This document shows positions 1 to 10,395 of a DNA stretch of 10,395 nt, piece after piece. The stretch spans positions 1 to 10,395 of the forward strand of contig CAIKYI010000599.1 of the NCBI GenBank assembly GCA_903831545.1, read 5' to 3'. The notes under the pieces were generated by a model that was given only the letters and a program-made list of their open reading frames with translations, was not told where the DNA came from and searched no databases. The translations under genes were made by a program, and so were the position numbers. This stretch comes from an uncultured Methylobacter sp. Its GTDB lineage: Bacteria > Pseudomonadota > Gammaproteobacteria > Methylococcales > Methylomonadaceae. Within the stretch, counting starts at the first letter, position 1. Every line of letters starts with the position of its first letter.

Positions 1-1343
1 TCCATAGCCTGCCGCAGTTCATCCATTTGAAGTTTGGTTACTTTCAGAGCGTGGTCGGCTGTCGTCAAATTATCATTGGAGATACGCGTTACATCAGCCA
101 GGGCCCGTTCAACCTTTTGTTTTTCATATTTGACGTTTTGCTGTTCGATTACCGCCAATTTACGGGCTTCTTCAGCTTCTATGCCAAATTTAAAGGCGAG
201 CCCGGCACCGATCAAAATAGCAACCAATACGGCTGAGCCTGCCATCAGGGCTATTTTATTTTTAATCACAAAACGACGCAGTAATTCACCCGGCGAATAG
301 GCGTAAGTGCTTACTAAACGACCATCACGATAGGCGCAAAGTTCGTCAGCCAGTTCACCGGCATTAGCGAAGCGCTTTGACTTGTCTTTATTCAGCGCTT
401 TATCGCAAATAGCCGTTAACTCCGGTGGCAGAGACAGATCTGGATTTCGTGAGGTCGGCATGGGTTGATCGCTGGTTAAGCGCGTCAGAATTTCATCGAC
501 GTTGCCACGTAAAGGAGGTCGTCCTATTAACAGATAATAAAGAATACAACCAATGGCAAAGACATCAGACCGTGTGTCAACATCACCAAATGCTGGATTT
601 GCCTGCTCGGGAGCCATGTACGAAGGCGTTCCGATTATATCGCCAACTAGCGTTAAATCGGCATTTTGGTCCGATTTTAAAGGTGCTTGATCAGGTCGCT
701 TCTGTTGACTTTCAACTTTTTCCAGTCCCCAATCAAGATCAACTTTTGCCAACCCCCAATCGAGTACAATGGTTTCACCAAAAGCGCCAAGCACGACATT
801 ACTTGGTTTAATATCCCGATGAATCACGCCTTTTGAATGGGCATAAGCCAAGGTTTCGCAAATATCAATCAATCGGTCCAACAAGCTCAATCGATTTGCC
901 AGAGCAAGTTCCGGATTAATCGCCTTGTTATATGCCTTTAGCTTTTCAGCGAGGGTATCGCCTCGAATTAGCCGCATGACATAATAGGGCGCGCCACTTT
1001 CCTGAACACCAACGTCATAAACCGGGACAACGCCAGGGTGTTCCAGGCGCCCGGTAATACGAGCTTCGCGAAGAAAACGATCGCACAAAGCACTATCCAG
1101 ATGAGCTGATTGCCCCAACATTTCTTTGATGGCTACTTCGCGACCAATTTTTTCATCAATACCCAGTAATACCCTGCCAACACCGCCTTCTCCGACTGTG
1201 CCATGCAATGAGTAATCCCGATCAAACTTGTTCGCTAAAGCCGACTTGTTCTGTGTTGATGGTTTGGAAGAAGGACGTATGACTGTGTTGTCATCAAGTG
1301 GCAATAGTCGGGTCATGCTGTTATCTGGGTCGGTTGTGTGCAT
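1..1343 (-). CDS. Ser/Thr protein kinase, membrane-anchored (C-terminus beyond window)
   Basis: This is an eukaryotic-like (Hanks-type) Ser/Thr kinase reading leftwards, open for 447 codons without a stop. Visible motifs are the glycine loop GEGGVGRV (about 51-58), VAIK with the ATP-binding Lys73, the helix-C Glu93, the catalytic loop HRDIKPSN (175-182, Asp177), DWG in place of DFG (195-197) and APEQ (244-247). After the kinase lobe (about 45-335) comes one predicted transmembrane helix (about 363-383), then a charged, coiled-coil-like segment from about 388 to the window edge. The kinase domain would be cytoplasmic and the missing part is a likely sensor or repeat domain. A 9-residue tandem duplication sits in the activation segment (195-203 and 204-212). 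ATG at 1341-1343 is used because it is the first in frame; the next Met is codon 10, and neither has a strong Shine-Dalgarno. It is divergent from the corrinoid operon, so a functional link is not shown. Substrates are unknown. Confidence 0.93.
   Translation of the reverse strand, partial: MHTTDPDNSMTRLLPLDDNTVIRPSSKPSTQNKSALANKFDRDYSLHGTVGEGGVGRVLLGIDEKIGREVAIKEMLGQSAHLDSALCDRFLREARITGRLEHPGVVPVYDVGVQESGAPYYVMRLIRGDTLAEKLKAYNKAINPELALANRLSLLDRLIDICETLAYAHSKGVIHRDIKPSNVVLGAFGETIVLDWGLAKVDLDWGLEKVESQQKRPDQAPLKSDQNADLTLVGDIIGTPSYMAPEQANPAFGDVDTRSDVFAIGCILYYLLIGRPPLRGNVDEILTRLTSDQPMPTSRNPDLSLPPELTAICDKALNKDKSKRFANAGELADELCAYRDGRLVSTYAYSPGELLRRFVIKNKIALMAGSAVLVAILIGAGLAFKFGIEAEEARKLAVIEQQNVKYEKQKVERALADVTRISNDNLTTADHALKVTKLQMDELRQAM
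712..765. repeat. 27-bp in-frame tandem duplication in kinase activation segment
   Basis: Two adjacent 27-bp units (712-738 and 739-765) match at 22 of 27 positions. On the coding (minus) strand each encodes a DWGL(A/E)KV block, so the kinase carries the DFG-equivalent Asp-Trp-Gly twice, at residues 195-197 and 204-206. The length is a multiple of three and the frame is kept. Because five positions differ, the duplication is not brand new. Confidence 0.85.
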
Positions 1344-1388
1344 GGCTCTGAGATAAGTTCACAAAAAACGCTGGAAAATTAGATTTTC

Positions 1389-1394
1389 ATTATA
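1389..1394 (-). promoter_or_regulatory. Candidate sigma-70 -10 box for the Ser/Thr kinase
   Basis: Read on the minus strand this is a perfect TATAAT, ending 45 bases before the kinase ATG. The -35 side is weak: the best match, TTTACA at 1416-1421 (minus), lies 21 bases away, which is too far for a standard promoter. The A/T-rich surroundings could give a -10 match by chance. Confidence 0.35.
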
Positions 1395-1727
1395 TCTATC
1401 AATCAAGAATTAAGGTGTAAAAGACGCGCGTTATTTCTATTATTCAGGAAATATGACAAGCAATTTATCAAAACTCCCCGACAAGGAGCCAGTACGGCAA
1501 CATGACGGATGCCCAGTCAGGGCGTGCAGCTTTATGATGACGAGAATGTTTGACAATGCACATGATCAGTTGGTGAGTTTAATTATGAATTCAACTTAGG
1601 ACATTGCGATATGAAATAGTAATATCTTGTCAAAAAGCGTGAAAAAATAACGCTGAAAGTGGAAAATACCAGGACAGTCCGAGAAGCGGTGTTACAGATT
1701 CTGAAGATTTTAGATGGTTTTATGTAA

Positions 1728-1748
1728 ACGGTTGGGTGAGCCAGCCGT
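1728..1748 (+). other. Hairpin in the presumed 5' leader of the corrinoid operon
   Basis: Bases 1728-1735 (ACGGTTGG) pair with 1741-1748 (CCAGCCGT) around a 5-base loop, giving eight pairs with one G-U wobble. It ends 72 bases before the activator start. No run of T follows, so it is not a canonical intrinsic terminator. It could be a leader structure or, as DNA, an imperfect operator. Its being transcribed is assumed, not shown. Confidence 0.3.
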
Positions 1749-1820
1749 AAAAGCGTTTTCAGGGGGCATTGCAGGGTGCCAGTTTAAGAATAAACAATAT
1801 TAAATTACCATGTCTGAACA

Positions 1821-3464
1821 ATGAAACAGCCTAATGTCACATCGGAGTCTAAAACCGAAGAATTTTTCAAGCTGACAGTAAAAAGTCCGGGGCAGACTTT
1901 ACAGATAGCCGCCAACTCAACGACCTCGGTACGCCTGGCGTTAGACACCACCAGCCTCAGGGTACGTGCAGCCTGCGGTGGCCTGGGCACCTGCGGTGCC
2001 TGTCTGATTCAGCTTGTCTGCGGCGATTTTAATCCCCCAACGGTAACTGAGCGGCAAAGAATTTTACCTGAAGATTTGGCCAGCGGCATGCGTTTGGCTT
2101 GCCAACTGCGCCCTCGCAGCAATGGGGAACTGTTTCTTGAATATCCTGCGCCGCATTCCGAATGGAAAAGTTTGGACGCATCCGATCTCTATGAGCCTTC
2201 GCATCATTATCCCGTTGATCATCATGTTTATGGCGTCGCCGTAGATTTGGGTACCACGCAAATCCGACTGTCTTTATGGAATCGTAAAACCGGACGGCGT
2301 ATCGCCACCCGCTATGGCATCAATCCCCAAATAGCCTATGGTGCCGACGTATTAACCAGGCTGGATGCTGACAGATTGGGGGATTTTGACAAAAACACCC
2401 TGACCCAACTCGCACGAAAAGCGATTATTGATGGCCTTCGCGATATATTGTGCCGCGATATGGGTGAAGTGTCACCGATACTGAACGAAATTGGTAAGGT
2501 GCTGATTGTTGGCAATACCGCTATGCTGACTTTGTTTTGTGGAGAAAACGGGGATAACCTTTATCAACCGGAAAACTGGCAGCAAAGTATCCACTGTCAG
2601 TTGACTGATGTCGATAGCTTGAAACTAGCCTGGCGTACCCCGCATGCCAATATTGCTATCGCACAGCCGCTGGCGGGTTTTATCGGTTCCGATCTATTGG
2701 CTGATTTGCTTGCAACGGCAATCACTGAGCAGTCTGAACCAATCATGTTGGCAGATTTTGGCACCAACACTGAAATTGCGCTTTGGGATGGACGAACCTT
2801 ATGGGCTACGTCTGTACCTGGTGGGCCAGCTTTTGAGGGTATCGGCTTACGTAATGGCATGTCGGGAGAAGCCGGTGCCATTAGCAAAGTGATCAAAGTT
2901 GACGGTGCCTGGCAATATCAGACAATTTCCAATGCGTCGCCACGGGGCTTTTGCGCTAGTGGCTATGTAGATGCCATCGCCATGCTTGTAAATGATCAGT
3001 CGCTTAAAGCATCAGGCCGTTTTGCCGAGCCGCTGTCAACCAGTGGTTTTCGTTTAGATGCCGACAATGCCCATACCGCTATTTATGGCGGTGATGTTGA
3101 TCTGTTTCAACGCGCCAAAGCGGCAACGGCTGCGGCCATGAGTCAATTATTGGCTATGTCTGGTCTGAGTAAAAATGATTTGCACAAGCTATGGATTTGC
3201 GGCTGTTTTGGACAACATCTTAATTTACCTAATGCCATAGCTTTAGGTCTTCTGCCAGACATCATTACCGAGCGCATTCGCGTACTTCCAAACGCCAGTC
3301 TTGCAGGTTGTGAAAAACTGTTGTTAAATCAGGATAGTGAAAATTTGGTTAAAGCCATTTATAGCCGTATTCACGTTATTAATCTAAGCTGTGTAGCAGA
3401 ATATGAGGAACGCTTTATTAATAATTTGCTTTTAAAACCAATGCCAATAGAGGAACATGACTAA
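1821..3464 (+). CDS. RACo-type corrinoid activation protein (2Fe-2S ferredoxin + ASKHA ATPase, DUF4445)
   Basis: This protein probably restores an inactive Co(II) corrinoid protein to Co(I) by ATP-dependent one-electron reduction. The N-terminus is a plant-type [2Fe-2S] domain with Cys52, Cys58, Cys61 and Cys94 (C-x5-C-x2-C, then C). The ASKHA fold follows: VAVDLGTTQIRLSLW (139-153) as the first phosphate motif, LIVGNTAML (228-236), ADFGTNTEIALWDG (311-324), PGGPAFEG (333-340) and CGCFGQHLNLPNAIALGLLPD-type C-terminal glycine motifs (460-480). At 547 residues it is shorter than the roughly 630 I recall for Carboxydothermus RACo; the stretch between the ferredoxin and ASKHA parts (about 95-137) looks reduced. 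An in-frame stop at 1815-1817 forces the start at 1821 or later, and no Shine-Dalgarno is evident there. Its stop overlaps the next start by one base (TAATG), and that next gene is its likely partner. The short name RACo is a family label; no gene symbol is assigned. Confidence 0.92.
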   Translation: MKQPNVTSESKTEEFFKLTVKSPGQTLQIAANSTTSVRLALDTTSLRVRAACGGLGTCGACLIQLVCGDFNPPTVTERQRILPEDLASGMRLACQLRPRSNGELFLEYPAPHSEWKSLDASDLYEPSHHYPVDHHVYGVAVDLGTTQIRLSLWNRKTGRRIATRYGINPQIAYGADVLTRLDADRLGDFDKNTLTQLARKAIIDGLRDILCRDMGEVSPILNEIGKVLIVGNTAMLTLFCGENGDNLYQPENWQQSIHCQLTDVDSLKLAWRTPHANIAIAQPLAGFIGSDLLADLLATAITEQSEPIMLADFGTNTEIALWDGRTLWATSVPGGPAFEGIGLRNGMSGEAGAISKVIKVDGAWQYQTISNASPRGFCASGYVDAIAMLVNDQSLKASGRFAEPLSTSGFRLDADNAHTAIYGGDVDLFQRAKAATAAAMSQLLAMSGLSKNDLHKLWICGCFGQHLNLPNAIALGLLPDIITERIRVLPNASLAGCEKLLLNQDSENLVKAIYSRIHVINLSCVAEYEERFINNLLLKPMPIEEHD

Positions 3465-4138
3465 TGCTGGAATCCTATATCCGCTCTTATAATGATGCAG
3501 TATTTGAAACCGATAAAGAAGCGGCGATGGCTGTGGTCAATAAAGCATTAGCGGATGGTGTGACCCCCGAAAATATTGTTTTCAGACTCATTATTCCTGC
3601 CATTGAAATGATGATGGCTATTATTGAAAAAGATCCTGATGCCAACCTGGCTCAGCATTTCATGACGGCTCAAATAGCCGCCGACGTTACGGAAAAGATG
3701 CTGGAGAAATTTAGCCAGCCGCCTGAGGTTATCGGACGTATTGTTATTGGTGCCGCGCACGGCGACCTTCATTCTTTAGGCAAACGCATTGTGAGTGGCT
3801 GTCTGAAGGCGTTGATGGTGGAGGTGATTGACCTTGGTGTCAATGTCAGCGCCGAACGCTTCGTTGACGCTGCGGTTAGCGAAAATGCGCAAGTCATAGC
3901 AATTTCAGCGATGATGGTTCACACCGCTACCGGAGAGAATGGCAGTCAGCGTGTACGTGCTTTGTTACAGGAACGTGGACTGGAACAGAAAATCAAGCTT
4001 GCAGTTGGTGGTGCGCCCTATCGTTTTGACCCGGAGCTTTATCGCAAAGTCGGTGCCGATGCCTGGGCTGCTGACGGAGTAACGGCAGGAAAAATGATTG
4101 TTAATCTGATCCGCGAGGTAAAAAATGACACCGCTTGA
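3464..4138 (+). CDS. Corrinoid (B12-binding) methyl-carrier protein, MtaC/MtbC-like
   Basis: This is a small soluble corrinoid protein that would carry a methyl group on cobalt between a substrate and an acceptor. Residues 1 to about 85 form the helical cap domain of methyltransferase corrinoid proteins; about 90-216 form the Rossmann-like B12-binding domain. The signature is complete: D101-x-H103-x-x-G106 (GDLHSLG), where His103 should be the lower cobalt ligand, then S148-x-M150 in place of the usual S-x-L, and G182-G183 in VGGAP. At 224 residues it is the usual family length. An AGGA at 3451-3454 lies nine bases before the ATG. It overlaps the activator stop by one base, and its own last 14 bases overlap the methyltransferase start, so the three are translationally coupled. 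The bound corrinoid cannot be told from sequence. Confidence 0.94.
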   Translation: MLESYIRSYNDAVFETDKEAAMAVVNKALADGVTPENIVFRLIIPAIEMMMAIIEKDPDANLAQHFMTAQIAADVTEKMLEKFSQPPEVIGRIVIGAAHGDLHSLGKRIVSGCLKALMVEVIDLGVNVSAERFVDAAVSENAQVIAISAMMVHTATGENGSQRVRALLQERGLEQKIKLAVGGAPYRFDPELYRKVGADAWAADGVTAGKMIVNLIREVKNDTA

Positions 4139-5153
4139 GATACTTGCCGCCGCAATCAACGGTAAACCAGCGCCGCGTATTCCAATATTTTGCAACCTGC
4201 TGGACCAAGGCGCACGCGAATTGGCCATGACTTCCAAAGATTACTTCAGCAATGGTGCACTTGTGGCCGAGGCACAACTAAAAATGCTGAAACGTTACGG
4301 CCATGATAATGTCTGGAGCTTGCATTATGTTGGCAAGGAAGCAGAATTACTGGGATGCAGGGAGATTCTGTTTGCCAATGACGGAGCTCCGAATGTGGCT
4401 GATTTTGTGATCAAGAGCCTGGACGACATCTCCCGTTTTGAGATACCCCCTGACATTACCCAAGTACCAGCCTGGCAGTCAGTTGCCAGTTGTTTGCAGA
4501 TATTGAAGTCTGAAATTGGCAATACCCATCCGATTTGCGCTTATGTCACGGCCTCAACGACTTTGCCGGTAATATTGATGGGCATGGAAAAATGGATGGA
4601 GCTATTTTTGCTCGGACCGTTCGAACTGCGTGATGAACTGTTGCGTAAATGCGCGGATTTTTTTCACCAGTACATTAGTGCATTACGGGCTGCCGGTGCC
4701 AACGTACTGGTGTATTCCTCGCCATTTGGTTCGCCGTATTTTTTAAGCCCGGACAAAATTAAAAAGATGGTGCTGCCCTGGATGAAGCATGATTTGGAAC
4801 CGGGCGGAGTGGCCGATGTCGTCTATTATTGTGGTATGGCTCCCTTTAATAATGTCATCGACCTGGTTTTTGACGAATTGCATATCACCAAGCACTATAC
4901 CAGTCCACTGGATGATTTAACGACAGCTAAACGTATAATAAATACACGTGGTTTAACTTGCGGCGTGATCGACGATATCAAAATGATACACTGGACAGTT
5001 GAAGAAACGCGGGCAGAAGTTAAGCGTATCATTGATATTGGTAAACCCGGCGGGCATTTTTTGTTCGGCAATGGCGTAATGCCTCTGGCTGTGCCTGAAG
5101 CCAATATACGGGCGATGGTGGATGCCGCTTTTGAATATGGTGGGCTGGAATGA
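4125..5153 (+). CDS. UroD-family corrinoid methyltransferase (MtaA/CmuA-like), altered zinc site
   Basis: This 342-residue protein has the uroporphyrinogen decarboxylase-like TIM barrel used by MtaA, MtbA and CmuA, and its position next to a corrinoid protein and activator argues for methyl transfer rather than haem synthesis. Family features include the N-terminal segment with RIPIFCNLL (18-26), SSPFGSPYFLSPD (198-210), VVYYCGMAPFNNVID (232-246), LDDLTTAKRI (262-271) and the C-terminal FGNGVMPLAVPEANI (314-328). In MtaA/MtbA the zinc is held by His-x-Cys and a later Cys in a GCG-like turn. Here the first is Tyr234-x-Cys236 and the turn is Gly315-Asn316-Gly317, so only one of three usual ligands remains. 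The substrate is therefore not assigned; methanol, methylamine, methyl halide or an O-methyl compound are all unproven. GAGG at 4115-4118 precedes the ATG by six bases. Its stop overlaps the next start (ATGA). Confidence 0.85.
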   Translation: MTPLEILAAAINGKPAPRIPIFCNLLDQGARELAMTSKDYFSNGALVAEAQLKMLKRYGHDNVWSLHYVGKEAELLGCREILFANDGAPNVADFVIKSLDDISRFEIPPDITQVPAWQSVASCLQILKSEIGNTHPICAYVTASTTLPVILMGMEKWMELFLLGPFELRDELLRKCADFFHQYISALRAAGANVLVYSSPFGSPYFLSPDKIKKMVLPWMKHDLEPGGVADVVYYCGMAPFNNVIDLVFDELHITKHYTSPLDDLTTAKRIINTRGLTCGVIDDIKMIHWTVEETRAEVKRIIDIGKPGGHFLFGNGVMPLAVPEANIRAMVDAAFEYGGLE

Positions 5154-5767
5154 AAAATTTTGTCATACAACAAGAAAAACAACCACCATTGGCAATGATC
5201 AGTTGCGGTATTTTGCATAAAGATGTCGACTTTCTGATCGAAAAAAACCATTGGAATGTCCATGCCCATTATCTGGACTCGGCTCTGCATAACTACCTGA
5301 ATCGACTTTCCCTTGAATTGAACAAGGCTCTGGATGAGAGCGAAAAGCGCGGTGAAAAAACCCTGGTGTTTTACGGTGGTTGCCATCCGTTAATGGACAA
5401 ATACCTGGAAGATCATCACACCTGTCGTACACACGGGCAAAATTGTATCGTTATGCTGCTGGGTTATGAATTATTTATGCAGGAATTGGAAAATGGCGCC
5501 TATTTTCTGTTGGAAGACTGGGCTTTAACCTGGGAACCGATGATTTCGGCCTGCTTCGGTGTTAACCTTACTGTAATTCGCGAAATTTTTCATAGTAGCC
5601 ATAAATATATCCTGGCTTTGCGTACACCTTGCAGTGCTGATTTTACCGAAGCCGCCGAAGCCGCTGCCCGTTTTGTCGATTTACCCCTGCAATGGATGGA
5701 TGTGGGCTTGGAGCACTTGGAATCGGTTCTGGCCGAAGCCATCCAACGTAGGCTCAGCGAGGAGTAA
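5150..5767 (+). CDS. DUF1638 domain protein associated with corrinoid methyltransferases
   Basis: The 205-residue protein matches DUF1638 by its conserved blocks: ISCGILHKDVD (17-27), HYLDSALHNYLNRL (40-53), VFYGGCHPLMDKYL (73-86) and the CRTHGQNCIVMLLG block (92-105). It has six cysteines (19, 78, 92, 99, 135, 161), the first four within the conserved blocks, which would suit metal, thiol or cobalt-related chemistry, but the biochemical function of this family is not established as far as I know. DUF1638 genes often sit beside MtaA-like methyltransferases, corrinoid proteins and their activators, which is what is seen here. No signal peptide or membrane segment is visible, so it is probably cytoplasmic. 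The start overlaps the methyltransferase stop as ATGA, and its stop overlaps the histidine kinase start as TAATG, so it physically bridges the methyl-transfer and signalling halves of the operon. Confidence 0.88.
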   Translation: MKNFVIQQEKQPPLAMISCGILHKDVDFLIEKNHWNVHAHYLDSALHNYLNRLSLELNKALDESEKRGEKTLVFYGGCHPLMDKYLEDHHTCRTHGQNCIVMLLGYELFMQELENGAYFLLEDWALTWEPMISACFGVNLTVIREIFHSSHKYILALRTPCSADFTEAAEAAARFVDLPLQWMDVGLEHLESVLAEAIQRRLSEE

Positions 5768-7746
5768 TGGAGCAACAGTTTTCAAACTCAGAGTTGCTGG
5801 CCATAAATGCTGACCTGAAAAATCGGGTTCGTAAACTTTCCGAAGAAAAAGCCAATCTTTTTCTGGTGCTGCACATGGTTGAGCAATTAAACCCGGTTGC
5901 TGGCATTGAAGGTTTCCTGGAAAGCTTGTTAACCGTATTGTGCAGCAATTTGGGCGGCAGCAATGTTGAAATTTACTATCTGGATGAATCAATTCATTAT
6001 GGTAGTCTGCTTGGTGAACGGCGCATACTTCAACAAATTGAGGACGGGTTGGTAAAGGATGTTTTTGAACATCATCACTTCGTCGAACATTCCACTGATT
6101 CGCAACATACCCTCCTGAAAGATAACTTTGCGGCAGTGGCCTGCACTTGGGTGATGCCCTTGCTGGTTGGCAAAGAATTGTTAGGTGTTATCAAAATAAC
6201 CGATATGCTGGGCTCGGCTCAGATGCGCGATTACCTTAGCCCCTTTTTTTCGCATATAGCGCTGATTTTAAACAATCAAATTAAAACTCGTATTGCCGAA
6301 ACGGCGAATAAAGCTAAAAGTAATTTCCTGGCTACCATGTCACATGAAATTCGTACGCCATTAAACGGCATACTTGGCATGGCACAATTGCTCAGCATGC
6401 AATGCGACCAGCCTGAAAATGTCCAGAACTATGCGCAAACCATTTTGTCTTCCGGACAAATGCTACTCACCTTATTGAATGACGTGCTTGATTTATCTAA
6501 AATCGAAGCCACCAAACTGGAACTAAGTTATTCGTCAAGCAATCCTGAAAATGTAGCGGATGAAATTTGCGCGTTGTTTTCCGAAAATGCCCGACGAAAG
6601 AAGTTGTTGCTTAATGCAACCTGGAATGGGAAAAAAGGGCAATATTATCTTCTTGATCCGGTCAGGGTAAGGCAAATGCTTTCCAATCTGGTCAGCAATG
6701 CCATTAAATTTACAGAAAAGGGCTTCATCCATATTGTTGTTGATGAAGTGAGTAGTAGCGGTGATCAGGCGCAACTGGAGTTCTCCGTGATTGATAGTGG
6801 TATTGGCGTGCCTTTGGCCAAACAGTGTTTATTGTTTAAGCCTTTTTCACAGCTTGACGATAGTTCGACGAGGCATTTTGGAGGTAGCGGATTAGGTCTT
6901 TCCATTGTTGATCGCTTTGCCACATTGATGGGTGGTTGTACCGGGGTTGAAAGCGACGAAGGTCAAGGCGCCCGTTTCTGGTTTCGAATTAAGGCCATAA
7001 AAGCCAGGAAAAACCAGTTCGTCGCAATACCCGAAAAGCCTGACTTGGGTGCTATGTCAGATAATAATCATCGCTCCTGGCATTTACTGATTGCCGATCA
7101 AAACACTTTAAGCAGCAATGTGATTGAAGCCATGTTGATTAAGCAAGGCATAACGGTTAGCCATGCCAAGAATGGCCGTGAAGCTGTCGACATTGCTATT
7201 GGCCAAGTGCCGGTTGATTTGGTGCTAATGGATTGTCAACTGCCTATGATCAGTGGTTATGAAGCTGCCCGCATGATACGTGCTTTTGAAGAGACCGGAC
7301 ATAAGGCGAGATTGCCAATCATTGCCCTGACAGATTCCGACTTAGAAGAAAATGGCGAGCGTTGCCGGCATGCCGGCATGGATGAAGTGCTGCTCAAGCC
7401 GGTTGAATATCAAAAACTATTGCTCACATTGTCCCGGTGGATAAAGATTCAGTCTGATTTGCCCATTTGCCTTCCTGATGCCATTACAACCAATATTTTC
7501 CCGGAAGAAAAAATCCTTGTGCAAAATAAACAAGAAATTTTAGGATTACTCGATGAGATTGATCAATTGCTAGCTAAAAACATGTTCAACGTAATTGACC
7601 AATTTAAACATCTGCAAAGTAATTTACTTGTTGGCCATGTTACTGCACCGCGTTTTAGTGCCATTGTCCAATTGGTTGATGAAATGAAATTTAAACAAGC
7701 CAGGTCCACATTGCAGGAACTTCGTTCTGCCTTGGGATGGATTTAA
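5767..7746 (+). CDS. Hybrid sensor histidine kinase (GAF-like, HisKA, HATPase, REC)
   Basis: This 659-residue kinase has no transmembrane segment and should sense a cytoplasmic signal. A coiled coil (about 5-35) leads into a GAF-like input domain (about 42-175). HisKA follows with the phospho-acceptor His193 in SHEIRTPLNG, then HATPase_c with the N box around N307 and N311, G1 DSGIGV (343-348), and G2 GGSGLGLS (372-379). The receiver domain (about 438-560) keeps the phospho-acceptor Asp489 (LMDCQLP), Thr522 and Lys544, but the acidic pair is Asp444-Gln445, not two acidic residues. The last 100 residues are helical with no His resembling an HPt site. GAGGAG at 5759-5764 lies two bases before the ATG, which overlaps the DUF1638 stop (TAATG). 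The adjacent downstream response regulator is the expected partner. The ligand is unknown; context suggests something linked to the corrinoid module. Confidence 0.93.
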   Translation: MEQQFSNSELLAINADLKNRVRKLSEEKANLFLVLHMVEQLNPVAGIEGFLESLLTVLCSNLGGSNVEIYYLDESIHYGSLLGERRILQQIEDGLVKDVFEHHHFVEHSTDSQHTLLKDNFAAVACTWVMPLLVGKELLGVIKITDMLGSAQMRDYLSPFFSHIALILNNQIKTRIAETANKAKSNFLATMSHEIRTPLNGILGMAQLLSMQCDQPENVQNYAQTILSSGQMLLTLLNDVLDLSKIEATKLELSYSSSNPENVADEICALFSENARRKKLLLNATWNGKKGQYYLLDPVRVRQMLSNLVSNAIKFTEKGFIHIVVDEVSSSGDQAQLEFSVIDSGIGVPLAKQCLLFKPFSQLDDSSTRHFGGSGLGLSIVDRFATLMGGCTGVESDEGQGARFWFRIKAIKARKNQFVAIPEKPDLGAMSDNNHRSWHLLIADQNTLSSNVIEAMLIKQGITVSHAKNGREAVDIAIGQVPVDLVLMDCQLPMISGYEAARMIRAFEETGHKARLPIIALTDSDLEENGERCRHAGMDEVLLKPVEYQKLLLTLSRWIKIQSDLPICLPDAITTNIFPEEKILVQNKQEILGLLDEIDQLLAKNMFNVIDQFKHLQSNLLVGHVTAPRFSAIVQLVDEMKFKQARSTLQELRSALGWI

Positions 7747-7757
7747 AGAAGCGTAGA

Positions 7758-9887
7758 ATGAATAAAAAATTATTTACAATTCTGGTAATTGACGATGTGC
7801 CTGACAATTTGGCATTGTTGGGGCAAGCGCTTAAAGATACTTATTCGATACAAATCGCCACCTCCGGTGCCGAAGGTTTGGAATTGGCGTATAACGATCC
7901 CCCCGATCTCATTCTGCTCGATATCATGATGCCAGACATGGATGGCTACGAGGTCTGCAGCCTATTCAAGGCAGATAGTGCATTTAAGGATATACCAATC
8001 ATTTTTCTAACGGCCTTAAGCGAAGTTTCTTCAGAAACCAAAGGTTTGACCTTGGGTGCCGCTGACTACCTAACGAAACCAATCAATATAGAAATAGCCC
8101 GGTTGCGCATTAAAAACCTGTTGGAACGGGAACAAATGCGCCGGGAATTATTTCGGCAGAAATCTGATTTGCTGCTTGCCGCCAGTGTTTTTGCTAACAC
8201 CCATGATGGCATTGTCATTACCGACGCCAACAATAAAATTATTGAGGTCAATTCAGCGTTCTCACGGATTACTGGCTATCAGCGTGAAGAAATATTGGGT
8301 AAAAATCCAAGCGTATTAAAGTCAGGGCGTCAATCGGTCGAGTTTTACAATGTCTTGTGGCAGTCATTACTGACTCTTGATCACTGGGGCGGAGAGCTAT
8401 GGAACAGAAATAAAAGTGGCGAAATATACGCGGCATTAACCTCCATTTCGATCGTGCGCGATGAACAAGGTAATATTCATCATTTTATTGGTTTGTTTAC
8501 CGATATTACCCCACAGAAAAATCATGAATACGATCTTGAGCGTATTGCTCATTTTGATCCTTTGACTGGCATTCCCAACCGTCTTTTGTTAGCGGATCGT
8601 CTTAACCATGCCATTGTCCAGCTCCAGCGAACAAAAGATTTTATGGCCGTTTGCTATCTTGATTTGGACGGCTTTAAACCTGTCAACGATCAATTCGGCC
8701 ATGGGGTAGGCGATCAGTTGCTCATTGAAATTTCGTTACGCATTCAGGATTGTCTGCGTGCTGGTGACACGATTGCACGAATCGGCGGCGACGAATTTGT
8801 ATTATTGCTGCTTGGCCTCAATGAAATAGCGGATTGCGAGGCTATCTTGAACCGGACTTTGCATAAAATAGCAGAACCTGCCGTTATTGACGGCCACTGT
8901 GTTGCTGTTTCTGCCAGTCTGGGCTATACCGTTTTTCCGGGCGATCCGGTTGATGCTGACACCTTGCTCCGTCATGCCGATCAGGCCATGTATATTGCAA
9001 AACAGGGTGGTAAAAACCGTTGCCAATTCTTCGACCCAAAACATGATCGCATCGCCACAGAGAGGGGTGAGTCAATAGTTCGCATTGAAGCGGCGTTACA
9101 CAACAATGAATTCACCTTATATTTTCAACCTAAGGTTAATATGCCTTCCGGTCAGATTTTCGGGGTAGAAGCGCTAATACGCTGGAATCATCCTGAGCGC
9201 GGCTTGTTGTCGCCTGCCGAATTTCTTCCGATTATCGAAAATACCAAAATGATGGTAGATGTCGGCAATTGGGTATTTCGAAAGGCCTTCGAGCATATGC
9301 AAGCCTGGCAAGAGCAAGGTTTGCATATAGTCACCAGCATCAATGTTGCGCCCTATCATCTGTTGTATCCCGATTTTGTCCAATTTTTAAAAGAAGATCT
9401 GCATGACTACCCGTCATTGCAGCCTTCTTGTCTGGAACTGGAAATTTTGGAAACCGCCATGCTTGAAGATATAGGCAGGGTCACAGCAATAATGAATGAA
9501 TGCAGGGCACTTGGAATTGCTTTCTCCTTGGATGATTTTGGAACCGGCTATTCCTCTTTAACCTATTTGAAAGCGTTACCCGCCGAAACCTTAAAAATTG
9601 ACCAATCTTTTATTCGTGATATGTTGTGCGATCAGGAAGATCTTGCCATTGTTGAAGGCATTATCCGTTTAAGCGCCTCTTTTCACCGGCAGGTGATTGC
9701 CGAAGGGGTAGAAACCGTGGAACACGGAGTACAGTTGTTGAAACTGGGTTGTGAGAACGCTCAAGGGTATGGCATCGCTCGTCCCATGCCCGCAGAGCAG
9801 CTGCCCGAGTGGATTAAGAATTGGAAAGTGCCTGATGAATGGAAATCTCCATCTCCATCTTCAGCAGTATATAAAGGCTCAAGATGA
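7758..9887 (+). CDS. Response regulator with PAS, GGDEF and EAL domains (c-di-GMP turnover)
   Basis: This 709-residue protein turns a phosphorelay signal into a change in c-di-GMP. The receiver (about 4-125) has a full active site: Asp12-Asp13, phospho-acceptor Asp55, Thr85, Lys107. A PAS domain (about 137-255) follows. The GGDEF domain (about 260-428) has an intact GGDEF (343-347) with an RAGD inhibitory site just upstream (334-337). The EAL domain (about 440-690) keeps EALIRW (471-476), Asn529, Glu562, Asp592-Asp593 in DDFGTGYSSL, Lys613, AEGVET around Glu649 and Gln669. Both activities are therefore possible and the net direction cannot be read from sequence. The start at 7758 is preferred because AAGAAG sits six bases upstream; the in-frame ATG at 7737 would overlap the histidine kinase by 10 bases and add seven residues (MDLKKRR), with no clear ribosome site. 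The stop overlaps the next gene's start (ATGA). Confidence 0.94.
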   Translation: MNKKLFTILVIDDVPDNLALLGQALKDTYSIQIATSGAEGLELAYNDPPDLILLDIMMPDMDGYEVCSLFKADSAFKDIPIIFLTALSEVSSETKGLTLGAADYLTKPINIEIARLRIKNLLEREQMRRELFRQKSDLLLAASVFANTHDGIVITDANNKIIEVNSAFSRITGYQREEILGKNPSVLKSGRQSVEFYNVLWQSLLTLDHWGGELWNRNKSGEIYAALTSISIVRDEQGNIHHFIGLFTDITPQKNHEYDLERIAHFDPLTGIPNRLLLADRLNHAIVQLQRTKDFMAVCYLDLDGFKPVNDQFGHGVGDQLLIEISLRIQDCLRAGDTIARIGGDEFVLLLLGLNEIADCEAILNRTLHKIAEPAVIDGHCVAVSASLGYTVFPGDPVDADTLLRHADQAMYIAKQGGKNRCQFFDPKHDRIATERGESIVRIEAALHNNEFTLYFQPKVNMPSGQIFGVEALIRWNHPERGLLSPAEFLPIIENTKMMVDVGNWVFRKAFEHMQAWQEQGLHIVTSINVAPYHLLYPDFVQFLKEDLHDYPSLQPSCLELEILETAMLEDIGRVTAIMNECRALGIAFSLDDFGTGYSSLTYLKALPAETLKIDQSFIRDMLCDQEDLAIVEGIIRLSASFHRQVIAEGVETVEHGVQLLKLGCENAQGYGIARPMPAEQLPEWIKNWKVPDEWKSPSPSSAVYKGSR

Positions 9888-10108
9888 GTAGAGTAAGATG
9901 GTCGGTTGTAGTTCCTGAAGCCACTGATAAAGCACTACGCAACTATCTGGCAGGAAATGGTATGAAAAAAGGTGATATTTCCCATTTTATTGATGAAGCA
10001 GTTCAGCTGCATCTTTTCGATTTGGTGACAGGCAAAGTGAAGATGCACAATAAACAATTCAATCAGGATGTCATTCTTGCTGCTATTGAAGAAGCTGTTT
10101 TTCATTAA
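9884..10108 (+). CDS. Small ribbon-helix-helix (CopG/XACb0070-like) protein
   Basis: This 74-residue protein has an N-terminal beta strand (RVRWSVVVPEATDKALRNYL) followed by two helices and a conserved tail, an arrangement like ribbon-helix-helix DNA-binding proteins; the wording of the strand and the HFIDEAVQLHLFD helix recalls the XACb0070-like RHH family. Such proteins bind DNA as dimers and serve as repressors or antitoxins. No toxin-like partner is adjacent. Its ATG overlaps the response regulator stop by four bases (ATGA), so it is the last gene of the corrinoid/signalling operon and could be an autoregulator of it, which is inference. No T-rich terminator hairpin directly follows the stop at 10106-10108. 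Confidence 0.75.
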   Translation: MSRVRWSVVVPEATDKALRNYLAGNGMKKGDISHFIDEAVQLHLFDLVTGKVKMHNKQFNQDVILAAIEEAVFH

Positions 10109-10148
10109 CATAAAAATGAGTTGTTTTAGACGCCGGTATTTTGATTGT

Positions 10149-10182
10149 TGAATAACCTGTTTTTGCCCGCTAAAGTTATTCA
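10149..10182. repeat. 8-bp inverted repeat after the operon
   Basis: TGAATAAC (10149-10156) is exactly matched by GTTATTCA (10175-10182) across an 18-base gap. It lies 40 bases beyond the last operon gene, between convergent genes. Neither strand has a T run after the second arm, so a classic intrinsic terminator is not supported; it may be a weak transcript-end structure, an operator or chance. Confidence 0.35.
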
Positions 10183-10210
10183 CCCAAAGAGTGACATAGA
10201 ACTCAGAGCC

Positions 10211-10243
10211 GTAGGATGGGTAGAGCGATAGCGAAACCCATCC
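10211..10243. repeat. REP-like GTAG-headed hairpin
   Basis: GTAG at 10211-10214 leads straight into a perfect 8-bp stem, GGATGGGT (10214-10221) with ACCCATCC (10236-10243), with a small GC-GATA-GC inner hairpin in the loop. A GTAG-type tetranucleotide at the base of an intergenic hairpin is the hallmark of REP elements mobilised by RAYT (TnpA-REP) transposases, and closely similar GTAGGATGGGT units are common between gammaproteobacterial genes. It ends two bases before the PLDc_N gene's stop codon. Only one copy is present here, so its dispersed nature is recalled, not shown. Confidence 0.65.
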
Positions 10244-10245
10244 GT

Positions 10246-10395
10246 TTACCCCTTGGGCCCGAACAGCAGCCACAGGATCAGCCCGAGCAGCGGCAGCAGC
10301 AGGATCAGCACGATCCAGATCACCTTGGACCCCGTACCCGCATGACTCTGCACGATCCTGACCATGGCATAGACGGTCACGATCAAATGGAGCAA
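10246..10395 (-). CDS. Small PLDc_N domain membrane protein (C-terminal part)
   Basis: Reading leftwards from the window edge, 49 in-frame codons end at TAA (10246-10248). The peptide has a short hydrophobic segment with HLIVTVYAMVRIVQS, then GTGSKVIWIVLILLLPLLG, then LILWLLFGPKG, the typical two-helix pattern and end (GSK..W, P..G..LW...G) of the PLDc_N domain found in small stand-alone inner-membrane proteins and at the N-terminus of cardiolipin synthases. Because translation stops right after the domain, this is the small stand-alone type; the start lies outside the window. The DNA is much richer in G and C than the operon (37 of 60 bases in 10261-10320). It converges with the operon and is probably unrelated to it. 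Confidence 0.85.
   Translation of the reverse strand: MLHLIVTVYAMVRIVQSHAGTGSKVIWIVLILLLPLLGLILWLLFGPKG

Follow-up and report, generated by a model that had tools for sequence, protein, structure and literature searches.

The window, which is the whole 10,395-nucleotide stretch analysed here from an uncultured Methylobacter sp., carries seven consecutive genes (Table 1). Our ORF calls and Pfam searches reproduced the seven reading frames and the junctions of the original prediction: TAATG at 3462-3466, a 14-base overlap, ATGA at 5150-5153, TAATG at 5765-5769, a 10-base overlap between kinase and regulator (or an 11-base gap if the ATG at 7758 is used), and ATGA at 9884-9887 between the regulator and the ribbon-helix-helix (RHH) gene. 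From these gene overlaps alone, we infer that the seven genes are co-transcribed. Promoter-like and terminator-like sites in the window were no commoner than in shuffled sequences, an Rfam scan of the window matched no family, and a tRNA scan found none.

Table 1. Genes and features of the window, with the basis of each assignment.
Feature	Position	Strand	Basis
RACo/RamA-type corrinoid activator	1821-3464	+	Pfam: Fer2 2Fe-2S N-terminal, RACo middle, RACo C-terminal
Corrinoid (B12-binding) protein	3464-4138	+	Pfam; D-x-H-x-x-G at residues 101-106
UroD-family protein	4125-5153	+	Pfam URO-D; Tyr234, Cys236, Asn316 at MtaA-type zinc ligand positions
DUF1638 protein, presumed corrinoid reactivation partner	5150-5767	+	Pfam PF07796; literature fitness link
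Soluble hybrid histidine kinase: GAF, HisKA, HATPase, REC, C-terminal helical part	5767-7746	+	Pfam and motifs
Module-specific GAF sensor domain with N-terminal helix (kinase residues 1-175)	5767-6291	+	Structure model and genome searches
REC-PAS-GGDEF-EAL response regulator	7737-9887	+	Pfam and motifs
RHH_6 ribbon-helix-helix protein	9884-10108	+	Pfam; overlaps preceding stop

The activator has the domains of the RACo/RamA family (179.2, 95.1 and 31.2 bits for the RACo middle, C-terminal ASKHA and Fe-S domains, all above the cut-offs), a Cys-rich ferredoxin motif at residue 51 (ACGGLGTCGAC) and 3zyy and 4c1n as its closest solved structures; its ATP-dependent activity is predicted. The corrinoid protein is recognised by its B12-binding domain and by a motif whose D, H and G were kept in all 124 aligned copies, while it scored below the cut-off of NCBIfam TIGR02370 (98.9 vs 215.3 bits). 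Likewise, the UroD-like protein belongs to the URO-D fold family (PF01208, 136 bits, cut-off 23.9) and fell below the cut-off of TIGR01463 (73 vs 235.4 bits). The DUF1638 protein matched PF07796 at 103.1 bits (cut-off 27) and gave an AlphaFold model with a pLDDT of 89.9; a fold search returned no match at E 0.001 or better, and a plasmid search with this query returned none. In the kinase, the motifs place the phospho-acceptor at His193 of HisKA and an Asp489 in REC. The regulator has Asp62 in its REC domain, RxxD followed by GGDEF, and EAL with its catalytic motifs intact, which are the features of a predicted bifunctional GGDEF-EAL response regulator.

The seventh gene stands apart. A tblastn search (E 1e-4) found no match to the RHH gene in 53 Methylococcales loci, and hence we regard it as a local addition. 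We rejected the RHH protein as a member of the system, and the conserved unit does not include its gene.

The remaining genes belong together far beyond the source genome. We define the four-gene module as the RACo activator, corrinoid protein, UroD-like protein and DUF1638 protein. Merging 15 groups of identical UroD proteins reduced 143 loci with the same UroD-like protein to 128 distinct ones, and dropping 7 short loci left 121 that were informative. The outcome named beforehand as counting against the original prediction was that such modules would nearly always lack signalling genes. We found the opposite: a signalling gene lay within 5 kb downstream of the module in 118 of the 121 loci (the exceptions being L090, L164 and L221). 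A GAF domain of the window kinase type was present in 106/121, and a kinase without it in 12/121. Domains were called by script with HMMs built from module loci, the HD-GYP model being seeded with three Pfam-confirmed proteins. The loci came from several sources. From Methylococcales, 53 of 59 places were fetched, that is, all strong DUF1638 matches except the window's own, with five weak ones omitted (E 1e-7 to 3e-4); 47 of these 53 carried the kinase N-terminal domain, which was missing in L049, L083, L085, L086, L090 and L091. The names Methylotuvimicrobium buryatense and Methylomonas, both laboratory methanotrophs, occur among the relatives of the kinase. The named-genome scan, of which the best 80 of 139 loci were kept, found its loci in many phyla through the UroD pattern rather than the kinase. 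From other searches, 40 places were fetched, a non-random choice made to span families.

A chance neighbourhood could be ruled out. At control DUF1638 loci without the module UroD protein, a downstream signalling gene was found in 0/30 (28 of them with at least 2 kb of sequence), and none of their 269 genes was a signalling gene. As a first background estimate within module loci, 7 of 34 distant upstream genes had a signalling gene within 5 kb, and module neighbourhoods are therefore themselves signalling-rich. The GAF domain searched alone was equally telling: across 427 genomes, all 61 matches adjoined a corrinoid module. In 301 Methylococcales genomes there were 51 matches, of which 48 lay no more than 157 bp from DUF1638 and the other 3 beside UroD or corrinoid genes; this search scored the best 12 candidates in some genomes and counted matches that reached the set E-values. 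Matches in Magnetococcia (6/48 genomes) and Zetaproteobacteria (4/78) coincided with the UroD protein in both genome and place, with gaps below 700 bp. Hence, the link between corrinoid module and signalling is real.

The domain itself, previously called GAF-like, is a genuine GAF fold according to its structure model (pLDDT 87), even though the window copy stayed below the Pfam cut-offs (19.8 of 28.6 and 19.2 of 22.4 bits). A PocR profile had no match in the window kinase and a weak one in 1 of 54 members (best E 0.014). The distances of the GAF domain correlated more strongly with those of UroD (0.78) than UroD distances did with the kinase domain of the same polypeptide (0.60; 78 loci). Outside Methylococcales the values were 0.78 and 0.38 (36 loci), and the difference exceeded zero in 500 of 500 resamplings in both sets. 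In its evolution, the GAF domain thus follows the UroD-like protein more closely than its own kinase domain. Moreover, it occurs in DUF1638-GAF-kinase fusions (L245, L267) and in GAF-PAS-GGDEF-EAL fusions (L246, L255, L269).

The UroD-like protein differs from its best-known relatives. MtaA (4ay7) was the sole solved relative found, and through alignment to it we mapped the zinc ligands of MtaA and CmuA, which we take to be His-x-Cys and a C-terminal Cys. The His position was Tyr in 127 of 128 UroD copies and the last Cys position was Thr, Asn or Ser in 127 of 128, whereas the first Cys was kept in 112. Judged by this alignment, the protein lacks two of the three MtaA-type zinc ligands. The UroD subtype also matches the sensor type: Cys236 proteins were accompanied by the GAF domain in 105 of 108 cases, and Val236 proteins lacked it in 12 of 12. 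The Val236 loci form a single clade (at least 73% identity), so this latter association reflects few events.

Around this core, the outputs vary, with kinase, GGDEF-EAL, HD-GYP and MCP neighbours. The c-di-GMP output that was predicted from the window is usual in Methylococcales, where such domains accompany 38/49 loci and the REC-PAS-GGDEF-EAL architecture adjoins the module in 26/49; elsewhere it is a minority (12/63). The conserved core is thus the module plus the GAF domain, with c-di-GMP as the usual output in Methylococcales only. Families recurring in at least 4 of the 76 loci outside Methylococcales were MCP (7), NMT1-like (6) and phosphonate-type (5) binding proteins, CheW (5) and TonB receptors (4), one member of each recurring family being Pfam-checked. 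Among the top 22 families listed, which include some antisense-ORF artefacts, no second methyltransferase or metabolic family reached 4 of the 76 loci, and no pterin-binding MTII occurred there or, by Pfam, among the window ORFs. A GAPDH-like family occurred at two outside loci and one Methylococcales locus.

We consider it likely that the four-gene module does the detecting in a two-component system whose output is swappable. This reading draws on gene order and motifs, on the finding that this GAF type and this UroD type pair exclusively across phyla, on their co-evolution, on the fusions and on the missing recurrent metabolic gene. RACo and DUF1638 would keep the corrinoid protein reactive, as Co(I). 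The zinc-less UroD-like protein would bind a putative small ligand, for which a methyl donor is the simplest candidate, and load the corrinoid or read its methylation state. The kinase, with its N-terminal helix and GAF domain, would sense the resulting change in the UroD-corrinoid complex. His193 may then hand phosphate on to Asp62 of the REC-PAS-GGDEF-EAL protein, either via the REC domain of the kinase or bypassing it, and that protein would set c-di-GMP. In the methanotroph-like host, the module is thus probably the front end of a system that sets this lifestyle messenger. The bolder of two earlier inferences, that the GAF kinase takes its signal from the corrinoid module, is supported beyond plain joint expression by the 118/121 loci. 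In addition, we lean towards a widespread, unnamed sensory class in which a corrinoid methyl-transfer enzyme is the receptor, a dedicated GAF domain reads either the catalytic turnover of a methylated small molecule or the corrinoid methylation state, and outputs are exchangeable (kinase, c-di-GMP turnover, possibly chemotaxis). RACo and DUF1638 may also have a housekeeping use in this genome, since its own MAG (72.7% complete) had no match to the MetH activation domain PF02965, which was matched in 7 of 14 control genomes. PF02461 (AMO/PmoA) matched neither this MAG nor any control genome.

Several observations count against a sensor, among them the three loci with no signalling gene nearby, the 12 whose kinase lacks the GAF domain and the possible housekeeping use of RACo and DUF1638. 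At L049 the RACo, corrinoid and DUF1638 genes persist without UroD and kinase. Furthermore, the UroD barrel is strongly conserved, as would equally be expected of an enzyme.

Alternatively, the locus might be a methyltransferase operon for catabolism or salvage, with two-component genes that do no more than regulate it or share its expression. The high conservation of UroD residues fits this explanation, but we find it unlikely: neither a second methyltransferase nor another metabolic family recurs at four or more of the 76 outside loci, a single sensor domain type tracks a single UroD type, the Methylococcales output is mostly c-di-GMP turnover rather than a DNA-binding regulator, and among the hosts (best 80 of 139 loci) are Mariprofundus, Gallionellales and Magnetococcales, which are not known as methylotrophs. 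It does have a precedent in the mec cassette, where corrinoid and UroD proteins are described as having a PocR kinase and a receiver protein for neighbours (PMC9768040). Many host names from that scan suggest redox-gradient organisms, which would suit a module that senses the supply or oxidation state of corrinoid, or a low redox potential, and reports whether Co(I) can be maintained, with no external methyl donor involved. The built-in RACo with its 2Fe-2S domain and the DUF1638 protein point the same way, as does the reported tie of DUF1638 and a RamA-like protein to B12 reactivation (PMC5764234). Yet, GAF tracks UroD (0.78) more closely than the corrinoid protein (0.60) or DUF1638 (0.58), and RACo was not found near 35 and DUF1638 not near 14 of the 80 loci, some of which end at a contig edge; we judge this explanation rather improbable. 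Reverse flow, with the kinase or c-di-GMP pathway controlling the methyltransferase as effector, would give identical operon architecture, but it seems very improbable when the input domain is the conserved partner, the outputs differ and DUF1638 is fused upstream of GAF at two loci.

If the module is indeed a receptor, bacteria from methanotrophs to iron oxidisers employ a B12 enzyme in this role, and many UroD-corrinoid pairs annotated as methyltransferase metabolism would be signalling proteins. DUF1638 and the module GAF type would gain a testable role, and in methanotrophs C1/methyl chemistry would be coupled to c-di-GMP lifestyle control. The literature searched held no B12 enzyme acting as signal receptor.

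MsmS-type kinases of Methanosarcina, which are heme-based sensors controlling methyltransferase genes, resemble the present system in being kinases tied to methyltransferase systems. MtaA and CmuA share the URO-D family with the UroD-like protein, which differs in the replaced His and last Cys and in its sub-threshold NCBIfam score. Split methionine synthase and glycine betaine demethylase systems likewise combine a corrinoid protein, a RamA-like activator and DUF1638, according to PMC5764234 and PMC12478193, the former reporting a fitness link of DUF1638 to B12 reactivation in Phaeobacter; their DUF1638 loci lack the module UroD protein and showed downstream signalling in 0/30. A close parallel in layout is the mec cassette (MecA-J) of anaerobic dichloromethane degraders, where a two-component pair is described as clustering with a corrinoid protein and with UroD-family and reactivation proteins (PMC9768040, PMC10344839). 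The original view that corrinoid operons usually carry metabolic partners rather than a phosphorelay must be narrowed by this example (PMC9768040), and mec-type operons illustrate, against a sensor, that the kinase of a corrinoid operon can simply serve ordinary gene regulation. The relatives of MecC in databases are given as below 40.4% identity (PMC10344839), and the UroD protein here is therefore no close relative of MecC. As described, mec has a PocR domain on MecA, a pair regarded as transcriptional, and a catabolic path of a tetrahydrofolate-dependent MTII (MecF) with three UroD proteins. In contrast, the window system combines one zinc-less UroD protein, without a recurring MTII, with a GAF domain and a c-di-GMP output.

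Homologues of the corrinoid module are followed by signalling genes well beyond Methylococcales. When all loci were pooled and identical UroD proteins merged, 128 distinct loci remained, of which 121 were informative, and in 118 of these 121 a signalling gene follows on the same strand, no more than 5 kb downstream. This linkage is the opposite of modules nearly always lacking signalling genes, the case that the original prediction had named against itself. The GAF domain of the window's kinase was found in 106 of the informative loci (47/51 in the order, 59/70 outside). The pooled loci include the best 80 of 139 relatives from a UroD-alignment scan with one genome per species. Going by their record labels, these best 80 of 139 span, among others, Mariprofundus, Desulfuromonadaceae, Geobacter, Nitrospirae, Chloroflexi, Verrucomicrobia, Hydrogenedentes, Gallionellales, Rhodocyclaceae and Magnetococcales; the GAF domain lies within 4.5 kb downstream in 64 (absent in 12, with 4 loci cut short), DUF1638 is present in 66 and RACo in 45. 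In Magnetococcia and Zetaproteobacteria, the GAF domain occurs in 6/48 and 4/78 genomes, respectively, the UroD protein is found in the same six and the same four, and all ten pairs are less than 700 bp apart. Gene order is nearly identical in two outside loci labelled Bacteroidales (L197) and Alphaproteobacteria (L198); one of these labels is probably wrong.

Of 301 Methylococcales genomes, 52 contain DUF1638 at E 1e-50 or below (a strong match), and 47 of the 53 loci retrieved contain the GAF domain. The kinase lacks a GAF domain of the window type in L083, L085, L086 and L091, L090 has no kinase, and L049 retains RACo, the corrinoid protein and DUF1638 with neither UroD nor kinase. The genome of L049 (G074) has a second locus, L082, with corrinoid protein, UroD, DUF1638 and GAF kinase. 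As sole query, the GAF domain gave 51 matches in 50 of the 301 genomes (E up to 1e-8). Of these matches, 48 sit 49–157 bp from DUF1638, and the remaining three (L271–L273) adjoin UroD and corrinoid genes without DUF1638. Per genome, strong DUF1638 and the GAF domain occur together in 47, DUF1638 alone in 5, the domain alone in 3 and neither in 246.

Among 40 further DUF1638 loci from the class and phylum, 30 are missing a UroD of the module type, and their corrinoid protein is absent or scores only ~60 bits. No signalling gene lies downstream in any of these 30 loci, 28 of which offer 2 kb or more of sequence, and none of their 269 genes has one within 5 kb. In contrast, 7 of 34 far-upstream genes in module loci do have a signalling gene within 5 kb, and hence the module sits in signalling-rich neighbourhoods.

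The window itself belongs to a metagenome-assembled genome of 3.64 Mb (72.7% complete). ORF calls, junction sequences and Pfam bore out the seven predicted operon ORFs and every junction. Intact motifs were found in the corrinoid protein (D-x-H-x-x-G), the kinase (SHEIRTP) and the regulator (RAGD, then GGDEF, EAL and DDFGTGYSS). The Ser/Thr kinase gene was unmatched in all 53 order loci, and the RHH_6 gene occurs in the window alone out of 54 order loci examined. The window's DUF1638 shares 82–85% identity with copies of another genus group (g4) and ~50% with most copies of its own genus (L015-type Methylobacter loci), which suggests that the locus moved between genera.

Window features with coordinates
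Feature	Position	Strand	Remark
Ser/Thr protein kinase gene	3-1343	minus	divergent, upstream of operon; runs off contig end
DUF1638	5150-5767		
RHH_6 protein	9884-10108		start overlaps GGDEF-EAL stop by ATGA

Co-evolution was gauged by rank-correlating pairwise distances, in the 78 loci that carry every part and in a set of 36 loci outside the order. Across the 78 loci, UroD correlated with the corrinoid protein at 0.80 and with GAF at 0.78, versus 0.60 with the kinase domain of the same polypeptide. For the corrinoid protein the order was unexpectedly reversed, at 0.60 for GAF and 0.73 for the kinase domain. Outside the order, the values for UroD were 0.78 (GAF) and 0.38 (kinase), and the difference exceeded zero in 500/500 resamplings of both sets. 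GAF is present in 105/108 loci with UroD Cys236 and absent in 12/12 with Val236, the latter copies forming a single clade. From these correlations and residue 236, GAF and kinase domain are therefore partly separable, with GAF tracking UroD. Val236 loci include L083, L085, L086, L227, L229, L239–L241, L247 and L259, most with a downstream kinase without this GAF; corrinoid protein and UroD share a single ORF in L227, L229, L239, L240, L241 and L247.

Single ORFs combine DUF1638, GAF and kinase in L245 and L267, and GAF, PAS, GGDEF and EAL in L246, L255 and L269; for L245, L246 and L267, Pfam placed GAF under cut-off or did not list it. HD-GYP-type response regulators (HD_5) were identified in L254, L212 and L225. 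GGDEF, EAL or HD-GYP lie near the module in 38/49 order loci (those of at least 4.5 kb) and 12/63 outside, counted on the same strand up to 8 kb downstream, with HD-GYP also counted upstream. A REC match shares the ORF in 28/48 order GAF kinases, so phosphate may travel with or without an internal REC. In the Mariprofundus-type loci L176, L177 and L191, a GAF-PAS protein without kinase domain precedes an NMT1-like lipoprotein and then a separate hybrid kinase; periplasmic and corrinoid inputs may meet here. Among the top 22 neighbour families, those in at least 4 of 76 outside loci are MCP, CheW, NMT1-like and phosphonate-type binding proteins and TonB receptors (Pfam on one member each); no metabolic family is that frequent.

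The UroD protein can be aligned to the methyltransferase MtaA (4ay7), whose zinc site has one His and two Cys ligands. The first Cys is kept in 112/128 module copies, as in MtaA. However, His is replaced by Tyr, and the last Cys by Thr, Asn or Ser, each in 127/128 copies. The protein is not a decaying enzyme, since ~78 positions are 95% conserved (58 copies). The kinase's N-terminal domain has a predicted GAF fold (model pLDDT 87), preceded by a conserved helix.

The simplest account, which we favour, is that the UroD-corrinoid pair would act as a ligand sensor signalling through GAF. RACo and DUF1638 would hold the pair in its active state, the pair would detect a small ligand, the signal would be relayed via GAF, and outputs would be swapped between lineages. 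From the UroD fold and the corrinoid, the ligand might be a methyl donor. RACo and DUF1638 appear to belong with corrinoid reactivation partners; Price et al. (2018; PMC5764234) report that a RACo-like protein and DUF1638 are both co-fit with a split methionine synthase.

The mostly open-access literature covered yielded no account of a corrinoid methyltransferase feeding into a GAF kinase or c-di-GMP. The nearest published arrangement (PMC9768040, PMC10344839) is the mec cassette of anaerobic dichloromethane degraders, in which catabolic genes are clustered with that of a PocR kinase.
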